A stretch of DNA of 64,000 nucleotides from Candidatus Rhodoblastus alkanivorans (GTDB taxonomy: Bacteria > Pseudomonadota > Alphaproteobacteria > Rhizobiales > Beijerinckiaceae). How positions within the stretch are numbered: position 1 is the first letter of the stretch; each line of letters starts with the position of its first letter. The translations under genes and the position numbers were made by a program. The stretch is from the NCBI RefSeq assembly GCF_022760755.1, contig NZ_JAIVFP010000001.1, forward strand, positions 3,514,001-3,578,000. Direction: 5' to 3'. Under the pieces are notes generated by a model that saw nothing but the letters and a program-made list of their open reading frames with translations, was not told the DNA's origin and ran no database searches. This document shows, piece by piece, positions 1-64,000 of this stretch.

Positions 1-1389
1 GATGCCGGACAGCGAATTGTAATTGAACGTGCCCGAGGTCGCCCCCGAAAAATCGCCGAGCGGCGGTCCGCCAGCCCCTGTCGTGACGTGCCAGGACACC
101 GAACCCGAGGCGCCGTCGGCGCCGAAGGTGAACAGGTGATAGGTGAATGTCTGGCCGAAATTCGTGTTCGTATCCGTGACGGTCTCCGGCTCGGCGACGA
201 AGGACGCGATGATCGACGACCCGATCGTGAAGGCGCCCGCCGTAGGCCCGGCCCCGTAGAAATCGGCGTAAGCCGAGCCCGATGCGCCGCTGGCCCCGTC
301 GCTGCCGGCGGTCCCGGCGGCCCCGGCCAGTCCCGTCCCCAGAAAATCGCCGCCAACGCCAAAAGCTCCGCCCGCGCCCCCGGGAGCGCCTGCGCCGCCC
401 GCGCCGCCCTGCCCGCCAGTCGCGCTGTCGTCATAAAGCACGGCCGCGCCGAGAATGGCGAGCGAGCCCTCGTTATAGACGCCGCCCACGGCCGAACCGC
501 CGTCGCCGCCGGCGCCGCCGCTGCCGCCGTCGCCGCCATTGCCGCCGTTGCCGCCCTTGCCCGGGGTCGCCCCGGTCGCGTTCATGGTCGTGAAGCCGCC
601 GTTGCCACCATAGCCGGCCTGTGCGCCGGCGCCGCCGTTCCCGCCCTTGCCGCCGGCGCCGCCGAACGCGCTGCCGGTGACGGCGCTGTTTTCGAGGGTG
701 AGCGAACCTTTGTTGTCGATGCCCCCCACCGCCCCGCCGCCATTGGCGCCGGCGGCGCCGGCGCCGCCGCTGCCGCCGGCGCCGCCGTCAGCCCCGTTGC
801 CGCCATTGCCGCCGGGCGTCGAGGTGCCGCCCCCGGAGCCACCATATCCGCCAGGAGCGCCGGCGCCGCCGTTCCCGCCCTTGCCGCCGGATTTGCCCGA
901 GAAGGAAAGGCCGATGACAACGGAATCGACGATCGTCAGCGCGCCATCATTGACGATGGCGCCCCCGGCGACGCCGACGATCGGCGCGGCGTCGCTCCCT
1001 GCGTCGCCGTTTCCGCCGTCGCCGCCTTTCGACCCCGGCTGTCCGGTGAAAGCGGTCCCATCGACGCCGTTGGCGCCGACAGCCGTCGAGTCCGCTCCGT
1101 CGGCCCCCTTCAGGCCCGAGCCGGAGCCGCCGCCGCCGCCAGAAATTTCCAGATAGGCGAAGGTGACGTTCGCGCCGGCCTCGACCGTGATCTGGCTCGT
1201 CGCAAGCTCGCCGCCGAACGTCGGGCTTCCCTCGATCGTCAGCGACTTGCCGATGTCGAGTAAGCCCGCCGTCGCAAAGCCCTGAATCACGATCGTGTCG
1301 CCGTTCTGCGCCTCGGCGACCGCTTGGGCGACGTTGGTTTCCCCGCTGACGGGGGTCGTCGTGTCATTGTCGACGATCCAGGTGGCCAT
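1..1389 (-). CDS. Glycine-rich beta-helix-like secreted protein, 5' part (partial)
   Basis: The minus strand is open from an ATG at 1389 to the window edge (463 codons, no stop), so this is the N-terminal part of a larger protein. An AGGAGA-like site (GGAGACC) lies about 7 bases before the ATG. The first 90 residues (start MATWIVDNDTTTPVSG) look like the opening coil of a right-handed beta-helix or polymorphic-repeat adhesin, with alternating hydrophobic strands. Residues 90-370 are extremely Gly/Ala/Asn/Asp-rich (GGAGGKGGNGGAGA-type runs), broken by short returning strands such as VGGIDNKGSLTLENSAV and VGGVYNEGSLAILGAAV. I see no Sec signal peptide, which would fit type I or two-partner-like export, but the exporter is not visible. 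Function unknown; a surface or extracellular structural role is inferred. Plus-strand open frames over this region are compositional shadows. Confidence 0.75.
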   Translation of the reverse strand, partial: MATWIVDNDTTTPVSGETNVAQAVAEAQNGDTIVIQGFATAGLLDIGKSLTIEGSPTFGGELATSQITVEAGANVTFAYLEISGGGGGSGSGLKGADGADSTAVGANGVDGTAFTGQPGSKGGDGGNGDAGSDAAPIVGVAGGAIVNDGALTIVDSVVIGLSFSGKSGGKGGNGGAGAPGGYGGSGGGTSTPGGNGGNGADGGAGGSGGAGAAGANGGGAVGGIDNKGSLTLENSAVTGSAFGGAGGKGGNGGAGAQAGYGGNGGFTTMNATGATPGKGGNGGNGGDGGSGGAGGDGGSAVGGVYNEGSLAILGAAVLYDDSATGGQGGAGGAGAPGGAGGAFGVGGDFLGTGLAGAAGTAGSDGASGASGSAYADFYGAGPTAGAFTIGSSIIASFVAEPETVTDTNTNFGQTFTYHLFTFGADGASGSVSWHVTTGAGGPPLGDFSGATSGTFNYNSLSGI

Positions 1390-2004
1390 GTTCCGGTCTC
1401 CATTATCTTGTGAAATATATAAAGGTTTCTCGCTCCCCGCTCGCTGGCGCCGGGTCATGCGTTTGACCGCCGACGATCAATTGTTTCGTGGGGACGCGCG
1501 GAACCTGAAGCTGTCTTTTATACGGGGAAGCGTCGCAATGGTCATGTTCCTCGGCGTGAGCGTACGGCCGTCGAAAGCCCTTATGACGACATTAACGCCA
1601 CTCCGCGCCCTTAGTTCAGCGGCTCGTTGAACTTCCCGGACTCGCTCATCGGCGCCAAGATCGGTGAGCTTGTTGACGGCGTCAGCACCGCAGATCGCGA
1701 TAAGCGCCGAGGTTGTCGCGACGGATGGGCGCCAGACGCTTAATTTTCTGGTGAGGAGGGGACGCTCAAACGACCCGCGGGCGCCCGAAGCAGCACAGAC
1801 GGAACGCTGGGTTACCGAAATGTTGCGGCCGTTCGCGCCAACAGCCGAAATGGCTTATCCGGGTTGACTCCGGAATCCGGGCCGACCAGCCACGAATTTC
1901 CGCTAATTAGCGCCGAGCAGTCCTTAGTCGCGGCGGTTGCGCAGGTCCCTTTTCCGCCGTTTTGGGTCATTCGCGAACGGGAGCCAATCCTCAGATTTCA
2001 ACCG
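1390..2004. other. Intergenic region, no supported gene
   Basis: About 615 bases between the divergent-side start of the glycine-rich gene and the cysE stop. It should hold the promoter of the glycine-rich gene in the AT-richer stretch at 1395-1430. Short open frames here have no convincing start site or family resemblance. The end nearest cysE carries a 51-bp dispersed repeat (listed separately). Confidence 0.5.
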
Positions 2005-2006
2005 CT
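1956..2006. repeat. 51-bp dispersed repeat, copy 1 (cysE 3' end)
   Basis: This 51-base stretch matches 41722-41772 with about six mismatches, including an identical core TTCGCGAACGGGA and TCAGATTTCAACCGCT. In both places the repeat abuts and overlaps the TAG stop codon of a minus-strand gene (cysE here, the hyfI-like gene there). Confidence 0.8.
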
Positions 2007-2835
2007 AAACATCCTCGGCCTTGGCGGCGAGAACCTGGTCCATTTCACGCGCCGGTTCGGAGCAGCCCGAGGCGCCGACGACTTTCGCCGGCACCCCGGC
2101 GACCGTGACATTGGGCGGCACGGGTTTGAGCACCACCGAGCCCGCCGCGATGCGCGAGCAATGACCGATCTCGATATTGCCGATGATCTTGGCGCCCGCG
2201 CCGATCAGCACGCCGTGGCGGATTTTCGGATGGCGGTCGCCGCGCTCGTGGCCGGTGCCGCCGAGCGTGACGCTGTGCAGAATCGACACATCGTCGTCGA
2301 TCACCGCCGTGGCGCCCACGACAAGCCCCGTCGCATGGTCGAGGAATATGCCCTTGCCGATCCGCGCCGCCGGATTGATGTCGGTCTGGAAGGCCGCGGA
2401 CGAACGGCTTTGCAGATAGAGCGCGAAATCCTTGCGGCCCGCGTTCCATAGCGCATGCGCCAGCCTATGGGCCTGCAAGGCGTGGAAGCCCTTGAAATAG
2501 AGCACCGGCTCGATCAGGCGTTGGCAGGCCGGGTCGCGGTCGGCGACGGCGAGAATGTCGGCGCGAAGCGCCTCGCCGATCGAAGGATCGCGCGCGGCGA
2601 GATCGAGGAAATTCTGGCGGATCAGATCGCCCGAGAAATCGGGATGCGACAGGCGCGAGGCGAGGCGATGGCCGACCGCCTGCTCCAAGGTCGCATGATT
2701 GAGAATGAAGGAGGTGAGGAAGCAGCCGAGTTCCGGCTCGCGATGCAGCGCCTCCTCGGCCTCGCGCCGGATCTGCGCGAACACCGGATCGGCGTCGCTC
2801 TTGCGCAGCGGGCGGACATTGCCGGTCGTCGTCAT
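2005..2835 (-). CDS. cysE: Serine O-acetyltransferase
   Basis: Transfers acetyl from acetyl-CoA to L-serine, giving O-acetylserine for cysteine synthesis in the cytoplasm. The 276-residue protein has the helical N-terminal hexamerisation domain (about 1-140) and a C-terminal left-handed beta-helix of hexapeptide repeats (150-255). Family active-site residues are visible: TDI at 151-153, LDHATG at 165-170 (His167) and DRHPK at 200-204 (His202). AGGAG lies 6 bases before the ATG. The last residue is Val rather than the terminal Ile that many CysE proteins use to dock into CysK, so complex formation is uncertain. The stop codon lies inside the 51-bp repeat. No cysK is adjacent. Confidence 0.95.
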   Translation of the reverse strand: MTTTGNVRPLRKSDADPVFAQIRREAEEALHREPELGCFLTSFILNHATLEQAVGHRLASRLSHPDFSGDLIRQNFLDLAARDPSIGEALRADILAVADRDPACQRLIEPVLYFKGFHALQAHRLAHALWNAGRKDFALYLQSRSSAAFQTDINPAARIGKGIFLDHATGLVVGATAVIDDDVSILHSVTLGGTGHERGDRHPKIRHGVLIGAGAKIIGNIEIGHCSRIAAGSVVLKPVPPNVTVAGVPAKVVGASGCSEPAREMDQVLAAKAEDV

Positions 2836-2848
2836 CGAAAACTCCTTT

Positions 2849-2915
2849 CGCCTTCTCGGGCGAGGACTTGCCGCCTTCTCGGGCGAAAATTTGCCGCCTT
2901 CGCGGGCAAAGACTT
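2849..2915. repeat. 23-bp tandem repeat, about 3 copies, upstream of cysE
   Basis: Three consecutive units beginning CGCCTTCTCGGGCGA, CGCCTTCTCGGGCGA and CGCCTTCGCGGGCAA at 2849, 2872 and 2895 fill the gap between cysE and the upstream hydrolase gene, immediately upstream of the cysE Shine-Dalgarno site. Confidence 0.75.
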
Positions 2916-2943
2916 ATATCACGCGCCCGACGCGCTGTCGGGC

Positions 2944-3714
2944 CTAGGCCGAAAGGTCGTTAAGGAAGGCCAGCACGCCGTCCTTGAAGACCTTGTCGCC
3001 GACCGCCTTGTTATGGTCGCGTCCGGGAATGACCAGGACGCGGGCGTTCGGCATGAGCCGCGCCAGCGGCTCCGGCGGTCCGGCGACATCGTCTTCCGAG
3101 CCGACGCAAACGAGAGCCGGCGCGCGGATCGCTCCGACCTCGGCCTCGCTCATGGCGTGGCGCGAGCCCCGCATGCAGGCGGCCAGCGCCCGCAGATCGC
3201 TCTTGGTCGCCTCGGCGAAAGAGCGGAACATGCGCTGCATCGGATCGGTCACAACCTCCAGCGACGGCGCCTCCATGGCGTCGGCGATGCCGGCCGGCAA
3301 CCCCTCTCCGTCCACCAGATGGAAACCGAGGCCCGCCAGTACAAGGCCCCGCAGCTTTTCCGGACTCGCCAGGGCCATATGGGCGGCGATGCGCGCGCCC
3401 ATGGAATAGCCCATCACGTCGGCGCGGTCGATCCCGAGATGGTCGAGCAGGTTGACGGCGTCGCGCGCCATGATCCAGGGCGTGTAAAGCGCGGGATCGT
3501 AGAGCTTTTCGCTGCGGCCGTGGCCGCGATTGTCGAAGACGATGGTGCGACGGCCGGCATGGGTCAGGGTCTTGACCCATTGCGGAAAAACCCAGTTGAC
3601 GCCGTGGTTGGAGGCGAAGCCGTGGATGAGGAGGATCGGTTCGCCCCGGTCCTGCGTCGTGGGCGCGAAATCGATGAAAGCGAGGCGCGCGCCGTCGGAC
3701 GTGAATTCCTGCAT
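2944..3714 (-). CDS. Alpha/beta-fold hydrolase
   Basis: A 256-residue single-domain alpha/beta hydrolase. It shows the oxyanion HGF (31-33), the nucleophile elbow GYSMGA with Ser104, an acid candidate in VGSEDD (about 205) and a catalytic His in GRDHN (about 238). No signal peptide, so cytoplasmic. Substrate is not predictable; the overall shape is that of small carboxylesterases and haloperoxidase-like or MhpC-like hydrolases. It precedes cysE on the same strand but is separated by the tandem repeat, so co-transcription is uncertain. GGAAAG lies upstream of the ATG. Confidence 0.85.
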   Translation of the reverse strand: MQEFTSDGARLAFIDFAPTTQDRGEPILLIHGFASNHGVNWVFPQWVKTLTHAGRRTIVFDNRGHGRSEKLYDPALYTPWIMARDAVNLLDHLGIDRADVMGYSMGARIAAHMALASPEKLRGLVLAGLGFHLVDGEGLPAGIADAMEAPSLEVVTDPMQRMFRSFAEATKSDLRALAACMRGSRHAMSEAEVGAIRAPALVCVGSEDDVAGPPEPLARLMPNARVLVIPGRDHNKAVGDKVFKDGVLAFLNDLSA

Positions 3715-3738
3715 GGGTCTTTCCGGATTGAGCCGCGC

Positions 3739-4377
3739 TTACCAGCGCAGCAGGCGTCCGCCTGCGAACCAGCCGAGCGCGACGACGATCGATGTCGCGA
3801 TCATATACCAGACCGCGACGAAGAAGGGCGAGTCGTCAGGACAGTTGGCGGCGTAAAGCAGCGCGGAAAAGCCGGCCGCAGCGAAGGCCGCCGCCGCCCC
3901 CGCGCGGCGCGGATCGCTCGGCGCGCCGTGGCGCAGCGCTAGGAACAGCCCGGCAAGCGGCGCCAGCGCCATGAAGGGGATGAGCGTCAGGCAATGAACG
4001 GCGTTATGGCCGATCATCCGCGCCGCCCATTGATCGGGCGGAACGACCGCCATTTCGATCAGGGACGCGGCCACGACCAAAGCCGGCGCGAGGAGAACCG
4101 CGCGGCGGGCAAGGCCAGGATCGGCGCCCGGCCGCGACAACCGCCACGCCAGGACCAGGCCGGTTATGGCCATGGTCAGGGAAAAAGCGAATTTGAACAG
4201 GAAGCGCGGCTCGTCGAGCGAGGAGAAAAAGGTCGGGCGCAGGCCGAGAAAGGCGAAGAAGAACAGAGCCGAGACGACAAAACCCGCGCCGAGGTCGAGC
4301 GCGAAGGCCCGCGGCATCGGCGTCGGCTTCGTGTCGTTGTCCGCGGCAATCGCGGCGATGAGGTCCTCGGTCTTCAT
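3739..4377 (-). CDS. nrsF: NrsF-type anti-sigma factor (DUF1109)
   Basis: A 212-residue polytopic membrane protein with about six hydrophobic segments, matching the DUF1109/NrsF family that sequesters SigF-type ECF factors at the inner membrane. In Caulobacter, NrsF senses metal or oxidative stress through conserved cysteines. Here Cys residues occur near the end of segment 4 (AVHCLTL) and before the last segment (AANCPDD), consistent with that mechanism. It starts 10 bases after the sigma gene stop, so the two form an operon. Its target is inferred to be the sigma factor upstream and, through it, the divergent bufferin operon. Confidence 0.88.
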   Translation of the reverse strand: MKTEDLIAAIAADNDTKPTPMPRAFALDLGAGFVVSALFFFAFLGLRPTFFSSLDEPRFLFKFAFSLTMAITGLVLAWRLSRPGADPGLARRAVLLAPALVVAASLIEMAVVPPDQWAARMIGHNAVHCLTLIPFMALAPLAGLFLALRHGAPSDPRRAGAAAAFAAAGFSALLYAANCPDDSPFFVAVWYMIATSIVVALGWFAGGRLLRW

Positions 4378-4387
4378 TCTCGCATCT

Positions 4388-4960
4388 TCAACTGTTCAAT
4401 CTTTGATAGAGCGCCGCAAGCGCCTTCAGGCCGCGATGCACCGACACGCGCAGCGCCCCCTCGGTGACGCCCAGGCTTTTCGCGGCGTCGCGCAGGCTTT
4501 CGCCGCGGATCGACACCGCCTCGATCGCCTCGCGCTGCTTCGGGCTCAACTGGTCGAGCAGGCGAAGCGCCCCCTGCCGGTCCAATTCGCGGTCGAAGCC
4601 GTCGGCCTCGGCGGGCGCGGCGAGCACATCCTCGAAATCGGCGATGTCCGTCTCGGCGCGGCGCCCGCGTCGGCGCGCCGCGTCGATCATCTTGTTGCGC
4701 GCGATGGCCGCAAGCCACGGCGCCAGCGGCTGGGCCGGGTCCCAGGTGTGCCGCTTGAGATGAATGGCGAGCAGGGTTTCCTGCACGGCGTCCTCCGCGT
4801 CGCTGGCCGACAGGCCTGCGCGCGCGCAGGCCCTGAGGCAAACCTTGCGCAGAAAGGGAACGAGCGCGGTCAACAGGCGCTGGTAGGCCGCGGCGTCGCC
4901 CGCAAGGGCCGCCCGCATGGCCGCGCTCCATTCCCGATCCTGCGCCAGTAAATCCGGCAT
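4388..4960 (-). CDS. sigF: ECF sigma factor, SigF-like
   Basis: A 190-residue ECF sigma factor. Region 2 (about 25-95) includes the DAEDAVQETLLAIH helix and a WLAAIARNKMIDAARR segment for -10 recognition. Region 4 (about 135-185) includes LSPKQREAIEAV and an HTH ending ALRVSVHRGLKALA. It is co-directional with nrsF (10-base gap) and divergent from the bufferin operon. A GTAAC/CGAA promoter motif just upstream suggests autoregulation. The family is known to be released by chromium, cadmium, copper or oxidative stress. The start is the first ATG; the predicted -10 lies only about 12 bases upstream, so the leader would be very short or the start slightly downstream. Confidence 0.9.
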   Translation of the reverse strand: MPDLLAQDREWSAAMRAALAGDAAAYQRLLTALVPFLRKVCLRACARAGLSASDAEDAVQETLLAIHLKRHTWDPAQPLAPWLAAIARNKMIDAARRRGRRAETDIADFEDVLAAPAEADGFDRELDRQGALRLLDQLSPKQREAIEAVSIRGESLRDAAKSLGVTEGALRVSVHRGLKALAALYQRLNS

Positions 4961-4972
4961 CCAACACCCTTT

Positions 4973-4998
4973 TTCGCCCTGGGCCGGCGGATTGTTAC
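4973..4998 (-). promoter_or_regulatory. Candidate SigF-type promoter for sigF-nrsF
   Basis: On the minus strand GTAACA (4998-4993) is followed after 16 bases by CGAA (4976-4973). This fits the GTAAC...CGAA/CGTT pattern reported for SigF-type ECF promoters in Caulobacter and is mirrored on the other side of the divergent region. Confidence 0.5.
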
Positions 4999-5068
4999 AA
5001 CGGAAACGTCACAATTGCATCTTCGCAGGAACAATTTCCGGCGCCCGGGAATTTTTCGGCGGTTCAGC

Positions 5069-5093
5069 GTAACGCAGCGCCTCCGGCCTCGTA
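5069..5093 (+). promoter_or_regulatory. Candidate SigF-type promoter for the bufferin operon
   Basis: GTAAC at 5069-5073 and CGTA at 5090-5093, separated by 16 bases, about 45 bases before the bufA1 ATG. The motif pairs with the divergent one at 4973-4998 (17 bases after GTAAC), supporting co-regulation by the adjacent ECF factor. Confidence 0.5.
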
Positions 5094-5136
5094 AGGGGAG
5101 CAGGCGGCGACGACCGCCCCAATCGGAGATTTCAGA

Positions 5137-7199
<2,063 letters not shown>

Positions 7200-7211
7200 A
7201 GGGAGAAACCC

Positions 7212-7697
7212 ATGACCGCGTCTACAGCCTTGTTTCCGATCGAACTACCGTTATGGCGGACGGCGAGGCCCTATCTCGTCAGCCTTGCGCAACTCGCGCT
7301 GCGGATCGCGCTCGCCATTCCCTTCTATCGGTCGGGAATCACCAAATGGGACGGCTTCCTGCAGCTCAGCGACAGCGCCGACGCCTTGTTCACCGATGAG
7401 TTCAAACTGCATCTCTTTGGCGGCGAATATCCTTTCCCCGCCCCGCATTATATGGCGCTGGCCTCCGGCGTCATGGAGGTCGTGCTGCCGGTTTTGCTCG
7501 TGTTCGGCCTCGGGACGCGGGCCGCCGCGCTCGGCCTTCTCGGCATGACCGCGATCATCCAGCTCACCGAACCGCAGGGCTGGGCCAATTTCCACCTGAT
7601 CTGGGCGGCGACCGCGCTCGCCCTTTTCGTCCACGGACCGGGAAAAGTCTCGCTCGACGCCCTGATTGGCAAAGGACTGGCCGGATTGCGGAATTGA
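7212..7697 (+). CDS. DoxX-family membrane protein of the bufferin operon
   Basis: A 161-residue inner-membrane protein with four hydrophobic helices and the DoxX signature region (ALRIALAIPFYRSGITKWDGF near residue 30; GMTAIIQLTEPQGWANFHLIWA near 110-130). It follows the maturase by 12 bases with a GGGAGAAACCC ribosome site, so it is the third gene of the operon. DoxX-like proteins recur in BufABC operons; their biochemical role is unsettled, possibly quinone-linked redox support in the membrane. Confidence 0.85.
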   Translation: MTASTALFPIELPLWRTARPYLVSLAQLALRIALAIPFYRSGITKWDGFLQLSDSADALFTDEFKLHLFGGEYPFPAPHYMALASGVMEVVLPVLLVFGLGTRAAALGLLGMTAIIQLTEPQGWANFHLIWAATALALFVHGPGKVSLDALIGKGLAGLRN

Positions 7698-7779
7698 GCC
7701 CCCTACCCAAAAGGGGCGGCATTGATTATGGTGCGCCGCGTCGAGCGAAAAAAGCCGCCCCATTTCGGAAAAAAGAGCC

Positions 7780-8022
7780 ATGTCGGACCACGCCATTCCG
7801 CATTTCCATAACCAGCCCGGCCTTGCCAAAATTCGCGTCGGCGCCAAGGAATTCATGTGCATCGGCGCGCTGCCGCCTTGCGACCATCCGCATGTCTATA
7901 TCGACATGGGCGCCGACGACGAGGCGATCTGCCCCTATTGCTCGACGCTTTTCGTTTATGACGCCTCCCTTCACGGCCATGCCGATCCCGCCGAATGCGA
8001 GGCCCCGGCTCAGGCGGCCTGA
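7780..8022 (+). CDS. Small zinc-finger domain protein (NDUFS6-like)
   Basis: An 80-residue protein with zinc-ligand candidates Cys27, Cys34, His36/His38 and CPYC at 51-54, the arrangement of the bacterial zinc-finger family related to the complex I accessory subunit NDUFS6. No signal peptide or membrane segment. In alphaproteobacteria such proteins are usually small stand-alone housekeeping genes. A GC-rich hairpin without a clean T-run separates it from the DoxX gene, so it is probably transcribed separately. Role inferred only from family. Confidence 0.8.
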   Translation: MSDHAIPHFHNQPGLAKIRVGAKEFMCIGALPPCDHPHVYIDMGADDEAICPYCSTLFVYDASLHGHADPAECEAPAQAA

Positions 8023-8065
8023 GGCGTTTGCCGACGCGCCCAGGCGCGCCGAGGGAGTTTGAAAC

Positions 8066-9265
8066 GTGACCCCGCAACAGCCTTTCGTGATAGCCGGGGG
8101 CGGCGTCGGCGGCCTGACCGCCGCGCTCGCCCTGGCGCAGATCGGCCGTCCTTCCCTGCTGTTCGAGCGCGCCTCGGCTTTTCGGGAGGTCGGCGCCGGT
8201 CTGCAGCTTTCCCCCAACGCCAGCCGCATCCTGCGCAAGCTGGGCGTGCTCGACGCCCTGATGGACCTCGCGGTCGCGCCGAAATATGTCCGGCTGCGGC
8301 GGGGGGCCGACGGCGCCGATCTCGCGCGCGTGCCGTTTGACGACGCCGAAAAGCGCTGGGGCGCGCCCTATCTCGTCGTCCATCGCGCCGATCTGCTCGC
8401 GGCTCTGGTCGATCGCGCCCGCAGCGAAAACCTGATCACGATCAGCAATGATTCCGCCCTCACCGGCTTCATCCAGGACGAGAAGGGCGTCGCCGTCACC
8501 TATCGTTTCGACGGCGAGTTCCGCCGCGCCTCCGGCGCCGCGCTGATCGGCGCCGATGGGGTGCGCTCGATGACGCGCACGCGACTCATTCAGGGCGTCG
8601 CCGACCAGCCGGCCTATACTGGCCACACCGCCTGGCGCACGATTCTGCCCGCCGCTGGCCTGCCGGAAGCCTTCCTGCGCCCCGTCGCCAATCTCTGGTT
8701 CGGCGAGCGCGCCCATCTCGTCCATTATCCCTTGCGCGGCGGCTCGATCGTCAATGTGGTCGCGCTGGTCGAGGACGCCTGGCGCGGCGAGGCCGAGAGC
8801 GATATGGAATTCTGGGACAATGAGGGCGACCGGCGCTTCCTCATGAACCGCTTCAAGGACTGGTGCGGCGAGGCGCGCGAGCTGATCGGCGCCGGCGAAA
8901 CCTGGCTGCGCTGGCCTTTGTTCGACCGCCCGCCGCTCGATTCGTGGTCGCGCGGAAGGGTCGCCCTGCTCGGCGACGCCGCCCATCCCATGCTGCCCTA
9001 TCTCGCCCAGGGCGCGGCCCAGGCGATCGAGGACGCGGCGGCGCTGGCGGCGGCCGTCGCCGCCAATGAGCACGATCCCGCCGCCGCTCTGTCGCAATAT
9101 TCCGCCGCCCGCGCCGCCCGCGCCCGCCGGGTTCAGGAAGCCGCCCGCGCCCAGGGCCAGATTTACCATCTCGCCGGCTTCAAGGCTTTCGCCCGCGACG
9201 CCGCCCTGCGGCTCTCGACGCCTGGCCTGCTGCGCGGGCGCCAGGATTGGCTCTACGCGCAATAG
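8066..9265 (+). CDS. FAD-dependent monooxygenase (salicylate hydroxylase/UbiH-like)
   Basis: A 399-residue class A flavoprotein monooxygenase. The dinucleotide-binding GGGVGG is at 11-16, followed by GLQLSPNASRILRKLG typical of salicylate-hydroxylase-like enzymes. The DG motif (GADGVRS) is near 172 and the GD motif (LLGDAAHPMLPYLAQGA) near 308. It uses NAD(P)H and O2 to hydroxylate an aromatic ring; the substrate is unknown. No pathway genes flank it. A REP-like element begins exactly at its stop codon and probably acts as its 3' end. Confidence 0.88.
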   Translation: MTPQQPFVIAGGGVGGLTAALALAQIGRPSLLFERASAFREVGAGLQLSPNASRILRKLGVLDALMDLAVAPKYVRLRRGADGADLARVPFDDAEKRWGAPYLVVHRADLLAALVDRARSENLITISNDSALTGFIQDEKGVAVTYRFDGEFRRASGAALIGADGVRSMTRTRLIQGVADQPAYTGHTAWRTILPAAGLPEAFLRPVANLWFGERAHLVHYPLRGGSIVNVVALVEDAWRGEAESDMEFWDNEGDRRFLMNRFKDWCGEARELIGAGETWLRWPLFDRPPLDSWSRGRVALLGDAAHPMLPYLAQGAAQAIEDAAALAAAVAANEHDPAAALSQYSAARAARARRVQEAARAQGQIYHLAGFKAFARDAALRLSTPGLLRGRQDWLYAQ

Positions 9266-9361
9266 AGCATGCGGCGTTTCCACAAAAATGCCGCATGCTC
9301 CATGCCTTTTGATTGCGCACGATCTTTTCCGAAAACCGGCTCCCACTTTCGGGTTCATGCT
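9265..9361. repeat. REP-like element, copy A
   Basis: A 97-base element: a perfect 11-bp inverted repeat (GAGCATGCGGC at 9265-9275, GCCGCATGCTC at 9290-9300) around TTTCCAC, then a GATCTTTTCCGAAAACCGG...CCCACTTTCGGG core ending TTCATGCT. The same architecture occurs at 56688-56786. A further inverted-orientation fragment (GCGGAAAAGTGGAAGCCGAT) lies at about 9439-9460. Confidence 0.85.
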
Positions 9362-9508
9362 TTGGCAAGTGCGGCCGGTGACTTGCGGTCCGGGGCCAAA
9401 TCAGTCTAAGCAGCGGCGCCTGACGCAACGAGCGGCATGCGGAAAAGTGGAAGCCGATTTTTCGCAAAAATGCTGCGAAAACAAATGTATCCCGAGAGCG
9501 CACGCCCG

Positions 9509-10432
9509 ATGACCTTTGACGCCAGCGAAGCGCCCGAGCTGCGGACCGCCCATGTGATCGTCGTCGCCAATGAAAAGGGCGGCTCCGGCAAGTCCACAAT
9601 GTCGATTCACCTCGCCGTCGCGCTGCTGAAGGCCGGTTATCGGGTGGCGACCATCGATCTCGACGTCCGCCAGCGCACTTTGACCCGCTTTTTCGAGAAT
9701 CGTGAGTCCTGGGCCCGCACCGCGCCGTGGGCAGTGGAGCTGCCGCGCCATTTCGCGCCGGACCGCGCCGAAACCGCCAGCGTCCAGGATAACGAATCAG
9801 CCGATTTCGCGGTTTTCGCCGAGGCGATCGGCGAGGTCGAGCACGAATATGAATTCGTGGTGATCGACACGCCGGCGAGCGATTCCTACCTCATGCGGCT
9901 TGCCCATTCGCTGGCCGACACGCTGATTTCGCCGATGAACGACAGTTTCATCGACATGGACGTGCTGTCCCGGGTCCACCACGACCGCGTCAAACGCGGC
10001 ATGGTGGCGCAATATGCGGAAATCGTGATCGAGGCGCGGCGCAAGCGCCGCCTGGTGGACAATGGCCTGATCGACTGGGTGCTGGTGCGCAACCGTATCG
10101 CGAGCCTCCAAAGCAACAACGCCCGCCAGGTCGATCACGCCTTGCGCAAGCTCGCGGTCGAATTGCAGTTCCGCGTCGCCGAGGGCCTGCATGACCGCGT
10201 CATTTTCCGCGAACTTTTCCCGCTCGGCCTGACCGCGCTCGACGCGCTGGAGACGGCCAATCACACACTCACGCCGTCGCAACTCTCCGCGCGGCGCGAA
10301 ATCGAGACCCTGGTCAGCGACCTGCGCCTGCCCTCGCGGGTCGAGGGCGGCGATTACCTCGAATCGCGCCACATCTGGTTCGAGGCGCTTTCTTCCTATT
10401 ATCGCGAGCTGACGGCGAAAAAGGCGGACTGA
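9509..10432 (+). CDS. mipZ: MipZ-like ParA-family ATPase
   Basis: A 307-residue ParA-type ATPase with a deviant Walker A NEKGGSGKST (21-30), a Walker A' LDVRQRT region and VVIDTP Walker B. Family-specific blocks ISPMNDSFIDMD, WVLVRNRIA and RVIFRELFPLGLTALD closely resemble Caulobacter MipZ, which forms gradients from the poles with ParB and inhibits FtsZ to place the division site. The frame is open further upstream, but that sequence derives from REP-like repeat, so the ATG at 9509 was chosen. Its 3' end overlaps the convergent DUF4260 gene by 34 bases. Confidence 0.88.
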   Translation: MTFDASEAPELRTAHVIVVANEKGGSGKSTMSIHLAVALLKAGYRVATIDLDVRQRTLTRFFENRESWARTAPWAVELPRHFAPDRAETASVQDNESADFAVFAEAIGEVEHEYEFVVIDTPASDSYLMRLAHSLADTLISPMNDSFIDMDVLSRVHHDRVKRGMVAQYAEIVIEARRKRRLVDNGLIDWVLVRNRIASLQSNNARQVDHALRKLAVELQFRVAEGLHDRVIFRELFPLGLTALDALETANHTLTPSQLSARREIETLVSDLRLPSRVEGGDYLESRHIWFEALSSYYRELTAKKAD

Positions 10433-10851
10433 TCCCGTCCGTTCGATCCCAGATGGGTGGCGCCGAATCCGGTCGGATATTTGAGGCCAAAACCTAAAAG
10501 CCGGTCCGTCCCGATATGCGCGATCCAGATCAAGGCGATTCCATAAAGCGCAGGCGTCGCCAGCGCATATCCCGCCACGGCGAGAATCGTCGGCGTCAGA
10601 TAGGTATGGCCGAAATTATAGACCCTGGCGCCCCAGCGCGGGTCGATCAGATAACCCAGCATGGTCAGGTCGGGGGCGAGAAAAAGCAAAGCGAACAGCG
10701 CCCAGCCGCCGCCCAGGCGGTGGTAGGCCAAGGTGGCCAGGGCCAGGACCAGCGCGCCTTCCGCTCGCAACAGCCATTTGACGGCGCCGGTCGCGGCTGC
10801 CGCGGGCGAATCGCCTTGGTCCGGGGAGGAGGCAAGCGAATGTGTCGCCAA
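10399..10851 (-). CDS. DUF4260-family membrane protein
   Basis: About 150 residues with four hydrophobic stretches and the family-typical blocks LDPRWGARVYNFGHTY-like and WIAHIGTDRLLGFGLKYPTGF. Function is unknown. The start is set at a TTG at 10851, preceded by AAGGAGA with 6-base spacing; an upstream TTG at 10869 in the same frame would add six residues. The 3' end overlaps mipZ tail to tail. Confidence 0.8.
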   Translation of the reverse strand: MATHSLASSPDQGDSPAAAATGAVKWLLRAEGALVLALATLAYHRLGGGWALFALLFLAPDLTMLGYLIDPRWGARVYNFGHTYLTPTILAVAGYALATPALYGIALIWIAHIGTDRLLGFGLKYPTGFGATHLGSNGRDQSAFFAVSSR

Positions 10852-10908
10852 GGATGATCTCCTTCGCAAGGCGCACGACAGGATGCGCCAACGTGGCCCC
10901 GATATAGG

Positions 10909-11391
10909 TTATCCGAGCGACTTTTCGATGTCGCCCACAATGTCCTCGGGCTTGTCGTTCGGCGCATAGCGCTTCACGACCTTGCCGTCGCGGCCGACCA
11001 GGAATTTGGTGAAATTCCATTTGATCGATTCGGTCCCGAGCAGGCCGGGCGCCGCCTTCTTGAGATGGCGATAGAGCGGGTGAGCGTTGTCGCCATTGAC
11101 CTCGATCTTGGCGAACATCGGGAAGGTCACGCCATAGTTCAGGGTGCAGAAATTCCTGATCTCGGCCTCGTCGCCCGGCTCCTGATGGCCGAACTGGTCG
11201 CAGGGAAAGCCCAGAACATCGAAGCCGCGCCCGGCGAATCTTTGTTGCAGCGCCTCCAGCCCGGCATATTGCGGGGTGAAGCCGCATTTGCTGGCGACAT
11301 TGACGATCAGCAGGACCTTGCCGTCGAAATCAGCCATTCTTTTGGCCTGCCCGTCGATGGAGCGGACGTCGATCTCCGAGAATTCGGTCAT
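10909..11391 (-). CDS. Glutathione peroxidase family thiol peroxidase
   Basis: A 160-residue cytoplasmic peroxidase that reduces hydroperoxides using glutathione or, more often in bacteria, thioredoxin. The peroxidatic Cys36 is in VASKCGFT. Gln70 lies in FPCDQFGHQEPG, and the WNFTKFL block supplies the Trp-Asn of the catalytic tetrad. It carries Cys rather than selenocysteine. A resolving cysteine is possible at NFCTLNYG (about 82). GGAGA precedes the ATG. No operon partner is evident. Confidence 0.93.
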   Translation of the reverse strand: MTEFSEIDVRSIDGQAKRMADFDGKVLLIVNVASKCGFTPQYAGLEALQQRFAGRGFDVLGFPCDQFGHQEPGDEAEIRNFCTLNYGVTFPMFAKIEVNGDNAHPLYRHLKKAAPGLLGTESIKWNFTKFLVGRDGKVVKRYAPNDKPEDIVGDIEKSLG

Positions 11392-11427
11392 GAAACAATC
11401 TCCGGGCGCGGCGTTCGCGCCCTGCGA

Positions 11428-13815
11428 TCATGCCGCCATTTCGGCGATTTCGCCAAGCGAATCGCGTCCGGCGAGCAGGACCGTCCGCGCCCCGGCGGCG
11501 GCGAAATCGTCGGACAGGAAATCGCGCGCCCGCGCATCCTCGGCATAAATCACCGTGAGGTCGGCGTCGCGCGCGATTCGCGTCGCTTCGGGGCCGGCGC
11601 CCGAAGCGACGATGGCGAAATCATAGGTCGCCTGGAGCGCGTCGAGCACCAGATCGATGTCGGCTGGTTCGGCCGAGACCGCGCCGCCCGACTGGATGAT
11701 GTGCAGCCGCGAGGCCCCGTCGCGATAAATCGTCTCGGCGAAGGAGGCTTCCCCCGACAAGAGCTGCGCCAGCCCGAGCTGGGCATCCTCGAAGACGTCG
11801 ATATCCTGGGCCGCCGCTAGCTCGGCCGCCAGAGCGTGGTCGGAATCGTCGATCTGGACGAGGATGGCGCGGCCCTCGCGGGCCAGGGCGCGCGCCAGCG
11901 CCAGAGCGGCGCAGGCGGGCGCCGCGGCGGGATCGCTCACCACCAGAAGCTTGGCTCCGCCGTCGGCGGCGAATGCGGCGACCCGCTGGATGAAGGCGCG
12001 CGAAAGGGCGGAGCGTGCGTTGCGCGGCGCGGGCGCCGCCGCCTCGGCCGCGACGACGGCCGCCGTCACGGCCTCCGGCTCAGGCTCGGGCGTGGCGGGC
12101 GCGGCAAATACCACTTCCTCCGGTTCGAGCGCGACGGCAGGCGCGGCGTCTTCCGCTTCCTCCGGATCGAGCGGCGCGGCGGGCGCGGCATATTCCGCCG
12201 CCACCTGCTTGATGCGCTCGAAAAAGCCGGGGCTTTCTTTGTTTTCTCGGCGCTTTTGCGACAAATCGGTATCCACTTTTTCGCGCGCCGCTCCGGGCTC
12301 GTCTTCCAGCTTCTCTTCGCCAAATCCGGCGAGGCCGCGTTTCAGTTCCGCGATCGGGGCGAATTCCGGCGCCTCGACCGGCGCGGGCGCGCCCTCCGCC
12401 TGCCGCTGGCGGCGACCGCCGGACAATTCGCCGGCGATGACATAGGCGACGGAGAAGAACAGGCCGGCGAGCGCCGCGAAAATGGTGATCGGAACTTTTT
12501 TGGGGAACACCGGCTGGCTCGGCGCCAGCGCCCGGGAAATGATCCGCGCGTCGGGCGGCGCCGAATCGCCGAGGTCGCGGGCGAGCGCCGCCTGATATTT
12601 CGAGGACAGGCTGGCGAGCTGATCCTTCAGGATCTTGGAGTCGCGCTGCAGTTCGAACAGTTTGGCGGCGTCGATGTTGGAGGCGCCGACCGCGCCTTTC
12701 TGCTCCTGGAGCAAAGCCTCCAGATTGACGACCCGCGCCGAGGCGACATGGGCGTCGTCCTCGAAGCCGCGCGCCGCCTTGTCCACCGCCGCGCGCAATT
12801 GCGCGTCGAGGTCGGACAATTGCGCCTGAAGCTCCTTGATGCGCGGATGGCCCGGCAGCAGAGTGCGCGATTCCGCCGCGAGCTGCGCGCGCACCGCGAC
12901 GCGCTGGTCCGCGATTCTCCGCACCAGATCGTTTTTGGCGATGTCGCCGGCGTCGCCGAGCCGCCCCTTTCTGAGCAGGTCGCGCAGGCTGTGCGCCTTG
13001 GCGAGCGCCTCCGATTGCGCGGCGCGCGCCTCCGCGAGCTTGGTCGCGATTTCACCGAGCTGCTGGGTCGGCACGCTGGTGTTTTCGCTGCTCTCGTAAA
13101 GCCCGGTCCTGGCGCGGAAGGCTTCGACCCTGGCGTCGGCCTGGGCGACCTTCACCTCGAGTGAAGCGATCAGGGGTTTGAGCGCCTGCGCCGCCTGATG
13201 GGCGTCCTCGCGCTTGGCCCGCGACTTCATGTCGATATAGATTTTCGCGACCGTATTGGCGCCGCGCGCGGCGAGTTCGGGATCGTGCGAGGTGAATTCG
13301 ACCTGAAGCACCCGGGTCTTGGCGGGCGACATCACGGTGAGATGATTGATGAAATTGGTCAGCAGCCGGTCATCGATCGAATCGTCCGTGGGGCGGCGGC
13401 CGAAGCCCAGCAGGGCGAGCGGCCGCAGGAGCAGGCCGAGGCCGCTGGCGGCGGGATCGAATTCCGGATTGCCCTGAAGATGAAGCGCCTTGACGGCCCT
13501 GCGCGCGAGGTCGCGCGAGGTGAGGAGCTGAATCTGGCTGTTGATCGCTTCGGCGTCGAGCGCCTCGGTCGATTCGACGCGGGCGCCCTCGGGGGCCGCG
13601 CTGGTGAAATAGGTTTCCTGATTCTCGACCAGGATGCGCGATTCGGCCATATAGCTCGGCTTCACGACCAGGCAGAACAGGACGGCCGCCGCCGCCGCGC
13701 CGATGGTCGCGGTCAGGATGAGGCGTTTCCTGCGCCCGAGCGCCGCCGCGACGCCGCCGAGATCGATCTCGTCCCGGGCGTCATCCATCTCGAAATCGCT
13801 TTGCCGCGCGCTCAT
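11428..13815 (-). CDS. Wzc/GumC-like polysaccharide chain-length protein with a degenerate kinase-like domain
   Basis: A 795-residue inner-membrane protein of the PCP-2/GumC type. It has a cytoplasmic N-terminus, TM1 (about 33-55), a periplasmic domain (55-450) with long Ala/Arg/Glu-rich coiled coil (200-400), TM2 (about 453-472) with the Pro-rich motif before it (ALAPSQPVFPKKVP), then a low-complexity Pro/Ala/Glu linker (480-600). The C-terminal 190 residues have the CpsD/BY-kinase fold pattern, but the Walker A position reads VSDPAAAPACAAL with no GKS/T, and there is no terminal tyrosine cluster. It probably acts as a structural co-polymerase. Divergent from the Wza-like gene. Confidence 0.85.
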   Translation of the reverse strand: MSARQSDFEMDDARDEIDLGGVAAALGRRKRLILTATIGAAAAAVLFCLVVKPSYMAESRILVENQETYFTSAAPEGARVESTEALDAEAINSQIQLLTSRDLARRAVKALHLQGNPEFDPAASGLGLLLRPLALLGFGRRPTDDSIDDRLLTNFINHLTVMSPAKTRVLQVEFTSHDPELAARGANTVAKIYIDMKSRAKREDAHQAAQALKPLIASLEVKVAQADARVEAFRARTGLYESSENTSVPTQQLGEIATKLAEARAAQSEALAKAHSLRDLLRKGRLGDAGDIAKNDLVRRIADQRVAVRAQLAAESRTLLPGHPRIKELQAQLSDLDAQLRAAVDKAARGFEDDAHVASARVVNLEALLQEQKGAVGASNIDAAKLFELQRDSKILKDQLASLSSKYQAALARDLGDSAPPDARIISRALAPSQPVFPKKVPITIFAALAGLFFSVAYVIAGELSGGRRQRQAEGAPAPVEAPEFAPIAELKRGLAGFGEEKLEDEPGAAREKVDTDLSQKRRENKESPGFFERIKQVAAEYAAPAAPLDPEEAEDAAPAVALEPEEVVFAAPATPEPEPEAVTAAVVAAEAAAPAPRNARSALSRAFIQRVAAFAADGGAKLLVVSDPAAAPACAALALARALAREGRAILVQIDDSDHALAAELAAAQDIDVFEDAQLGLAQLLSGEASFAETIYRDGASRLHIIQSGGAVSAEPADIDLVLDALQATYDFAIVASGAGPEATRIARDADLTVIYAEDARARDFLSDDFAAAGARTVLLAGRDSLGEIAEMAA

Positions 13816-13917
13816 TCCCGACTCCGTGCAACGCCGGGACTTTAGGGTCGTTATGGTTGAAGCAATGTTAACCGCACCCGCTAATGTTTAATCATCTTCA
13901 TTTTTCATCCCCGCAAC

Positions 13918-13942
13918 CCGGGCGGGAAATTTCTCCGCCCGG
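13918..13942. other. Inverted repeat in the divergent EPS promoter region
   Basis: CCGGGCGG (13918-13925) and CCGCCCGG (13935-13942) form a perfect 8-bp inverted repeat with a 9-base spacer in the 257-base gap between the divergent wzc-like and wza-like genes. It could be an operator or a short hairpin. Confidence 0.45.
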
Positions 13943-14072
13943 CCATACACTTCGCCTCGCAGCCGCTGCGTTTGGCGCGGCCGCGATGGTTAAAGGCAAA
14001 GCTTTGTTAACCATAAGCGGATAGTTTCCGCCCTGGCGCCATGTTGCGGCGCACGCTTGCCGGGTCCCTCTC

Positions 14073-14630
14073 ATGCGCCGTTTCCTGTTGCTCGCCTGTC
14101 TGGTCCTTTCGGCCGCCCTCCAGGGCTGCGCCGATCGCCGGATTCCGGCCGAATTCCAGGCCTATGCGGATGCACCCTATTCGCTCGGCCCGGGCGACCG
14201 CCTGCGGGTGATCGTGTTCGGCCAGGATTCGCTGAGCAATTCCTACGCGGTGGACAGTTCCGGCAAGATCGCCATGCCGCTCATCGGCTTTGTTCCCGCC
14301 ACTGGCCGAAGCCCCTCCGAACTCGCGCGCGAGATCGCGGCGCGCCTGCGCGCCGGCTATATCCGCGATCCCCAGGTTTCGGTCGAGGTCGAGGCCTATC
14401 GCCCCTTCTTCATCCTCGGCGAGGTCACCACCGCCGGGCAATATCCCTTCGTCAACGGCATGAGCGTCGAGACCGCCGTGGCCATCGCCGGCGGCTACAC
14501 CGCGCGCGCCCGGAAGGACGACGCGCAGGTCACCCGCACCCGGGGCGACCGCACGGTCACCGTGGACGTGCCGGTGACGACCCCGGTCCGCCCGGGCGAC
14601 ACCATCTATATTCCCGAGCGGTTCTTCTGA
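14073..14630 (+). CDS. Polysaccharide export lipoprotein (Wza-like, short form)
   Basis: A 185-residue outer-membrane lipoprotein. The signal peptide ends in a lipobox (AALQGC, Cys about 19). It has the Poly_export domain (YSLGPGDRLRVIVFGQD) and a SLBB-like segment (FILGEVTTAGQYPFVNGMSVETAVAIAGGY). At 185 residues it is the short alphaproteobacterial form that lacks the extra SLBB domains and C-terminal helix of E. coli Wza, so it may need a partner porin. First gene of the rightward EPS run, with export in concert with the divergent Wzc-like protein. Confidence 0.88.
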   Translation: MRRFLLLACLVLSAALQGCADRRIPAEFQAYADAPYSLGPGDRLRVIVFGQDSLSNSYAVDSSGKIAMPLIGFVPATGRSPSELAREIAARLRAGYIRDPQVSVEVEAYRPFFILGEVTTAGQYPFVNGMSVETAVAIAGGYTARARKDDAQVTRTRGDRTVTVDVPVTTPVRPGDTIYIPERFF

Positions 14631-14786
14631 ACCGTCAAAACGCTCAAGAATACAAGACGGTTAAGAATAAAGGTAAATATCGGAAAATCGGGCGCGGGTT
14701 TCGCATTCCGGTTCATTCATTCTTTCTTAAGGTTATGATCCCGCGAAGACCGGCGCGCCGACGCGCCGGCCAAAGCAGCGATCGAC

Positions 14787-16229
14787 ATGCGACCTGGCCC
14801 CCCGGCGGAAGCCGTCACGCAGAACCGGCGCAATGCCGCCTTTTCGGGCTTCGCGCTGGCGGCGTCGGCGCGGGCCGCCGAATTCGCCGCGGTGCTGCTC
14901 CTCGGCCTCGCCCTGCGCCAGGGCCTCGCGCCGGGCGGCGATGTCGCGCCTGTCCTCGTCGTTCCCTTCGTCGCCGTCGCCTTTTCGCTTTTCGCACGCG
15001 CTTCCGGCGCCTATTCGCTCGCCATCCTGCGCAAGCCTTTTCAGGGCTGGCTGCGCGCCGCTTTCACCTGGGCCGGCGCCGCGCTCGCCACTCTGGCGCT
15101 CGGCGTCATCCTCGGCGCCGAGGGGCTTTCGCGCGAGTGGTTCGGCGTGTGGACGGCGACAGGTCTTCCAGCCCTTTTCTTCATCCGCCTTGGCGCAGCG
15201 CTCGCCGCTTTCCTGCTCGCCCGGCGCGGAAAACTCGACCGTTATGTGGTGATCGTCGGCGGCGGCCGGCCCGCCGAAGACCTGCTGCGCGCCTTGTCCG
15301 AGCCGCCCCTGCCGGACACCCGCATTCTCGGCCTGTTCGACGATCGCGGCGACGACCGGACTCCCGATGTGGTCGCCGGCTATCCCAAGCTCGGGACCAT
15401 CGACGATCTGATCGGTTTCGCCCGCAATGTCCGGGTCGATCAGATTCTCTTCGCGCTGCCCGTCCATGCCGAGACGCGCATCCTCGACATCCTGCGCCGC
15501 CTCTGGGTGCTGCCGACCGACATTCGCCTCGCGGCCCACGCCAATCGCCTGCGCTTCCGGCCGCGCGCCTATTCCTTCCTCGGCGAGGCGCCCCTGTTCG
15601 ACCTGCTCGACAAGCCGATGTCCGAGGCGGCGATCGCGACCAAGGCCGCGTTCGACCGCGTCGTCGGCCTCGCCGTCGCGCTGCTGTTCGCGCCGGTCAT
15701 GCTGGCGGTGGCGGCGGGGGTGAAGCTGACCTCGCCGGGGCCCGTCCTGTTCCGGCAGGAAAGGTTCGGCTTCAACAACGAGCGGATCACGATCTATAAG
15801 TTCCGCTCGCTCCATCTCGATCGCTGCGACCTCGAAGCCAGCCGGCTGGTGACCCGCGACGATCCGCGCGTGACGCCGTTCGGCCGCTTCATCCGGCGAA
15901 CGTCGCTCGACGAATTGCCGCAGCTTTTCAATGTGCTGAAGGGCGATCTCTCGCTGGTCGGCCCGCGCCCCCACGCGCCCGGAGCCAAGGCGGCGGATTG
16001 CGAATATGAAAAGGTCGTGGACGGCTATTTCGCCCGCCACCGCGTCAAGCCCGGCGTCACCGGCTGGGCCCAGGTCAAGGGCTGGCGCGGCGAGACCGAC
16101 ACATTCGAGAAAATCCAGCGCCGGGTCGATCACGATCTCGACTATATCGAGAACTGGTCGATCTGGCTCGACCTCGCCATCCTTGCCCTCACACCCTTTG
16201 CTTTGGCGCGGAGTCCCAACGCTTATTGA
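14787..16229 (+). CDS. Undecaprenyl-phosphate sugar phosphotransferase (EPS priming enzyme)
   Basis: A 480-residue polyprenyl glycosylphosphotransferase that loads the first sugar-1-phosphate onto undecaprenyl phosphate at the inner membrane. The N-terminal half has four or five TM helices and a CoA-binding-like Rossmann segment (VVIVGGGRPAEDLL near 150). The C-terminal bacterial sugar transferase domain (about 285-480) has KLTSPGPVLFRQERFG, YKFRS, RRTSLDELPQLFNVLKGDLS, VGPRPH and RVKPGVTGWAQV. The sugar is likely glucose or galactose; not determinable. It starts EPS repeat-unit assembly for the following transferases. Confidence 0.9.
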   Translation: MRPGPPAEAVTQNRRNAAFSGFALAASARAAEFAAVLLLGLALRQGLAPGGDVAPVLVVPFVAVAFSLFARASGAYSLAILRKPFQGWLRAAFTWAGAALATLALGVILGAEGLSREWFGVWTATGLPALFFIRLGAALAAFLLARRGKLDRYVVIVGGGRPAEDLLRALSEPPLPDTRILGLFDDRGDDRTPDVVAGYPKLGTIDDLIGFARNVRVDQILFALPVHAETRILDILRRLWVLPTDIRLAAHANRLRFRPRAYSFLGEAPLFDLLDKPMSEAAIATKAAFDRVVGLAVALLFAPVMLAVAAGVKLTSPGPVLFRQERFGFNNERITIYKFRSLHLDRCDLEASRLVTRDDPRVTPFGRFIRRTSLDELPQLFNVLKGDLSLVGPRPHAPGAKAADCEYEKVVDGYFARHRVKPGVTGWAQVKGWRGETDTFEKIQRRVDHDLDYIENWSIWLDLAILALTPFALARSPNAY

Positions 16230-16272
16230 ATGCGCCAGCGGCGCTGGGCCTATTCTTTAACATTCGTCGATT

Positions 16273-17475
16273 ATGAAAAAGCCGGTGCGGAATTTCGATG
16301 ATATGCCTTTGTGTGAGCCAAGCCTGCGCATTCTCCATGTGCTCAGAGCGCCGGTCGGCGGCCTGTTCCGCCATGTGCTCGACCTCGCGCAGGAGCAGGC
16401 GGCGCGCGGCCACGCGGTCGGTTTGATCGCGGATTCGCGCACCGGCGGCGAAACCGCCGACCGTCGGCTCGCCCGGATCGCGCCTTTGCTGCGGCTCGGC
16501 GTCGTCCGCCTCCCCATGCGCCGCAAGCCGCACGCCAGCGATCTCCCGGCGATCGCCCGCGTCTGCCGCGAGATCGCCCGGCTCAAGCCGGACGTCGTTC
16601 ACGGCCACGGCTCCAAGGGCGGTCTTTACGCCCGCGCCTCGGGCTTCGTCCCAGGGCTCGGCGATCCCTTGCGCGTCTATACGCCGCATGGCGGCAGTTT
16701 CCATCAGCAGCCGGGCCGCGCCCTCTATATGGCGGTCGAGCGGGTCGTCGCCAGCCAGACCGATCTCCTGCTGTTCGAGAGCGAGTTCATCGCCCGTGAA
16801 TACGCCAAGGGCGTCGGGCCGACGCGGGCGCTGCGGCGCATCGCCAGGAACGGCTTGCTCCCGAACGAATTCGCCCCGGTCGCCGCCGCGCCGGAGGGAG
16901 CTGAATTCCTCTATGTCGGCGAACTGTCCGCCTATAAGGGCGTGGATACGTTGATCGAGGCGCTGGCCGCCCTTCATCGCAGCGGCGCGGCCAAGGCGCG
17001 GCTCGCCATCGTCGGCTCGGGCTGCGAACTCGCCCGCCTCGCCGCCATCGTCGAACATTACGACCTCAACCGCCACGTCGCCTTTCATGGCGCGCTTCCC
17101 GCCCGCGACGCCTTTGCGCTGGGCCGGATCGTGGTGGCGCCGAGCCGCGCGGAATCCCTGCCCTATATCGTCATGGAGGCGATCGCCGCCGACAAGACCG
17201 TCATCGCCACCGACGTCGGCGGCGTCGCCGAGATTTTCGGCCCCTTGCGCGACCGCCTCATCCCGCGCGACGACCCGGCGGCCCTGGCGCGGGCCATGGC
17301 CGCGGCCTTGCGCCGCGATCCGGCGGACGCCGCCGCCGAACGCGCCGCCCTGTCGCGCCAGGTCGCGACCCATTTCAGCGTCAAGGTCATGGCCGATTCG
17401 GCGCTCGCCGCCTATGCACAAGGCCTTTCGCGAAAAGGCCGCGCGCCGGCGGCGCTTTCGGAGGCCGCGATATGA
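16273..17475 (+). CDS. Family 4 glycosyltransferase
   Basis: A 400-residue GT-B enzyme. The N-terminal acceptor domain opens with LRILHVLRAPVGGLFRHVLDL and includes VVHGHGSKGGL. The C-terminal GT1-like nucleotide-sugar domain has LYVGELSAYKGVDTLIEAL, the E-x7-E-type APSRAESLPYIVMEAIA block (about 296-312) and ATDVGG. Probably adds a sugar to the lipid-linked EPS unit at the cytoplasmic face. Its stop overlaps the next gene by 4 bases (ATGA), so it is translationally coupled to the polymerase. Confidence 0.88.
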   Translation: MKKPVRNFDDMPLCEPSLRILHVLRAPVGGLFRHVLDLAQEQAARGHAVGLIADSRTGGETADRRLARIAPLLRLGVVRLPMRRKPHASDLPAIARVCREIARLKPDVVHGHGSKGGLYARASGFVPGLGDPLRVYTPHGGSFHQQPGRALYMAVERVVASQTDLLLFESEFIAREYAKGVGPTRALRRIARNGLLPNEFAPVAAAPEGAEFLYVGELSAYKGVDTLIEALAALHRSGAAKARLAIVGSGCELARLAAIVEHYDLNRHVAFHGALPARDAFALGRIVVAPSRAESLPYIVMEAIAADKTVIATDVGGVAEIFGPLRDRLIPRDDPAALARAMAAALRRDPADAAAERAALSRQVATHFSVKVMADSALAAYAQGLSRKGRAPAALSEAAI

Positions 17476-18830
17476 GCGAAATCGGCCTCGCCGCGCCCAG
17501 ACCGACGCCCTTCCCGGCCCGCCGCTGGACCCTGGATTACCGCAAGCTGGTCAATGGCTTGTTCTGGCTGACCATGGCCAGTGGCTCGGTCGTGTTCTTC
17601 GAGCCCGCGCCTTTCGATATCCTGATTCTCATCACCATCGCGCTATGGGGTTTCGGCGGCTTCACCGTCCACCGCGCCATCCTGCCCTTCGTCCTGTTCC
17701 TGTCGCTCTGGGTCCTCGGCGGCTTCATCGGCCTCATTCCCTATTGGAACGAACCCGACCCCGTCAGCTTCATGTTCCATACGCTGTTCATCAGCTCGAC
17801 CGGCCTGTTCTATGCGCTGTTCCTCACCGATCAGACCTCGCGCCGCGCGGAGGTGCTGCTTTCGGCTTACGCCGCCTCCTGCGTCCTCGCGGCGGCGGTC
17901 GCGGTGACGACCTGGCTCGCGGCATTCGACGGGAGCGGCGATTGGGTCAAGGACGGGCGCGCCATGGCGCCCTTCAAGGACCCGAACGTGCTCGGCTCCT
18001 ATATGGTCACCGGCGTGCTCTATCTCGTCCAGCGCCTGCTGCTCGGCCGCACCCGCTACTGGCAGCTCGTTCTGCCGAGCCTCGCCCTGATCCTCGCCGC
18101 CTTGTTCCTGTCCTTCTCGCGCGGCTCATGGGGCGCGGCCGTCGTCTCTACGACGATGATCATCGCCTTTCTCGTCATGACCGCCGATTCGCGCCGGATG
18201 CGCCTGCGGATCGTGGCCGGGGCGGCTGCCGTCGTTTTCACCGTTTTCCTCGGGATCATGGGCGCGCTGAGCTCGCCCGACATACGCGCCTTCTTCTTCA
18301 AGCGCGCCGAAGTCGAGCAAAGCTACGACAGCGGCCCGAACGGGCGCTTCGGCAACCAGGAACGCTCGATCCCGATGCTGCTTGCCCTGCCCAATGGCTT
18401 CGGGCCCCTGCGCTTCCGGCTGACTTTCGGGCTGGAGCCGCATAATTCCTATATCAACGCTTTCGCCTCCAACGGCTGGCTCGGCGGCTTCGCCTTCATC
18501 AGCATGGTGCTCTCGACCTGTTTCGTCGGCTTCCGGCTTTGCCTCACCCGACATCCCTGGACCAGGCAGGCGCAGGTGCTGTTCTCGGCGACCTTCGTGT
18601 TTTTCCTGCAGGGCCTCCAGATCGACATCGACCATTGGCGCATGTTTTACGTGTCGCTCGGCGCCGTCTGGGGCCTCGAAGCGGCGCGACGCCGTTGGCT
18701 CGCGCGAGTTCCGCCCCAAGGGGAGCAGGTTGCGGAACCGGCGGGGCAGGCGGCGCGTCCGCCAGGCTCCGCCGCCGGAAGGTCCGAGCCTCACGCCGCC
18801 GCGCGGCGGCGCTCCAGCATTTCGCCATAG
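17472..18830 (+). CDS. O-antigen ligase/polymerase-like (Wzy) membrane protein
   Basis: A 452-residue protein with about ten TM helices and the Wzy_C/O-antigen ligase features: SFSRGSWG (about 216), a large periplasmic loop with QSYDSGPNGRFGNQERS, then EPHNSYINAFASNGWLGG (about 321-338). It likely polymerises or ligates the EPS repeat unit in the periplasm. It couples by ATGA overlap to the preceding transferase. The last 40 bases overlap the convergent glycosyltransferase gene; the C-terminal tail is low-complexity Pro/Ala/Arg. Confidence 0.85.
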   Translation: MSEIGLAAPRPTPFPARRWTLDYRKLVNGLFWLTMASGSVVFFEPAPFDILILITIALWGFGGFTVHRAILPFVLFLSLWVLGGFIGLIPYWNEPDPVSFMFHTLFISSTGLFYALFLTDQTSRRAEVLLSAYAASCVLAAAVAVTTWLAAFDGSGDWVKDGRAMAPFKDPNVLGSYMVTGVLYLVQRLLLGRTRYWQLVLPSLALILAALFLSFSRGSWGAAVVSTTMIIAFLVMTADSRRMRLRIVAGAAAVVFTVFLGIMGALSSPDIRAFFFKRAEVEQSYDSGPNGRFGNQERSIPMLLALPNGFGPLRFRLTFGLEPHNSYINAFASNGWLGGFAFISMVLSTCFVGFRLCLTRHPWTRQAQVLFSATFVFFLQGLQIDIDHWRMFYVSLGAVWGLEAARRRWLARVPPQGEQVAEPAGQAARPPGSAAGRSEPHAAARRRSSISP

Positions 18831-20041
18831 ACCGCGCCCAGCCGCTCGACATGGCGCGCGAGCGTCGGCGGATCGGCCCAGAATTGGTCGTAACAGGCGT
18901 TGGACATCGACGTGACCAAAGCGTCGTCCTTGGCCTTGACCAGGGATTGCGCGAGCGAATCCGGATTGGCGCTCTGAAACCACAGGCCGCTGACGCCGTT
19001 CTCGACCTCTTCGCGGCCCGCGCAGCCGTCCGAGACGATGATCGGCGTGCCCATGGCCTTGGCCTCCAGCACCGTGAGCGGCTGGCCCTCGAACCACAAA
19101 GAGGGGAAGACCAGGGCGCGGGCGTTGCGCATCAAAACCTTGACCTCGTCCGGCGATTTCCAGCCGAGCAGCCGCGCCTCCGGATAAGTCGCCCGCACAG
19201 CTTCGAGCGCAGGCCCGTCGCCGGCGAAGACCGGGGTCACGCCCGCCTTGCGCGCGGCTTCCGCAAACAGCAACGGCCCCTTTTCCGTCGATACGCGCCC
19301 GACGAACAGAAAATCGCCGCTCGCAGCTTGCGGCTTACGGCCGAGATCGAGGCAATCGATGGGATTGGAGATTGCATGGACCCGCGCGCCATTGGGCAGG
19401 CGATGGGCGACCACGCCGGCCTGAAAGCGCGAGATGAGGATGAAATCGTCGAAAGTCCGCGGCAGGCGGGCGACGCGCTCCATCACCGTCTGGCGCAGGC
19501 AGCGCCACACTTTCCGCGGATAAGTGCGGGAATCGCAATGGGTCGCCCAGCACGCCGCCGACAGCGGGGTCAGCTCGCAGACATGGTTCTGCTGATAATT
19601 GTAGAAGCCGCCATTGGGGCAGAACATGAAATATTCATGCATCGTATAGACCGCCGGCAGGCCCGACTGTTGGATCGGCCGCGCGATCGAAGCCGAAAGC
19701 GCCTTGGCCCAGCCGTGGACATGGACGATGGTCTTTTCGCCCTTCAGGCGCGAGAGCAGCCTGCGCATTTCCGTCTCGGCCCGGAAATTCCAGGTTCCCT
19801 GCACGGCGGCCGCCGCCTTCGATTCATTGCCGAGCAGGTCGGCCTGGTCGAGGCAGATCACCTCGATCCCGGCCTCGGCGAGACGCGGATCGACCGGCGC
19901 GGCGGCGGCGAAGACGATCGGATTATAGCGCGCCTTTTTGAGCCCGAGCGCGCTTTCCAGCGCCACCTTGGCCTGCCCGCCGGTGATCGAGGCGTGATCG
20001 ATCGCGATGACGATATTGATGCCGGAGCTGTTTGCGCTCAT
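18791..20041 (-). CDS. Family 4 glycosyltransferase
   Basis: A 416-residue GT-B glycosyltransferase, opposite in strand to its EPS neighbours. It starts MSANSSGINIVIAIDHAS at the ATG at 20041; the longer open frame upstream is a shadow of the DUF423 gene. Motifs: GGQAKVALESALG, VYTMHEYFMFCPNGGFYN with a cysteine-rich insertion (CELTPLSAACWATHC, unusual but seen in some GT4 enzymes), FVGRVSTEKGPLLFAEA, and FPSLWFEGQPLTVLEAKAMGTPIIVSD carrying the E-x7-E pair. The cysteines near residues 155-175 could bind zinc or form a structural knot. Likely EPS synthesis. Confidence 0.85.
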   Translation of the reverse strand: MSANSSGINIVIAIDHASITGGQAKVALESALGLKKARYNPIVFAAAAPVDPRLAEAGIEVICLDQADLLGNESKAAAAVQGTWNFRAETEMRRLLSRLKGEKTIVHVHGWAKALSASIARPIQQSGLPAVYTMHEYFMFCPNGGFYNYQQNHVCELTPLSAACWATHCDSRTYPRKVWRCLRQTVMERVARLPRTFDDFILISRFQAGVVAHRLPNGARVHAISNPIDCLDLGRKPQAASGDFLFVGRVSTEKGPLLFAEAARKAGVTPVFAGDGPALEAVRATYPEARLLGWKSPDEVKVLMRNARALVFPSLWFEGQPLTVLEAKAMGTPIIVSDGCAGREEVENGVSGLWFQSANPDSLAQSLVKAKDDALVTSMSNACYDQFWADPPTLARHVERLGAVYGEMLERRRAAA

Positions 20042-20114
20042 CAATGTTCCCGCCGAGCCTGAGCCGTCCAAGCCGCGACAATGGCTCAAAACTTTTTCGG
20101 AAGGCTGAAGAACC

Positions 20115-20495
20115 ATGGGAAAAATCCTTGACGCCCTGAACGCCTGCGCCGGCCTGTTCGGGTTCTGCGGCGTCGCCGCCGCGGCCGCCGCAGCCCATGT
20201 GTCGGGCGCCGAAAATCTTCGCTCCGTCGCACTCATCCTGCTGGTCCACGCCGCCGCTCTGCTCGCCATCACCGCCCGCGCCCGGGAGGCCTCGCCGGGC
20301 GCGCGGCTGTGGTTCGTCTCGGCGCTGGCGATCGCGCTCGGCGCGGCGCTGTTTTCCGCCGCCGTGACGCTCCTGACCCTGCGCGGCCCCGGTCCCTTCC
20401 TGTGGGCGGCGCCGGTCGGCGGGACGACCACCATGCTCGGCTGGCTCGTCGTCTGCGCCGCCGGTCTCGTCGACCTCTTCAGACGCTACCCTTAA
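20115..20495 (+). CDS. DUF423-family small membrane protein
   Basis: A 126-residue protein with four TM helices matching the DUF423 (YgdD/TMEM256-like) family: a GLFGFCGVAAAAAAAH first helix, a LRSVALILLVHAAALLA segment, GAALFSAAVT and a glycine-rich GPFLWAAPVGGTTTMLGWL end. Function is unknown in all members. It sits between EPS glycosyltransferase genes, probably by chance, with its own start 74 bases from the divergent transferase. Confidence 0.82.
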   Translation: MGKILDALNACAGLFGFCGVAAAAAAAHVSGAENLRSVALILLVHAAALLAITARAREASPGARLWFVSALAIALGAALFSAAVTLLTLRGPGPFLWAAPVGGTTTMLGWLVVCAAGLVDLFRRYP

Positions 20496-20543
20496 TTAAC
20501 GCCGGGCTTTTATCCTGTCCGCAATCGGGCGCGCGGGTCAGGG

Positions 20544-21686
20544 ATGAAAGTCGCAATCGTTCATGAATGGCTGGTGACGCGCGCGGGCTCGGAAAAAGTC
20601 GTCGAGGAAATCCTCGCCCTCTATCCGGAAGCCGACCTCTTCACCTTGATCTGCGCCTTGCCGCCCGGTCAGGACGACATGATCCGGGGCCGCAAGGTCA
20701 CGACCTCCTTTCTGCAGAATCTGTGGGGCGCGCATAAAAGGCATCGCCTGTTCATGCCGCTGATGCCGCTCGCGGTCGAGCAATTCGACCTTTCCGGCTA
20801 TGATCTGGTTATTTCCTCGTCCCATGCGGTCGCCAAGGGCGTCATCACCGGGCCGAACCAGATCCACATTTCCTATATCCACTCGCCCATGCGCTACGCC
20901 TGGGATCTCCAGCACACCTATCTCGCCGAATCCGGCCTGTCGCGCGGCTTCGGCTCGGCTTTGGCCCGCATTCTCCTGCATTACCTGCGCATATGGGACA
21001 TCCGCACCGCCAACGGGCCGGAGCGCATGGTCGCCAATTCGGCCTATATCGCCCGGCGCATCGCCAAGGTCTATCGGCGCGAGGCGGATGTGGTGTTCCC
21101 GCCGGTCGATATCGCCGCCATGCCCTTCTCCGCTCATCGCGAAAATTTCTATCTCGCCGCCTCGCGCATGGCGCCTTACAAGCGCATGGCGCTGATCGTC
21201 AGCGCCTTCGCCCGCATGCCGGACAAGAAGCTGGTGGTGATCGGCGACGGCCCGGAACTGCCGCTGGTGCGCCGCATCGCGACCTCCAATATCGAAGTGC
21301 TCGGCTATCTCGACGACGCCGGCCTGCGCGACTACATGCGCCGCGCAAAAGCCTTCGTCTTCGCGGCGGAGGAGGATTTCGGCATCATGCCGGTCGAGGC
21401 GCAGGCGTGCGGCGCGCCGGTCATCGCCTTCGGGCGCGGCGGCGCTCTGGAGACGATCGTCGGCCCCGAGGGCGTCCGGCCGACAGGCCTGTTCTTCGAC
21501 TGCCAGAGCGAGGAAGCGATCATCGCCGCGGTGCGGCGGTTCGACGCCGAGGCCGCGCGTTTCGCCCCGGAAAACTGCCGCGCCAACGCCGCGCGCTTCT
21601 CGCGCGAGGCCTTCCGCGCCCATTTCAAGGCCATCGTGGACGAGGAGATCGCGCGCGCGGCCGGATCCTTGCGGAAGGCCGCCTGA
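20544..21686 (+). CDS. Family 4 glycosyltransferase (mannosyltransferase-like)
   Basis: A 380-residue GT4 enzyme that starts MKVAIVHEWLVTRAGSEKV. It contains the block SYIHSPMRYAWD (about 112-123) typical of a subfamily found in EPS clusters and annotated as mannosyl- or rhamnosyltransferases. The nucleotide-binding half has AASRMAPYKRMALIVSAF, VIGDGPE and AAEEDFGIMPVEAQACGAPVIAFGRGG. No membrane segment; peripheral at the inner membrane. Last gene of the EPS locus on this side, followed by a strong hairpin. Confidence 0.87.
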   Translation: MKVAIVHEWLVTRAGSEKVVEEILALYPEADLFTLICALPPGQDDMIRGRKVTTSFLQNLWGAHKRHRLFMPLMPLAVEQFDLSGYDLVISSSHAVAKGVITGPNQIHISYIHSPMRYAWDLQHTYLAESGLSRGFGSALARILLHYLRIWDIRTANGPERMVANSAYIARRIAKVYRREADVVFPPVDIAAMPFSAHRENFYLAASRMAPYKRMALIVSAFARMPDKKLVVIGDGPELPLVRRIATSNIEVLGYLDDAGLRDYMRRAKAFVFAAEEDFGIMPVEAQACGAPVIAFGRGGALETIVGPEGVRPTGLFFDCQSEEAIIAAVRRFDAEAARFAPENCRANAARFSREAFRAHFKAIVDEEIARAAGSLRKAA

Positions 21687-21731
21687 AGGCATATTTTCAC
21701 AAAAACGCTGGAAAGACCTTGGACATAGGAT

Positions 21732-21778
21732 GCGGTCGCGATGCTCCGCGGCGCGACCGCTCTCAGCTTTTTGCTGTT
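21732..21778 (+). terminator. Rho-independent terminator after the EPS glycosyltransferase
   Basis: GCGGTCGCG (21732-21740) pairs perfectly with CGCGACCGC (21752-21760), followed by TCTCAGCTTTTTGCTGTTT. It lies in the gap between the glycosyltransferase stop and the AsmA-like start. Confidence 0.6.
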
Positions 21779-21811
21779 TGCCGCAGCGGAGCGGACGGCT
21801 ATTCTCGGGAA

Positions 21812-23644
21812 ATGAAAATCAACGCCGTATGGGCCAAAATCAACGTCAGATGGATTCTGGCCGCGGTCGTCGTCGTGCTGCTGGCGCTCGCCGCCGCGCC
21901 CTGGACCGTGTCGCAGAGCGCGCAGATCGACGCGATCAAAAGGGAAATCCGCGGTTCGTCGGACATACGGCTCGCCTCGCACGGGCGGTCGGTCTTCGCC
22001 ATGCTGCCGCGCCCGCATATCCGCATCTATGACGTCCAGCTCGACTATCGCGACGGCGCCGCGACCGTCGAAGCCTCCAGCCTGAGGGTCGATCTCGGGC
22101 TTTCCGGCCTTTTGACCCGCCGGCTCAGCATCGCGCGGGTGGTGCTCGCCAACGCCGTCATCACCATCGATCCGGCGCGCGCGCGGATCGACGGCCCGAT
22201 CGTCGCGGCGAAGTCGCACTGGGACTCTCCGCCGGACGAGGTCGAGGCCACCAACGCCAAGGCGTTTCTGAAGCGCACGGACGGCCCGCCCCAGGCCATC
22301 GCCGACCAATGCGACGCGCGGCTCGACTTCAGCCGCGCCAGCGCGCCGGTTTCGCTCATTGGCCATTGCGCCGCCCTGCCGGCGCTGAATGACGACGACT
22401 CCCCGACCCGCTTCGCGCTCTGGGTCGCCAAGCCCAACAATTTGCGCAAGGGGGGAGAGAGCCCGGTCACGTTGCGCGCCGAGGGCGACGCCTTCCATCT
22501 CAATCTCAACGGCGCCTTCACGCTCACGCCCAAGCCCCATTTCCATGGCCGCGTCGCCGGCCTCGCGCCCTCGCTGCGTCAGGTCGCCGACTGGTTCGGA
22601 CTGACCCTTCCTCTGCCCGGCCGCTATCGCGACGTGTCGGTCCAGGGCGAGGCGACGATCGACCCGGGCGCTCTGTCCTTCTCGCCGCTGTCCGTCACGC
22701 TCGACGGCAATTCCCTCGACGGCGCCGCCTCCGTGCGTCTCGACACGCTGCGGCCGCAAATCTCGGCCACGCTCGCCGGCGCCGACGTCAATCTCGACCC
22801 GATGTTCGAGGACGTTCCCTCGCCCTCGGCCAATGGGCAATGGAGTCACGAAACTTTCGCGCCCTCGCGCCTCGGCGCCGCCGATCTCGATCTGCGGCTT
22901 TCCGCGAGCCACGCCCGCCTTGGGGAGTTCCGGGCCGACGACGCCGCATTGTCGGCGATCCTGAAGAACGGCCGCCTCGACCTGTCGCTCGCCGGCGCCT
23001 CGGCCTATTCCGGCCAGATTCATGCGCGCGCGATCGTCGCGGAAGGCGCCGAGGGGCTGGACGTGCGCGGCTCCGCCTCGGTCGAAAAGATCGACGCCTC
23101 CGCCTTTCTCTGGGACGTCTTCCGGCGCCAAACCGTCTCCGGAACGGCGCGCGGCGCCGTCAGTTTCGAAACCAATGGCCAATCCTTCTACGATTTTGCC
23201 GATCATCTCGACGCGCGCGGCGATTTCAGCATCGAAAACGGCGAGGTTTACGGCCTCGATCTCGACCTCGCCTTCCGCCGCATGGAGCGCCAGCCTTTGA
23301 CCGCCGGGATCGAATTGCGTTCCGGCCGCACCGCCTTCGACCAGCTCTCCGCCAAATTCGACGTCATCCAGGGCCAGGCCGAAATCGAGGAGGGCGCGGC
23401 GCGAGAGGACGGCATTGCGCTCTATTTCTCGGGCCGCGCCCGGATCGCCGATCGCACCGTGGACCTGCATGCGGTGGCGACCCGCGCTCCGCCCGCCGGG
23501 TCCGACGCCAAGCCGCTGCAGATCGGCTTCACCCTGTCCGGGGCCTGGGACGACGCCGTGCTCGCGCCCGACGCGCTTGGCCTGATCCAGCGCTCCGACG
23601 CCGCGGCGCCGCTCCTGCCCAAGCCGCAACCGCCGCAGAACTAG
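21812..23644 (+). CDS. AsmA-like inner-membrane/periplasmic protein
   Basis: A 610-residue protein with one N-terminal signal anchor (about 10-32, WILAAVVVVLLALAAAPWTV) and a long periplasmic part with the AsmA pattern of repeating beta strands. An N-terminal block (IRLASHGRSVFAMLPRPHIRIYDVQL) and a C-terminal AsmA_2 block (SFETNGQSFYDFADHLDARGDFSIENGEVYGLDLDLAFRRME) are both visible. Relatives (AsmA, TamB) move phospholipid to or maintain the outer membrane. The ATG at 21812 was chosen because the upstream open frame shadows the glycosyltransferase. No tight operon. Confidence 0.82.
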   Translation: MKINAVWAKINVRWILAAVVVVLLALAAAPWTVSQSAQIDAIKREIRGSSDIRLASHGRSVFAMLPRPHIRIYDVQLDYRDGAATVEASSLRVDLGLSGLLTRRLSIARVVLANAVITIDPARARIDGPIVAAKSHWDSPPDEVEATNAKAFLKRTDGPPQAIADQCDARLDFSRASAPVSLIGHCAALPALNDDDSPTRFALWVAKPNNLRKGGESPVTLRAEGDAFHLNLNGAFTLTPKPHFHGRVAGLAPSLRQVADWFGLTLPLPGRYRDVSVQGEATIDPGALSFSPLSVTLDGNSLDGAASVRLDTLRPQISATLAGADVNLDPMFEDVPSPSANGQWSHETFAPSRLGAADLDLRLSASHARLGEFRADDAALSAILKNGRLDLSLAGASAYSGQIHARAIVAEGAEGLDVRGSASVEKIDASAFLWDVFRRQTVSGTARGAVSFETNGQSFYDFADHLDARGDFSIENGEVYGLDLDLAFRRMERQPLTAGIELRSGRTAFDQLSAKFDVIQGQAEIEEGAAREDGIALYFSGRARIADRTVDLHAVATRAPPAGSDAKPLQIGFTLSGAWDDAVLAPDALGLIQRSDAAAPLLPKPQPPQN

Positions 23645-23732
23645 CGTATATTCCCGAAAAGCGGCTCCGATTTTTGGACAGGAACCGAAGGTCCGCGTTA
23701 GCGGATATGCGCAAAACAAAAAGTAAGAACCC

Positions 23733-24611
23733 ATGTTCATCCGGCAGTTCGAATATCTCGACGCCCTCGCCCGCGAAAAGCACTTCCGGCGCGCCGCCGA
23801 GGCCTGCCATGTTTCGCAGCCCACCCTGTCATCCGCGCTTGCGCAGTTGGAGGACGAACTCGGCGTGCTGCTCATCGAGCGTGATTCGCGCTTTCAGGGC
23901 CTGACGCCGGAAGGCGACATCGTTCTCGCCCGCGCGCGGCGGGTGCTGGTCGAAATCGAGATGATGCGCGCCGAAATCGCCGAGGCGCGCGACGGGATTT
24001 CCGGCAAGCTGCGCCTTGGCGTCATTCCCACCGCCCTGCCGCTCGCCGTTCACGTCACCGCACCATTCTGCGCCGCCTGCCCCGCCGTGACGCTGGAGAT
24101 TCTGTCGCTGACCTCGGCGGAAATTCTGGCGCGGCTGCATAATTTCGAACTCGACGCCGGCATGACCTACCTCGACAACGAACCCCTGTCCGGGGTTATC
24201 GCCAAGCCGATCTATGCCGAAACCTATTGCCTGCTGACCCGCGCCGACGGGCCGCTCGCCGACCGCGAGAACATCGCCTGGGCGGAGGCCGCCGAACTGA
24301 ACCTCTGCCTGCTCAGCGGCGACATGCAGAACCGCCGCATCATCGACGGCATTTTCCGTGCGGTCGGCAAGGCGCCCAAGCCGACCGTCGAGACCAATTC
24401 GATCTTCAATCTCTGCACCCACGCCACCATTCCCGGGGTGAACAGCATCGCGTCGGTCCAGGTGCTGGAGTTTTTCGGTTTGCCCCTCGGCGTCAAGGCG
24501 CTGCCGCTGGTCGAGCCGGAGGCGCGGCGGATCATCGGCCTTGTCGCAGCCGACCGCGACCCGGCGCCGCCGCTCGCCCGGCGCCTGATGCAAAGCGCCG
24601 CCGCGCTGTGA
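23733..24611 (+). CDS. LysR-family transcriptional regulator
   Basis: A 292-residue LTTR. The winged HTH is at 1-60 (MFIRQFEYLDALAREKHFRRAA, then SQPTLSSALAQLEDELG), followed by a linker helix and a periplasmic-binding-like effector domain (90-290, KLRLGVIPTALPL). The sequence is closest in feel to regulators seen near formate dehydrogenase or cyanate genes, but no such target lies here. The upstream gap (23645-23732) holds an inverted piece of the REP-like core (CCCGAAAAGCGGCTCC). Effector and targets unknown. Confidence 0.88.
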   Translation: MFIRQFEYLDALAREKHFRRAAEACHVSQPTLSSALAQLEDELGVLLIERDSRFQGLTPEGDIVLARARRVLVEIEMMRAEIAEARDGISGKLRLGVIPTALPLAVHVTAPFCAACPAVTLEILSLTSAEILARLHNFELDAGMTYLDNEPLSGVIAKPIYAETYCLLTRADGPLADRENIAWAEAAELNLCLLSGDMQNRRIIDGIFRAVGKAPKPTVETNSIFNLCTHATIPGVNSIASVQVLEFFGLPLGVKALPLVEPEARRIIGLVAADRDPAPPLARRLMQSAAAL

Positions 24612-24651
24612 AGGCCCCGTAGATTTCCCACCTTGCGGACGCGCGCGATGG

Positions 24652-25974
24652 ATGAAAACATTTCGGTCGGGGCACGCCATGATCCAGACCGCCACGACCG
24701 CCGCTGAAATCACTCTCGGACGGGAAGCCCTGCCGGGCCTCCTCGCAATCCCGGCCGATCCGCGCGGCCTGGTCCTCTTCGCCCACGGCTCGGGGTCGAG
24801 CCGATTCAGCCCGCGCAATCGTCAGGTCGCCGACGCGCTCAACGCCGCGGGCTATGCGACCCTTTTATTCGACCTGCTCACCGAAGAGGAGGCGCAGGAC
24901 CGGCGCAAGGTCTTCGACATCCAATTACTGGGCTGCCGTCTTGTCGAAGCCATCGACTGGGCGCGCGAGGACGACCGCGTGTTTTCCCTTCCCTTCGGCC
25001 TGTTCGGGGCAAGCACGGGCGCCGCCGCGGCCATTCTCGCCGCCGTCGTCCAGCGCAGCGAGATCGCGGCCGTGGTCTCGCGCGGCGGCCGGCCCGATCT
25101 CGCCGGATCGGGACTGGAGGAATTGGCGGCGCCCATCCTTTTCATCGTCGGCGGCGACGACGACGAGGTCCTGGAGTTCAACCGCGCCGCCCAAAAACAT
25201 TGCCATGCCAAGACCCAACTGCGCATCATCCCCGGCGCGACCCATCTGTTCGAAGAGCCGGGCGCGCTGGACCAGGTCGTCGAGGCCGCAGCGCTTTGGT
25301 TCGACCTTTATCTGCGGCCCCGGCCGATCCGCTTCGACGACCGCGAGGCCGCCGGCCGCGTCCTCGCCCGCGCGCTCGTGCGGCGCGCGCCGGAAAACCC
25401 CGTGGTTTACGCTTTGCCGCGCGGCGGCGTTCCCGTCGCGGCGCCGATCGCACGCGCGCTCGGCGCCCCGCTCGACCTCATTCTCGCGCGCAAGATCGGG
25501 ACGCCCGGCAATCCGGAGCTGGCGCTCGGCGCCGCGGTGGACGGCGAAAAACGGGACATCGTCATCAACCACGACATCGCTGTCGCCCTCCATTTCAAGG
25601 ACGCCGAAATCCAGCGCCTCGCCGCGCGCGAATTCGCCGAAATCGAGCGGCGGCGCCGGATCTATCTTGGCGACGCGCCGCCGGTCTCCGCGCACGGGCG
25701 CGCCGCCGTCGTGGTCGATGACGGCGTCGCGACCGGAGCGAGCATGGAGGCGGCGCTGCGCGCCGTGCGCCGGCGCGATCCGCAAAAGATCATCCTCGCG
25801 CTTCCGGTCGCGCCGCCGGACTCGCTCGAACGCCTCATGGCCCTTGCCGATGAGACCGTCTGCCTCGCCACGCCCGCCAATTTCTTCGGGGTCGGACAGT
25901 TCTACCGGAACTTCCACCAGATCGAGGACGACCAGGTGATCCGCACGCTGGCCGAATTCAGCGGGCGACGCTGA
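24652..25974 (+). CDS. Dienelactone-hydrolase-like/phosphoribosyltransferase fusion
   Basis: A 440-residue two-domain protein. Residues about 20-225 are an alpha/beta hydrolase (LFAHGSGSSRFSPRN oxyanion region, nucleophile FGASTGAA with Ser near 121, GGDDDEV acid, GATHLF with the catalytic His). Residues about 230-435 are a type I phosphoribosyltransferase (YALPRGGVPVAAPIARAL and the PRPP loop VVVDDGVATGAS near 360). Fusions of these two domains are known, commonly in the opposite order. The substrates are unknown. A second ATG at 24679 is an equally plausible start. Convergent with the sensor kinase gene, overlapping by 17 bases. Confidence 0.85.
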   Translation: MKTFRSGHAMIQTATTAAEITLGREALPGLLAIPADPRGLVLFAHGSGSSRFSPRNRQVADALNAAGYATLLFDLLTEEEAQDRRKVFDIQLLGCRLVEAIDWAREDDRVFSLPFGLFGASTGAAAAILAAVVQRSEIAAVVSRGGRPDLAGSGLEELAAPILFIVGGDDDEVLEFNRAAQKHCHAKTQLRIIPGATHLFEEPGALDQVVEAAALWFDLYLRPRPIRFDDREAAGRVLARALVRRAPENPVVYALPRGGVPVAAPIARALGAPLDLILARKIGTPGNPELALGAAVDGEKRDIVINHDIAVALHFKDAEIQRLAAREFAEIERRRRIYLGDAPPVSAHGRAAVVVDDGVATGASMEAALRAVRRRDPQKIILALPVAPPDSLERLMALADETVCLATPANFFGVGQFYRNFHQIEDDQVIRTLAEFSGRR

Positions 25975-27913
25975 CCTCCTCCACAGCCGCATCCGGGACG
26001 CCGCCATAGTCGGAACAAAGCGGCAGCTCGAATTCGAAGATGGAGCCGCGCGGCGCGTTCGGCCGATAGGCGATGGCGCCGCCGTGGCTCTCGACAATGC
26101 TCTTGCTGATGGACAGGCCGACGCCCATCCCGTCATGCCTTGTGGTGAAGAAAGGCTCGAACAATTGCGGGACGGCGTCGCCGGCCACCCCCGCGCCATT
26201 GTCCGCGACGGCGATCCGGACGCGGTCGCGTCCGACTCGGCTGGTCTCGACGACGATCTCCGGCGTCTCGGCGTCGATCAGGGCGTCGTCGGCGTTGCGC
26301 AGCAGATTGACGAGAACCTGTTGGATCAGGATCGGCTCAGCAAGGACGCGCGCGTCGTCGAGTTCGCTTGGGACCGGCGCGCGGACGATTTTCGCATGAG
26401 AGCGCAGCGAAACCAGTTCGAGCGCGTCGTCGATCAGCGCGGCCACCGCGACCTCGCGTTGCTCCGGCGGACGCTTTTCGATGAAGCCGCGCAGCCGCTT
26501 CAGGATTTCCGTCGCCCGCCGCGCCTGCTCCTCGATCTTGCCGATCAGCCCAGGCTCGGGCGCCTTGCCCTTGGTCGCGAGCGCCCGGCGATAGGCGGCG
26601 GCGAAATTCAAGATAGCGGCGAGAGGCTGGCCCACTTCATGCGCGAGGCCCGCGACCATTTCGCCCATGTCGTTGAGCCGGCTGACATGGGCCAGTTCCT
26701 CGCGCAGCAGGCTCACCCGGCGCCGCTCGGCCTCGATCGGGCTCAGGTCGCGCATGATCCCGACGAAAAGCACGTCGCCGTTCAAAGCCGCCTCGCTCAC
26801 CGTGAGCTCGAGCGGGAAGACTTCGCCGTTCTTGCGCAGGCCCTCGACCACGCGCCGCTGCCCGATGATCTGTTTCACGCCGATCTGCCCCTGGGCGGCG
26901 CGAAGGCGATCGTCGCTGGCGACAAAAGGCTCGGACATCAGCAACTTGACGTCGCGCCCAAGCAGCTCCTCGGCGCGATGGCCGAAAATGTCCTCCGCCG
27001 CCGGATTGGCCGAGCGGATCATGCAGTCGGCGCCAATGGTCACGATGGCGTCCATCGCCGTGTCGAAAATGGCCTCGAGGCGCCTTTCGTTCTCGAAAAG
27101 CTCCTGCTGCATACGGATGCGCTCGGTGATGTCTTCCGCGAAAATGACGATACCGCCGATCTGCCCGCTGCCGAGCCGCCAGGGCCGGACCTCCCAGCGC
27201 ACCCAGCGCTCGCTCCCGTCGGCCAGCGGCGCCCCATCCTGCTCGCAGCGCACGGTCTCACCATTGAGCCCGCGGCGGTGCGCGTCTTTCCACGCTTCAG
27301 GAAGATTCGGATGAAGCGCATAATGCGATATCCCCTTCGCGTCGCCGTCGAGGTCGTTAATGTCGCGCCAGCGGGCGCTTGTCGCCAGATAATTCATGTC
27401 CTGATCGAACATGGCCATGGCCGCCGGCGTCTGTTCGACGAAATGGCGCAACTGCTCGGCCTCGACGCGAGCGAGTTCATCGGCGGCGCGCCGCGCGCGG
27501 ACGAGGAAATAGGGCAGACGCGCGAAGGCGATATAGGCCGCGGAATCGAACAGGAAATCGAAATAGACCGAGAAATGGACAAGGGGCGCGACCGGCTGCC
27601 CCAGAATCGATTGCACGACGCCGAGATGGCCGAAAAGCATGAAGACGGCGACAGAGGCGACACCGCCGGCGCCGCCGCACAGCAGGGCCGAGACGAAGAT
27701 GGCGGGATAGGCGACGTCCCGCCCTGCGAACAGGTCGAAGGCGTTGGGAAGGACGCTGATGATGAACAAGGAGCCGATAACGACGACGAGGCAGATCGAC
27801 GCCCGCAGGCTGAGCGGCGTCGCCGCCAGGGAGTCGAAGTAATGCAGCGCGCGCGCCTCCAGGGCCGAGGTCGCGCGCGACGCCGTATTGCCAAGCTCGC
27901 CGCGCTCGCCCAA
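25958..27913 (-). CDS. FixL-like PAS sensor histidine kinase
   Basis: A 651-residue kinase: four or five N-terminal TM helices (38-138), PAS 1 (about 155-265), PAS 2 (about 278-395), HisKA with His425 (GLAHEVGQPL) and HATPase (N box LVNLLRNADDA, DNGAGV, GVGLSISKSIVESHGG). PAS 2 is very like the FixL haem domain (FGHRAEELLGRDVKLLMSEP, then KNGEVFPLELTVSEA), but the position of the proximal haem histidine reads ASDDR (332-336), so haem O2 sensing as in FixL is doubtful. TTG start after GGGGG. Divergent from the FixJ-like regulator, its likely partner. Confidence 0.88.
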   Translation of the reverse strand: MGERGELGNTASRATSALEARALHYFDSLAATPLSLRASICLVVVIGSLFIISVLPNAFDLFAGRDVAYPAIFVSALLCGGAGGVASVAVFMLFGHLGVVQSILGQPVAPLVHFSVYFDFLFDSAAYIAFARLPYFLVRARRAADELARVEAEQLRHFVEQTPAAMAMFDQDMNYLATSARWRDINDLDGDAKGISHYALHPNLPEAWKDAHRRGLNGETVRCEQDGAPLADGSERWVRWEVRPWRLGSGQIGGIVIFAEDITERIRMQQELFENERRLEAIFDTAMDAIVTIGADCMIRSANPAAEDIFGHRAEELLGRDVKLLMSEPFVASDDRLRAAQGQIGVKQIIGQRRVVEGLRKNGEVFPLELTVSEAALNGDVLFVGIMRDLSPIEAERRRVSLLREELAHVSRLNDMGEMVAGLAHEVGQPLAAILNFAAAYRRALATKGKAPEPGLIGKIEEQARRATEILKRLRGFIEKRPPEQREVAVAALIDDALELVSLRSHAKIVRAPVPSELDDARVLAEPILIQQVLVNLLRNADDALIDAETPEIVVETSRVGRDRVRIAVADNGAGVAGDAVPQLFEPFFTTRHDGMGVGLSISKSIVESHGGAIAYRPNAPRGSIFEFELPLCSDYGGVPDAAVEEVSVAR

Positions 27914-28152
27914 TTTACGCCCCCGTTCCCCCGCCTATGCGGCAATTTAAGCAAGGTCCCTGCCAAAAAGCGGGACAGTCTAGCGCAATGCGCCGCCGCG
28001 TCCAACGTCCGCGCGGGGCGGCCCGGCGAATTGCGCCAAGGCAAATCATTTGGCTGGCCATGAGCGCATTCTTGACTTTAGCATATGATCGGTACAGCCT
28101 TGGGCCATACCAAAAAAGAGCAGGGCCGGACGCCGGGGAGGGAGCCTGGGCA

Positions 28153-28758
28153 ATGCATAACGGACAGATCGTTCACATCATCGAGGACGACGCGGGGGTC
28201 GGCGAATCGCTTTCCCTGCTTCTCAACAGCGCCGGCCTTGAAACCAGGCTGCACAGCTCTGCGGCGGATTTTCTCCATTCCTGCCCGCCGCCCGGCGGCT
28301 GCGTGGTGAGCGACGTGCGGATGCCGGGCATGACCGGGATCGACCTGCTCGGCGAGATGAAAAATCGGCGAATGCCCCAGCCGGTCATCCTGATGACCGC
28401 TTTCGCCGACGTCCCGCAGGCAGTCAGGGCGATGAAGCTCGGCGCCGTGGATTTCATCGAAAAACCCTTCGATGACGAATTGATGGTGTCGTCCGTGCGC
28501 GCGGCTCTGGTCCGCCGGGTTGGCGATACCGCGATCATGGCCCACGAGAAACTCGAGAAACTCACCGCGCGCGAGCGCGACGTCCTCGAAGGCTTGCTCC
28601 AGGGCAAGCTCAACAAGACAATCGCGCATGATCTCGGGGTGAGCGTCCGCACCGTGGAGTCCCACCGCGCCAATCTGATGGTCAAGACCCAGGCGCGAAG
28701 CCTGTCCGAATTGATCAGGATGTCGCTTCTCGCCGAAGGCGTCGACCTCGAGGCGTGA
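28153..28758 (+). CDS. FixJ-like response regulator
   Basis: A 201-residue two-domain regulator. The receiver domain (1-120) has the acidic pair Glu11-Asp12-Asp13, phosphoacceptor Asp54 in VVSDVRMPG and Lys104 in FIEKPF. The LuxR/NarL-type HTH (140-195) has LTARERDVLEGLLQGKLNKTIA and VRTVESHRANLMVK. The ATG at 28153 has GGGAGG 9-12 bases upstream; the earlier open frame lacks a ribosome site. It is divergent from the FixL-like kinase over a 239-base gap that contains TTGACT at 28072. Regulon not visible. Confidence 0.88.
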   Translation: MHNGQIVHIIEDDAGVGESLSLLLNSAGLETRLHSSAADFLHSCPPPGGCVVSDVRMPGMTGIDLLGEMKNRRMPQPVILMTAFADVPQAVRAMKLGAVDFIEKPFDDELMVSSVRAALVRRVGDTAIMAHEKLEKLTARERDVLEGLLQGKLNKTIAHDLGVSVRTVESHRANLMVKTQARSLSELIRMSLLAEGVDLEA

Positions 28759-28766
28759 ACGCCGCC

Positions 28767-29570
28767 TTATTCCGGATGCGTCGTCGCCGAACGGGGCTTT
28801 GCGGGATGAGGCGCCGAATGCGTCGCGCTTCCCGCGCCGTGGCCGCCGTGCTTCTTGCCCGGGACGCCAGCCTTGCCCTCGACGCCAGCCTTGCCCTCGA
28901 CGCCAGCCTTGCCCTCGACGCCAGCCTTGCCTTGGACGCCAGCCTTGCCTTGGACGCCAGCCTTGCCTTGGACGCCAGCCGGTTCGGGGAGGGGATCGCC
29001 GGGAATGTCCGCAATCGCCATGGTGTCGTCGGGCAGCCGCGTCCACACCCGGGTCTGACCCAAAAGGGGCGTGGCGAGATAGCCGCGCAGATTGAGCTTC
29101 TGGTCGTCCGGAGACAGTTCGATCTGCGCGCTCCAGATGGAGCCGTCGCGCGGGTCGAGGACGTGGCCGTTCTGATATTTGGTGGCGCTGGCTTTCTTCA
29201 TGCCCCACACAATCACCAGCCCCAGCATCGGCGTGTTCTTTTTCTCGCCCGGACAATGGGTGCAGAGCGGATTTCCCGGCGGATCTTCCGGATAGGTGAC
29301 CTCCTTGACCAGCCGGCCCTCATAGAGACCGTCCTTCTTGTAGAAGTAGAACACGCCGCCCGGCCGGCCGTCGTCGTTATAGGCGGTCCAGAAGCCGGTC
29401 AGGGGGGGGCCGGAAGGATGGGCAGGGGCGGCGGCAGGCGCCGCCGGCTCCGGCTTCGCGTCCTGCGCTCTGGCGGCCGGTACGGCGGCGGCGATCATTG
29501 CCGCCGCGCCGACGCCCGACAGGACGCGGGACAGGAGCGACGAGGAAAGGTAACGAGAAATGGGGCGCAT
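28767..29570 (-). CDS. DUF2147-like exported protein with a C-terminal AGVEGK repeat
   Basis: A 267-residue periplasmic protein. The signal peptide (about 1-35) ends VPAARA, then a Pro/Ala-rich linker and a DUF2147-like lipocalin-type domain (about 55-175) that opens LTGFWTAYNDDGRPGGVFYFY and contains a CTHC motif in NPLCTHCPGEKKNTPMLGL. The C-terminus carries six six-residue units (AGVQGK x3, AGVEGK x3) plus AGVPGK, then a His/Gly/Ser-rich tail that could bind metal. The ATG at 29570 is chosen as the only start giving a signal peptide. Function unknown. Confidence 0.8.
   Translation of the reverse strand: MRPISRYLSSSLLSRVLSGVGAAAMIAAAVPAARAQDAKPEPAAPAAAPAHPSGPPLTGFWTAYNDDGRPGGVFYFYKKDGLYEGRLVKEVTYPEDPPGNPLCTHCPGEKKNTPMLGLVIVWGMKKASATKYQNGHVLDPRDGSIWSAQIELSPDDQKLNLRGYLATPLLGQTRVWTRLPDDTMAIADIPGDPLPEPAGVQGKAGVQGKAGVQGKAGVEGKAGVEGKAGVEGKAGVPGKKHGGHGAGSATHSAPHPAKPRSATTHPE
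28863..28979. repeat. 18-bp coding tandem repeat, about 6.5 copies
   Basis: Units of GACGCCAGCCTTGCCCTC or GACGCCAGCCTTGCCTTG repeat head to tail and encode the AGVEGK/AGVQGK units on the minus strand. The first three and last three units differ consistently at the 3' end, suggesting block duplication. Confidence 0.9.
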
Positions 29571-29881
29571 CCGCGCTCTCCTGGGCTGCAAGGCAAAGAA
29601 CAAGACAGGATATTTTGTCCGCGCTAAATGGAGAAATTCGGACGAAACGAAAAAAAGCGACAAATTCTTCGTCGGCCCCATCGTCCGCCCGGGCTGGAAT
29701 CGTCCGCCCAGGCTGGAATTGATTGGCGCGCCATCGAATTCCCGCCTGGCGTTCTTCATTTAGGCAGGATCTGTCCGAAAACCGGCGCCCGCTTTTCGGG
29801 AATCCTGCCTGGCGCGTCGGACCATAATGCAGAAAATCTTCGCTGCGAAGCGCCGTTGCGCCGAATGCGCGACAATAAGGT
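29571..29881. other. Intergenic region with a REP-like palindrome
   Basis: No supported gene. It contains the 5' region of the DUF2147-like gene, a short direct repeat (GGCTGGAAT at about 29693 and 29711) and a REP-like palindrome at 29762-29810. Confidence 0.5.
29762..29810. repeat. REP-like palindrome, short copy
   Basis: AGGCAGGAT (29762-29770) and ATCCTGCCT (29802-29810) form a perfect 9-bp inverted repeat around CTGTCCGAAAACCGGCGCCCGCTTTTCGGGA, the same core as the elements at 9265 and 56688. Confidence 0.8.
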
Positions 29882-30085
29882 TCAATAATCGCCGCTTCCG
29901 ACCAGCGGGTGGATGCCGCCGAGACCGCGGCCGTGGCGGCTGGCGGCCGGGCGGCCTTTCCGGGCCGTGTGCGCGCTCGCTTCCCGCTTGACCTTGGCGC
30001 TCGCATGGGAGCTTTTCGCCGAGGCGGCGGTCGCGCCGAGCGGGACGAGCGCGCAAAGAATGATCGCGGCAAGAATGTAGCGCAT
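29882..30085 (-). CDS. Small basic exported protein
   Basis: A 67-residue protein with a clear Sec signal peptide (MRYILAAIILCALVPLGATAASA) and a Lys/Arg/His/Ser-rich mature part of about 43 residues ending LGGIHPLVGSGDY. GGAGGAA sits 4 bases before the ATG. No cysteine in the mature part. No family recognised; the composition resembles small alphaproteobacterial periplasmic proteins of unknown role. Confidence 0.6.
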   Translation of the reverse strand: MRYILAAIILCALVPLGATAASAKSSHASAKVKREASAHTARKGRPAASRHGRGLGGIHPLVGSGDY

Positions 30086-30285
30086 CGGCTTCCTCCCATT
30101 CGACGAACGTTCGCCGCCGGCGAGCTCAGGACGCAGGCTTGCCGATTATAAGCGATGTCGCCCGACGTTCCTATGTCACGCGCGCGCGGCGCGTGCCGAA
30201 AGCGAAAGATAGACAAAATTAACCAAATTTAAGCGCCTCCGCGCTAGAAAGAAGTTCGGGCCGCCGCCGCGCCGGGTGGAATTTC

Positions 30286-31704
30286 GTGAACAAACCGTTT
30301 CAGATTTTTCCCTTTGCGTCCGTTCCGGCGCACGTGGCGACGCCGGTCCACGCAGGCCGCGCCGCTTCTGGCGCCGTTCTCGACCTCTTCCTGTTCGGAC
30401 CCGACGAAAGACTGGGCGAGGCGTCCGCCGGCCCGCGCTGGGCGACGGGCGAAATCTGGTTTTCCTCCTGCGATGCGGTCGCGCTTTCGGCCCGGGCGCA
30501 TCGGGCGGCGCGCGAAACCTATGCCGGCGTTTTCGGCGGCGAAGCCAGCCGCCCCCTGCCCCATTGGCTCGATGAATTGCGCCGCCGCCTTGCCGGCCTG
30601 TTCGGCGCGCGGAACTGCGAGGCCGTGCTCGCCGCCTCTGTCCACGAAGGCGAAATGCTGTTCGCCGCGCTCGCCCGCGCCGCGTCGGACCGTCCAATCG
30701 TCCATGTCGCCGCCCCGCCCGAGCGGCCCGAAGGCGCCGGCCAGCCAGCTGAGACTTTCGCGCTGCGCGACCGTTACGGCCTGGCGCTGCCGGCCGACGA
30801 CATTGACTCGCGGGTGGCGCGGCAGGTCGCCGAAGCAATCGCGAAAGGCGCGGACGTGGCGCTCCATGTGACGGATTGTTCGGAAACGGGGCTTTCCGCG
30901 CCGTCGCGCGCGGCCGTCGCCGCGCTCGAACAGGACCATCCCGGGCGGCTGACCGTGCTGATCGACGCCCGCCAGATGCGCGCCGGGCGCGAAACCATCG
31001 CCGCCGACCTCGACGCCGGCCGCGCCGTGCTGCTTTCGGGCTCGACCTTCGCCGGCGGCCCCTGTGGCGCCGCCGCCGTGCTGCTGCCCGGCGCGCTGAT
31101 CGAAAGAATCGGGCCGTTCGACCTGCCCGGCGCGCTCGCCTTTCAATCGGCGGCGCTCGACTGGCCGCCGATTTTGCGCGAGCGCCGCCGCGGCGCCTTC
31201 GCCGCTTTGGCCGACCCGCGCCTGGGGCTGCGCTGGGAAAGCGCGCTGGCCGAACTCGAAGCGCTTTTCGCCATCGCGCCCGATATGCGCGCGGCGATCG
31301 CGAGCGCGTTCCTGCGCGAAACCCATCGTCATCTCGCCGCCGCGCCCTTGCTGAAGGCCACGGATTTCCGCCATCCGGGCGATGGCGCGCCGACGATTTT
31401 GCCGATCCTGACCTTCGATGAACGCGGCCGGGCGATCAGGGCCGCAAATCTGCGCCGCGCCCTCGCCGAACCGGCGGCCCGTCCTGGGCGGCGCGCCGCG
31501 CGCGGTCGCCCGATTCATCTGGGCGCCCCGGTCGCGATCGGGAGCCGCGACGCCCTCCGCCTGGCTCTGGGCGCGCCGCAGGTCAATGACGTCGCCGAAC
31601 GGCTCGCCGCAGGCGAAAGCTTTGCCGAGGCCTTCCGGCCGCTCGCCGACGACCTGCACGAGACCTTCGCACGGTGGAGCGAACTCGCGCAGGACGGCCT
31701 CTGA
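30286..31704 (+). CDS. PLP-enzyme-fold protein lacking the catalytic lysine
   Basis: A 472-residue protein with the layout of fold-type I PLP enzymes. The pyridine-nitrogen aspartate is recognisable (VLIDARQMR, Asp228). The strand and loop that should carry the Schiff-base lysine read LLSGSTFAGGPCGAAAVLLP; the expected SGSK is SGST (Thr254), so a normal PLP aldimine cannot form there. I infer a pseudo-enzyme or a binding role. The start is GTG at 30286. The family assignment rests on motif spacing only, and no confident product name is given. No operon partner. Confidence 0.6.
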   Translation: MNKPFQIFPFASVPAHVATPVHAGRAASGAVLDLFLFGPDERLGEASAGPRWATGEIWFSSCDAVALSARAHRAARETYAGVFGGEASRPLPHWLDELRRRLAGLFGARNCEAVLAASVHEGEMLFAALARAASDRPIVHVAAPPERPEGAGQPAETFALRDRYGLALPADDIDSRVARQVAEAIAKGADVALHVTDCSETGLSAPSRAAVAALEQDHPGRLTVLIDARQMRAGRETIAADLDAGRAVLLSGSTFAGGPCGAAAVLLPGALIERIGPFDLPGALAFQSAALDWPPILRERRRGAFAALADPRLGLRWESALAELEALFAIAPDMRAAIASAFLRETHRHLAAAPLLKATDFRHPGDGAPTILPILTFDERGRAIRAANLRRALAEPAARPGRRAARGRPIHLGAPVAIGSRDALRLALGAPQVNDVAERLAAGESFAEAFRPLADDLHETFARWSELAQDGL

Positions 31705-31713
31705 CCCGCGCTG

Positions 31714-32358
31714 CTAATTCAGCAGAATCAGCCCGTCCGTGGTCCTGTGCCGATGTCGCTTCCGGCGCGGCGGCTGGCGCGGCTTTTCGCGCGCCAAGGG
31801 CGGCTGCGCGGAGACTGGCGGCTGCGCGGCGACTGGCGGCTGCGCGGCGCCGGATTGCTGCCGGACGAGCGAGGCATGGACTCGCGCCGGCTTGCCGCCG
31901 TCGGGCCAGAAGGTGAAGATCAGCTTGCGCGGGCCGGCGTGAAATTTGAAACGTCCAGCAAAGCCCTTGGCCTCGCTCGCGCCGGTGAAAAGCTGGCCGG
32001 CGATGTGTCCCGAGACCGGGCCCGAGGCGCCGCGCGTCGCCTCGCGCCATTGGCCGCGCGTCTGGGCGCCGTCGGCGACGATCTGGGCGCGGATGTCGAA
32101 TTTGTAGTTATTCGAATCGCAGGCGATGTTCTGCGACAGGACGCGCCCGTCGCCCGCCGTCTCGCCGGTCGCGCGGCAGGACAGGTTTTTGCGCGCGCCG
32201 TCGTCCGACATGAAGTAGCCGGGGCCGCGGAAGGCGCCGGAATAATAGGAAAAAGGGCCGTCCTGCGCCGCTGCGGCGCCAAGCCCGGCGAGCGAAAGCC
32301 CGGCGAACCAAAGCGCGGCGGCCCAGACGAGCCGGAACAGCGCATCGCTTGCGGACAT
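31714..32358 (-). CDS. Exported protein with a Pro/Gln repeat and basic tail
   Basis: A 214-residue protein. The signal peptide covers about 1-31 (LAGLGAAAAQ), followed by a beta-rich domain of about 120 residues (YYSGAFRGPGYFMSDDGARKN, Cys pair NLSCRATGE and IACDSNN, SGHIAGQLFTGASEAKGFAGRF). Residues about 170-195 are three AQPPV-like units, then a Lys/Arg/His-rich tail ending TDGLILLN. The domain resembles uncharacterised alphaproteobacterial secreted proteins; function unknown. The ATG at 32358 gives the signal peptide; the frame upstream lacks one. Confidence 0.65.
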   Translation of the reverse strand: MSASDALFRLVWAAALWFAGLSLAGLGAAAAQDGPFSYYSGAFRGPGYFMSDDGARKNLSCRATGETAGDGRVLSQNIACDSNNYKFDIRAQIVADGAQTRGQWREATRGASGPVSGHIAGQLFTGASEAKGFAGRFKFHAGPRKLIFTFWPDGGKPARVHASLVRQQSGAAQPPVAAQPPVSAQPPLAREKPRQPPRRKRHRHRTTDGLILLN

Positions 32359-32422
32359 CGGCGTCTCCAGTGAAACCCGCGGCACTATAGGGCCGCCGCC
32401 ACGCCATTGAAAAGCGAGCGTC

Positions 32423-33310
32423 CTAAACCAGCGCCCCGATCCCCAGCAGGAGCGCATAAAGCGCCTGGGTTTGCGCCGTGCGCGCGAGCAGCGCGTTCAG
32501 CCCCGGTCCCGCCGGCTCGGCGTAAAGCTGGCGGACCTGCGCCCAGGCCATCGGCAGCGCGCCGAGCGCGAGCCAGAGCGCGCGTTGCGGCGCCAGCGCG
32601 GTCAGCACGCCCGCCAGCAGAAAAGGCGCGAGCGTCATCGCCGCGAATAGAGCGCGCGAGACACGCTGCCCGGCGAGGATGGCGAGCGTCCGCCGCCCGA
32701 CCCTGGCGTCGGCGGCGGCGTCGCGATAATTGTTGACCATGAGCACGCCCGCCGCGAACAAGCCGAGCGCGAGGCCGGCGATCAAAGGCGCCGGCGCGAG
32801 CGCGTCAGCCGCGAGCCAAAAGGTTCCGCCGACCGCGCCAAGCCCGAAAAAGACGATCACGAAAAGCTCGCCAAGCGGCGTGTAGGAGATCGGCGCCGGG
32901 CCGCCGGTATAGGCCCAGCCCGAAAGGATCGAGAGCAGGCCGAGAACCAGGATGGGCCACCCGCCCACGGCGACGAGATAAAATCCGCCGAGCGCGGCCA
33001 GAGCGAAAAAGCCATAAGCGGCGCGCTTGATCTCATGCGGCGTCAGCAAGCCGCTGGCGGCGGCGCGCTTCGGCCCGAGACGGTCCGCCCCGTCGCCGCC
33101 GCGCTCGAAGTCGCGGGCGTCGTTGAAAAGATTGGTCGCGATCTGGATGCAGACGGCGGAAAAGGCGGCGACGAGAATCGGCGGAAGGTCGGCCCGGCCG
33201 ACGAGGCCTTGCGCCAGACAGCCGCCGACGAAAACCGGCGCCAAAGCCATGGACAGGGTGCGCGGCCGCATCGCCGCGAGCCAGACGGAAAATTTCGGCG
33301 CGCCGCTCAT
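32423..33310 (-). CDS. menA: 1,4-dihydroxy-2-naphthoate prenyltransferase
   Basis: A 295-residue UbiA-superfamily membrane enzyme with eight or nine TM helices. The two Asp-rich motifs are NLFNDARDFERGGD (about 61-74) and NNYRDAAADARVGRRT (about 193-208). The N-terminus AAMRPRTLSMALAPVFVG and the motif order match MenA rather than UbiA. It prenylates 1,4-dihydroxy-2-naphthoate to make demethylmenaquinone. No other men genes are nearby. Menaquinone alongside ubiquinone fits anaerobic respiration or phototrophy. Its ATG overlaps the stop of the upstream START-domain gene by 4 bases. Confidence 0.88.
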   Translation of the reverse strand: MSGAPKFSVWLAAMRPRTLSMALAPVFVGGCLAQGLVGRADLPPILVAAFSAVCIQIATNLFNDARDFERGGDGADRLGPKRAAASGLLTPHEIKRAAYGFFALAALGGFYLVAVGGWPILVLGLLSILSGWAYTGGPAPISYTPLGELFVIVFFGLGAVGGTFWLAADALAPAPLIAGLALGLFAAGVLMVNNYRDAAADARVGRRTLAILAGQRVSRALFAAMTLAPFLLAGVLTALAPQRALWLALGALPMAWAQVRQLYAEPAGPGLNALLARTAQTQALYALLLGIGALV

Positions 33311-33750
33311 GCCGGCGCCCTCCCCTTCGGCAGGCCGGCGGCGCGCCGCTCGAAGGCCGCGACGATCTTGCGCTCGAATTCGGGCGCCGCGAGAACCGCC
33401 AAGGCGTTGAACAGGCCGGAGGCGAATTCGAGCAGAATGTCGCAGGTCAGCAGGCAGCCCTCGCCCCGCGGCTCGAACAGCCAGCGCAGGCGCAAGGCGC
33501 GCAGCGGCCCGTCGCAGGATTCGATCACCAGTTCGCGCGGCGGATCGGCGCGGGCTTCGCTGACGAAGGCGATGCGGAGCCGGCCAAGACCGAAGACATT
33601 CCGCACCCGCCGCCAGGCGCCTTCGCGCGCCAGCACCCGCGTCCCGAGGCAGGCGGGAACGAAAGCGGGATAGGCTTCGATGTCATCGACCAGGGCGAAC
33701 AGGGCCTCCGGCCCATGGTGCGGAAAGAAGACTTCGAACTTTCGCCGCAC
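33307..33750 (-). CDS. Coenzyme Q-binding COQ10/START-domain protein
   Basis: About 147 residues of the polyketide-cyclase/START (COQ10, RatA) fold: FFPHHGPEALFALVDDIEAYPAFVPAC, then a beta-sheet core (LRIAFVSEARADPPRELVIES) and a C-terminal helix (EFERKIVAAFERRAAG). In mitochondria and bacteria such proteins bind isoprenoid quinones. Translational coupling (ATGA) to menA suggests it handles menaquinone here. The start is a GTG at 33750 after GGAGGGGTGA; GTG at 33756 and a longer frame to 33804 are alternatives. Confidence 0.82.
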   Translation of the reverse strand: MRRKFEVFFPHHGPEALFALVDDIEAYPAFVPACLGTRVLAREGAWRRVRNVFGLGRLRIAFVSEARADPPRELVIESCDGPLRALRLRWLFEPRGEGCLLTCDILLEFASGLFNALAVLAAPEFERKIVAAFERRAAGLPKGRAPA

Positions 33751-33986
33751 CCTCACCCCTCCCTCAGCCTGGCCGCATTTCGACCGAAATTGACTTGAAC
33801 GCAAGCCGGACTCAGGGAGAATTGATATTGTCTTCGCGCCGCCCGCCTTGAGGACCTCAAGTATGTCCGCGCAGCGCTTCGTCTCCTGCTCGCGGCCCTG
33901 TCAGCCGCCGCGAAATGGCAAATCGCAAACAAAAGCCGAGCGAATTTTTGCACGGTTTGAGGAAGGGGAAGGCGGCGCTTCCTCTC

Positions 33987-34676
33987 TCACACCCCTCCGG
34001 TCACCGGCAGCAGGGCGCCGGTGATGGCGCGCGAATGTGTCGAGGCGAGGAACAGCATGGCCTCGGCCAAATCATCGGGGCTTACCCATTTGCTGAAATC
34101 CGCGTCCGGCATGGCGGCGCGATTGGCGGGCGTGTCGATGATCGAGGGCAGGACGGCGTTGACCGTCACCTTGCCCTTGAGTTCCTCGGCGAGACTTTCC
34201 GTCAATTTGGCGACGCCCGCCTTGGAGGCGGCATAGGCGCCCATGCCGGCGCCCGCCTTGACCGCGCCGAGCGCGCCGACATTGACGATCGAGCCCGCGC
34301 CGCTCTTTTCGAGGAAGGGCAGCGCCGCCATGCAGGCGGAAGCCGCCGTGCGCAGGTTCAGCGCGAACATGCGGTCCCAGGCGGCGAGGTCGCCCTCCGC
34401 GACGGTTTGCCAGACGAATCCGCCGGCGACATTGAGCAGCGCGTCGATGCCGCCGAAATGCGCGTTGATGCGGGCAAAGGCGTCGCGCGCCGCTTGCGCG
34501 TCGGCGAGATCGATGCCCGCAAGGCTCAAGCTCCGCTCCTCGGCCTGCGGCGCGCCGGAGGCGGCTTCGCCGACGTCCACCTGCGCGACAAAAGCCCCCT
34601 TGTCCAAAGCGCGCCTGACGACCGCCCGGCCAAGGGCGCCGAAGGCGCCGGTGACAACAATGATTCTCTTGTCCAT
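33987..34676 (-). CDS. Short-chain dehydrogenase/reductase
   Basis: A 229-residue classical SDR. The cofactor motif is TGAFGALG (9-16), followed by NVAGG (about 83), catalytic Ser region IVNVGALGAV and YAASK (Tyr about 148, Lys 152). The substrate is unknown. VTVNAVLPSIIDTP is typical of 3-ketoacyl reductase-like SDRs. The region usually carrying Ser reads VGALGAVKAG, so the standard catalytic Ser appears replaced; activity is uncertain. The ATG at 34676 starts the Rossmann strand directly. Confidence 0.85.
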   Translation of the reverse strand: MDKRIIVVTGAFGALGRAVVRRALDKGAFVAQVDVGEAASGAPQAEERSLSLAGIDLADAQAARDAFARINAHFGGIDALLNVAGGFVWQTVAEGDLAAWDRMFALNLRTAASACMAALPFLEKSGAGSIVNVGALGAVKAGAGMGAYAASKAGVAKLTESLAEELKGKVTVNAVLPSIIDTPANRAAMPDADFSKWVSPDDLAEAMLFLASTHSRAITGALLPVTGGV

Positions 34677-34884
34677 GGCGCTTCCCGCCTCCCGTTCGAG
34701 CTCAAGATTGGCCGCGTCCAGGCGTCTTGGCAAGACCCGAGCGCGGCCGCGAACGATGCCGGCGTTTATTTTTTATCCTATTGAATTTATTAGAAATATC
34801 TTTGTCGGACGGCCAATTGCGCCGTTCGAATTGTTTTTTTTACCGGCCTGTGGGTCTAATTGCGCAAATCTTTCGGAGTTTCCA

Positions 34885-37800
34885 ATGTTCGCGCTTCTGT
34901 CCCAGAAACGTTTCGCGCCCCTGTTCTGGACGCAATTTCTTTCCGCCTTTAACGACAATTTCCTGAAAAACGCGCTCATTTTTCTCATCATGTACCAATT
35001 GTCGGGGCCTGGCGCGGAATCCCTGATTACATTGGCCGGGGCGATCTTCATCCTGCCCTTCTTCATCCTGTCGGGCCTCGGCGGCGAAATGGCCGACCGC
35101 TACGACAAGGCGATGATCGCGCGGCGGTTGAAACTCGCCGAAATTTTCGCCGCTTTCGTCGCCGTTACCGGCTTCTTTTATGCTTCCGTGCCCATTCTCC
35201 TTGTCGCGCTGGCGCTGTTTGGAATCATTTCCACCCTGTTCGGCCCGATCAAATATGGCATCCTGCCGGATCATCTGGAAAAGTCGGAGCTGCCCGCCGG
35301 CAACGCCCTGATCGAGGGCGCGACCTTCATCGCCATTCTGCTCGGCACGATCGTCGGCGGCCTCGCCTCCCGCAACGGCGGCGATCCTTCGAAAATCTCG
35401 GGCTTCATGCTGGCGGTCGCGCTCGCCTGCTACGGCGCCAGCCGCTTCATCCCGCCTACCGGCGGCGAGGCGCCAAACCTGAAAATCGACGCCAATATTT
35501 TCCGCTCGACCAAAAACCTTCTCCTCGACCTCTGGGGCGACAAGAGGCTGTGGCGCGCCGGCGTCATGGTCAGCCTGTTCTGGATGTTCGGGGCCATCGT
35601 CCTTTCCGTCCTGCCGCCGCTGATCAAATTGCGCATGGGCGGCGAGGAAATGGTGGTGAGCCTCTATCTCAGCGTCTTCGCGGTTTCGGTCGCGATCGGC
35701 TCGGGCTTGGGCGCCTTTTTCTGCAGCGGCCGCATCGTGCTGCTGCCCGCCCCGATCGCGACTCTGGTCCTCGGCTTTTTCTCGGCGGAGCTGGCTCTGG
35801 CCCTCCATTCCATGCCGCCGGCGACGACGCAGCTTGCCGTGGCCGAATTTTTCACACATCCCGCCGCATGGCGCGTCGGCTTCGATCTCGCCATGATGGC
35901 CATGGCCGGCGGCGTGCTGGCGGTGCCGAGTTTCGCCGCCGCCCAGGCCTGGGCGCCGATTGAGCGGCGCGCCCGTATCGTCGCCGCCATCAATGTGCTC
36001 AACGCCGCCTTCATGGTCGTCGGGACGCTGGCGACGGCCGCGCTTCAGGCGAAAGGCCTCGGCCTCGACGGCGTTTTCGCCCTCATGGCCGGCGTCGCAT
36101 TGGTCAGCGCATTGTGGATGTTCGCCCGCCTGCCGACCAATCCGATGCGCGATTTCCTGTCGATCCTGTTCCGCGCCTTCTATCGGCTGGAGGTGAAGGG
36201 CCGCGACAATATCGCCAAGGCGGGGCCCAATGCGATCATCGCGCTCAATCATGTCAGCTTCCTCGACGCGGCGCTGGCCTTGTCGCTGCTCGACCACGAT
36301 CCGATCTTCGCCATCGATTCCGGCATCGCCCGGCGCTGGTGGGTCAAACCCTTCCTGCGCTTCGTTCGCGCTCTGCCGCTCGATCCAACGAGCCCGATGG
36401 CGACGCGCCGCATGATCCATGCGGTGCGCAATGGCGAGACCCTGATCATTTTCCCCGAAGGGCGCCTCACCGTCACCGGCACTTTGATGAAGGTCTATGA
36501 CGGCGCGGGAATGATCGCGGAAAAATCCGGCCGGAAAATCGTCCCGGCGCGCATCGAGGGGCTCGAAGCCACCATGTTTTCGGCGCTTTCGCGCCAGCTC
36601 GCCCCGCGCCGCTTCTTCAGCAAGGTGAAGGTGACGATCCTTGAGCCGGTCGATCTCAAAATCGACGACAATCTGCGCGGCAAGGCGCGGCGGCAGGCGG
36701 CGGGCGCGGCGCTCTATCAAATCATGTCCGATCTGTTCTTCCGCACCGCCGATTGCGACCAGACGATTTTCGCCGCCGTCGCCAAGGCCGCGCGCAGACA
36801 CGGCATGGGGCGCGTGACGCTGGAGGACCCGACCTCGCCGGCTTTGTCCTACCGAAAACTGCTGATCGGCGCCCGCCTCCTGGGAAAGGAATTTTCACGC
36901 CTTGCCCCGGAAGGCCAGCCGCTCGGCCTGATGCTGCCCAACGCCAATGGGGCCGGCGCCGCCTTCCTCGGCCTGCTCTCGGCCAACCGCCCGCCGGCGA
37001 TGATCAATTTCACCGCGGGCCCGGCCAATATCGCCGCGGCCTGCGCGGCGTCCGAGGTCAAAACCATCGTCACCTCGCGCGCCTTCATTGAAAAGGCCAA
37101 GCTACAGGCCCTGGTCGAGCGCCTCGGCGAAAGCGTCGCCTTTTTCTATCTGGAGGATTTGCGCGAAAAAATTTCGAGCTTCGACAAGGCCCGCGCTTTT
37201 CTCAACTGCCGCGCGCCGCTCGCCAAAGCGAAAGCGGAGGATCGCGCGGTGATCCTGTTCACCTCGGGCTCGGAGGGCGCGCCCAAAGGCGTCGTCCTCT
37301 CCCACCACAATATCCTGTCCAATGTCGCGCAGGTCGCCGCGCGCATCGATTTCGGCCGCAGCGACCGTCTGTTCAATGTGCTGCCGATCTTCCATTCCTT
37401 CGGGCTGACGGGCGGTTTCGTCCTGCCGCTCGTTTCCGGCGTGCCGATCTTTCTCTATCCCTCGCCGCTCCATTACCGCGTGATTCCCGAACTGATCTAC
37501 GACAGCAACGCCACGATATTGTTCGGCACCGACACGCTTCTCAACGGCTATGCGCGCACCGCCCACCCTTATGACATGCGCTCGCTGCGTTACATCATCG
37601 CCGGCGCCGAGGCGGTGAAGGAATCGACCCGCAGGCTTTACGCCGAAAAATTCGGCCTGCGCGTTCTCGAAGGCTATGGCGTCACCGAAACCTCTCCGGT
37701 CCTCGCCCTCAACACGCCGATGTTCAACCGTTTCGGCGCGGTCGGCATGCTTTGCCCCGGCATGACGGCGCGGCTCGAAAAGATCGAAGGCATCGAGGAG

Positions 37801-38304
37801 GGCGCCCGGCTCCATGTGCGCGGCCCCAATGTCATGATGGGCTATCTGCGCGCGGAAAATCCCGGCGTGCTGGAGCCGCCGCCGGACGGCTGGCACGACA
37901 CCGGCGACATTGTCGCGATCGACAAGCAGAATTTCATCGCGATCAAGGGCCGCGCCAAGCGCTTCGCCAAGGTCGGCGGCGAGATGATTTCGCTCGCGGC
38001 GGTGGAAAATCTCGCGTCCATGTGCTGGCCGGACGCCAAGGTCGCGGCGGTCGCTTTGCCGGATCCGCGCAAGGGCGAGCGGATCGTGCTTTGCACGGAA
38101 CAGGCGGGCGCAACCCGAGCCGATTTCATGGCCTTCGCCAAGGCGCGCGGCGCCTCGGAGTTGATGTTCCCGGCCAGGATTTTGGTGATGGACAGACTGC
38201 CCCTGCTCGGCTCGGGCAAGATCGATTATCCTGCTTTGGCCAGGATTGTCGCGGAGACCCGGGACGACCGCGCCAATTCATCGGACGGCAGCGCCGCAGC
38301 ATAG
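34885..38304 (+). CDS. aas: LplT-PlsC-Aas fusion: lysophospholipid transporter/acyltransferase/acyl-ACP synthetase
   Basis: A 1139-residue three-part protein. Residues 1-410 are an MFS-type transporter like LplT (FAPLFWTQFLSAFNDNFLKNALI, 12 TM). Residues about 420-630 are a PlsC acyltransferase with HX4D in LNHVSFLDA and FPEGRLT. Residues about 650-1130 are an AMP-forming acyl-ACP/CoA synthetase (FTSGSEGAPKGVVLSH P-loop; GYGVTETSP; DTGDIV). In E. coli LplT and Aas are separate proteins that import and reacylate 2-acyl-glycerophosphoethanolamine; the fusion joins both functions. Start at ATG 34885 with CGGAG upstream; the open frame before it is non-coding. Confidence 0.92.
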   Translation: MFALLSQKRFAPLFWTQFLSAFNDNFLKNALIFLIMYQLSGPGAESLITLAGAIFILPFFILSGLGGEMADRYDKAMIARRLKLAEIFAAFVAVTGFFYASVPILLVALALFGIISTLFGPIKYGILPDHLEKSELPAGNALIEGATFIAILLGTIVGGLASRNGGDPSKISGFMLAVALACYGASRFIPPTGGEAPNLKIDANIFRSTKNLLLDLWGDKRLWRAGVMVSLFWMFGAIVLSVLPPLIKLRMGGEEMVVSLYLSVFAVSVAIGSGLGAFFCSGRIVLLPAPIATLVLGFFSAELALALHSMPPATTQLAVAEFFTHPAAWRVGFDLAMMAMAGGVLAVPSFAAAQAWAPIERRARIVAAINVLNAAFMVVGTLATAALQAKGLGLDGVFALMAGVALVSALWMFARLPTNPMRDFLSILFRAFYRLEVKGRDNIAKAGPNAIIALNHVSFLDAALALSLLDHDPIFAIDSGIARRWWVKPFLRFVRALPLDPTSPMATRRMIHAVRNGETLIIFPEGRLTVTGTLMKVYDGAGMIAEKSGRKIVPARIEGLEATMFSALSRQLAPRRFFSKVKVTILEPVDLKIDDNLRGKARRQAAGAALYQIMSDLFFRTADCDQTIFAAVAKAARRHGMGRVTLEDPTSPALSYRKLLIGARLLGKEFSRLAPEGQPLGLMLPNANGAGAAFLGLLSANRPPAMINFTAGPANIAAACAASEVKTIVTSRAFIEKAKLQALVERLGESVAFFYLEDLREKISSFDKARAFLNCRAPLAKAKAEDRAVILFTSGSEGAPKGVVLSHHNILSNVAQVAARIDFGRSDRLFNVLPIFHSFGLTGGFVLPLVSGVPIFLYPSPLHYRVIPELIYDSNATILFGTDTLLNGYARTAHPYDMRSLRYIIAGAEAVKESTRRLYAEKFGLRVLEGYGVTETSPVLALNTPMFNRFGAVGMLCPGMTARLEKIEGIEEGARLHVRGPNVMMGYLRAENPGVLEPPPDGWHDTGDIVAIDKQNFIAIKGRAKRFAKVGGEMISLAAVENLASMCWPDAKVAAVALPDPRKGERIVLCTEQAGATRADFMAFAKARGASELMFPARILVMDRLPLLGSGKIDYPALARIVAETRDDRANSSDGSAAA

Positions 38305-38325
38305 AGCTTGCGCGCGGCCGTCGGC

Positions 38326-38760
38326 TTACCGCAGAGGCAGCCAAAGCCGGCGATCGAAGGAGAAATCCCGGACCGTCCGCATGCGGCCGCCGCCGTCGGG
38401 ATGGAGCGGATTGACCAGAAGGTTGCTGGATTCCGGGACGATGAAGGACGGGACGCGCAATATCGGCGTCCGCCGCCCGGCAAGCCATCGGTCGCCGAAT
38501 TCCGCCGGATCGGCCGGCAGGTCAGGAACCTCCTCGATGGTCAAGCCATCGAGATCGACGCTCATGAGCACATAGTCGTCCGGAATCAGTTCGGGCGGCA
38601 GGTCGAGATGGACGCGCACTTCGAGGGCGGCCAATTCCGGCGTTGCCGCCATATAGAGCATGGGCCGGCCAGGATTGTTCCAGCGACCGCCGACGAGACG
38701 CGCGCCCGCGCCGGCGAGATCGGCATGAGGTCGCCGGCAAATCCTCCATCCAACCAGCAT
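38326..38760 (-). CDS. RES-domain toxin
   Basis: A 144-residue RES toxin (Arg-Glu-Ser family), known from other members to degrade NAD+ and arrest growth. Catalytic candidates are visible: Arg in GARLVGGRWNNPG (about 20-27), Tyr in MLYMAATPELAALEV (about 36) and Glu in the same block (about 47), plus a late Ser (PESSNLL). It follows the Xre/DUF2384 antitoxin with a 1-base overlap, so the pair is co-translated. No mobile-element remnant is adjacent. Confidence 0.9.
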   Translation of the reverse strand: MLVGWRICRRPHADLAGAGARLVGGRWNNPGRPMLYMAATPELAALEVRVHLDLPPELIPDDYVLMSVDLDGLTIEEVPDLPADPAEFGDRWLAGRRTPILRVPSFIVPESSNLLVNPLHPDGGGRMRTVRDFSFDRRLWLPLR

Positions 38761-39269
38761 CAGGCGGCTATGCCGTGGGCGATGCGGGTCAGAAGAGTCT
38801 CGACCTCCCGCGCCCCCTCCTCGGTGTCGAGCAGATCGAGCGGCGGCTCTCCGTCGAGCGCGGTGGTCGGGCGTCGCAGCCAGACATGCGCCTTCTCGGC
38901 ATTTCCGAACACCTCTTCCGCGGCGGCGATGACGCGCGCCACGCGCAACAGGCGATCCGATTGATCGGCGGTGAGGGCGCCGACCTTTCTTCTGTTCGCC
39001 AGCGTCTTGCGAGGCAACACGACCTGATCGACCTCGCTCAGATTCAGGCGGCCGCTGTCGACGATGTGCTGGACGGCTCCGACAGGAAAACCCTCCCGGA
39101 TCTTGTCCAGCAGCCGAACGCGAGGCGGCAAATGTGTGACACGGAGCGTGGACGATGTGATTTCGGGTCCGTTGCGAACGAGGCCTTCTAAAATTCTGGT
39201 CTCCTGATCGCCCATCGCCTGACTTATGTTCAAGCCAAGCAGTTCGGCGGCCTTGTGAATCGTGTTCAT
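38760..39269 (-). CDS. Xre/MbcA/ParS-type antitoxin (DUF2384)
   Basis: A 169-residue antitoxin. The N-terminal part has the Xre-like DNA-binding region; the C-terminal DUF2384 domain (about 115-165) has VFGNAEKAHVWLRRPTTALDGEPPLDLLDTEEG, which in this family occludes the RES active site. The start is set to ATG 39269; the upstream in-frame ATGs at 39293 and 39287 lie inside the operator palindrome and before the likely transcription start. It should autorepress through that palindrome. Confidence 0.88.
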   Translation of the reverse strand: MNTIHKAAELLGLNISQAMGDQETRILEGLVRNGPEITSSTLRVTHLPPRVRLLDKIREGFPVGAVQHIVDSGRLNLSEVDQVVLPRKTLANRRKVGALTADQSDRLLRVARVIAAAEEVFGNAEKAHVWLRRPTTALDGEPPLDLLDTEEGAREVETLLTRIAHGIAA

Positions 39270-39282
39270 GCTGCGCCTATGT

Positions 39283-39313
39283 GCCATATGCACTATTTAT
39301 ATGTGCATATGGC
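39283..39313. promoter_or_regulatory. Perfect palindromic operator of the RES/Xre pair, with embedded -10
   Basis: GCCATATGCAC (39283-39293) and GTGCATATGGC (39303-39313) are an exact 11-bp inverted repeat separated by TATTTATAT. On the minus strand the spacer reads ATATAAATA, a good -10, 26-32 bases before the antitoxin ATG. Binding of the antitoxin dimer would cover the promoter. Confidence 0.8.
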
Positions 39314-39325
39314 CAAAGTGTCCAA

Positions 39326-39757
39326 TCAAATCCGTGGCAACCCCAGTCGCGGAATTTCGATCGCCGGGCAGCGGTTCATGATCACCGCCAGGCCGGCGGC
39401 CTCGGCCTTGGCCGCCGCGGCGTCGTGGCGGACGCCGATCTGCATCCAGACAAATTTCGCACCCTTGGCGATGGCTTCGTCCACGATGGGCGGAACGGCT
39501 TCGGAGCGGCGGAAAATATCCACCAGATCCACCGGCTCGTCGATCTCGGAAAGGCGCGCGCGCACTGTTTCGCCGAGCAGCGTCTGGCCCGCGAGGCCGG
39601 GATTGACGGGGATGACCCGATAGCCCCGGCGCTGGAGATAGGCCATGACCTCGTGGCTGGGGCGCAACGGGTTCCGGCTCGCGCCGACCAAGGCGATGAT
39701 GCGCGATTCGCGCAGGATCCGGGCGATCTCCTCGTTGGCATAGACGAGTTCGGACAT
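39326..39757 (-). CDS. CoA-binding domain protein (YccU-like)
   Basis: A 143-residue Rossmann-fold CoA-binding protein: LVGASRNPLRPSHEVMAYLQRRGYRVIPVNPG (about 23-54), GQTLLGETV and FVWMQIGVRHDAAAAKAEAAGLAVIMNRCPAIE near the end. Family members bind CoA or acyl-CoA; the physiological role is not established. ATG 39757 is chosen because the longer frame (to 39862) is not conserved in shape. It lies divergent from a small gene at 39910. Confidence 0.88.
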   Translation of the reverse strand: MSELVYANEEIARILRESRIIALVGASRNPLRPSHEVMAYLQRRGYRVIPVNPGLAGQTLLGETVRARLSEIDEPVDLVDIFRRSEAVPPIVDEAIAKGAKFVWMQIGVRHDAAAAKAEAAGLAVIMNRCPAIEIPRLGLPRI

Positions 39758-39909
39758 TTCAGGCTCCGGTCGCGAGGGGCGGCGACATTTTGGACGACTT
39801 CCGACAATTGGCCAATCAGATGGCGCCGAGAAAACTGGCGCCAATTTTGCTGCGCCGCACAATGGAATTGGGAAGCTCGCCGAGGATGAACCACTGAGGA
39901 CAAACCATC

Positions 39910-40152
39910 ATGTGTGAGATTATCGACTTCCAGTCCAGAAAAACCGCGCTTTTGCAGCACAAGGCCAGAAAATGCGCCGAAGACCTCGGCCGCCACGCCG
40001 CGCGGGCCGAATGGCTCAAGCGCAATGGCGCGCCGCTTGCCGATCTGGTCCGGGCCTCGCTCGATTTCGACCAGGCGGATCGCGACTGCCGCGAAATCAA
40101 GCAGAGCCTCTCCGGTCCGAACGAGGAGGCTCCGAACAATCTCCATTCCTGA
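39910..40152 (+). CDS. Small hypothetical protein
   Basis: An 80-residue soluble, charged, mostly helical protein (MCEIIDFQSRKTALLQHKAR; AEWLKRNGAPLADLVRASLDFDQAD). No known domain recognised. No signal peptide. It precedes trxC by 100 bases on the same strand. Codon use fits the local GC-rich pattern, so it is probably a real gene. Confidence 0.55.
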   Translation: MCEIIDFQSRKTALLQHKARKCAEDLGRHAARAEWLKRNGAPLADLVRASLDFDQADRDCREIKQSLSGPNEEAPNNLHS

Positions 40153-40251
40153 CGCCCGCCGCTTCGGTCCTATGGAACGGATCGCCATCCATGAATATAT
40201 GACCTGAGCGCGGCTGGCGTTCGGGCCGCGCTCAGGCGATGGAGGCGAAAG

Positions 40252-40698
40252 GTGGACGAGATTTTCGTGGTGTGCCCGCATTGCGGCAAGGTCAATCGCG
40301 CCAGCAGGGAAAAGCTCGGCGCCGGCTTGCGGCCCGATTGCGGCGCCTGCGGCTCGGCCCTGTTTCCCGGCGCGATCGAAGCCAGGGACGACGCCGATTT
40401 CGAACGCCATGTCGCGCGCACCAATCTGCCGGTCATCGTCGATTTCTGGGCCGCCTGGTGCGGGCCGTGCAAAATGATGGCGCCGCAATTCGCGGCAGCC
40501 GCCAAAAAAATGGACGCTTCCGCCCGCTTCATCAAAGTCGATACCGAAAAGCTTCAGCAGACGGCGGCCCGTTTCAACATCCGCAGCATTCCGACCATGG
40601 TCATGATCGCCAACGGCCAGGAAGTCGCCCGCCAGGCCGGCGCCACCGACGCCAACAACATCATCCGCTGGGCGATGAGCCACGGCGCCCGCGCCTGA
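40252..40698 (+). CDS. trxC: Thioredoxin 2 (zinc-binding N-terminus)
   Basis: A 148-residue thioredoxin of the TrxC type. The N-terminal zinc ribbon has CPHC (8-11) and CGAC (about 30-33); the thioredoxin domain has WCGPC (about 64-68) and the cis-Pro loop SIPTMVMI. It reduces protein disulfides in the cytoplasm and in E. coli is induced by oxidative stress. GTG start with GGAGGCG 5 bases upstream. Monocistronic as far as visible; a CCGGCCGAAGGCCGG hairpin without T-run lies 45 bases after the stop. Confidence 0.93.
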   Translation: MDEIFVVCPHCGKVNRASREKLGAGLRPDCGACGSALFPGAIEARDDADFERHVARTNLPVIVDFWAAWCGPCKMMAPQFAAAAKKMDASARFIKVDTEKLQQTAARFNIRSIPTMVMIANGQEVARQAGATDANNIIRWAMSHGARA

Positions 40699-41114
40699 GG
40701 GCAAGCGGGTCGAGAGGACGCGTCGCGGAGCTTTTCATAGGACCGGCCGAAGGCCGGAGCCGTTGGCGCGCGATGTTCCGCTCGAAGCGGTCTTACGACA
40801 TGAAGGTCCCGACGGCGGCTGTCGCACATTCAGCGGACGTTCCGATGCCGAAATGAACCGGCGATCGGGACCCAAGGCGGCCGGTCGCGCTTAGGATCGT
40901 CGCCAGCTCCAACGGCGGCAAACGGAACTCCAAAGGTATCGACGGTCACGACCGCTGGACACGCCAATTCCGGAAGGTCGTCATCCCGCTCGGCAATGTC
41001 TGGCCGGCGCTCATGAGCGGCCCTTCTTGATGGTCGATGACACGGAAAAATTTGACGCCCCCTCCTGCGAGGCATACACGTCACATTCCAAATCTCCTAC
41101 AGAACAGGATAAGG
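40699..41114. other. Intergenic region, possibly decayed coding sequence
   Basis: About 416 bases with no supported gene. A perfect CCGGCC-GAA-GGCCGG hairpin sits at 40743-40757. A minus-strand frame at 40830-41084 has protein-like composition in its middle, but no ribosome site or recognised family; it may be a gene remnant. Confidence 0.4.
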
Positions 41115-41561
41115 ATGCCGGCTTTTTTCAAAGGCGCGAGCTTTCAGGACAGACAGAAATCCACGGCTGAGGCAAAAAAAGCCTTGCTGGAAAAATTCAA
41201 GGCGCGGCCTGCCGCCGACGATCCCGCAGTGATCGAGCGCGACGCGCAGCGCCGGGAAATCGTCGCGGCGCGCGAGGCGCGGGCCGCCGAACGGGACGCC
41301 CGTTTGCGCGCCGAGGCTGAAGAGCGGGCCCGTCAGGAAGCCGAAGAACATGCGGCGCTGCAGGCTCGTTTGAAAGCCGAGGAAGAGGCGCGAGAGGCGG
41401 ACAGCATCGCCGAAGCGGCGCGACTTCAGCTTGAGGCGGAAGCAGCGATTCAGGCCAAAGCCCTGCTTGAAATCGAAAAGAGAGCCGAGCGCGACGCCCG
41501 CTATGCGGCGCGCAAAGGGCGCAAGGCGGAATCCAAGTCCGAACAGCGGCGGTATCGCTGA
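41115..41561 (+). CDS. Coiled-coil DUF6481-like protein
   Basis: A 148-residue protein that starts MPAFFKGASFQDRQKSTAEAKKALLEKFKARP, the signature opening of the DUF6481 family, then a long Ala/Glu/Arg-rich helix (60-130) and a basic C-terminus (YAARKGRKAESKSEQRRYR). Soluble; probably RNA- or nucleoid-associated, but this is a guess from charge. GGATAAGG precedes the ATG. Confidence 0.75.
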   Translation: MPAFFKGASFQDRQKSTAEAKKALLEKFKARPAADDPAVIERDAQRREIVAAREARAAERDARLRAEAEERARQEAEEHAALQARLKAEEEAREADSIAEAARLQLEAEAAIQAKALLEIEKRAERDARYAARKGRKAESKSEQRRYR

Positions 41562-41721
41562 CCGGCGCAATTTTTGGCCTTGGCTCACATCGTCGATCTG
41601 AATGAAACGGCGGTTCTGGACAGGCGGCGGAGCCGGGCCTGGTCAGAGCCGCTTGGCGCAACCCTGCCGTCGCGTCTCGGTCCGTTCTCCGTCTCGAACC
41701 AGACCTTCGACACCGGACTCC

Positions 41722-41772
41722 GCCGTTCCGGGACGTTCGCGAACGGGAACCAATCGTCAGATTTCAACCGCT
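41722..41772. repeat. 51-bp dispersed repeat, copy 2 (hyfI-like 3' end)
   Basis: Second copy of the element at 1956-2006. It again overlaps a minus-strand stop codon (CTA at 41771-41773), followed on the minus strand by AGCGGTTGAAATCTGA. Confidence 0.8.
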
Positions 41773-42286
41773 AGCGCGCTTTTCCCGTCAGCGCCAGCAG
41801 GCCCTTGACGAGTTGCAGCGGCGTCGGCGGGCAGCCGGGAATGTGCAGATCGACCGGCACAACCACCCCAACCCCGCCGGCGACGGCGTAGCTCCCGGCG
41901 AAAACGCCGCCGTCGCGGGCGCAGTCGCCCGCGGCGACCACCCATTTCGGCGAGGGCGTCGCGTCAAAAGTTCGCTCCAGCGCCTCGCGCATGTTGCGCG
42001 TCACCGGCCCGGTGACCAGCAGCATATCGGCATGGCGCGGCGAGGCGACGAATTTCAGCCCAAAGCGCTCCAGGTCGTAAAAAGGATTGTTGAGGGCGTG
42101 GATTTCCAGTTCGCAGCCGTTGCACGAGCCCGCGTCCACCATGCGGATCGCCAGGCTGCCGCCGAACCAGGCGTCGAGCGCGGTTTTCAGCTCGCGGCCA
42201 AGCGCAAGCAATTCGGGATCGTCGCCCGAAGGCGCCGGCTCGGTCAGCGGGCCTTTCAGCAGGCTATCGAATAAAATCCGCCGCAT
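41771..42286 (-). CDS. HyfI/NuoB-like [4Fe-4S] small subunit
   Basis: A 171-residue NuoB-fold subunit of a group 4 hydrogenase-like membrane complex. The four N2-type cluster cysteines are intact: CNGCE (Cys55, Cys58), Cys122 in GDCARDGG and Cys152 in PGCPPTP. It would carry electrons to or from the large-subunit pocket near the membrane. Last of six co-directional genes, 9 bases after the large-subunit stop. Lacking any HyfA/HyfH ferredoxin subunits nearby, its electron partner is unknown. Confidence 0.9.
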   Translation of the reverse strand: MRRILFDSLLKGPLTEPAPSGDDPELLALGRELKTALDAWFGGSLAIRMVDAGSCNGCELEIHALNNPFYDLERFGLKFVASPRHADMLLVTGPVTRNMREALERTFDATPSPKWVVAAGDCARDGGVFAGSYAVAGGVGVVVPVDLHIPGCPPTPLQLVKGLLALTGKAR

Positions 42287-42295
42287 GAGGGCGCC

Positions 42296-43792
42296 TCAAA
42301 GATCATGCCCCGAATAGGAGCAGTTGAAGGATTTGTTGCAGAGCGGGAAGTCGGCGACGATATTGCCCTCGATCGCCGCTTCGAGCACCGGCCATTGCAG
42401 CCAGGACGGGTCGCGCAGGTGGCAGCGCTCGACCAATCCGCCGCCAAGCCGCACCCAGGCGAGGATGTCGCCGCGAAAGCCTTCGACCAGCGCGATCCCC
42501 TCGCCGGAGCCTTCGCCTGTCGCGGCCATGACCTCTCCGGCCGGCAGGCGGACGAGAATCTGCTCGATCAGCCGCAAGCTCTGTTCGACTTCCCTGATTC
42601 TGACCCAGACACGGGCGTTGACATCGCCCTCCGCCAGCACCGGAACCTCGAATTCGAGCCGGTCGTAGGGCGGATAGGCAAGATCGCGGCGGGCGTCGAA
42701 AGACCGTCCCGAGGCGCGGCCGACAAAACCGCCGCAGCCGAATTTTTGCGCCAAAGCCGAATCGAGGCGGCCGGTCGCCACGGTGCGGTCCTGAAGCGAG
42801 GCGGTATTGTCATAAAGCTCGACCAGGCGGGGAAAGACCGCCCGGATGCGGCCGACCAGGGACCGCAGGATGTGCGGCGCCCGGGCGTCGAGATCGACGG
42901 CGACGCCGCCGGGGACGACCGCGTCCATCATCAGGCGATGGCCGAAACAGGCGGCGCTCGCGCGCAAGACTTTTTCGCGCAGGGCCGAGCAATGGGCGAG
43001 CATCAAGGCGAAAGCGGCGTCGTTGCAGATCGCGCCGATGTCGCCGAGATGATTGGCGACGCGCTCCAATTCCGCCATCAGCGCCCGAAGCCAGACCGCC
43101 CTTTCGGGGATTTCGACCGCCAAGGCCGCCTCGACGGCGCGGGCGAAAGCGATGGCGTAGGCCACGGTGCTGTCGCCCGAGCAGCGTCCGGCAAGTTTGG
43201 CCGCTCGGGCGATGGGCGCGCCGGTCATCAGTCCCTCGATGCCCTTGTGGACATAGCCGAGCCGCTCCTCCAGCCGCACCACGGTCTCGCCATTGGCGGT
43301 GAAGCGGAAATGGCCCGGCTCGATGATTCCGGCATGGACCGGGCCGACCGGAATCTGGTGCAGCCCCTCGCCGACGCTCGTCAGGAAGGGATAGGGCGGC
43401 GGTTCGGGCGCCGGCGGCTGCCTGTCGCCGAGGGGCGCGCGGACCGGCCAGCGGCCATGGTCGAGCCAGGGCCGCTCGTCGGGCGCGTCGATCGGCTCAT
43501 AGCCGAACAGGTCGTGAATCGCGCGCTCGAAGCGCATGGCCGGGGGGTGGCGCGCCGCGACCGAGGGGAAGCAGCCTTGCGCGCAGGAGAAGCTGGCCAC
43601 AGCGACGTCCCTGCCTTTTTCGCCGAGCAGCGCCATATGGACGCAATCCGCGTCGCCCCATAACCCGAGCAAAGTCCGCTCGCCCGCGGCAAGACTGGCG
43701 ACGAGCGCCGACCACTGGCCGGCATCGACCGCGCGCCGGGGCCAGGGCCGATGATTTGCCATCGGCGGCAGTTGGTCGAAGGACTCCGTCAC
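42296..43792 (-). CDS. HyfG-like large subunit without Ni-Fe cysteine motifs
   Basis: A 498-residue fusion of a NuoC-like domain (about 1-135, FERAIHDLFGYEP) and a NuoD/HyfE-large-type domain. It aligns by eye to HycE/HyfG (RLGYVHKGIEGL), but the N-terminal CxxC, normally RVCGIC, reads GRCSGDS (Cys204, Asp207), and the C-terminal DPCxxC reads PLCNKSFNCSYSGHDL (Cys485, Cys491, CX5C). The Ni-Fe site is therefore not expected; this is the pattern of energy-converting hydrogenase-related (Ehr-like) complexes. GTG start at 43792 with GGGGAGG upstream; a longer frame overlaps the previous gene. Confidence 0.88.
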   Translation of the reverse strand: MTESFDQLPPMANHRPWPRRAVDAGQWSALVASLAAGERTLLGLWGDADCVHMALLGEKGRDVAVASFSCAQGCFPSVAARHPPAMRFERAIHDLFGYEPIDAPDERPWLDHGRWPVRAPLGDRQPPAPEPPPYPFLTSVGEGLHQIPVGPVHAGIIEPGHFRFTANGETVVRLEERLGYVHKGIEGLMTGAPIARAAKLAGRCSGDSTVAYAIAFARAVEAALAVEIPERAVWLRALMAELERVANHLGDIGAICNDAAFALMLAHCSALREKVLRASAACFGHRLMMDAVVPGGVAVDLDARAPHILRSLVGRIRAVFPRLVELYDNTASLQDRTVATGRLDSALAQKFGCGGFVGRASGRSFDARRDLAYPPYDRLEFEVPVLAEGDVNARVWVRIREVEQSLRLIEQILVRLPAGEVMAATGEGSGEGIALVEGFRGDILAWVRLGGGLVERCHLRDPSWLQWPVLEAAIEGNIVADFPLCNKSFNCSYSGHDL

Positions 43793-43811
43793 GGCCAACG
43801 CGCCTCCCCGA

Positions 43812-45260
43812 TCAATGCAGCGAGGCCGCGACATGCTGGAACCAGGCGACCAGCGGCGGCGGCAGATAGACGCCGGCGACCAGCACCGGCGCGAGATGAA
43901 GGATCATTGGCAAAGAGGTCGCCTTGACCGGCTGCAGCGAGCCCGTCGGCTCGCCGAAGGCCAAGCCGTGCAGCCTCAGCATGAGCGCGCCGAAGGCGAC
44001 GACGAGCCCGAACACGACCAGCGCCGCCAGCGCAGGCGCCTGCGCCACGGTGGAAGTGACGATCAGAAACTCGCTCATGAACACGCCGGCCGGCGGCATG
44101 CCAACAATGGCGATGACGCCGACGACGAGCGCCCACCCCAGGAAAGGATGGCTTGCGGTGAGGCCGCGGATTTCGGCGATCTGCTGGGTTCCCTTGACCT
44201 GCGAGACCTGGCCGACCGCGAAAAAGATCGCCGATTTGGTCAGGCTGTGCATCGCCATATGCAGAAGGCCGGCGAAATTGGCCAGGGCCCCGCCCATGCC
44301 GAAGGCGAAGACGATGATGCCCATATGTTCGATCGAGGAATAAGCGAACAGACGCTTGATGTCCCCGCGCCGGTACAGCATGAAGGCGGCGAAGACCAGC
44401 GACAGCAGGCCGAGCGTCATCATCAGCGGCCCCGGCGCGATCGCGCCCGGATTGGCCGACATCAAGAGCTTGAAGCGCAGCACGGCATAGAGCGCGACAT
44501 TGAGCAGCAGGCCGGACAGCACGGCCGAAATCGGCGTCGGCCCCTCGGCGTGGGCGTCGGGCAGCCAGGCGTGGAGCGGCGCGAGGCCCACCTTGGTTCC
44601 ATAGCCCAGCAGCAGGAAGACGAAGGCGAGATTGAGCAGCGCCGGGTCGAAACGCGCGACATGGGCGATCAGCACGGTCCATACCATGCCGTTGAGGCCT
44701 TCGCCGACCACCGGCCGCGCCGCCATATAGATCAGGATCGTGCCGAACAAAGCGAGCGCAATGCCGACGCTGCCGAGAATGAAATATTTCCACGCCGCCT
44801 CCAGCGCCGCCGGCGTGCGGTAGATGCCGACCATGACCACGGTGGTGAGCGTCGCGACCTCGATCGCGACCCACATCAGGCCGATGTTATTGGCGATCAG
44901 CGCCAGATTCATCGCCCCGAGCAGCAGTTGGTACATGGCGTGATAGAAGCGCAGATGGGTCCGCGTGAGACGATGGGCGCTCAGCTCATGGGCGATGTAG
45001 CTGGCGCTGAAGGCGCTGGTGGTGAAGGCGACGAAAGTGTTCAGGACGATGAAGACGATGTTGAGATCGTCCACCAGAAGATAGCGTCCGGTGGGCGGAC
45101 GCGCGACCAGCAGCGACAGGGCCGCGACGAAGGTCAGGAAGGACGACAAAATATTGAGCCGCGCCGAAGCGCGATAGGACTTCACGGCCGCGAGCACCGC
45201 CGCCGACAGCAGCGGCAGGAACAGGATGGCCTGAAGATTATGGGAGACCAGCGCGCTCAT
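43812..45260 (-). CDS. HyfF/NuoN-like proton-translocating antiporter subunit
   Basis: A 482-residue, about 14-TM Mrp-antiporter-type protein. Key pump residues are visible: Glu in LMWVAIEVATLT (TM5) and Lys in YGTKVGLAPLHAWLPDAH (TM7), followed by RGDIKRLFAYSSIEHMGII. It belongs with HyfF of formate hydrogenlyase-2 and would move protons or sodium. It overlaps the hyfE-like gene by 4 bases, marking a tight operon. Confidence 0.9.
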   Translation of the reverse strand: MSALVSHNLQAILFLPLLSAAVLAAVKSYRASARLNILSSFLTFVAALSLLVARPPTGRYLLVDDLNIVFIVLNTFVAFTTSAFSASYIAHELSAHRLTRTHLRFYHAMYQLLLGAMNLALIANNIGLMWVAIEVATLTTVVMVGIYRTPAALEAAWKYFILGSVGIALALFGTILIYMAARPVVGEGLNGMVWTVLIAHVARFDPALLNLAFVFLLLGYGTKVGLAPLHAWLPDAHAEGPTPISAVLSGLLLNVALYAVLRFKLLMSANPGAIAPGPLMMTLGLLSLVFAAFMLYRRGDIKRLFAYSSIEHMGIIVFAFGMGGALANFAGLLHMAMHSLTKSAIFFAVGQVSQVKGTQQIAEIRGLTASHPFLGWALVVGVIAIVGMPPAGVFMSEFLIVTSTVAQAPALAALVVFGLVVAFGALMLRLHGLAFGEPTGSLQPVKATSLPMILHLAPVLVAGVYLPPPLVAWFQHVAASLH

Positions 45261-45919
45261 CGGCGTTCGCCCCTGAAATCGTCGAGCGCCTGGAGATCGA
45301 CGGTGTCGAAGCGCTCGCGGATGCGGAACAGGAAGATGCCGATGACGATCAGCGCGATCAGGACCGAGAAGGCGACGCTGATCTCCACCACCAGGGGCAT
45401 GCCCTTGGCCCCTGCGGCGGCAAGGATCAGACCGTTTTCGAGCGACATGAAGCCGACCACCTGGCTGACGGCGTTGCTGCGCGTCACCATCATCAAGAGG
45501 CCGAGCAGGATCACGGAAAGCGCGAAGGCGAGATCCTCGCGCGCCAAAGGATCGGCGCCGTGGGTGACGCGCAGCATGACCACCATCGACAGAGCGACGA
45601 GACCGATTCCGGCCAGCATGGTCGGGACGAGGCTGACCACGGTTTCGACCTCGCGATGGACGCCGAGCCGCGCCACCATGCGATGCAGCGCCACGGGGAT
45701 GACCAGCGCCTTGAAGAACACCGCGATCGCGGCCGTGATGTAGAGGTGCGGCGCGTGCTGAATATGAGCCTGCCAGCCGACCGCCAGCGCCAAAGTCAGC
45801 GCCTGAAGCGCGAAGACGTTCAGGAGAGCATAGAGCCGGTCCTGATAGAGCAGCATGAAGCTGGTCAGGACCAGGCCGCCGGCGAGCAGATGGGCGATGT
45901 CGAAGGCGAGGCGATTCAT
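45257..45919 (-). CDS. HyfE/NuoK-like membrane subunit
   Basis: A 220-residue membrane protein with six or seven TM helices resembling HyfE (an N-terminal extension fused to a NuoK-like core: SQVVGFMSLENGLILAAAGAKGMPLVVEISVAFSVL with the conserved Glu residues). Sits between the hyfC- and hyfF-like genes, with ATGA overlap to the latter. Part of the proton-translocating arm. Confidence 0.88.
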   Translation of the reverse strand: MNRLAFDIAHLLAGGLVLTSFMLLYQDRLYALLNVFALQALTLALAVGWQAHIQHAPHLYITAAIAVFFKALVIPVALHRMVARLGVHREVETVVSLVPTMLAGIGLVALSMVVMLRVTHGADPLAREDLAFALSVILLGLLMMVTRSNAVSQVVGFMSLENGLILAAAGAKGMPLVVEISVAFSVLIALIVIGIFLFRIRERFDTVDLQALDDFRGERR

Positions 45920-45920
45920 G

Positions 45921-46877
45921 TCACATCTCCCGCGACACGAAGCGCAGCAAGGTGGCGAGCAGGCCGAGCATCAGCGCGACGCCGATGAAGTCCGGCACGC
46001 GGAACACCCGCATCTTGGCGACCGAGGTTTCGAACAGGGCCAGCAGCGCGCCGGCGCCGGCGAGCTTGGCGAGATAGGCGGCCGCGCCGAGGAGCAGGGC
46101 GCCCGGCGCGGCCCCGGTCGGCGCGAGGCCGAAGGGAACGAAAATGCAGGCGATCAGCGAGACATAGAGAAGCAGTTTGAGCTGCGCGGAAAGCTCGATC
46201 ATCGCGAGATGGCGGCCGGAATATTCCAGCACCATCGCCTCATGCACCATGGTCAATTCGAGATGGGTCGCTGGATTGTCCACCGGTATGCGCGCATTTT
46301 CGGCAAGCGCCACGATCACCAGCCCGATCATGGCGAGCCCGAGGGAAACGCGCACGCCCACCGCCGGCGACAGCATGAAAGCGGCGACAGTGGAAAGCTG
46401 GGTCGAGCCGGCGATCAAGGCAAGGGAAAAGACGACCATGAGCATCGCCGGCTCGGCGAGCGTCGCGAACATCATTTCCCGGCTGGAGCCGATGCCGCCG
46501 AAACTCGTGCCGACATCCATGCCGGCGAGCGCCAGGAAGAAGCGGGCGCTGCCGAGCAGGGCGGTGATCGCGATCAGATCGGCCGACCAGCTGAACAGCA
46601 GGCCGGTCGCGAAGGTCGGGACCAGAGCCGCCGCGACCCAGGTCGCCGCGAAGACGAGATAGGGAATGACGCGGAACAGCCAGGACGCGCTCTTCGCCAC
46701 AATGGTCTCTTTTTTTACGAGCTTGACGAGATCGCGATAGGGCTGGAGCAGCGGCGGGCCGCGCCGGCGCAACAGCCGCGCCTTGACCTTGCGAACAAGG
46801 CCGGTCAGCAGCGGCGCCGCGAGCAGCACGACGAGCATCTGGACGATCTGGACGGCAAGGTGGACGAGCAGCGTCAT
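45921..46877 (-). CDS. HyfC/NuoH-like membrane anchor subunit
   Basis: A 318-residue, eight-TM NuoH/HycD-family subunit that joins the hydrophilic module to the membrane arm. Conserved blocks: RRRGPPLLQPYRDLVKLVKKE and the loop AENARIPVDNPATHLELTMVHEAMVLEYSG typical of HyfC. Start ATG 46877, 4 bases after the hyfB-like stop; a longer frame would overlap it. One base separates its stop from the hyfE-like start. Confidence 0.9.
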   Translation of the reverse strand: MTLLVHLAVQIVQMLVVLLAAPLLTGLVRKVKARLLRRRGPPLLQPYRDLVKLVKKETIVAKSASWLFRVIPYLVFAATWVAAALVPTFATGLLFSWSADLIAITALLGSARFFLALAGMDVGTSFGGIGSSREMMFATLAEPAMLMVVFSLALIAGSTQLSTVAAFMLSPAVGVRVSLGLAMIGLVIVALAENARIPVDNPATHLELTMVHEAMVLEYSGRHLAMIELSAQLKLLLYVSLIACIFVPFGLAPTGAAPGALLLGAAAYLAKLAGAGALLALFETSVAKMRVFRVPDFIGVALMLGLLATLLRFVSREM

Positions 46878-46881
46878 GGCG

Positions 46882-48885
46882 TCACGTCCAGACCGCAAGG
46901 ACGAGCAACAGCAGCACCAGAGCCGCGAAAACCAGGCTGAGATATTGCCTTATGGTCAGGAACTGCAATTTGTTCAGCGCGTCCGCCACAGCCAGAACGC
47001 CGCGTGCGACCGGGCGATAGAGCGCGTCCCACACCAGATCCTGCACGGAAAGCTCGAAGCGGGCGGGACGAAGTTCGCCCGGCGCCGGCATATCGACCTT
47101 TTCGCGCGTCCGGAAGACGAAGCCGGCGAAGACCCTCCGCACCGGCTGGGCGAAACTCTCCGGCGTATATTGCGTCGCCGGGTCGGGGTCTGGAAAGCCG
47201 CAGTCCCAGGCCGGCGCGATTCGCGTGGCGTTCGAGGCGACGCGGTGGATCACGACCGCCGCGAGCAGCGCCGAACTGGCGATGAACAGGAAAACGAGCA
47301 TGCCGTCATAGGAGCTACGGCTTTCGGCGATCGGCGCGATGGCGAACCAGCCGAGACCCGCTTGCGTCGTCATCCGCGCGCCGACCAGTTTTTCGACGAT
47401 CGGGCCGAGCGCGTCCATGACGCTCCCCGGCAGGACGCCCGCGGCCAGACAGAGCGCCGCGAGCGCGCCCATGGCGCCGAGAGAAAAACGATCGACCTCT
47501 TTTGCCGCGCGCGCCGCTTCGCTGCGCGGCCGGCCGAGAAAGCTGACGCCAAAAAGCCGCACGAAACAGGCGCCCGCCAGGGCGGCGGCCAGCGCCAGAA
47601 GCGCGCCGACCGCCGGAATTTCCAGCTTGAGCGACCAGGACGGTAGCGAAGGGCTGAGGAGAATGGCCTGAAAGATCAGCCATTCCGAAGCGAAACCGTT
47701 GAGGGGCGGCAGGGCCGAGATCGCCGCGGCGCCGACCAGCATGAAGAGGCCGGTCGCAGGCATGAGGTTCAGGAGGCCGCCGAGACGGCCCATGTCGCGC
47801 TCGGACGTCGCCGTCAGCACCGCGCCCGAGCCGAAGAAGAGCAGGCTCTTGAACAGGGAATGGTTGAGGACATGGAACAAGGCGGCGGTCATCGCCAAAG
47901 CGGCGGCCGGGCCGTTGCCCTCGGTCTCGAAGGCCAGCGCCAGGCCGAGCGCGACAAAGACCACGCCGATATTCTCGATCGTGCTATAGGCCAGCACACG
48001 CTTGAGATCGTTATGGAGCAGCGCGAACAGCACCCCCACGACGGCGGTTGCGGCGCCCACCGCCATGACAGGAACGCCCCACCACCAGGCGGCCGGGCCG
48101 ATCAGGTCGAAGACGATGCGCAGGAAGGCGTAGATCGCGACCTTGGTCATGACGCCGCTCATCAGCGCGGAGACATGGCTCGGCGCGGCGGGATGGGCGA
48201 GAGGCAGCCAGAGATGGAGCGGGCTCAGGCCGGCCTTCGAGCCGGCGCCCATCAAGGCCAGCGCCAGAACGACGCCCGCGACCCCTGCGCCGGGCGAATG
48301 GCCGCGCATCGCGCCGAAACCGAAATCGCCGTCGGCGCCGCCGAGCAGGCCGAAGGCGAGCAGGAGCGCGAAGGTCCCAAGCGTCGCCATCAGAATATAG
48401 ACATAGCCGGCGCGGGCGTTGTCGCCTTCACGATGATGGGCCATGACCAGAGCCCAGGAGGCGAGCGACATCAACTCCCACGACAGGAGGAAGGCATAGG
48501 CGTCGTCGGCGAGGACGACGAGATTCATCGCGGCGAGGAAAAGCGGGAAGAAGGGCAGAACGCGGCCCGGCGCCGATTCGTGCCGGCCATAGCCCAAAGC
48601 GTAAAAGCTCGCGCCCGCCGCGCCGAAATTGACGATGGCGAGAAAAAAGGCCGACAAAGCGTCGATGCGGAAATGGGCGCCGAGCCAGGGCAGGCCGAGC
48701 GGCAGGGTCAGCGCCTCGGCCGGCGCCGCAGCGAACAGGTTTTGAACCGAGGCGACGAACATCGCGCCGCAGACCAGCAAGGCGCCGCCATAGACGAAGG
48801 AGGACATCCAGCGCGCGCGCAAAAGCGCGAACGCACCGAGCGCGACAAGCGCCGCGGCGCCGACCAGGCAAAGAACGAGAGTCAC
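46882..48885 (-). CDS. HyfB/NuoL-like proton-translocating antiporter subunit
   Basis: A 667-residue, about 16-TM Mrp-antiporter-type protein and the first gene of the six-gene operon. Pump residues: Glu in LLSWELMSLASWALV (TM5), Lys in GSKAGLSPLHLWLPLAHPAAPSHVSALMSGVMTK (TM7) and Lys in LLHNDLKRVLAYSTIENIG. GTG start at 48885. Together with the HyfF-like protein it gives two pumping modules, so the complex should be ion-translocating even without Ni-Fe chemistry. Confidence 0.9.
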   Translation of the reverse strand: MTLVLCLVGAAALVALGAFALLRARWMSSFVYGGALLVCGAMFVASVQNLFAAAPAEALTLPLGLPWLGAHFRIDALSAFFLAIVNFGAAGASFYALGYGRHESAPGRVLPFFPLFLAAMNLVVLADDAYAFLLSWELMSLASWALVMAHHREGDNARAGYVYILMATLGTFALLLAFGLLGGADGDFGFGAMRGHSPGAGVAGVVLALALMGAGSKAGLSPLHLWLPLAHPAAPSHVSALMSGVMTKVAIYAFLRIVFDLIGPAAWWWGVPVMAVGAATAVVGVLFALLHNDLKRVLAYSTIENIGVVFVALGLALAFETEGNGPAAALAMTAALFHVLNHSLFKSLLFFGSGAVLTATSERDMGRLGGLLNLMPATGLFMLVGAAAISALPPLNGFASEWLIFQAILLSPSLPSWSLKLEIPAVGALLALAAALAGACFVRLFGVSFLGRPRSEAARAAKEVDRFSLGAMGALAALCLAAGVLPGSVMDALGPIVEKLVGARMTTQAGLGWFAIAPIAESRSSYDGMLVFLFIASSALLAAVVIHRVASNATRIAPAWDCGFPDPDPATQYTPESFAQPVRRVFAGFVFRTREKVDMPAPGELRPARFELSVQDLVWDALYRPVARGVLAVADALNKLQFLTIRQYLSLVFAALVLLLLVLAVWT

Positions 48886-48947
48886 CCGCGGCCTCGCCGC
48901 CGCGCGAGCGCTGGTCTCATATCAGGACCATTCATAGTCATGTTTCA

Positions 48948-48965
48948 ACCATCAGTGTTGATGGT
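48948..48965. promoter_or_regulatory. Inverted repeat upstream of the hyf-like operon
   Basis: ACCATCA (48948-48954) and TGATGGT (48959-48965) form a perfect 7-bp inverted repeat with a 4-base spacer, 62 bases before the hyfB-like GTG, in an AT-rich segment between this operon and the divergent Xre-type regulator. Candidate operator. Confidence 0.5.
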
Positions 48966-49175
48966 AAATCACCAATCTTTGCAGCCTACGCCCTATATTT
49001 TTTCGGTCAATATGATAAGTTGAAAAAACAGCGGCGTCCTCGGGAAGCGCTCGGATTTTCGGCAAAAGATGGACTTGCCGTTTCCGGTCGCCTGTTCCGT
49101 TTGGGGGGCGTCAGGGCCGACGGGGCGAATCGCCCTCGGCCCGACCGGATGCCTGAACAGCGGAGCGACAGAGTT

Positions 49176-49439
49176 TTGATCACCGCCTCCCAATTACGGG
49201 CCGCCCGCGCCCTGCTCGGCGTCGATCAGCGCCAGCTTGCCGAGATGGCCGGCGTGTCCCTGCCGACCATCCAGCGCATGGAGGCGAGCGAGGGCAATGT
49301 CCGGGGCGTGGTGGACACTTTGACCAAGGTGATCGAGGCGTTGGAGCGCGCCGGCGTCGAGCTGATCGGCGAAAACGTCGAAAGCCGGGGCGGCGGGCGC
49401 GGCGTGCGCCTGAGACAGCCGCGCACCGAGGCCTTATAA
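49176..49439 (+). CDS. Xre-family HTH regulator
   Basis: About 87 residues with a Xre/Cro HTH: ITASQLRAARALLGVDQRQLAEMAGVSLPTIQRMEASEG. This short form is widespread in Rhizobiales. The start is set at the TTG at 49176 (GGAG 10 bases upstream) because family members begin at this motif; ATG 49149 is the alternative. It is divergent from the hyf-like operon and 28 bases before dinB; it may regulate either. Confidence 0.82.
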   Translation: MITASQLRAARALLGVDQRQLAEMAGVSLPTIQRMEASEGNVRGVVDTLTKVIEALERAGVELIGENVESRGGGRGVRLRQPRTEAL

Positions 49440-49467
49440 TCCCGCAGCCTCCGGGAGATCGGCCACC

Positions 49468-50565
49468 ATGAGCCCAAGCCCCGAACCGCCGGTCAGAAAA
49501 ATCCTCCACATCGACATGGACGCCTTCTATGCCTCCGTCGAGCAGCGGGACAATCCTGAATTGCGCGGCAAGCCGGTCGCGGTCGGCCATGGGCGGGCGC
49601 GCGGCGTGGTGGCGGCGGCGAGCTATGAGGCGCGGGCCTTCGGCGTCCATTCCGCCATGCCCTCGGTGACGGCGCAGCGCAAATGCCCCGACCTGATTTT
49701 TGCGCCGCCCCGTTTCGACGTCTATCGCCGGATTTCGCTGCAGATCAGAGAAATTTTCGCCCGCCGCACGCCAATCGTCGAGCCGCTCGCGCTCGACGAG
49801 GCTTTTCTCGACGTCACCGATTTTCTGGCGGCGGACGAGACCGCCACGGCGGCGGCGGAAGCGATTCGCGCCGCGATCCGCGCCGAAACCGGCCTCACCG
49901 CGTCGGCCGGCGTGTCCTACAACAAATTTTTGGCCAAAATGGCCTCGGACCAGCGCAAGCCGGACGGGCTTTTCGTCATCACGCCGAAAATAGGCCCCAG
50001 TTTTGTCGAAGCGCTGCCGGTCCACAAATTTCATGGCGTCGGCCCTGCGACAGCGGCGAAAATGCGGCGCCTCGGCATCGAGACCGGCGCCGACCTCAAG
50101 GCCTGCGCGCCCGAATTCCTGCGCAAGCATTTCGGCAAGGCGGGCGGCTTTTACTACGCCATCGCGCGCGGGATCGACGAACGCCCGGTCCGCCCGGATC
50201 GCGCGCGAAAATCGATCGGCGCCGAAAACACCTTTTTGGAGGATGTCTTCGCCTGCGAAGCCGCGCGGGACAGAATCGCGCCGATCGTGCAGAAAGTCTG
50301 GGCCGCCTGCGAACGCGCCCATCTGCGCGGCCGGACGGTGACGCTGAAAGTCAAATATGAGGATTTCCAGCAGGTCACCCGCGCCCATACCGCGCCGAAT
50401 CCGGTCGAATCCGCCGACGACCTGATGCGGCGCAGCCTTGCCTTGCTTGAGCCTTTGTTCCCGCCCAAAAAGGGCGTGCGGCTGCTTGGCGTCACCGTTT
50501 CCGCTTTCGCGGACCGCCCGCCCTCGCGCCAACTCGGCTTCGCCTTTTCGTCGGGCGACGATTGA
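49468..50565 (+). CDS. dinB: DNA polymerase IV
   Basis: A 365-residue Y-family translesion polymerase. Catalytic acids are in ILHIDMDAFYASVEQRDNPELRGKPVAVG (Asp and Asp near 12-14) and ALDEAFLDVT (Asp-Glu near 108-109). The HhH region (FHGVGPATAAKMRRLGIETGADL) and little-finger domain follow, ending near a possible beta-clamp motif (RQLGFAF). GGAGA 9 bases before the ATG. Follows the Xre gene closely. No LexA box recognised. Confidence 0.93.
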   Translation: MSPSPEPPVRKILHIDMDAFYASVEQRDNPELRGKPVAVGHGRARGVVAAASYEARAFGVHSAMPSVTAQRKCPDLIFAPPRFDVYRRISLQIREIFARRTPIVEPLALDEAFLDVTDFLAADETATAAAEAIRAAIRAETGLTASAGVSYNKFLAKMASDQRKPDGLFVITPKIGPSFVEALPVHKFHGVGPATAAKMRRLGIETGADLKACAPEFLRKHFGKAGGFYYAIARGIDERPVRPDRARKSIGAENTFLEDVFACEAARDRIAPIVQKVWAACERAHLRGRTVTLKVKYEDFQQVTRAHTAPNPVESADDLMRRSLALLEPLFPPKKGVRLLGVTVSAFADRPPSRQLGFAFSSGDD

Positions 50566-50570
50566 CGCCC

Positions 50571-50927
50571 TTAGCGGGACAATCCCTTATCCTTGAGTTC
50601 GTTGAGGTAGCTTTGCCAGATGATTTCTTGTCTGGCTCCGAGGTCGTAGAGATAGTCCCAGGTGTAGATGCCGGTTGAGTGCGTGTCGTCGAATTCCAGT
50701 TTTGCGGCGTAATTGCCGACCGGCTCGATCGCGGTGATCGCGACGTCGCGTTTGCCCGCGACGGTCTTGCGCTCTTCGGGCGAATGGCCCTGGACTTCGG
50801 CGCTGGGGCTTTCGACCCGCAGCAGTTCGGCGGGAAGGGCGAAGGCTTCGCCGTTCTCGAAGGTCACTTTCAACGTCCTGCCCTTGTCGGCGAGCTTCAA
50901 TTCGCTCGGCCATTTCGCGTCGCTCAT
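50571..50927 (-). CDS. DUF971-family protein
   Basis: A 118-residue protein of the DUF971 family (related to the N-terminal domain of gamma-butyrobetaine hydroxylase): LKLADKGRTLKVTFENGEAFALPAELLRVESPSAEVQGH, VGNYAAKLEFDDTHSTGIYTWDYLYDLG. DUF971 proteins are often linked with Fe-S cluster carriers of the Mrp/ApbC type, and an mrp gene lies 1.8 kb away across dsrA. GGGAGG before the ATG. Confidence 0.88.
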   Translation of the reverse strand: MSDAKWPSELKLADKGRTLKVTFENGEAFALPAELLRVESPSAEVQGHSPEERKTVAGKRDVAITAIEPVGNYAAKLEFDDTHSTGIYTWDYLYDLGARQEIIWQSYLNELKDKGLSR

Positions 50928-51238
50928 GTTCGTCCTCCCTGATCGCGCCGGCTGTCCGCGCCCGGCTCACTTTGCGTCCGCCACCCTCCCCGCGAGGGGG
51001 AGGAATTTGACAGATAGGGCCTAACCGGCTGATTCACAGCTCTGTTATCGGGTTTTGAGAAAAATTCCAATTTTGCCGGGCAAGTCCGTTTTCATATTCA
51101 TAATCCATGTTATGATGCGCCAAAATCACAAAAATGCGGCCCGGGGAACCAACTCCCGGCGGGAGAGATTTGCGAAGCTCACGCGAGAACCAACGATCGG
51201 CGCCGCACTTGCGCGGCGCCCGTATCTGGAGGACATCG
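50928..51238. promoter_or_regulatory. dsrA upstream region with two hairpins
   Basis: A 311-base gap between divergent genes. Before dsrA it holds CTCCC-GGC-GGGAG (51153-51165) and a perfect 8-bp stem GGCGCCGC/GCGGCGCC (51199-51206, 51213-51220) ending about 7 bases before the ribosome site. An AT-rich stretch at 51085-51120 probably contains the promoter; the hairpins suggest leader control. Confidence 0.5.
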
Positions 51239-52519
51239 ATGTCACAGGAAGAATCCAAAGCCCATCATCCCACGCCGATGCTCGACGAGCTTGAGAGCGG
51301 TCCGTGGCCGAGCTTCGTGTCGGGGCTGAAGCGTCTGCGCGACAACGCCGACGCGCAATATGCGCCGATGATGAACGACCTGCTCGGCCAGCTCGAACAT
51401 TCCTATGAGGAGCGGCTCGGCTTCTGGAAGGGCGGCACGGTTTCGGTGTTCGGCTATGGCGGCGGCGTCATTCCACGCTTTTCAGAAGTCGCCGACAAAT
51501 ATCCGGCTTCGAAAGAATTCCACACCCTGCGCGTCCAGCCCCCGGCCGGCATGCATTACGACACCAATGTCCTGCGCCAGCTCTGCGACATCTGGGAGAA
51601 GCACGGCTCGGGCCTGATCGCCTTCCACGGCCAGTCGGGCGACATCATGTTCCAGGGCTGTTCGAGCGAGAACGTCCAGCCGGCCTTCGACGAATTGAAC
51701 GAGATCGGCTTCGACCTCGGCGGCGCCGGCCCGGCGCTGCGCACCTCGATGAGCTGCGTCGGCCACGCCCGCTGCGAGATGTCCTGCTATGACGAGGTCA
51801 AGGCGCATCGCTCGGTGATCAACGAGTTTCTGGACGAGATGCATCGTCCGGCGCTGCCCTACAAGTTCAAGTTCAAGTTCTCGGGCTGCGGCAATGATTG
51901 CGTCAACGCCATCCATCGCGCCGATTTCGCGGTGATCGGCACCTGGCGCGACGACATGAAGGTCAATCAGGACGAGGTGAAGGCCTATGTCGGCCGGGTC
52001 GGGCGCAAATATGCGATCGACCATGTCATCGCCATGTGTCCGACCCGCGCGCTGTCGCTCAACGACGACGACACGCTCGATGTCGACAACAAGAGCTGCG
52101 TGCGCTGCATGCACTGCCTGAACGTGATGAACAAGGCGCTGGCGCCGGGCGACGACAAGGGCGCCTCGATCCTGGTCGGCGGCAAGCGCGCGCTCAAGGT
52201 CGGCGACCTGATGGGCACGATGCTCATTCCCTTCGTCAAGCTCGAGAGCGACGAGGATTACGAGAATCTGGTGGCGCTGGCCCGCCGGATGCTGGACTTC
52301 TTCGCCGACAACGCGCTGGAGCACGAGCGCATCGGCGAGACCATCGACCGCATCGGCCTGCCGATGTTCCTCGAGGCGATGGAGATCGAGCCGGACCCGA
52401 ACATGGTCAATCATCCGCGCACGTCCTGCTATGTGCGCACCGACGACTTCACCGACGAGGCGGAGAAATATTTCGAGCGCAAGGCCCGCGAAGCCGGCCT
52501 CGACGTCGCCGCCGACTGA
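51239..52519 (+). CDS. dsrA: Dissimilatory sulfite reductase alpha subunit, oxidative (rDsr) type, without adjacent dsrB
   Basis: A 426-residue DsrA. The N-terminus (TPMLDELESGPWPSFVSGLK) and body match the reverse-acting rDsrA of purple sulfur bacteria. Siroheme-[4Fe-4S] ligands are present: Cys173 and Cys179 in MSCVGHARCEM, Cys217 and Cys221 in FSGCGNDC, where the usual Pro of GCPNDC is Gly218. The ferredoxin domain has Cys267 (CPTRAL) and CVRCMHC (Cys287, 290, 293). In the alpha2beta2 enzyme DsrB is essential, yet the next gene is mrp and a terminator follows dsrA directly. ATG 51239 has GGAGG 5 bases upstream. Role inferred: oxidation of stored or persulfidic sulfur to sulfite if DsrB exists elsewhere. 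Confidence 0.92.
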   Translation: MSQEESKAHHPTPMLDELESGPWPSFVSGLKRLRDNADAQYAPMMNDLLGQLEHSYEERLGFWKGGTVSVFGYGGGVIPRFSEVADKYPASKEFHTLRVQPPAGMHYDTNVLRQLCDIWEKHGSGLIAFHGQSGDIMFQGCSSENVQPAFDELNEIGFDLGGAGPALRTSMSCVGHARCEMSCYDEVKAHRSVINEFLDEMHRPALPYKFKFKFSGCGNDCVNAIHRADFAVIGTWRDDMKVNQDEVKAYVGRVGRKYAIDHVIAMCPTRALSLNDDDTLDVDNKSCVRCMHCLNVMNKALAPGDDKGASILVGGKRALKVGDLMGTMLIPFVKLESDEDYENLVALARRMLDFFADNALEHERIGETIDRIGLPMFLEAMEIEPDPNMVNHPRTSCYVRTDDFTDEAEKYFERKAREAGLDVAAD

Positions 52520-52539
52520 GACCAGCGCAACGCCAATCA

Positions 52540-52575
52540 GGCCCCGCCCGCATGGCGGGGCCTTTGCGCTTTTTG
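52540..52575 (+). terminator. Rho-independent terminator after dsrA
   Basis: Perfect 9-bp stem GGCCCCGCC (52540-52548) and GGCGGGGCC (52554-52562) with loop CGCAT, followed by TTTGCGCTTTTT. It closes dsrA as a single-gene transcription unit. Confidence 0.8.
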
Positions 52576-52705
52576 GCGCGCGGCTCCCTCCGCCTTGCGG
52601 GGAGGGTCAGTCGGCGCGGCGGAGGCTGGACAAGCGCTCGGAACAATCACACATTTTGGAAACGCCGACGCGCTCGGGGCGAAGCGCGCGAAAAGGGTTA
52701 AGTTC

Positions 52706-53833
52706 ATGTTCAACAACGACGACATTCTTGCGGCTTTGAACAATGTTGCGGGGCCGGACGGCAAGACGCCGCTGCCGCAGTCCGGCGCGATCTCGGGCGT
52801 CAGCATCCGCGAGGGCAAGGTTTTCCTGTCGATTTCGGTGACGCCGGAGCAGGCTCCCCATTGCGAGCCGATGCGGCTGGCCGCGGAAGAGGCGCTCAAG
52901 GCTTTGCCCGGCGCCAAGGGCGCGCTGGCGGTGCTGACCTCGGAGCGCGCGCCGCAAAGCGCGCCGCAGGCCGCGCCGCAAAATGCGCCCAGAGGCGGCC
53001 ATGGCCACGCGCCGCGCGGCGCGAGCCAAGGCTCGGGCGTCGAGGGAATCAAGAAGATCGTCGCGGTGGCCTCGGGCAAGGGCGGCGTCGGCAAGTCCAC
53101 GACCTCGGCCAATCTGGCGATCGGCCTCGCCCGGCTCGGCTTGAAGGTCGGCCTGCTCGACGCCGACCTGTTCGGCCCGTCCCAGCCGCGGCTGTTCGGC
53201 CTTTCCGGACGCCCGGACCTGGCCGAGGGCGGCGCGCTCGTGCCGATGGAGAAGTTCGGCGTCAAGGTGATGTCGATCGGCTTCCTCGTTCCCGACGACG
53301 CGGCGATCGTATGGCGCGGGCCGATGGTGATGTCGGCCCTGACCCAATTGCTGCGCGACGTCTCTTGGGGAGAACTCGACGTGCTGGTGGTGGACATGCC
53401 GCCCGGCACCGGCGACACCCAGCTCACCATGGCGCAGAATGTCGGGCTCGCGGGCGCGGTGATCGTCTCGACGCCGCAGGACCTCGCCTTGATCGACGCG
53501 CGGCGCGGCATCGCCATGTTCAACCAGGTTCACGTGCCGATCATCGGCCTGTTCGAGAACATGAGCTATTTCCTGTGCCCGCATTGCGGCGGCCGCACCG
53601 AGATTTTCGCCCATGGCGGAGCCAGGGCCGAAGCCGAAAAGATGGACGTGCCCTTCCTCGGCGACGCCCCGCTCGACGCCATGGTGCGCGAAACCTCCGA
53701 CGCCGGCCTCCCCGTCGTCGCCAAGGACCCCGAAAGCCCCCAGGCCAAACCCTATCTCGCCCTCGCCGAAAAAGTCCGAGACGCCCTCAACCAGGCCCCA
53801 GCCAAAAAAGCCCCCAAAATCGCCGTCGAGTGA
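52706..53833 (+). CDS. mrp: Mrp/ApbC-type iron-sulfur cluster carrier ATPase
   Basis: A 375-residue P-loop protein: an N-terminal MIP18-like domain (1-75), an Ala/Pro/Gln linker, and a ParA-like ATPase (about 110-365) with ASGKGGVGKST, DADLFGPSQPRLFG, VVDMPPGTGDTQLT and the cluster-binding CPHCGG near 290. It delivers [4Fe-4S] clusters to apo-enzymes; the clusters of DsrA, the hydrogenase and the Hyf-like complex nearby are plausible clients. ATG 52706 chosen; the longer frame upstream crosses non-coding sequence. Confidence 0.92.
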   Translation: MFNNDDILAALNNVAGPDGKTPLPQSGAISGVSIREGKVFLSISVTPEQAPHCEPMRLAAEEALKALPGAKGALAVLTSERAPQSAPQAAPQNAPRGGHGHAPRGASQGSGVEGIKKIVAVASGKGGVGKSTTSANLAIGLARLGLKVGLLDADLFGPSQPRLFGLSGRPDLAEGGALVPMEKFGVKVMSIGFLVPDDAAIVWRGPMVMSALTQLLRDVSWGELDVLVVDMPPGTGDTQLTMAQNVGLAGAVIVSTPQDLALIDARRGIAMFNQVHVPIIGLFENMSYFLCPHCGGRTEIFAHGGARAEAEKMDVPFLGDAPLDAMVRETSDAGLPVVAKDPESPQAKPYLALAEKVRDALNQAPAKKAPKIAVE

Positions 53834-53881
53834 GGGGGTTCCCCTCACTCCAACGCCGCATCGAAGCGAATCCGGTCGCCC

Positions 53882-54364
53882 TTGGCCATCGATTTCAACA
53901 CTCGCCCCAACTGGATTCCCTGGCCGCCGATCCTGCTGATCGCGGCCGGGGGCGCCGCTTATTTGTTGCAGCGCGGCTTCCCGACCAGCGGCCTTCTCCC
54001 GGACTGGCTCATGAGTTTCGGCGAGGCGGTTTTGGCGCTGGGATTGGCTTTCGATTTCTGGGCGATGGGCGTGATGTTTCTTGCCCGCACCAATATCCTG
54101 CCCAATCGCGGCGCGGGGCGGCTGGTCACGCGCGGGCCCTTCACCCTGACCCGCAACCCGATCTATCTGGGCAACACGCTCCTCCTGATCGGGATCGGCC
54201 TCGCCTTCAGCGCGCTCTGGTTTCTGCCGCTGGCGCTGCTCGCCGCCTTTCTTGTCGACAGGCTGGCGATCCGGCGCGAGGAAGCGCATCTCGCCCTGCG
54301 CTTCGGGGCGGAATGGGAGGCCTATGCCGCAAAAACGCCGCGCTGGCTGAGATTGCCGTTCTGA
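53882..54364 (+). CDS. Isoprenylcysteine carboxyl-methyltransferase-like membrane protein
   Basis: A 160-residue protein with four or five TM helices of the ICMT/PEMT-like family: LVTRGPFTLTRNPIYLGNTLLLIG (the RNPxY SAM-site signature) and REEAHLALRFGAEWEAYAAKTPRWL at the end. Bacterial members likely methylate small or lipid substrates; substrate unknown. The start is a TTG at 53882 with only a weak ribosome site. Convergent with the cytochrome gene, 4 bases away. Confidence 0.82.
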   Translation: MAIDFNTRPNWIPWPPILLIAAGGAAYLLQRGFPTSGLLPDWLMSFGEAVLALGLAFDFWAMGVMFLARTNILPNRGAGRLVTRGPFTLTRNPIYLGNTLLLIGIGLAFSALWFLPLALLAAFLVDRLAIRREEAHLALRFGAEWEAYAAKTPRWLRLPF

Positions 54365-54368
54365 GCCT

Positions 54369-54842
54369 TCAGGGCTTTTGGGTCAGCCGGTAGGTTTTGT
54401 GGCAGGCCACGCAATATTCCATCGCATTGGCGAGATTGGCGTTGACGGCGAAGGGATCGGAACGCCCGGCCACCTCGGCGATGGCGTCGAAGGCCAGGCC
54501 GGTCTGCCGTCCCATCCTGCCGAAATCCGTGGGCAGCTCCATCGTCGCCCGATCCGGAAAGGTCTGAAAGGCGCCGGCCTTGCGGGCGGCCCGCGCGACG
54601 GCCGCCCAGTCGCGGCCGTTGGCGGCCTCGTCCGCCGCCTCGATGACGGCCACCATCCTGCGCATCTCGCCGAGGATCAGTGCGCGGGTCGGATCGCTGA
54701 CCGGAACCGCCTGCCGTCCATCCGCCACGAAGCGGGCCGGCGACGGCGTCCCGATCGCATCGGACGGCAACCGCGCCATGGCGATGCCTCCCGCGCAAAG
54801 CACCGCCGCCGCGATCGCCGCCATCAATGCAAATTTATGCAT
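54369..54842 (-). CDS. Periplasmic c'-type cytochrome
   Basis: A 157-residue exported cytochrome: signal peptide (about 1-23, ending GIAMA), a four-helix-bundle-type body and one haem site, CVACH, at 145-149 near the C-terminus, the layout of cytochrome c'. It follows the hydrogenase large subunit by 66 bases on the same strand, so it may be the last gene of the hydrogenase operon and serve as a periplasmic electron or NO/O2 ligand protein. Direct link to hydrogenase is inference. Confidence 0.85.
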   Translation of the reverse strand: MHKFALMAAIAAAVLCAGGIAMARLPSDAIGTPSPARFVADGRQAVPVSDPTRALILGEMRRMVAVIEAADEAANGRDWAAVARAARKAGAFQTFPDRATMELPTDFGRMGRQTGLAFDAIAEVAGRSDPFAVNANLANAMEYCVACHKTYRLTQKP

Positions 54843-54908
54843 CCGCCACCCTCACGAGATGGCGCAAGCTTAATGGATCGCGCCGCGGCGCGGTAGCGGA
54901 AAGCCCGC

Positions 54909-56657
54909 TCAAGCCACCCGAATCGACGACATTTCCTCGCCGTCGGGATCGACCACATGCACCGCGCAGGCGATGCAGGGATCGAAGGAATGGATGGTGC
55001 GCTGGATTTCGAGCGGCTGGGATGGAACCGCCAAAGTGTGGCGGTCCTGCAGCGCCGCCTCATAGGCGCCGGGCTGGCCGGTGGCGTCGCGCGGGCCGGC
55101 GTTCCAGGTGCTCGGCACCACGGCTTGATAATTGTCGATCTTGCCGTTCTTGATCACGACCCAATGACCGAGCGCCCCGCGCGGCGCCTCCATGGCGCCG
55201 AAGCCGCGCGCCTCGCGCGGCCAGGTCGAGGGATCCCACATCGCCTCGTTGTGAACCGAGACCTCGCCTTTGCGGATATTGACCATGAGCGCGTCGAGCC
55301 AGCTGTCCATGTGATCGGCGATGATCTTGGATTCCAACGTGCGCGACGCGGTGCGTCCGAGCGTCGAAAACATGGCGGTGAGCGGAAGATCTAGCTTTTT
55401 CAGCGCCATATTGGCCAGTTCGCGGGTCTGCGCGTCGCCCTTGGCATAGAGCATCAGCACCCGCGCGAGCGGCCCGACCTCGACCGCCTTGCCGCGCCAG
55501 CGCGGCGATTTGAGCCAGGAATAGGATTTTTCGACATCGAGCTGGTCATAAGGCGGCTGCGGGCCGGAATAGGCAAGATTGGTCTCGCCGGCATAGGGAT
55601 GGAGGCCCGCCGTCTTGCCGGCGGAATAATCGTACCAGCTATGGGCCGCGAATTCCTGGATCTGGGCCGGATCGTTGAGATCGACCGGCTCGATGTGAGA
55701 AAGATCGCGTCCGACGATCACGCCGGCCGGAATGAGCATCGAATGGCTGCCGGCGCGGCCGTCGGCGGGGAAATCGCCATAGGTCATGAAATTGCCCAGG
55801 CCCTCGCCGCGCGCGAACCAGTCCTTGTAGAAGCCGGCGATGGCGAGCGTGTCTGGCAGATAGACCTCATCAACGAAGTCGCGCATCGATTTGATGATGC
55901 TGCGCACCTGATTGAGGGAGACGATATTGACCGCCGTCGAGGCGCTGCCGTTGCCCCCTTCGCCCGGGCCGGCGCTGATCGGCGACGGCGCGCCGCCGAC
56001 CAGAAAATTCGGATGCGGGTTCTTGCCGCCGAAAATCGTGTGGATCTGGACGACATTGCGCTGCCAGTTGAGCGCTTCGAGATAATGCGCCACGGCCATG
56101 AGATTGGCCTCGGGCGGCAGCTTGTAGCCCGGATTGCCCCAGAATCCATTGGCGAAAATGCCGAGCTGGCCCGAATTGACGAAGGTCTGGAGACGCTTCT
56201 GGACGTCGGAAAAATAGCCGGGGCTGGATTTGGCGTAAGTGGAAATGCTCTGCGCCAGCGCCGAGGTCGCCTTGGGATCGGCCTTCAGCGCCGAGACCAC
56301 GTCCACCCAGTCCAAAGCATGGAGATGATAGAAATGCATGACATGGTCATGCACATATTGGGCGGAGATCATCAGATTGCGGATGAGCTGAGCGTTGGGC
56401 GGAATGTCATAGCCCAAGGCGTTTTCCACCGCGCGCACCGAAGCGATGCCGTGAACCAGAGTGCAGACGCCGCAGATGCGCTGGGCGAAGGCCCAGGCCT
56501 CGCGCGGGTCCCGATCTTTCAGGATCAGCTCGATGCCGCGCACCATGGTCCCGGAGGAATAGGCCTGGCGGATGGCGTTGCCTTCGCCCAGTTCGGCTTC
56601 GATTCGCAGATGGCCCTCGATCCGGGTGATCGGGTCCACGACGACGCGCTTGCTCAT
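54909..56657 (-). CDS. hynL: Group 1e (Isp-type) [NiFe]-hydrogenase large subunit
   Basis: A 582-residue catalytic subunit with both Ni-Fe ligand pairs: RICGVCTLVH (Cys62, Cys65) and DPCIACAVH (Cys561, Cys564). A 15-residue C-terminal tail after His567 is the maturation-protease substrate. It oxidises or produces H2 in the periplasm with the Tat-exported small subunit. Separated from it by isp1 and isp2, the gene order typical of Isp-type hydrogenases of sulfur-oxidising phototrophs. ATG 56657 with GAGGAAAA upstream; the longer frame lies in a REP-like element. Confidence 0.95.
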   Translation of the reverse strand: MSKRVVVDPITRIEGHLRIEAELGEGNAIRQAYSSGTMVRGIELILKDRDPREAWAFAQRICGVCTLVHGIASVRAVENALGYDIPPNAQLIRNLMISAQYVHDHVMHFYHLHALDWVDVVSALKADPKATSALAQSISTYAKSSPGYFSDVQKRLQTFVNSGQLGIFANGFWGNPGYKLPPEANLMAVAHYLEALNWQRNVVQIHTIFGGKNPHPNFLVGGAPSPISAGPGEGGNGSASTAVNIVSLNQVRSIIKSMRDFVDEVYLPDTLAIAGFYKDWFARGEGLGNFMTYGDFPADGRAGSHSMLIPAGVIVGRDLSHIEPVDLNDPAQIQEFAAHSWYDYSAGKTAGLHPYAGETNLAYSGPQPPYDQLDVEKSYSWLKSPRWRGKAVEVGPLARVLMLYAKGDAQTRELANMALKKLDLPLTAMFSTLGRTASRTLESKIIADHMDSWLDALMVNIRKGEVSVHNEAMWDPSTWPREARGFGAMEAPRGALGHWVVIKNGKIDNYQAVVPSTWNAGPRDATGQPGAYEAALQDRHTLAVPSQPLEIQRTIHSFDPCIACAVHVVDPDGEEMSSIRVA

Positions 56658-56687
56658 GGCATTTTCCTCGATGCGGGTGTTCTGTCC

Positions 56688-56786
56688 GAGCATGTTGCGT
56701 TTCCACGGAAACGAAACATGCTCCTACCTCTTTGATTGAGGATGATCTTTTCCGAAAGCCGGATTCCACTTTCCGGGATCATGCTC
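56688..56786. repeat. REP-like element, copy B (inside the hydrogenase operon)
   Basis: A 99-base element with stem GAGCATGTT/AACATGCTC, TTTCCAC loop, a TTTGATTG box and the GATCTTTTCCGAAAGCCGG...CCACTTTCCGGGATCATGCTC core; closely similar to copy A at 9265-9361. It fills the gap between isp2 and the large-subunit gene. Confidence 0.85.
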
Positions 56787-56792
56787 TTGCTT

Positions 56793-58100
56793 TCAGTCTT
56801 CGAGATTGTCGGCCACGAGCTCCAGCAGGCTCTCGACCTTCTGGTCCCATTTGGCGTGCTTGGCCCCGAGCGTCAGCGTGATCCGGCACTGGCCGCAGGC
56901 GGTGACGAAATGCTGGGCGTGAGCGTCCTCGACCTGCTTGCGCTTGATCTCGAAGGCCTTGAAGCGCAGCGGGTCGGCGCGGACGTTGGAGACCACGCCA
57001 CCGCCGCCGCCACAGCACCAGCCGAGTTCGCCGTGGTCCTCGAATTCCTTCAGCTCCAGGCCGAGCGCCTTGAGCACCGCGCGCGGCTCCTGGATCACGC
57101 CGCCACGGCGCCCGAGCTGGCAGGGATCGTGGAAAGAGGTGGTTTCGCCGATCGTCTTCAGCTTGATCTTGCCGTTGGCGACGACCTCGGCGAGGAACTC
57201 CGTCATATGGATGATCCGCACCGGAAGCTTCTTGCCGTACCAGCGCGAAGCCTCCCAGCGCGCCGCGCCGTAGGCGTGGCCGCATTCCGGCAGGATGATC
57301 GTATGCGCGCCGATGGCGATCGCATTGTCGATCATCTTGCGGGTCATCTTTTCCTGCAGGTCGAGATCGCCGTTGATATAGCCGATGTTGGAGGCCTCGA
57401 ATCCCTCGCTGCTATAGGTCCAGCTCGCGCCGATCTTGTTGAGGATCTTGGCGACGTCGGTCAGCGCCTTGGTGTGTTCGGTGAGCTCCGCGGGCGCGGT
57501 AGTGACGACGTAATCGGCCTTGGGCAAGTCGATATTGACCGGCACGCCATTCTCTTCGCTGGCGTCGCGGACGATGTCGGCGAAATCGTCGGACGGCGTC
57601 GCCGGGCTGCCCCAGGCCTTGGTGGTGCGGTCCATCAGTTCGAGGCGGTCGGGCACCAGCCCGGCCTTGTACATGCCGTGCCGCGCCTCCTTGATCAGTT
57701 CGGAAATGTCGATGCCCATCGGACAGGCGAGCGTGCAGCGCCCGCACAGGCTGCAGGCGTCGAACAGCAGCGATTCCCATTCCTGCAGCATCTCGATCGA
57801 GACGTTGGATTTGATGCCGAGCAACCGGTAGATCGGCGCGAACGGCCCGACATGCCGGTTATAGGCCTGTTCGAACGGCTTGAGCTTGTTGATTGGGGTA
57901 TATTTCGGCTCGCCGGTCGTCACATAATACTGGCAGGCGTTGGCGCACATGCCGCAGCGCAGGCAGGATTCCATATGGATCGCCGCCGTGCGCGCGAAAT
58001 CGCGCACGAAGGCCTGCATCGCGGCGTCGCGGCGCTCCGTGTCGGCGCGATCGCCCTGCACGTCATAAGCGACGCCCGAGGCTGTCGTCTTGGCGGTCAT
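56793..58100 (-). CDS. isp2: Isp2: HdrD/DsrK-like iron-sulfur subunit
   Basis: A 435-residue cytoplasmic Fe-S protein. Two [4Fe-4S] motifs are at Cys46/49/52/56 (CLRCGMCANAC) and Cys116/119/122/126 (CSLCGRCTLACP). Two CCG domains follow (PECGHAYG; HDPCQLGRRGG; WCCGGGGGVVS; ACGQC), as in heterodisulfide reductase HdrD and in DsrK. With Isp1 it passes hydrogenase electrons across or into the membrane, possibly to a thiol/disulfide acceptor. Overlaps isp1 by 4 bases. Confidence 0.92.
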   Translation of the reverse strand: MTAKTTASGVAYDVQGDRADTERRDAAMQAFVRDFARTAAIHMESCLRCGMCANACQYYVTTGEPKYTPINKLKPFEQAYNRHVGPFAPIYRLLGIKSNVSIEMLQEWESLLFDACSLCGRCTLACPMGIDISELIKEARHGMYKAGLVPDRLELMDRTTKAWGSPATPSDDFADIVRDASEENGVPVNIDLPKADYVVTTAPAELTEHTKALTDVAKILNKIGASWTYSSEGFEASNIGYINGDLDLQEKMTRKMIDNAIAIGAHTIILPECGHAYGAARWEASRWYGKKLPVRIIHMTEFLAEVVANGKIKLKTIGETTSFHDPCQLGRRGGVIQEPRAVLKALGLELKEFEDHGELGWCCGGGGGVVSNVRADPLRFKAFEIKRKQVEDAHAQHFVTACGQCRITLTLGAKHAKWDQKVESLLELVADNLED

Positions 58101-58756
58101 ATCTGCGCTCCTCTATGCCCGAAGCGAATGCCCGTCGCGCCGCGCGACAGAACGAACAGGAAGGCGTGCATCAATTTGCCGAACGGGAACCAGATCAAAA
58201 AGGCGCAGATGCTGAGAATATGCAGCGCCAGCAGGGTCTCGTAGCGCGCCCCGACATGGGCCGCCGCAGCGAGCCCGGTGACCACCGGCAGGAAGGTCAG
58301 GAGCCAGCTGATGTAATCGTTCGGGCGCGAGATCAGCTTCAGCACCGGGCTGGTGAGGCGATAGGCCAAGGCCGCGAGCAGCGAGGCGGCGGTCAGCGCC
58401 CCGACGCCGTAAATGACGCTATTGGGAAGGCCTGGCCAACTCACCCCGAACAGGCTCTTCAGGAACAGGATGTGCGGCACGAACAGGAAGACGACAATCG
58501 CCAGCCCGATATGGAACACATAGCCGTTGACCGTCGTGAACATCCCCAGTTTGAGGAAGGTCTTGTGGGGGATCATCTTGCGGAAGACCGCCCGAGTGGC
58601 CGAGAGCCAGTTGGGCGGCGCGCCCTCGCGCGCCGGCGAAAAGTCGTTCCAGGGCGCCAGGGCCAGCACGCCGACAAGACGCCACAGGACGCCGAGGACA
58701 AAAACCGCCATGGAGAATGTCAGCGCCGGACCGCGGGCGAACGAGAGCAGATCCAT
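58097..58756 (-). CDS. isp1: Isp1: cytochrome b-type membrane subunit (NarI/DsrM-like)
   Basis: A 219-residue protein with five TM helices and four histidines placed for two b haems (YVFHIG about 82, VPHIL about 95, AAAHVG about 167, LALHIL about 179), the NarI/DsrM layout. It accepts electrons from the periplasmic hydrogenase and passes them to Isp2 or the quinone pool. It begins 3 bases after the small-subunit stop and overlaps isp2 by ATGA. Confidence 0.92.
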   Translation of the reverse strand: MDLLSFARGPALTFSMAVFVLGVLWRLVGVLALAPWNDFSPAREGAPPNWLSATRAVFRKMIPHKTFLKLGMFTTVNGYVFHIGLAIVVFLFVPHILFLKSLFGVSWPGLPNSVIYGVGALTAASLLAALAYRLTSPVLKLISRPNDYISWLLTFLPVVTGLAAAAHVGARYETLLALHILSICAFLIWFPFGKLMHAFLFVLSRGATGIRFGHRGAQI

Positions 58757-58759
58757 GGC

Positions 58760-59839
58760 TCACTCCTTCTCTTTCTCTTTTTCGAGCGACGCGAGATAGG
58801 TTTTCTGGTGATGGCGGGCCGAATAGGCGGCGCCGACGCCGAGCGCCGCGCCGGCGAGCGCCGCGCCGGCAAGCGCCGGCCCCGTCGCGCCGAGCGGCGT
58901 CGGCAGCGGCCGGTAGAAGCCGCCCATGTCCCAGAAATCGGGCTCCGAACAGCCGAGGCAGCCATGCCCCGACTGGATGGGGAAGGATACGCCGCCGTTC
59001 CATTTCATCGTGGCGCAGGAATTATAGGTCACCGGACCTTTGCAGCCGACCTTGTAGAGACAATAACCCTGCCGCGCGCCGTGGTCGTCGAAGCCGTCCG
59101 CGAACAGGCCGCGCTCGTAAAATGGGCGCCGGTAGCAGCGGTCATGGATCGTCTCGCCGAAAAAGGCCTTGGGACGGCTGAGATGGTCGAGATCGGGCAC
59201 TTTCCCGAAGGCAAGTAGATAGGACACGACGCCGGTCATCACATCGGCGATCGGCGGGCAGCCCGAAATATTGATTAGCGGCTTGCCGCCAGAGAGTTCG
59301 GAAATCGGGACCGCGCCGGTCGGATTGGGATTGGCCTTGGGGATGCCGCCGAAGGCGGCGCAGGTGCCGACCGCGATGACGGCGAAGGCGTCCTTGAGCG
59401 TGTCCTCCAGCATCTGATGATTGGTCACGCCGGCGATGGTCGAATAGACGCCGCCGTCCTTGAGCGGCACGGAGCCGTCAACGACGACGATATATTTGCC
59501 CTTGTTGGCGGCCATAGCCGCCTTGCGGGCTTGCTCGGCCGCCTCGCCCGACACGGCCATCAAAGTGTGGTGGTAATCGAGAGAGATGAAATCGAAGATC
59601 AGGTTCTCGAAGGTCGGCGAATGGGAGCGGGTGAGCGATTCGGTGCAGCCGGTGCATTCCTGGAACGACAGCCAGATCACCGATTGCCGATGCGCAGCCG
59701 CCAGGCCTTCGGCCAGGGCTTCGACCGACGAGGGCGGCAGCGCCATGATTGAGGCGATATAGGAGCCGAATTTGAGAAAGGCGCGCCGCGACACGCCGCG
59801 TCTTTGCAGTTCGGCGGCAAGAGTATCGTCATGTTTCAT
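58760..59839 (-). CDS. hynS: Group 1e [NiFe]-hydrogenase small subunit
   Basis: A 359-residue Fe-S subunit with a Tat signal SRRAFLKFGSY (17-27). The proximal cluster is CTGC (Cys62, Cys65) with later Cys in VGTCAAFGG and SGCPPIADV; medial/distal ligands are in CYRRPFYERG...CLYKVGCKG and SCATMKWNGGVSFPIQSGHGCLGCSEPDFWD. A C-terminal hydrophobic helix (LAGAALAGAALGVGAAY) anchors it to the membrane, with a Lys/Glu tail. Exported folded together with the large subunit. Overlaps the HupH-like gene by 11 bases. Confidence 0.95.
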   Translation of the reverse strand: MKHDDTLAAELQRRGVSRRAFLKFGSYIASIMALPPSSVEALAEGLAAAHRQSVIWLSFQECTGCTESLTRSHSPTFENLIFDFISLDYHHTLMAVSGEAAEQARKAAMAANKGKYIVVVDGSVPLKDGGVYSTIAGVTNHQMLEDTLKDAFAVIAVGTCAAFGGIPKANPNPTGAVPISELSGGKPLINISGCPPIADVMTGVVSYLLAFGKVPDLDHLSRPKAFFGETIHDRCYRRPFYERGLFADGFDDHGARQGYCLYKVGCKGPVTYNSCATMKWNGGVSFPIQSGHGCLGCSEPDFWDMGGFYRPLPTPLGATGPALAGAALAGAALGVGAAYSARHHQKTYLASLEKEKEKE

Positions 59840-60254
59840 GCGGCGCCTCCGCGATCCCGTTTTTGAGTTCGAGCGCTTCCCCCATGCGGCGCGCCGCGAC
59901 TTCGGCGTCGCGCCGATCGGCGGACAAAATCCTGGGACAGGATGTGATTTCGATCAGATCGGTCGCGATCTTCCCGTCGCCGAAATGGCGGACGCGCCAG
60001 ACCGCGGAAAACCGCGTTTCCCAGACCTCGGTGCGGCCGGCGACCTCGATGGTCGCGCTCACCTCGCCCCGGCCGAGGAAATCGTCCAGCGATTCGCGGT
60101 CGCGGTTCGACATCGGCAGGCCGCCGAGGTCGATTGAAGAGGACTCGCCGCTCGCCGCGAAATCGGTCAGCCTTGCAATGGCTTCCCACAAGAGGGCGTC
60201 GGCGAAGCCGCTGTCCTCTTCCGCGATCGCGGTCGATGCGCAGGGTGAAGTCAT
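59829..60254 (-). CDS. hupH: HupH/HyaF-like hydrogenase expression protein
   Basis: A 141-residue protein matching the HupH C-terminal domain: DFLGRGEVSATIEVAGRTEV, ETRFSAVWRVRHFGDGKIAT, IEITSCPRILSADRRDAEVAARRMGEA. Full-length HupH is near 280 residues, so this is a short form with one domain. Family members help assemble or protect the small subunit Fe-S clusters. ATG 60254 overlaps the protease stop (ATGA), so it is coupled in the operon. Confidence 0.8.
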   Translation of the reverse strand: MTSPCASTAIAEEDSGFADALLWEAIARLTDFAASGESSSIDLGGLPMSNRDRESLDDFLGRGEVSATIEVAGRTEVWETRFSAVWRVRHFGDGKIATDLIEITSCPRILSADRRDAEVAARRMGEALELKNGIAEAPHET

Positions 60255-60715
60255 GGCGCCCACCTCTCGATCAGTTCGCGCGCCGCGCGCCGCATTTCCG
60301 GAATCGCCGAGGCGATGGCGGGCGTCGGCTCAAGCCCCCAATCGACGCGTTCCGGCTCGACGCCGATCAGAGCCCGCAGCGCCGGCTTGCGACCGATGAG
60401 TTCGGCCGTCGCCAGGAGATCGAACAGCGCAACCTCGTGCGCGGTGCGCTTGACGCCGGAAAGCTGGGCGTCCATTTCAGCCCCCGCGAACGTCCGGACC
60501 GCGCCGGGCTGGGCGCCGAAACGGGCGGCGTCGAAGACGATCAGGGCGGAGCAGGAATCGACTTCTGTCAGCAAGGAGAGGCCAAGGGTGCCGCCGTCGA
60601 GCACGCGCAAATCTTCGTCGCCAAGCCGATCGAAGCCACGCGCCGCATGAACGCCCGCCCCGTCGTCGCACATCAGCACATTGCCAATTCCGAGCACCAG
60701 AACGGGATCCGCCAT
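60251..60715 (-). CDS. hynD: [NiFe]-hydrogenase maturation endopeptidase
   Basis: A 154-residue HupD/HyaD-family protease, first gene of the hydrogenase operon. Ni-sensing acids are in GIGNVLMCDDGAGVHAA (Asp17-Asp18 region) and in VFDAARFG, with His in KRTAHEVALFDLL. It cleaves the C-terminal tail of the large subunit after Ni insertion. The start ATG follows an AT-rich region (60720-60780) that should contain the operon promoter. No hyp genes lie in the window. Confidence 0.92.
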   Translation of the reverse strand: MADPVLVLGIGNVLMCDDGAGVHAARGFDRLGDEDLRVLDGGTLGLSLLTEVDSCSALIVFDAARFGAQPGAVRTFAGAEMDAQLSGVKRTAHEVALFDLLATAELIGRKPALRALIGVEPERVDWGLEPTPAIASAIPEMRRAARELIERWAP

Positions 60716-60840
60716 GAGATGGGAACCTCTTCTTTATTATTCATATTCCGATATGTTCACCCGTTTTGCAATAAGCGCCATGACATGGATTAATCTGAAC
60801 CTCTGCAACTTTTGGCTAAAGACGCCAAAGGCGGAGATTG

Positions 60841-60873
60841 AAAAAAATAAGGGCCGGCGATTGCCGGCCCTTA
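60841..60873 (-). terminator. Rho-independent terminator of the FadL-type porin gene
   Basis: Minus strand: perfect 11-bp stem TAAGGGCCGGC/GCCGGCCCTTA (60873-60863 and 60858-60848), 4-base loop, then seven T residues (60847-60841). It lies 25 bases after the porin stop. Confidence 0.92.
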
Positions 60874-60897
60874 CCGAATCCGCTTGGAGCGGAGGGA

Positions 60898-62223
60898 TCA
60901 ATATTTGGCGAGGACGGGCGCCGGCTGGTCCCAATGATAGGTATAGCCGATCGTGACTTCGAGTTCCTCGAGCCAAACGTTGATGTTGGAATAGGGATTG
61001 TAGCCGAAGCCCGGGACATATTCCTGACCGGAGACGCTGGTCCGCGGCGAATAGAGCGCCGAGAAATCGATATCCGAATTATGGGTCCATTTGTAGGTGA
61101 AGCCGCCGCCGATATGGTTGGTGACGACGCCCGGGGCGAGGATGTTCAGCATCACGTTGGCGGCGGTGACCGGCTGCGAGCTATAGGAATAGCCCGCGCG
61201 CAGGGTCAGGCGGTCATTGTACATCCACTCGAAGCCTATCGCGATGACGTCCACGTCCTTCCAGCCGAAGCCGGGGCCGTTCGCCGTGCCCAGCGAGGCG
61301 GGCAGGATCGGGGCCATCGGATTGGAGATCGACGGCACCAGCGAATAGAAGATGTGCTTGTAGTCGATCATCATCGCGAGGGTGGGCAGGAGCTTGTATG
61401 AAATGCCCGCGCCGATCGTCGCGGGGACGTCAAAGCTGCCGCCGCCCGCGAACAGGCCGCTGTAATCGTGGAACGGCGTGCTCCAGATCGGCGTCGAACC
61501 CTGCACCGAGAGCGAGAAGTCCGGCGTGACGTGATAGAGCATGCCGGCGCGCACCCCGCCGCCGACCGAATAGGCCGGCGAATGGTCGCTGACATTCATC
61601 GGATTGGATGACAGCCCGAACATGCTGAACGCGCCGATGCCATAGGCCGAGAAAATCTGGACGCCGAGCACCGGCGCGATGCCGAACGACAAATTGCCGA
61701 AGCGCTGGGCGTAGCCGGCATAGATCAGGGCCTGGTTGAGGTCGACGCCCGCGCGGCCGCCACAGAACACGCCCTGCAACGGCGAACCGAACTGGGCGCA
61801 GGCCGGATTGATGGTCCCGCTCGAAAAAGTGGTGTTCATGCCACCATTGCCGACCATGGCGAAGCCGAAGGACGAATCGGCGTTGATGGGCTGCGAATAG
61901 CCGATCGCCGGAATCGGGAAGACGTTGCGATAGCTGTCCACGCTTCCCGGCGCGGTCAGCATGGTCCCCGTGGCGTCATAGCCGCGCCAGGGCATGAAAG
62001 CCGAGATATCGCCGTTGAACTGGCGGCCGACATCGACGAGACTTGCCGGGTTGACCGCGATGGAGAGAGCGGTTGCGGGATTGGCGGAACCTGCGCCGGC
62101 AAGCGATTGCTGGCGCGCGCTTTCACCTTCAACGAAATAGCCCTCGGTCGCGTGGGCGGCGGTCGCCGCTGTCAAGACCAGGGCGGCCAGATTCGCGCCC
62201 ACCAGATTTCGCCATTTCCGCAT
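60898..62223 (-). CDS. FadL/TodX-family outer-membrane transport protein
   Basis: A 441-residue beta-barrel porin of the OMPP1/FadL/TodX type. Signal peptide (about 1-27, ALVLTAATAAHA), then the family opening TEGYFVEGESARQQSLAGAGSANPATALSIAVNPASL that forms the N-terminal plug; many alternating amphipathic strands follow to a C-terminal aromatic-rich end (VTIGYTYHWDQPAP). It takes up hydrophobic compounds such as fatty acids or hydrocarbons. ATG 62223 with GGGGAGAAAT upstream; the longer frame lacks a signal peptide. Monocistronic, ended by a strong terminator. Confidence 0.92.
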   Translation of the reverse strand: MRKWRNLVGANLAALVLTAATAAHATEGYFVEGESARQQSLAGAGSANPATALSIAVNPASLVDVGRQFNGDISAFMPWRGYDATGTMLTAPGSVDSYRNVFPIPAIGYSQPINADSSFGFAMVGNGGMNTTFSSGTINPACAQFGSPLQGVFCGGRAGVDLNQALIYAGYAQRFGNLSFGIAPVLGVQIFSAYGIGAFSMFGLSSNPMNVSDHSPAYSVGGGVRAGMLYHVTPDFSLSVQGSTPIWSTPFHDYSGLFAGGGSFDVPATIGAGISYKLLPTLAMMIDYKHIFYSLVPSISNPMAPILPASLGTANGPGFGWKDVDVIAIGFEWMYNDRLTLRAGYSYSSQPVTAANVMLNILAPGVVTNHIGGGFTYKWTHNSDIDFSALYSPRTSVSGQEYVPGFGYNPYSNINVWLEELEVTIGYTYHWDQPAPVLAKY

Positions 62224-62516
62224 ATTTCTCCCCCACTTGAAACGTCGACGTGATTTTTCGAATCGCCGAGCTTGGTCCGCTGCTATCTTGAGCGTTACGT
62301 TTGTCAGATCATAACATTTGAATGGGTTGAAGAATGTCGCGTTTTTGCAACACATCGTTATATTCGGGCGACATTTGCCTCCCGTAGACGCCGGACACAG
62401 CTGAATTCCACGCGCCTACGCAAAAAATCAAACGGCGACGAAGACTTGACCGCATCGTCGGCCGGAATATATTCAGCTTTATAAATATATTAAAAACGCT
62501 TCGGGGAGCGGAACGC

Positions 62517-63317
62517 TTGCACCTATCCTATCTCGACGGCGCCGCCCTCCTTTCCGGCGTGATCGTCGGTTTCGTCCTTGGTCTCATCGGCGGCGGCGGC
62601 TCGGTCTTCGCCACGCCCCTGCTTTATTATTTCGTGGGCGTCGCCAATCCGCATGTCGCGATCGGCACGGGCGCCGCCGCCGTGGCGGTGAACGCCTTGG
62701 CCAATCTCCTCGGCCACGCCCGCGCCGGCCGCGTCAAATGGGCGTGCGCCGCCATTTTCGCGGCGGCCGGCTCGGGCGGCGCGATCATCGGATCCTCGCT
62801 CGGCAAGATCGTCGACGGCCAGAAGCTGCTCCTGCTGTTCGGCGTGGTGATGCTGGTGGTCGCGGCGCAGATGGCGATCAAGCGCCCGCCGCCGCAGGGG
62901 CACGATTTTCGCCTGACCCGGGAGAACGCCGGCAAGACCGTGCCCGCCCTCGTGCTGATCGGGCTGGTGGTCGGGGTCCTGTCAGGCTTTTTCGGCATCG
63001 GCGGGGGCTTCCTGGTGGTGCCCGGCATTCTCGCCGCGACCGGCATGCCGATGATCGCGGCGATCGGCTCGTCGCTGGTCTCGGTGACCGCTTTCGGAGC
63101 CGCGACCGCCGCCAATTACGCCTGGTCCGGCCTGGTGGACTGGCCGGTCACCGCCTTTCTCGTGGCAGGCGGCGTCGTCGGCGGCGTGTTCGGAGGAAGG
63201 CTTGCGGGCGTCCTCGCCGCCCGCAGGCAGCTGCTCACGCAGGTCTTCGCCGCCCTCGTCGCGGCGGTTGGAATTTATGTCATCTATCGGGGCGTTCTGG
63301 TGCTGATGAAGCCGTGA
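62517..63317 (+). CDS. TauE/SafE-family sulfite/sulfonate exporter
   Basis: A 266-residue inner-membrane protein with eight TM helices and both TauE/SafE half-repeats: GFVLGLIGGGGSVFATPLLYYFVGV (about 18-42) and GVLSGFFGIGGGFLVVPGILAATG (about 155-178). Members export sulfite, sulfoacetate or other organosulfur acids. Near dsrA and the Isp hydrogenase a sulfite-export role is plausible but inferred. TTG start with GGGGAGCGG upstream and an AT-rich promoter region at 62470-62500; divergent from the FadL-type gene. Confidence 0.88.
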   Translation: MHLSYLDGAALLSGVIVGFVLGLIGGGGSVFATPLLYYFVGVANPHVAIGTGAAAVAVNALANLLGHARAGRVKWACAAIFAAAGSGGAIIGSSLGKIVDGQKLLLLFGVVMLVVAAQMAIKRPPPQGHDFRLTRENAGKTVPALVLIGLVVGVLSGFFGIGGGFLVVPGILAATGMPMIAAIGSSLVSVTAFGAATAANYAWSGLVDWPVTAFLVAGGVVGGVFGGRLAGVLAARRQLLTQVFAALVAAVGIYVIYRGVLVLMKP

Positions 63318-63387
63318 CGCCCCGCCAAGTTCGCTAATATCCAAGATCGCTTATATCATAAAGCAAACCATCAAGGGGAATTCCGAC

Positions 63388-64000
63388 ATGCTCCAGACGC
63401 CCCATCCCTTCGCCCGCTTCATCGCGATCCTCGGGCGCGGCAGGAATCTTTCGCGCGCGCTCACCGTCGAGGAGGCGGAAGAGGCGATGACCATGATCCT
63501 CGCCGGCGACGTCCTGCCCGAACAGCTCGGCGCCTTTCTCATGCTGCTGCGCATAAAGGAGGAAAGCCCGAGCGAACTCGCGGGCTTCGTCAAAGCCGTG
63601 CGCAAGACCCTGCCCGCGCCCGAGCCCGGGCTCGTCGCGGTCGACTGGTCGTCCTACGCCGGCAAGAAGCGCCAGCTGCTCTGGTTCCTGCTCGCGGCGC
63701 TCTCCCTGGTGCAGGCCGGCCATTCCGTCTTCATGCACGGCTTCGACGGCCACACCCCCGGCCGGCTCTATACCGGCGAGGTTCTCACCGAGCTCGGCCT
63801 CGCGGTCGCGCCTGATTTCCCGACCGCGACCCGCGCGCTGCGCCAGAGCGGCTTCGCCTATATGGATCTTTCCGCGATCTCCGCGCCGCTCGCCCGCATG
63901 ATGGGCTTCAAGCCGATCCTCGGCCTGCGCTCGCCGATCCATACGCTCGCGCGGATGATCAATCCCTTCGGCGCGCCGGTTCTGCCGCAGGGCATTTTCC
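63388..64000 (+). CDS. TrpD2-like phosphoribosyltransferase-family protein (YbiB type), 5' part (partial)
   Basis: The first 204 residues of a gene that leaves the window. It begins MLQTPHPFARFIAILGRGRN, then EEAEEAMTMILAGDVLPEQLGAFLMLLRIKEESPSELAGFVKAVR, the N-terminal helical domain of anthranilate phosphoribosyltransferase relatives, and the catalytic domain up to LGLRSPIHTLARMINP. TrpD2/YbiB proteins bind nucleic acid and are not tryptophan enzymes; in alphaproteobacteria they often sit beside nitrogen or sulfur assimilation genes. AAGGGG lies 7 bases before the ATG. Confidence 0.85.
   Translation, partial: MLQTPHPFARFIAILGRGRNLSRALTVEEAEEAMTMILAGDVLPEQLGAFLMLLRIKEESPSELAGFVKAVRKTLPAPEPGLVAVDWSSYAGKKRQLLWFLLAALSLVQAGHSVFMHGFDGHTPGRLYTGEVLTELGLAVAPDFPTATRALRQSGFAYMDLSAISAPLARMMGFKPILGLRSPIHTLARMINPFGAPVLPQGIF

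Follow-up and report, generated by a model that had tools for sequence, protein, structure and literature searches.

Lone dsrA genes in Candidatus Rhodoblastus alkanivorans as conserved paralogues of the dsr operon gene

DsrAB is treated as an obligate, equimolar α2β2 enzyme encoded by adjacent genes, and DsrEFH and DsrL are markers of the oxidative type (rDsrAB), found in dsrABEFHCMKLJOP operons. Bacterial gene families such as tuf and psbA are kept alike by gene conversion. Duplications within dsr systems have been described as well. Passages of two reports mention C. tepidum, whose dsrAB copies are nearly identical although one carries a frameshift (PMC2702494), and ‘Ca. Magnetaquicoccus’ UR-1, which has two dsrABL (PMC6783814). 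Part of another source describes 191 sulfur phage contigs that carry dsrA but no dsrB, and its authors ask why (PMC8190135). Finally, an excerpt on the HCF101-type Fe-S scaffold places FSCA, ParA and DUF971 in one protein (PMC7980591).

Here we consider a dsrA gene in a window of 64,000 nucleotides (C1:3514001-3578000) of the Candidatus Rhodoblastus alkanivorans genome (G000; 4.35 Mb, 5 contigs). Its product resembles operonic rDsrAB in that it fits the family model and equals the operonic subunit over residues 9-426, but the gene stands alone, with its own terminator and no dsrB, between a DUF971 gene and mrp. As in C. tepidum and ‘Ca. Magnetaquicoccus’, dsr genes are duplicated; in those organisms, as the cited passages have it, dsrA and dsrB were duplicated together to give more than one dsrAB, whereas in G000 dsrA alone is duplicated. 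As in the phage contigs, going by the cited part of PMC8190135, extra dsrA is supplied without dsrB; the window copy, however, is chromosomal, kept across species and nearly identical to the operon gene of its host. As with tuf and psbA, dispersed copies are homogenised within the genome, but in G000 they encode one subunit of an obligate heteromer without its partner. The genes flanking dsrA carry the same domains as HCF101 in the excerpt cited, namely FeS_assembly_P and ParA (mrp) and DUF971. They differ in that the domains are split over two divergently placed genes, and the DUF971 of the window has no cysteine and hence no CxCxxC motif of the kind given in that excerpt (PMC7980591). In the open-access literature searched, we came across no description of a chromosome in which dsrA alone is duplicated and its copies stay alike through conversion.

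A scan of viral sequences with the window DsrA returned three loci (63-67% identical). One of these (L198) has both dsrA and dsrB. Within the stretches examined, the other two lack dsrB: L200 contains dsrA, and L199 contains dsrA plus two dsrC-like matches.

The lone dsrA and the dsr operon

The lone dsrA (51239..52519, plus strand) is an intact ORF for 426 aa that scores 569.9 bits against the NCBIfam DsrA equivalog model TIGR02064 (cut-off 392.85). Eight of its 12 cysteines (C173, C179, C217, C221, C267, C287, C290 and C293) are the cluster cysteines; their roles as ligands in the siroheme/[4Fe-4S] and ferredoxin domains are ones that we assume from known Dsr structures. We looked for signs of pseudogenes in the full-length dsrA copies and found no internal stop. 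The gene is followed by a terminator-like hairpin with a T-rich tail (52539..52574, plus strand, by folding). The hairpin itself (52539-52563) has a predicted stability of −23 kcal/mol (z −2.58), equalled by 3 of 200 shuffled sequences. After the T-rich stretch comes mrp, and dsrB is absent at the locus. These results bear out the first-pass annotation, which had described a full-length DsrA with all eight Fe-S/siroheme cysteines, followed by a terminator and mrp and lacking dsrB beside it. Of the span that it assigned (51239-52575), the start holds and the end does not, since 52575 takes in the terminator and the ORF stops at 52519.

A monocistronic, terminator-ended dsrA without dsrB had been called unusual, and comparison with related loci agrees. 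Among the best 80 of 561 confirmed relatives, dsrB lies directly 3′ of dsrA at 77 loci, and the remaining three end 2-253 bases past dsrA. Hairpins in the dsrA-dsrB spacer vary widely between loci (88 loci, 5 with negative spacers that stem from misassigned short dsrA pieces). The glycine in SGCGNDC had also been put forward as an oddity. At the position of Gly218, the same best 80 of 561 relatives have G at 19 loci, P at 40, A at 20 and S at 1; glycine is thus ordinary there, and we dropped Gly218 as a special feature.

The term ‘orphan’ implied a genome without dsrB, and a search of the genome itself excludes this. Three full dsrA genes are present in G000: the window copy, one at C1:2256892 (plus strand) and one at C1:3200199-3201455 (minus strand). 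Only the last adjoins dsrB; it lies on the same contig, ∼364 kb from the window copy, and belongs to an operon of dsrAB and dsrEFHCMKLJOP-like genes. DsrB scores 510.1 bits against TIGR02066 (cut-off 341.5), and DsrE, DsrH, DsrC, DsrK and DsrO are also above their model cut-offs. Best matches for DsrF (91.8 bits, cut-off 94.15), DsrM, DsrJ and DsrP fall below the cut-offs, and DsrL was named from its position and a match to NAD(P)-binding Fe-S flavoproteins. dsrEFH and dsrL thus accompany dsrAB, the combination that marks the oxidative type; DsrL is presented as such a marker in the part of PMC7596348 cited here. Among the matches listed, the closest relatives of the window DsrA are from Alphaproteobacteria and Chromatiaceae.

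Residues 9-426 of DsrA are identical across all three copies by exact comparison, and the tract homologous to operonic dsrA (51263..52547, plus strand) shows 98.76% DNA identity in a local alignment. The window dsrA is, then, a paralogue of the operon gene and is conserved. The first-pass annotation had said that another dsrAB cluster containing a dsrA would refute its view, and the genome has one. Neither of the two readings that it offered holds. The locus was not split, as dsrA was copied rather than moved and the operon copy is still beside dsrB. As for an independently used sulfite-reductase-like protein, the identity of residues 9-426 to the operonic subunit means that no feature of the sequence points to a separate enzyme.

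Near the operon, but on the other strand, is a TauD-family dioxygenase gene (PF02668; L006 11685-12623), as is the case at 49 of the best 80 of 561 related loci. DUF971, the neighbour of the lone dsrA, is Pfam's N-terminal domain of gamma-butyrobetaine-hydroxylase-like proteins. This parallel between the two neighbours may be chance, or it may be a trace of how the dsrA copy landed.

Upstream of the lone dsrA is a promoter-like block, TTTTCATATTC-N8-TGTTATGAT (51089..51116, plus strand). The end of this 28-bp block is 122 nt from the start codon in the window and 109 nt in the operon, and close variants occur 101-113 nt before the start codon in four relatives (G005, G006, G007 and G008). The consensus is TTYTCATATTC-NN-A-N5-TGTTATGAT. 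One caveat here is that these very dsrA loci served to define the pattern; the three matches that it has in the whole G000 genome, each upstream of dsrA (reversed control, 0), thus show rarity and not function. A looser pattern, with 2 mismatches allowed, still gave those three matches only (reversed control, 0). We take TGTTATGAT to resemble an extended −10 element, and the block may act as a promoter. We sought a link of the block to SoxR/sHdrR and found none in the literature consulted, which includes a portion of PMC12423496.

The DUF971-dsrA-mrp cassette in G000 and its relatives

The lone dsrA is the middle gene of a DUF971-dsrA-mrp cassette (50568..53837), and a second 3,270-bp copy without mismatch (L005 9222-12491; C1 ∼2.256-2.259 Mb) lies 1.31 Mb from the window in the same orientation. 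The DUF971 gene (Pfam GBBH-like_N; 50571..50927, minus strand; 118 aa, PF06155 99.9 bits) is upstream of dsrA and divergent from it. The mrp/apbC-type Fe-S carrier gene (52706..53833, plus strand; 375 aa) encodes FeS_assembly_P and ParA/NUBPL domains, and its product scores 316.7 bits against the NCBIfam ApbC model, below the cut-off of 348. The cassette extends to 3 bp outside the DUF971 stop codon and 4 bp past the mrp stop codon, and beyond these edges the flanks of the two copies are unrelated. The window cassette is flanked by dinB on the left (49468..50565, plus strand) and an isoprenylcysteine-methyltransferase-like gene, ICMT, on the right (53882..54364, plus strand; the name is our presumption), versus DUF2189 and a dsbA-like gene at L005.

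A phage setting was not found for the window dsrA, which sits between dinB and ICMT. The second cassette, unlike that of the window, is near a Mu-like head gene, with DUF2189 in between. The stretch L005 4630-7705, ∼0.6 kb from DUF2189, contains this gene (PF10124, Mu-like major head protein, 352.3 bits) and, after it, a long ORF that resembles a tape-measure protein and has no Pfam match. The cassette ends (window 50568-50573 and 53831-53837) read CCCTTA...TGAGGGG, a short imperfect inverted repeat built from the outer stop codons. Such ends (CCCTTA...TRAGGG) are present in G000, with a similar pair in G006, and are missing at the left end in G007, so we do not claim a mobile element.

A search for dsrA in 11 same-genus genomes (E 1e-30) gave matches in five: three each in G000, G005 and G007 and one each in G002 and G008. 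Of 397 family genomes sampled, 12 matched at 1e-60, and G000, G005 and G007 alone had more than one match. G002 and G008 carry a dsr operon and no lone dsrA, which indicates that the lone copy is dispensable. In G008, mrp and DUF971 are nonetheless ∼0.5 kb apart, so the linkage of these two genes need not depend on dsrA.

In G007, four contigs carry pieces of dsrA. One has DUF2189-DUF971-dsrA(1-197) and is broken at its end, and a second starts with a dsrA 3′ end followed by the same hairpin as in the window and then mrp. A third ends with a TauD-like gene and dsrA(1-197), and a fourth has a dsrA 3′ end and dsrB. At their ends, the two 5′ pieces have exactly 127 nt in common, and so have the two 3′ pieces, indicating that the assembler broke at a repeat. 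These ends imply two dsrA genes, the operonic one and another flanked by DUF971 and mrp. An assembly join between dsrA and mrp, within 52,520-52,700, had been raised as a concern; it finds no support, as the dsrA-terminator-mrp junction also occurs in G007. In that genome dinB and ICMT are directly adjacent with no cassette between them, and the contig with mrp carries the mcp and DUF4399-like neighbours of the L005 site. Together with the DUF2189-DUF971-dsrA contig, these observations favour the L005 site as the older one, and we rejected the window cassette as the original site.

In G005, DUF2189-DUF971-dsrA continues into dsrB and the operon (L100, G005:C245, 2203-4639), and the TauD-side dsrA(1-185) is at the end of a separate contig. 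A search for mrp (E 1e-60) returned nothing in this genome. The join of dsrA to dsrB reflects either a rearrangement between copies or a misjoin, the contig being from a low-coverage metagenome assembly (cov_4.42). The DUF971-dsrA adjacency recurs in both G005 and G007, with dsrB in place of mrp after dsrA in G005.

G006 had no dsrA match (1e-30 in the genus set, 1e-60 in the family sample), because the repeat sequence is missing from the assembly. Four of its contigs end 127 nt into the cassette. Two do so at the DUF971 border, one beside dinB and one beside DUF2189, and two at the mrp border, one beside ICMT and one beside the dsbA-like gene. Within each pair exactly 127 nt are shared, and the sequences part at the same gene edges at which the two G000 copies do. 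Both cassette sites are thus present in G006, although near the cassette borders many aligned positions differ between G006 and G000. The contig ends suggest that the cassettes of G006 contain dsrA, that stretch being the one missing from the assembly. The operonic dsrA of G006 is broken by contig ends on both sides.

A further, diverged dsr cluster, with a DsrA 78-79% identical, is present in G007 (L102, C54) and G005 (L103, C179). In G007, a contig end cuts off the dsrK of this cluster, and exactly 127 nt at that end also occur in dsrK of the main operon, so dsrK may be homogenised too in this genome.

Homogenised dsrA copies and what they may supply

From the TPML motif onward, the window and operon dsrA of G000 differ at 7 of 1,248 nt, with seven synonymous and no nonsynonymous codon differences. 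Six of these are confined to nt 111-240 and the remaining one is at nt 1,233, leaving an identical run of 992 nt. A difference-free gap of that length has a p of about 1e-4 if seven positions are placed at random. For the other two genomes the comparison covers the 5′ part of the gene, where the G007 pair differs at 26 of 558 nt, all before nt 433 (16 synonymous and 7 nonsynonymous codons), and the G005 pair at 27 of 522 nt (20 and 5). Given the nonsynonymous differences, the DsrA copies of G005 and G007 are not identical proteins.

A tree of dsrA coding DNA (519 nt, 15 sequences) pairs the lone copy with the operon copy by genome in G000 (99/98) and G007 (92/94); the four G005/G007 rows cluster at 99/98, with the G005 pair unresolved. 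Identity over the upstream 200 nt is 70-95% between lone copies and 64-85% between operon copies, versus 58-62% between lone and operon copies. Upstream DNA thus clusters by locus and coding DNA by genome (G000, G005 and G007, the G005 fork being weak), which is the signature of concerted evolution. The N-termini also go with the locus. DUF971-side copies begin MSQEE[SA]K, in frame, in G000, G005 and G007, and operon-side copies begin MSQDDSIRTEG in G000, G005, G006 and G007. Concerted evolution should further leave discrete identical tracts with diverged borders, and we found these in the 992-nt run and in the 127-nt ends of G006 and G007. Gene conversion with the operon copy has probably homogenised the dsrA copies. 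The data fit a single duplication after which the coding part underwent conversion repeatedly; they do not fit separate recent duplications that entered the same gap with an identical leader.

We propose the following course of events from what was observed, namely the number of copies and their identity, synteny in relatives, homogenisation, the upstream block that the copies share, and the terminator. An ancestor would have placed a copy of dsrA, with the promoter-like block and the trailing hairpin, between DUF971 and mrp. The whole cassette would then have been copied again, to a site between dinB and ICMT, in the lineage of G000 and G006. Gene conversion between copies would repeatedly overwrite the coding part, except for roughly the first eight codons, which stay specific to each locus along with its leader. 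The lone dsrA would be transcribed from a dsr-like promoter, affecting the DsrA:DsrB ratio, and the extra DsrA from the cassette would pair with operonic DsrB, giving ordinary oxidative rDsrAB and a surplus of the alpha subunit. A role of Mrp and DUF971 in cluster loading, and a physiological benefit, are likewise presumed. Paralogue origin, conversion and extra alpha subunit, taken together, are the reading that we favour, with reasonable though far from complete confidence.

The main alternative is that the lone copies are neutral passengers, functionless and intact only through conversion from the operon. The homogenised part is, after all, the coding tract, conversion from a functional donor can hold an ORF open without selection on the recipient, and two same-genus genomes with a dsr operon (G002 and G008) do without a lone copy. 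However, outside the converted tract the start codon, the frame and the short orphan N-terminus are intact in G000, G005 and G007. The upstream block is also retained, as is the terminator hairpin in G000 and G007. We judge this explanation unlikely, if still worth keeping in mind.

A second possibility is a recombination switch, in which exchange between inverted dsrA copies would place either the TauD-like or the DUF971 neighbourhood 5′ of the operon. The strands would allow it in G000 (operon on minus, cassettes on plus), and the G005 arrangement, with DUF971-side dsrA leading into dsrB and the operon and the TauD-side dsrA end elsewhere, is one predicted inversion product. That contig, though, is from the low-coverage metagenome assembly (cov_4.42), the second junction that an inversion predicts (TauD side-dsrA-mrp) did not turn up, and switching would alter little as the same block is in both upstream regions. 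All this makes a switch very improbable. We give slightly less credence again to a lone DsrA that acts independently of DsrB, either homo-oligomeric or joined to a different partner. A monocistronic gene with its own promoter-like block and terminator would suit such an enzyme, but residues 9-426 are identical to those of the DsrB-paired copy of the same genome, and selection for another role should oppose repeated overwriting by operonic sequence. Least credible is an assembly artefact, with the cassette falsely duplicated or misjoined or the copies equalised by polishing: a mismatch-free 3,270-bp repeat is the type of sequence that read polishing can homogenise, but independent assemblies of other species share the junctions, G006 has both cassette sites, and G007 has one cassette site plus an empty dinB-ICMT site.

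What remains, on sequence grounds, is a conserved and apparently homogenised duplication of the alpha subunit only, with putative dsr-like control. One idea for an alpha-only copy is that maturation of DsrA is limiting, as the flanking Mrp (FeS_assembly_P and ParA) and DUF971 fit this; the lack of cysteine in the window DUF971 argues against it. A broader proposal is that DsrA rather than DsrB limits oxidative Dsr or is quickly lost from it; that the clade corrects for this through the DUF971-dsrA-mrp cassette, with a split HCF101-like loader, operon-like control and gene conversion; and that dsrA-only phages exploit the same bottleneck. We advance it tentatively, as a conjecture that may well be wrong.

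If the favoured reading of an extra alpha subunit is true, a conserved, separately controlled supply of alpha alone would point to unequal demand for the two subunits. The question posed in the cited part of PMC8190135, why phages carry dsrA and not dsrB, would then become testable. Should expression reveal a real subunit excess, the duplication gains interest. For sequence surveys, dsrA copy counts and dsrA-only trees are distorted in this genus, because copies collapse in short-read assemblies and homogenise within genomes. G006 is an example of such collapse, having no dsrA match at 1e-30 and yet contig ends that indicate several copies.

Neighbouring genes in the window

Downstream of ICMT is a small gene (54369-54842) that we presume to be cytochrome-c-like. 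A [NiFe]-hydrogenase large subunit is encoded within 54909-58100 (best NCBIfam model 714.8 bits, below the cut-off of 1101), and beside it a DsrK/TmcB-like Fe-S protein (NF045796, 193.4 bits, below the cut-off of 400). This neighbourhood of hydL, hydK and ICMT is conserved in G005, G006 and G007. The minus-strand genes at 43812-48885 resemble, on visual inspection, a membrane module of the hydrogenase-4/Hyf or Nuo type, and one gene of this module also adjoins dinB in G006.
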